Origin: Thermoplasmata archaeon
Lineage (GTDB): Archaea; Thermoplasmatota; Thermoplasmata; SG8-5
Assembly: GCA_030655715.1 (NCBI GenBank)
Contig: JAUSPR010000243.1
Span: forward strand, 1-5,801
Length of the DNA: 5,801 nucleotides
Reading direction: 5' to 3'
The stretch's first letter is position 1. The number at the start of each line of letters is the position of its first letter. Below are positions 1 through 5,801 of the stretch, piece after piece. Under the pieces are notes generated by a model, which worked only from the letters and a program-made list of their open reading frames with translations, did not search any database and was not told where the DNA came from. The translations under genes and the position numbers were made by a program.

Positions 1-130
1 ATCCAAAGTCCTGATGGACATTTGGAACTATGTCGAGGTGTGGTTTTAGGCAGTATTGGAACGTGCGTTCCAAACGTTTTTAGCCGGTATCGGAACTCTG
101 GTTCCGAGTTCTGATTGAAAATGTTCCGAA
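1..130. repeat. Hairpin repeat array I (left edge)
   Basis: Three imperfect or perfect palindromes lie in series. CCAAAGTCC (3-11) pairs with GGAC-A-TTTGG (16-25) around a TGAT loop. TTGGAACG (56-63) pairs perfectly with CGTTCCAA (66-73). TCGGAAC (90-96) pairs perfectly with GTTCCGA (101-107). The second and third are each preceded by a linker of the form TTTTAnnCnGTAT (45-55 and 78-90). The sequence that follows (108-141) is almost the same as that after the last hairpin of array III (3349-3383). The array is cut by the window edge, so its full length is unknown. Its function is unknown. It lies 3' of a minus-strand coding remnant, as the other arrays lie 3' of module copies. Confidence 0.8.
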
Positions 131-141
131 CTGCATTCAAC

Positions 142-270
142 TTATTCTTTCCCGGCCTCGTCCTTGTTCTCAATAATATCCTGGCGCCTGTCGATGCGCT
201 CCAGGGTTTTGGGGGGGTGGCCCCGGCTTATTCTTCCCCGAACCTGGCCAGGACAGGGTCACGCCCGGGC
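142..270 (-). pseudogene. Decayed C-terminal coding remnant, possible fourth module tail
   Basis: Read on the minus strand, one frame ends at a TAA (144-142) after a charged tail, KTLERIDRRQDIIENKDEAGKE. A neighbouring frame immediately upstream gives a plausible segment, DPVLARFGEE, followed by a stop and then AGATPP. The two join only across a run of seven G/C bases near 211-217 and a stop codon, so at least two lesions are needed to restore one reading frame. No start codon is present. The DNA around the stop (TGCATTCAAC then TTATTCTTTCC) matches the 3' ends of module copies 2 and 3, which also end in Lys-Glu. This is probably the worn 3' end of a related gene. The protein similarity itself is weak. 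Confidence 0.35.
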
Positions 271-277
271 GCCTACT

Positions 278-919
278 TCATTTCCATAACTTTGCCAATG
301 TAAAATTCACCTTGTTGGATTCGAAAAACGAAATAATGTCCTTTGATTTTTCAAGAGTTATCAGAATTACACCCGGGGCAATGTAGACAGTCCTGTTGTT
401 CACATCTATGTTCGCACCGTATTTCGATTCGAACAGAAAACGCTGGACCTTCTTTTTTATCTGAGTGCTCAATCCTGAAAAGGAGTAGGAAATCAAAGCG
501 TACGGAGTCATGTTGGCAGCGGGAGATGCCACAATTTCCGGCCTGGCGAACAGAACACTTCCGTCCTTCACGGCCTCCCAGAGAAAATATGAATCTTCCT
601 CTCCAGTATAAATGATAGGAGAGAAATTTATTTGTAAACCATGGGCAATTTCAATACTGCGTAATATCCTTGTAACCTCTTCACTCAGCTGCCGGGCGTC
701 TGAATCCTTCATCGGAACTATCATAATATCTATATCGCTTTTTGAAGATGCGTCCCCCCGCACTATTGAACCAAAGATAATTACAGCCCCGATGTCGGCA
801 ACCTCGGATAATCTTTCCTTCAGGGTCACGATAACATGCGGTGGGAGGTATCGGGAATCCAGGTTTGGCAATCCCAGTATTGTGCTGAGTTGTGTTTCTT
901 TCCAGTTTATTTGCTCCAT
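278..919 (-). CDS. Nucleotidyltransferase-domain protein (NT partner of HEPN)
   Basis: A 213-residue protein with a polymerase-beta-type nucleotidyltransferase core. The signature G50-S51-x(10)-D62-I-D64 sits in GSIVRGDASSKSDIDIMIV, after an amphipathic N-terminal helix. The third acidic residue of the fold, normally in a later strand as hDh, appears to be Asn98 in LQINFSPI. Residues ~138-213 (PYALISYSFSGLS... ending TLAKLW) form a C-terminal extension of a kind I associate with archaeal stand-alone nucleotidyltransferases; that match is from memory. The ATG at 919 overlaps the HEPN stop by 13 nt and has a GGAGG at 934-930, so translation is probably coupled to HEPN. In known HEPN-MNT pairs the NT protein is the antitoxin and can AMP-ylate the HEPN toxin. 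Whether this copy is catalytic is uncertain. A DNA repair or antibiotic-modifying role is less likely given the operon. Confidence 0.85.
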   Translation of the reverse strand: MEQINWKETQLSTILGLPNLDSRYLPPHVIVTLKERLSEVADIGAVIIFGSIVRGDASSKSDIDIMIVPMKDSDARQLSEEVTRILRSIEIAHGLQINFSPIIYTGEEDSYFLWEAVKDGSVLFARPEIVASPAANMTPYALISYSFSGLSTQIKKKVQRFLFESKYGANIDVNNRTVYIAPGVILITLEKSKDIISFFESNKVNFTLAKLWK

Positions 920-1245
920 ATCTTAATCGCCTCCAGATTCAGCAGGGCACTCTCCACAAGCTCGCAATTCCATGATGCTCCGTAAACCGCACGCACCCTC
1001 ACCGATTCCAGATCCTGGTATGCCTGCCATATCCCGTATTCCTTTTTCTCCCTCAGGAACTTCTTCTGCATGCCGTGCCCGTCGATGTCCTGCCCATACC
1101 TGATATTGATGCCATAGGCTAAGTAGTGGACAGCGGCATTGAACACATCCTCCACCACCGAAGGCACTTCGTCCTCGGTGCCGTCCCATTTTCGCGCTCT
1201 GCGTTCAAACGCTTCGGCTTTCTGCAGATGTCCCTCGGGCTTCAT
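907..1245 (-). CDS. HEPN-domain protein, probable toxin-like partner of the NT gene
   Basis: A 112-residue, mostly helical protein. The arrangement is helix-rich N-terminus (HLQKAEAFERRA), a central helix DVFNAAVHYLAYGINI (33-48), a loop with His57 (DIDGHG), and a C-terminal helix containing R83-V-R85-A-V-Y88-G. This fits the HEPN layout. The usual RNase motif R-x(4)-H of HepT-type toxins is here R-x(4)-Y, as in the HEPN branch whose signature reads R-x-x-A-D-Y (COG1895/COG2250-like, from memory). It may therefore not be an RNase, and may instead act as a nucleotide-binding or scaffold subunit of the NT enzyme. It is the first gene of a two-gene operon, overlapping NT by 13 nt. The ATG at 1245 is supported by a TATA box 27 nt upstream. 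Confidence 0.75.
   Translation of the reverse strand: MKPEGHLQKAEAFERRARKWDGTEDEVPSVVEDVFNAAVHYLAYGINIRYGQDIDGHGMQKKFLREKKEYGIWQAYQDLESVRVRAVYGASWNCELVESALLNLEAIKIWSK
930..934 (-). promoter_or_regulatory. Shine-Dalgarno of the internal NT gene
   Basis: GGAGG on the minus strand lies 10 nt before the ATG at 919, inside the last codons of the HEPN gene. It is the only gene start in the window with a clear SD. That fits its position as the second gene of a transcript whose first gene is leaderless. Confidence 0.6.
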
Positions 1246-1268
1246 TATGTCTCTATAGGGACAGGTAG

Positions 1269-1276
1269 TATTTAAA
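1269..1276 (-). promoter_or_regulatory. TATA box of the HEPN-NT operon
   Basis: TTTAAATA on the minus strand is centred about 27 nt upstream of the HEPN ATG (1245), the spacing expected for a leaderless archaeal transcript. An additional A/T-rich stretch (ATATAAAG, 1283-1276) overlaps it. Confidence 0.65.
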
Positions 1277-1314
1277 CTTTATATGCAAATGTCTATGGGG
1301 GGACAGATTATTAT

Positions 1315-1334
1315 AACGAGGTAATCACCTCGTT
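1315..1334. repeat. 8-bp perfect inverted repeat upstream of the HEPN-NT promoter
   Basis: AACGAGGT (1315-1322) and ACCTCGTT (1327-1334) form a perfect 8-bp dyad around AATC. It is about 40-60 bp upstream of the TATA box. Its sequence is unrelated to the hairpin arrays, so it is more likely an operator for a dimeric regulator or a terminator element than another array unit. Confidence 0.55.
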
Positions 1335-1385
1335 TGCCAAGTTATATCTGTGGTGGCCATGGACGGTGCCAACAGCATCGAGGAC

Positions 1386-1490
1386 TTTTATCTGGCATCC
1401 AAACCCTTCGGGATTTGGTTTTATTCGGTATTGGAACACTTGTTCCAAACGTTTTTAATCGGTATCCAAAGTCCTGATGGATTTGGAACG
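1386..1490. repeat. Hairpin repeat array II, 33-34 bp period
   Basis: Three tandem units each begin with TTTTA-n2-3-GG(C/T)AT, starting near 1386, 1419 and 1453, and each continues into a hairpin. These are CCAAACCC (1399-1406) with GGGATTTGG (1410-1418); a perfect TTGGAACA (1431-1438) with TGTTCCAA (1441-1448); and CCAAAGTCC (1466-1474) with GGATTTGG (1479-1486). The period is 33-34 bp. The arms differ between units but stay complementary, so the fold rather than the exact sequence appears to be kept. The array ends a few bases before the 3' end of module copy 1. No open reading frame in 1246-1500 looks convincing. Confidence 0.85.
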
Positions 1491-1502
1491 ACGGGGGTGC
1501 AT

Positions 1503-1750
1503 TCAACACAACAACTCTTTCTTCTTCCTGACAAGCTTCCGGATGGCAGTTTCCTTGTCTTCCTTGTCGGCCCAATCACCTCGGCCCCGAACCAGGACAG
1601 CGTGCCGTCCTCTTCCTCGCGGACCTCGTCCGGCCGCACTTTGATGACATTGTCCACGTCCGCCTGGAGCGACGTGGTCTTGGTGACCCCGATGACAATG
1701 CCCGCGTAGGTGCAGGTATATCTCCATCTGGTGCCGCCCTTGGGGGGTGT
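1503..1750 (-). pseudogene. Module copy 1 (frameshifted)
   Basis: Read on the minus strand from 1750, this encodes TPPKGGTRWRYTCTYAG, then IVIGVTKTTSLQADVDNVIK and VRPDEVREEEDGTLSWFGAEVI. The continuation homologous to copies 2 and 3 (ADKEDKETAIRKLVRKKKE) is in another frame, because four bases are missing near 1574-1578 compared with copy 2. The shifted-back frame ends at TGA 1505-1503. The open frame itself reads through to 1421 with unnatural sequence. A GTG at 1867 inside the ATPase 3' end could open the frame, giving 148 codons, but the 39 residues before the module look like read-through of spacer DNA. It is most likely an untranslated relic or recombination substrate. Confidence 0.6.
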
Positions 1751-1956
1751 GATGGGGGCTCGAAACAGAGGAAGATTGTGTGAAACGCGGTATGGGAGAG
1801 GACGGTTTGTAAGCAATAATTTTGTGGAGAAAACGGAACTGACTACTTTGCCTGTTCCAGAAGCCACTTCCAGAGCGGGACGAATCTCACTTTATTTCCT
1901 TCCAAGCGTTCCTCGCTTTCGTAATCCCACGTGATTACCAGCAGGTTCTTGCATCT
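1705..1956. repeat. Long direct repeat, left copy (ATPase 3' end + spacer + module 5' end)
   Basis: Compared base by base with 5174-5425, this 252-bp tract has only three differences (positions 1727, 1821, 1917). It spans the last 114 nt of the ATPase gene, the 92-nt spacer and the first ~46 nt of the module. Similarity drops sharply at 1957 on one side and 1704 on the other. The spacer is as well kept as the coding parts, which points to recent duplication or gene conversion rather than protein-level selection. Confidence 0.9.
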
Positions 1957-3114
1957 GAGAGTTTTCGAGCCAGTGTGAAGAGAAGTGAGCTCTCTTGCCG
2001 GTATTTCCAGTCGGTCACTGGCATAAGTCACTTGAACGAGTTGCTGGACTTCCGAACCGTTCTTGAGGATGAAATCAACTTCTCTCTGTTGGTGATCCTT
2101 CCAGTAATAGACTTCCAAATCATGCATGAGTGCCTTTTTCCGCTGAAGCTCAATGGCCACAATGTTTTCCATTGCCCTGCCGATGCCCTCGGTGAATCTG
2201 AATCCGACAGTCCTGGCGAGTCCAATGTCAACACAGTACACCTTTTTGGGCGCAAGTACTTGCCGTTTGAAACTAAAATCGAACCTGTCCAGCTTGAAAA
2301 AAAGATATGACTGTTCCAAGTATGCGAACCAATTCGACACGGTAGAAACATGACCTACCTCGAATTGTTCAGCCAATCTGGAATATGACGTTTCTCCACA
2401 GATATTGGTCGCTAGATGTTTTGCCAGGTGTCTCAGAGTTTCGGCCTTGCGCATCTTATGGCGCTGGAGAATATCCCTTGAAATGATGTCATTATAGATT
2501 CCACGCAGGATATCGCGTCCGAATGCCTGGACCTCAGGAAATCCTCCGGTTTCCATGTATTTGTCAAGGAGGTTAATGACCTGCGCGTTTTCGAATGTGG
2601 TCAACGCTTCTCCTTCGGGATGATCCTTGCTCACCGCGAACTCCCTGAATGAATAAGGGAACATGGTAATGTCAATATGTCTGCCCGTGAGGCTCGTCGC
2701 CATTTCGCCCGAAAGCAGCTTTGAGTTGCTCCCAGTGACTATAACTCTCTTTGTTCTCCTGAGCCGGTTTGCAAAAAGCTCCCATCCAGGCACTTTCTGA
2801 ATTTCGTCCAGAATGATAAAATCTATCTTCCCATGAAGGTCGTAAAGTGCCTGCAGCAGGTCATCCAGATCCTTTGTTTTGACATCGAACAGGCGTTCAT
2901 CGTCAAAATTTATGTATCCGAAATTGTATCCTTTCGCCAGCATGTGAGAGAAGATCGATTTTCCGCAGCGCCTCACACCCAGGACCGCGAGCACGTTGGG
3001 AGCCGAAAGGGCACTCTTTCCGGTTGGAAGTGCCTCCCTCGGGACAAGCCTGGACCTGGACTCGATATCCTCCAGTTCCTCCAGTTGCTCAGCCACCACC
3101 CGTTTGAAATTCAT
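1843..3114 (-). CDS. AAA-family ATPase with DUF4143-type C-terminus
   Basis: A complete 423-residue protein of the large archaeal and bacterial family of stand-alone ATPases. The Walker A is GVRRCGKS (46-53). The Walker B is DFIILDEIQKVPGW (98-111) with the D103-E104 pair. A sensor region TGSNSKLLSGEMATSLTGR (127-145) follows, then the family motif GGFPE (190-194). A helical, probably winged-helix segment spans ~225-275. The C-terminal DUF4143 part has a nuclease-like REVDFILKNG (344-353) with VQVTYA where related proteins carry a D...ExK nuclease pattern, so it is probably not a canonical nuclease. These genes are usually single, horizontally spread and of unknown cellular role. The ATG at 3114 is chosen because an A/T box lies 24-25 nt upstream. 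The 3' third is highly similar to the second ATPase at 5312-5801. Confidence 0.92.
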   Translation of the reverse strand: MNFKRVVAEQLEELEDIESRSRLVPREALPTGKSALSAPNVLAVLGVRRCGKSIFSHMLAKGYNFGYINFDDERLFDVKTKDLDDLLQALYDLHGKIDFIILDEIQKVPGWELFANRLRRTKRVIVTGSNSKLLSGEMATSLTGRHIDITMFPYSFREFAVSKDHPEGEALTTFENAQVINLLDKYMETGGFPEVQAFGRDILRGIYNDIISRDILQRHKMRKAETLRHLAKHLATNICGETSYSRLAEQFEVGHVSTVSNWFAYLEQSYLFFKLDRFDFSFKRQVLAPKKVYCVDIGLARTVGFRFTEGIGRAMENIVAIELQRKKALMHDLEVYYWKDHQQREVDFILKNGSEVQQLVQVTYASDRLEIPARELTSLHTGSKTLRCKNLLVITWDYESEERLEGNKVRFVPLWKWLLEQAK

Positions 3115-3133
3115 AATACAGTATTAGATAGGA

Positions 3134-3143
3134 ATTATATAAT
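3134..3143 (-). promoter_or_regulatory. TATA box of ATPase 1
   Basis: The self-complementary A/T block ATTATATAAT is centred 24-25 nt upstream of the ATG at 3114, giving a leaderless start. Being a palindrome it could work in either direction, but no plausible plus-strand gene follows it. Confidence 0.6.
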
Positions 3144-3187
3144 GCTTTCTAGTATGATAGAAAGGATTCGTGAAAAGTGACGCCCCG

Positions 3188-3375
3188 GCTTTATTCGGCA
3201 TTGGAACATTCGTTCCAAACGGTTTTAGTCGGCATCCAATTTTATCTCTATCCAAAGTCCTTTATTCGGCATCCAAACCCTGAGGGGATTTGGAACTACG
3301 TGCAATCTGAGGACATTTGGTTTTATCGGTATCGGAACTTGGTTCCGAGTTCTGATTGAAAATGTCCCGAACTGC
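3188..3375. repeat. Hairpin repeat array III
   Basis: This is the longest array, with at least three intact hairpins and several half units. TTGGAAC (3201-3207) pairs with GTTCCAA (3212-3218). CCAAACCC (3273-3280) pairs with GGGATTTGG (3285-3293). TCGGAAC (3332-3338) pairs perfectly with GTTCCGA (3342-3348). Each hairpin is preceded by TTTA-TCGG(C/T)AT, and the same linker also precedes a half unit at 3222-3239. A right-half unit (GGACATTTGG, 3311-3320) has lost its partner. The array runs from the ATPase 1 promoter side to the 3' end of module copy 2. The last ~55 bp closely match array I (90-140). Confidence 0.85.
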
Positions 3376-3386
3376 ATTCAACACAA

Positions 3387-3797
3387 CTATTCTTTCCTGG
3401 TCTTGACAAGCTTCCGTATCTTCGCCTCGGAGTCCTCTTTGTCGGCCAGCTCGATGACTGTCGCTTCAGACCATGTAAGCGTTCCATCGGCCTCCTCGCG
3501 TATTTCGTCCGGCCGCACTTTGATGACGGTGCCGACGTCCACCTGGAGGTCGGTGGTCTTGGTGACTCCGATGACATTGCCCGCGTAGGTGCAGGTATAT
3601 CTCCACCTGGTGCCGCCCTTGGGAGGCGTGAACTGCTTTGCCTCGCTGACAGTGACATTGATGGTCTTTTTGCGGCGCTTCAGCGGCAGAACCAGAATTA
3701 TCGGGACGATGATGAACGGGAGAAGGCTGGTGGGTGTGTCGGACTCGTCCGCGGGAAACGTTGGCGGATGACCGGGAATGGAAAGAACGGAGCGCAC
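3387..3797 (-). CDS. Module copy 2: transmembrane segment plus C-terminal module, probably 5'-truncated
   Basis: An open frame of 136 residues from a GTG at 3797, with an in-frame TAG directly before it. Residues 1-22 are Pro/Thr/Asp-rich. SLLPFIIVPIILVLPL (24-39) is a membrane segment followed by KRRKK, which by the positive-inside rule puts the N-terminus outside and the C-terminus in the cytoplasm. Residues 57-136 are the module. A Thr/Pro-rich stretch before a terminal membrane anchor is typical of the stalk end of archaeal surface proteins. This is therefore probably the last exposed piece of a larger protein whose 5' part was lost near 3797, where the divergent MNT promoter now lies. 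The module, with VGTVIKVRP and DGTLTW, resembles a small beta-barrel such as an OB-fold; this is a weak inference. Expression is doubtful. Confidence 0.45.
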   Translation of the reverse strand: MRSVLSIPGHPPTFPADESDTPTSLLPFIIVPIILVLPLKRRKKTINVTVSEAKQFTPPKGGTRWRYTCTYAGNVIGVTKTTDLQVDVGTVIKVRPDEIREEADGTLTWSEATVIELADKEDSEAKIRKLVKTRKE

Positions 3798-3806
3798 CTA
3801 TCCCCA

Positions 3807-3816
3807 TATTTATATA
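3807..3816 (+). promoter_or_regulatory. TATA box of the MNT gene
   Basis: The A/T block TATTTATATA is centred about 20 nt before the ATG at 3832 and about 29 nt before the ATG at 3841. The second spacing fits a leaderless transcript better, which favours the 3841 start. The same block reads TATATAAATA on the other strand, but it is too close to the GTG at 3797 for a normal promoter of the module gene. Confidence 0.6.
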
Positions 3817-3840
3817 CGCGAAAACGCCTATATGCCATCG

Positions 3841-4137
3841 ATGAAAGCAAGCGGTCTCGATTCAATCAAATTGACTCTTAAGAATCGCAAGCCTATGCTG
3901 AAACGCAAGTACAAGGTCAGCAGAATAGGCATATTCGGGTCGTTCGCCCGGGGCGAGCAAAAGCGCGCCAGCGATGTGGATGTGCTCGTGGAACTGTCAG
4001 AACCCATCGGCCTGGATATAATTGCGCTGAAAGATTACTTGGAGAAAGCGCTGGGGCGCGAGGTCGATCTGGTCACCGTCAAGGCCCTGAAAGCGAAGAT
4101 GCGTGATGGGATATTGGCGGAGGTCGTTTACGTTTGA
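3841..4137 (+). CDS. MNT-type minimal nucleotidyltransferase (MntA-like antitoxin)
   Basis: 98 residues from the ATG at 3841 (101 from 3832). The open frame begins upstream at 3778, but its first 18 codons overlap the promoter and are not convincing. The protein has the standard MNT layout: helix KRKYKVSRIGIFG, signature G33-S34-FARGEQKRAS-D45-V-D47, and a third acidic residue D76 in REVDLVT. All three metal-binding acids are present, so it should be active. MntA-type proteins AMP-ylate a tyrosine next to the active site of the HepT RNase toxin and so neutralise it. Here the gene ends VVYV-stop, the usual end for this family, but no intact HepT follows. It is transcribed divergently from module copy 2. 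Confidence 0.88.
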   Translation: MKASGLDSIKLTLKNRKPMLKRKYKVSRIGIFGSFARGEQKRASDVDVLVELSEPIGLDIIALKDYLEKALGREVDLVTVKALKAKMRDGILAEVVYV

Positions 4138-4169
4138 GCGAACGGTCAATCTTTTCTTACTGCCTTTAG
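4134..4169 (+). pseudogene. Possible relic of the HepT start, fused out after 11 codons
   Basis: HepT genes commonly overlap the MNT stop by four bases (ATGA). Here the equivalent position reads TTGA. The frame opened by TTG gives Leu(Met)-Ser-Glu-Arg and stops after 11 codons at TAG 4167-4169. The start of the match fits the expected overlap and an N-terminal MSER is common in such proteins, but only four residues support it. Confidence 0.3.
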
Positions 4170-4258
4170 GCGTGGGCGCCTCCCTTGTGAAGTACGTAGC
4201 AGAGTACAATGCCAAGGACGATAACGATTCCCCCTTTACAAATTGTCGAACGATTACG

Positions 4259-4267
4259 TTTAAATAT
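4259..4267 (+). promoter_or_regulatory. TATA box of the Fic/Doc-like gene
   Basis: TTTAAATAT is centred 28 nt before the ATG at 4291, a leaderless layout identical to that of the HEPN operon. Between the HepT relic and this box (4170-4258) there is only a short open frame from a GTG at 4172 to a TAA at 4282, with no recognisable similarity. Confidence 0.7.
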
Positions 4268-4290
4268 CTCCGTACTGCTTAATCTTCTGT

Positions 4291-4851
4291 ATGGCAAAAC
4301 GCGAAGAGAAAGCCGGAATTATCCTCAGAAGAACTTATCTGAAAATACATAATATCATATGCGACAGGATAGAGCAGATAACCGGCCAGAGGCCCAAAGA
4401 TTACAAAAAAATGGACACCAGGGTTCTTATTCGATTTTTCAATGGCCTTGAAAGAAAGCAGATGGACGGTTTTGAGTTCATGACCTATGTTCTTTCGACG
4501 CTTATCGTGGAACAGGCATTGCCGAACACGAACCACAGATCAACCCTGTCATTCGTCGCCGTGTGGTTGGACACGGCAGGCTTCGGTTTCAAATTCGAGC
4601 TGGAGAAGCATGACCGGCGAATGACCCAGTACATCCTTGATTCAAAAGTAATAATCGAAAATCGCGGAACGGACAAGAGGTACCGGGTGAACCATCTGAA
4701 AATCACCAGGGAGTTCCTGATGGAATTCCTGGGCAAAGCTCAATCTGGGAGATTGGGAAGTATCTCTTCCATCTTGCTCATAACATCCTTCAGCGATTCC
4801 TCGAAGGACTTCGGTTTCTTGACAGACGGTTCCGACATGAATGATGAATAG
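4291..4851 (+). CDS. Fic/Doc-like protein with a degenerate active-site motif
   Basis: A 186-residue, largely helical protein. The recognisable part is Q75-A-L-P-N-T-N81-H-R83-S-T (75-85) between two helices, followed by AVWLDTAGFGF (90-100). This matches the spacing of the Fic/Doc motif H-P-F-x-(D/E)-x-N-(G/K)-(R/K), with Gln in place of the catalytic His and Asn79 in place of the Asp/Glu. Fic/Doc enzymes transfer AMP or phosphate to target proteins. Without the His this copy may be inactive or regulatory. Residues ~103-147 are charged and helical, without a known match. The tail after ~150 is Ser-rich and coincides with an antisense ORF (4740-4838), so the conserved domain may end before it. 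The assignment rests on one motif; an unknown helical protein is the alternative. The start is supported by the TATA box 28 nt upstream. Confidence 0.5.
   Translation: MAKREEKAGIILRRTYLKIHNIICDRIEQITGQRPKDYKKMDTRVLIRFFNGLERKQMDGFEFMTYVLSTLIVEQALPNTNHRSTLSFVAVWLDTAGFGFKFELEKHDRRMTQYILDSKVIIENRGTDKRYRVNHLKITREFLMEFLGKAQSGRLGSISSILLITSFSDSSKDFGFLTDGSDMNDE
4740..4838 (-). CDS. Small 32-residue protein nested antisense in the Fic-like gene
   Basis: An ATG at 4838 opens 32 codons to a TGA at 4742-4740. The product is highly charged, with one predicted amphipathic helix (KSFEESLKDVMSKMEEIL, residues 10-27) and a Pro-Asn end (PNLPD). The composition looks protein-like, and a TATA box lies 28 nt upstream (4870-4862), as for the larger genes here. 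It lies wholly inside the 3' end of the plus-strand Fic-like frame. It could be a small antitoxin or regulator of the convergent gene, or an unrelated small protein; no family is recognised. The FEESL helix recalls the small subunit of exonuclease VII, but it is far too short for that. Confidence 0.5.
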   Translation of the reverse strand: MSEPSVKKPKSFEESLKDVMSKMEEILPNLPD

Positions 4852-4861
4852 GCGCGAGGCA

Positions 4862-4870
4862 GTATATAAA
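4862..4870 (-). promoter_or_regulatory. TATA box of the nested small gene
   Basis: TTTATATAC on the minus strand is centred 28 nt before the ATG at 4838. No other minus-strand start would be served by it at this distance, so it is the main support for the small gene. The interval 4871-4960 shows no further gene or hairpin unit. Confidence 0.6.
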
Positions 4871-4976
4871 CATAGCGAATCTCCGATACCAGGCTGCACG
4901 TATGTTCTGAAATTACAACGCGAAGGATGAATTGAATGCGCCGTTTTCAACATGCTTAAAGTTGCGTTCAACACAA

Positions 4977-5219
4977 CTATTCTTTCCTGGTCTTGACAAG
5001 CTTCCGTATCTTCGCCTCGGAGTCCTCCTCCTCGGCCTTCTCGATCACCTCGGCCCCGAACCAGGACAGCGAGCCGTCGGGTTCCTCGCTGACTTCGATG
5101 GGCCTGACCTTTATCACCGTGCCGATATCTGCCTGCAAGGACGTGCTCTGCGTGATGCCCAGAACCTGGCCCCCGTAGGTGCAGGTATATCTCCACCTGG
5201 TGCCGCCCTTGGGGGGTGT
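4977..5219 (-). pseudogene. Module copy 3 (intact frame, no normal start)
   Basis: Encodes the full ~80-residue module in one frame, from TPPKGGTRWRYTCTYGG through VGITQSTSLQADIGTVIKVRP-type sequence to DSEAKIRKLVKTRKE and a TAG at 4979-4977. Upstream it is joined in frame to spacer DNA and to a GTG at 5336 inside the ATPase 2 gene, which would give 119 residues. No TATA box or SD supports that start, and the first 39 residues look non-coding. The transmembrane part seen in copy 2 is absent. The last ~60 bases are nearly identical to those of copy 2 (3372-3434), but the hairpin array that follows copies 1 and 2 is missing here; similarity ends at about 4961. Probably a relic, possibly translated through coupling to the ATPase. 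Confidence 0.5.
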
Positions 5220-5425
5220 GATGGGGGCTCGAAACAGAGGAAGATTGTGTGAAACGCGGTATGGGAGAGGACGGTTTGTAAGCAATAATGTTGTGGAGAA
5301 AACGGAACTGACTACTTTGCCTGTTCCAGAAGCCACTTCCAGAGCGGGACGAATCTCACTTTATTTCCTTCCAAGCGTTCCTCGCCTTCGTAATCCCACG
5401 TGATTACCAGCAGGTTCTTGCATCT
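5174..5425. repeat. Long direct repeat, right copy
   Basis: Partner of 1705-1956, offset by 3469 bp, with three mismatches in 252 bp. It covers the 3' end of ATPase 2, the spacer and the start of module copy 3. The two copies are in the same orientation, so recombination between them would delete or duplicate the 3.5 kb in between, which holds ATPase 1, module 2, MNT and the Fic-like gene. Confidence 0.9.
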
Positions 5426-5801
5426 AAGGGCTTTCGAAGCTATGCCGAGGGAAGTGAGTTCTCTTTCTGGTACTTCCAGCCGGTCGCTCGCATATGTCAC
5501 CTGAACGAGTTGTTGGACCTCCGGGCCGTTCTTGAGGATGAAATCGACTTCCCTCTGCTGATGGTTCTTCCAGTAGTAGACCTCAAGGTCGAAAACCATT
5601 GCCTTGCGGCGCAATAGATCCCCGCCCACTACGGTTTCCATTTTCCGTCCCCAATCGCTTGAACTCCTAAATCCAACGGCTTCCTGGAGGCCGGGATCGA
5701 TGCAATATATTTTTTTCGGTGAAAGGTACTGGTTCCTGAGTTTAAAATCAAACCTGTCCAGCTTGAATATAAGATATGCCTGTTCCAGATAGGACACCCA
5801 A
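5312..5801 (-). CDS. Second AAA/DUF4143 ATPase, 3' part only
   Basis: Runs off the right edge; the visible part corresponds to residues 262-423 of the first ATPase. The GTG near 5797 is an internal Val codon (W-V-S-Y-L-E-Q), not a start. It lacks the Walker motifs only because they lie outside the window. It keeps REVDFILKNG and VQVTYA and the same WKWLLEQAK end. Counted by eye, it matches ATPase 1 at 37 of 67 residues over positions 265-331 and at 83 of 92 over 332-423, so similarity rises steeply towards the 3' end. ATPase 1 has ENIVAIEL where this copy has ETVVGGDL, so the two upstream parts are separate paralogues. Confidence 0.88.
   Translation of the reverse strand, partial: WVSYLEQAYLIFKLDRFDFKLRNQYLSPKKIYCIDPGLQEAVGFRSSSDWGRKMETVVGGDLLRRKAMVFDLEVYYWKNHQQREVDFILKNGPEVQQLVQVTYASDRLEVPERELTSLGIASKALRCKNLLVITWDYEGEERLEGNKVRFVPLWKWLLEQAK

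Follow-up and report, generated by a model that had tools for sequence, protein, structure and literature searches.

Nested arrays of a dispersed hairpin repeat in a Thermoplasmata archaeon, possibly mobilized in trans by an IS200/IS605-type transposase

Three hairpin arrays lie on a stretch of 5,801 nucleotides from a Thermoplasmata archaeon (referred to as the window). Our best explanation, to which we give an even chance, is that they derive from a dispersed hairpin repeat which is likely mobile and non-autonomous, would be moved in trans by a Y1 transposase as single-stranded DNA, and would land in T-rich hairpin loops. Many of the arrays are nested, not tandem. The mobile reading is supported by the copy number, by a covarying stem with a fixed bulge, by host loops that occur both filled and free of units, by nested hairpin halves, and by positions that mostly differ in a sister genome. 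The window is contig C153 of the source draft genome (G000), which comprises 1.73 Mb in 287 contigs and is estimated to be 73% complete.

A unit is built from a T-rich tract, the tag CGGYAT and a hairpin with a single bulged purine, and has a length of about 35-45 nt. The CCAAA-type unit reads TTTWWY-CGGYAT-CCAAA-GTCC-loop-GGAC-A-TTTGG, usually followed by AAC. Each unit is one hairpin and does not have the two near-terminal palindromes by which IS200/IS605 transposons and PATEs are defined. The letters confirm the three arrays, and hairpins of three types, at the places given in the preliminary description; they are annotated as follows.

1-30, plus strand: CCAAA-type unit truncated by the contig start, CCAAAGTCC TGAT GGACATTTGG (covariance-model match to model positions 13-42; letters, CCAAA..TTTGG from base 3)
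56-73, plus strand: TTGGAAC/GTTCCAA hairpin (letters)
77-111, plus strand: TCGGAAC/GTTCCGA hairpin preceded by TTTTTAGC-CGGTAT, stem 90-107 (letters; weak model match, E 0.0017)
133-141, plus strand: GCATTCAAC, the 3' arm of host stem-loop II, the 5' arm of which would fall outside the contig (letters)
1385-1423, plus strand: CCAAA-type unit, arms 1399-1403 and 1414-1418, inner stem CCC/GGG, bulge A1413 (model match; letters)
1431-1448, plus strand: TTGGAAC/GTTCCAA hairpin (letters)
1452-1491, plus strand: CCAAA-type unit, arms 1466-1470 and 1482-1486 (model match, 55.1 bits)
1499-1507, plus strand: GCATTCAAC, the 3' arm of host stem-loop II, with no matching 5' arm upstream by eye (letters)
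3201-3218, plus strand: TTGGAAC/GTTCCAA hairpin (letters)
3230-3239, plus strand: orphan 5' half-unit CGGCATCCAA (letters)
3252-3320, plus strand: split hairpin, 5' arm CCAAAGTCC at 3252-3260 and 3' arm GGACATTTGG at 3311-3320, enclosing a whole unit (letters; parsed as a nested pair)
3259-3298, plus strand: inner CCAAA-type unit of the split hairpin, arms 3273-3277 and 3289-3293 (model match, 50.3 bits)
3319-3352, plus strand: TCGGAAC/GTTCCGA hairpin preceded by TTTTAT-CGGTAT, stem 3332-3348 (weak model match, E 0.00087; letters)
3374-3382, plus strand: GCATTCAAC, the 3' arm of host stem-loop II, with no matching 5' arm upstream by eye (letters)
4932-4972, plus strand: look-alike of stem-loop II without a unit, TTGAATGC, a 24-nt loop and GCGTTCAAC, at the 3' end of the third copy of a neighbouring gene (letters; gene copies aligned)

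All three window arrays are followed by GCATTCAAC, which is the 3' arm of another stem-loop repeat (II); this is the only arm of that host that they show. The arrays are separated by genes. A small gene that has no Pfam match is present three times on the minus strand (1575-1874, 3454-3753 and 5044-5343), and two of its copies are adjoined by AAA_14/DUF4143 ATPase genes (1843-3114 and 5312-5800, minus strand), one of which is truncated by the contig end. These copies represent a segmental duplication. Also on the minus strand, a nucleotidyltransferase gene (Polbeta/NTP_transf_2; 278-919) overlaps an ORF of 112 aa (907-1245) for which Pfam gave no match, an arrangement which we take to resemble MNT/HEPN pairs, and a further small nucleotidyltransferase is encoded at 3838-4137.

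The unit occurs in many copies. With at most one mismatch, CGGYATCCAAAGTCC has 75 occurrences in the source genome, while the reversed-pattern control has none. A covariance model of 42 positions was built from 43 units; these are 43 of 65 pattern rows, after the removal of hairpins of other types, of units that were split or misread, and of those cut by a contig end. This model has 130 matches in the source genome at E <=0.001 (the scoring covered 150 of the 1433 candidates from a first look; the E-values are rough, having been calibrated in a short run). A stricter joint search of 61 genomes found matches in four of them: 105 in the source genome, 27 in G001 and 14 in G002, which belong to the same genus, and one in G005 from the same family. 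There was no match in G003, also of this genus, or in 56 other genomes, so that the match in G005 is the only one among the 57 genomes beyond the genus. The exact core pattern is present in eight stretches from public genomes, seven from UBA147 (Methanomassiliicoccales archaeon) and one from Euryarchaeota archaeon S2_100, a collection from which the source genome may have been excluded. The preliminary description had looked to further copies with compensatory changes in the source and related genomes as the mark of a structured element, and both were found. Several contigs end inside a unit (C152:7793-7831, C252:4359-4397 and C182:1-37 of G000, as well as the window at 1-30), and it is thus probable that the repeats break the assembly and that copies are undercounted.

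The later analyses used 150 units, namely the 123 strongest of 139 matches in the source genome and all 27 from G001. The source-genome sequence used consisted of the window and 60 of the 76 contigs with matches, taken whole except for one that was used only to base 20,000. Two units, L109:237-278 and L125:346-385, are located 0 and 9 bases behind the 3' ends of tRNA genes (tRNA-His, tRNA-Phe), in the T tract. In G002, one copy (L062) has its tag directly behind a TAG stop codon and lacks the T tract. A viral origin was considered and set aside, as the viral contigs searched do not contain the exact core pattern, a comparison that would miss more diverged relatives; a 121-base piece also had no match in phage records.

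Of the 361 cells in the alignment of 43 units, 98.9% are paired, and when pairing partners are shifted by one column this drops to 62.8% or 48.5%. It had been claimed that arm bases change while pairing is kept, and this is borne out: four of nine pairs have changed on both sides, and there are 19 double-change cells compared to 4.0 in shuffled alignments. Outer arms could be tabulated for 119 of the 150 hairpins, the other 31 not being parsed: CCAAA/TTTGG (98), CCGAA/TTCGG (19), CGAAA/TTTCG (1) and CCGAA/TTTGG (1, with a G-U pair). As the parser requires a paired outer arm, with G-U allowed, mismatches cannot appear in this count. The inner arms include GTCC/GGAC, CTCC/GGAG, CCC/GGG, GCC/GGC and ACCCT/AGGGT. 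Among 112 hairpins with an inner stem of at least 2 pairs, 110 have a bulge of exactly one base on the 3' side at the same stem position (105 A, 5 G).

Conservation has a sharp left edge and ends six bases left of the tag, which is the one boundary available for a comparison with MITEs of DDE transposons and their terminal inverted repeats and target duplication. Positions -6, -5 and -4 from the tag are T in 82, 94 and 98% of 100 distinct copies, and the tag CGGYAT itself is conserved to 94% (C), 88% (G), 89% (G) and 100% for each of Y, A and T in 100 copies which had been chosen by a loose tag pattern. The copies, the covariation and the retained bulge support selection on a folded strand, as had been proposed. 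Binding of a dimeric protein to double-stranded DNA, which had also been proposed, agrees less with the asymmetry of the bulge.

The units had been described as tandem, and this view has to be given up. Tandem Repeats Finder lists no array in these regions, the spacing is irregular and hairpin halves are nested, which also argues against a satellite. At window positions 3252-3320, the arms CCAAAGTCC and GGACATTTGG flank a complete unit. The same arrangement is found with mixed arm types: a CCAAA/TTTGG hairpin encloses a CCGAA/TTCGG unit at L096, and the reverse is seen at L129. Nesting is three levels deep at L116 and L117. When 139 clusters were evaluated, 43 of 51 orphan 5' halves preceded a complete hairpin and 22 of 27 orphan 3' halves followed one; the numbers of 5' and 3' halves per cluster are correlated (Spearman 0.49, the clusters not all being independent). 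The arm types of nested pairs agree in 25 of 35 cases, which is within expectation (permutation p 0.38). An unnested exception is L046 from G002, where three hairpins stand side by side. A CRISPR is also considered unlikely, as the stretches between the hairpins recur between loci (reading by eye).

Units are also found outside their own hairpins, namely in another dispersed repeat, where they fill the loops of stem-loop I (GGCGAATGC..GCATTCACC) and stem-loop II (GTCGAATGC..GCATTCAAC). For stem-loop II there are 16 left arms, 15 of them closed, with seven empty loops (all of 23 nt) and eight filled ones. All 15 left arms of stem-loop I are closed, and ten loops are empty (23-25 nt) while five are filled. 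Thus, 13 of 30 closed stem-loops of this IS200-related repeat carry units and 17 are empty, but the 13 filled loops are not independent events because some host copies are kin. The tag pattern used in the script flagged seven (II) and three (I) of the filled loops; L121, L126 and L138, with other tag letters, were added by eye. Filled loops have 45-52 nt, except for two nested arrays with 184 and 270 nt. The empty II loops at L083, L126 (two), L134, L141, L152 and L155 all have exactly 23 nt and widely different letters, so that the loop is constrained in length and not in sequence; the two at L126 contain a small hairpin of their own. Filled loops lack a recognisable remnant of the empty-loop letters, and replacement of the loop is therefore as possible as insertion.

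There are further hosts. The second is a repeat of about 215 bp (L140:16013-16228, L142:16401-16727, L153), with 58 BLAST pieces against the G000 sequence used, which by its end hairpins is a PATE-like family. These hairpins are the same as those beside a Y1 gene of G002 (L153), and arrays are found in its central palindrome CCATGCACC (L098 was folded). A third host, CCCCGCC..GGGCGGGG, was found both with and without a unit; CCCCGYC-type arms are closed in 16 of 33 cases, which is not above expectation (12.2). Named host contexts with both arms surround 20 of 99 clusters in G000 and 8 of 24 in G001, and left arms only were found for another 16 and 2, compared to 1.4% of random non-coding positions, a comparison that is partly circular because the arms were defined from unit flanks. 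A general tendency towards outer stems was not detected: exact stems around 111 copies are not in excess (at least 8 bases, 21 vs 14.8; at least 10 bases, 1 vs 2.05). The duplex energy of the flanks is -17.1 vs -16.4 kcal/mol, with 9 of 113 copies ranking best (4.3 expected), a null or weak result, and for wider flanks 6 of 111 copies rank best, again with 4.3 expected.

Unit positions differ between relatives. At 18 unit sites of G000 for which a gene flank could be aligned in G001, G001 has a unit within reach at only three, two of them reversed; this comparison favours presence, since the sequence from G001 had been selected around units of that genome. Conversely, nine unit clusters of G001 could be compared with 400 bases or more from G000, and at two of them G000 also has a unit. 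Site orthology was assumed from the longest alignment; one row was set aside because it aligned to a different repeat (L084), as were two sites for which less than 400 bases of G001 sequence were available. The median identity between the two genomes is 72% over 33 aligned stretches of more than 400 bp. Copies of a 30-nt core, CGGTATCCAAAGTCCTGCGGGACATTTGGA, without a single difference nevertheless occur once in G000, four times in G001 and once in G002. Four alignments were tried for a base-exact empty site between species, and none was clean.

Y1 transposase genes were found in three of the four genomes of the genus (Y1_Tnp matches: one in G001, two each in G002 and G003). Two of the proteins, one from G001 and one from G002, pass the cut-off for IS200/IS605 (115.3 and 106.4 vs 55 bits) and are below that for REP transposases (28.2 and 29.3 vs 80 bits). 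In G001, the IS200-type tnpA (L125:1321-1737) has a stem-loop with II-like arms that begins at its stop codon, and stem-loop II adjoins the Y1 genes of G003. The G001 gene is on a contig of 3,580 bases together with two units and is the sole Y1 gene within about 1 kb of units. One Y1 gene thus ends in a stem-loop of the host kind.

According to the preferred explanation, the unit would fold and move as single-stranded DNA, and an IS200/IS605-type (Y1) transposase would act in trans, transposition and not some other copying process being what spreads the unit. The T-rich tract would be the target side. Hairpin loops might be chosen as targets because they are single-stranded, and as the unit's own loops could also serve as landing sites, arrays would grow by nesting. 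The idea of Y1 movement in trans derives from known systems: recognition of REPs involves their 5' tag and, in one group, a bulge in the stem, and IS200/IS605 enzymes act on folded single strands (PMC6006769, PMC8266576, PMC3733652). Tag and bulge are both present in the unit. Several points argue against a Y1 helper. No Y1_Tnp match was obtained in the source genome, a draft, which is the richest in units; G003 has its two Y1 matches and no units; and the nearness of gene and units comes from one contig. Against the explanation as a whole, the tag is not GT[AG]G, the two scored transposases are below the REP cut-off, empty-loop remnants and a base-exact empty site were not found, the arm types of nested pairs agree no more often than expected, and the outer-stem tests gave null or weak results.

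A bolder form of this explanation, which we put forward tentatively and hold to be somewhat less probable than not, is that of an archaeal REP-like parasite, a hairpin of less than 50 nt that would borrow an IS200-type transposase and land in the single-stranded loops of hairpins, both those of its own kind and those of elements related to the helper, thereby building stem-loops in the manner of Russian dolls. Bacterial REPs are likewise high-copy intergenic hairpins of 20-40 bp with a conserved 5' tag at their foot and, in one group, a bulge (PMC6006769, PMC8266576, PMC3733652). The units differ from these in their tag, which is CGGYAT and neither GT[AG]G nor CGTC, in that a REP-type transposase was not found, and in being nested in loops. 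They are small intergenic hairpins of high copy number, as REPs are, without the REP tag or transposase. For Archaea, PMC6006769 mentions only Y1 proteins of the IS200-type subclass.

Next in probability, though unlikely, is a mobile repeat of the SMR-A kind that enters the palindromes of IS605-type elements by means of an enzyme unrelated to Y1 transposases. SMR-A elements from Haloquadratum walsbyi are described as short and numerous archaeal elements that carry no transposase; they are inserted in palindromes close to the termini of PATEs and IS605-type transposons, do not duplicate their target, and are mobilised in a manner that is called enigmatic (PMC3119063). Units are likewise found in palindromes of IS200-related repeats, and the lack of a Y1 match in the draft source genome would fit. 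However, SMR-A elements have a length of about 110 bp, inverted terminal repeats and an identity that commonly exceeds 95% (PMC3119063), whereas the units are far shorter, have diverged with compensation and show the order of tag, hairpin and bulge. Self-nesting also sets the units apart, as only one of 114 SMR-A events is an insertion into another SMR-A element (PMC3119063). Thus, the units resemble SMR-A elements in being inserted into IS605-type palindromes and not in size, terminal repeats or near-identity. With their insertion into palindromes of PATEs and of IS605-type elements, SMR-A repeats are an archaeal precedent for such targeting; the units differ from them in size, tag, bulge, compensated divergence and self-nesting.

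Less probable still is a swapping of loops between hairpins at replication, by template switching or gene conversion without any transposase, which would make the units by-products of hairpin-prone DNA. This would account for the filled loops without a clear remnant of the empty loop, for the mixed hairpin at L102, where the outer 3' arm directly follows the inner 5' part as if exchanged, and for larger composites that are common to loci L080, L083, L092 and L098. It does not explain the sharp left edge of the unit and its constant tag and bulge, nor the copies in unrelated flanks, such as those that adjoin the 3' end of a tRNA gene or follow a stop codon.

We attach very little probability to a regulatory RNA or DNA element that is kept in place (a terminator, an RNA-stability hairpin or a protein-binding site): the hairpin does covary, only five of 123 units are within ORFs of at least 150 aa (52 overlap some ORF of at least 80 aa, mostly short ones) and the two copies behind tRNA genes would suit such a role, but neighbouring genes show no clear orientation bias (with the unit's strand as reference, ++ 18, -- 22, 22 convergent, 14 divergent and 42 at a contig edge), and G001 has a unit at only three of the 18 aligned sites and G003 has none. 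A terminator in particular is not favoured, both for this lack of orientation and because an intrinsic terminator has its T tract behind the hairpin while that of the unit precedes it.

The statement that no named family has this form stands, although relatives in kind exist among REPs, SMR-A elements and PATEs: Rfam has no match in the window at gathering score, and neither this repeat family nor such nested hairpins were found reported for Methanomassiliicoccales in the mainly open-access literature searched. With PATEs, the likeness concerns the host stem-loops, which relate to the 3' end of tnpA as PATEs do to the ends of IS605-type transposons (PMC3119063); the unit itself is a passenger in these stem-loops and has other letters than PATEs or IS200/IS605 ends. 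Short mobile hairpins in non-coding DNA are also known as GC clusters from yeast mitochondria (PMC4478555) and as hairpin elements from sponge mitochondria (PMC2800124). For GC42 of yeast, substitutions are concentrated in loops, and a merging of clusters is discussed (PMC4478555). Both groups differ from the units, being mitochondrial, with RNA-mediated spread suspected and no IS200 link (PMC4478555, PMC2800124).

REPs and their processing enzymes have been described in bacteria. A tagged and bulged family from an archaeal genus, whose empty and filled loops can be read from draft genomes, would make the insertion of single-stranded DNA into hairpin loops directly testable. It would also suggest how nested palindromic non-coding DNA arises.
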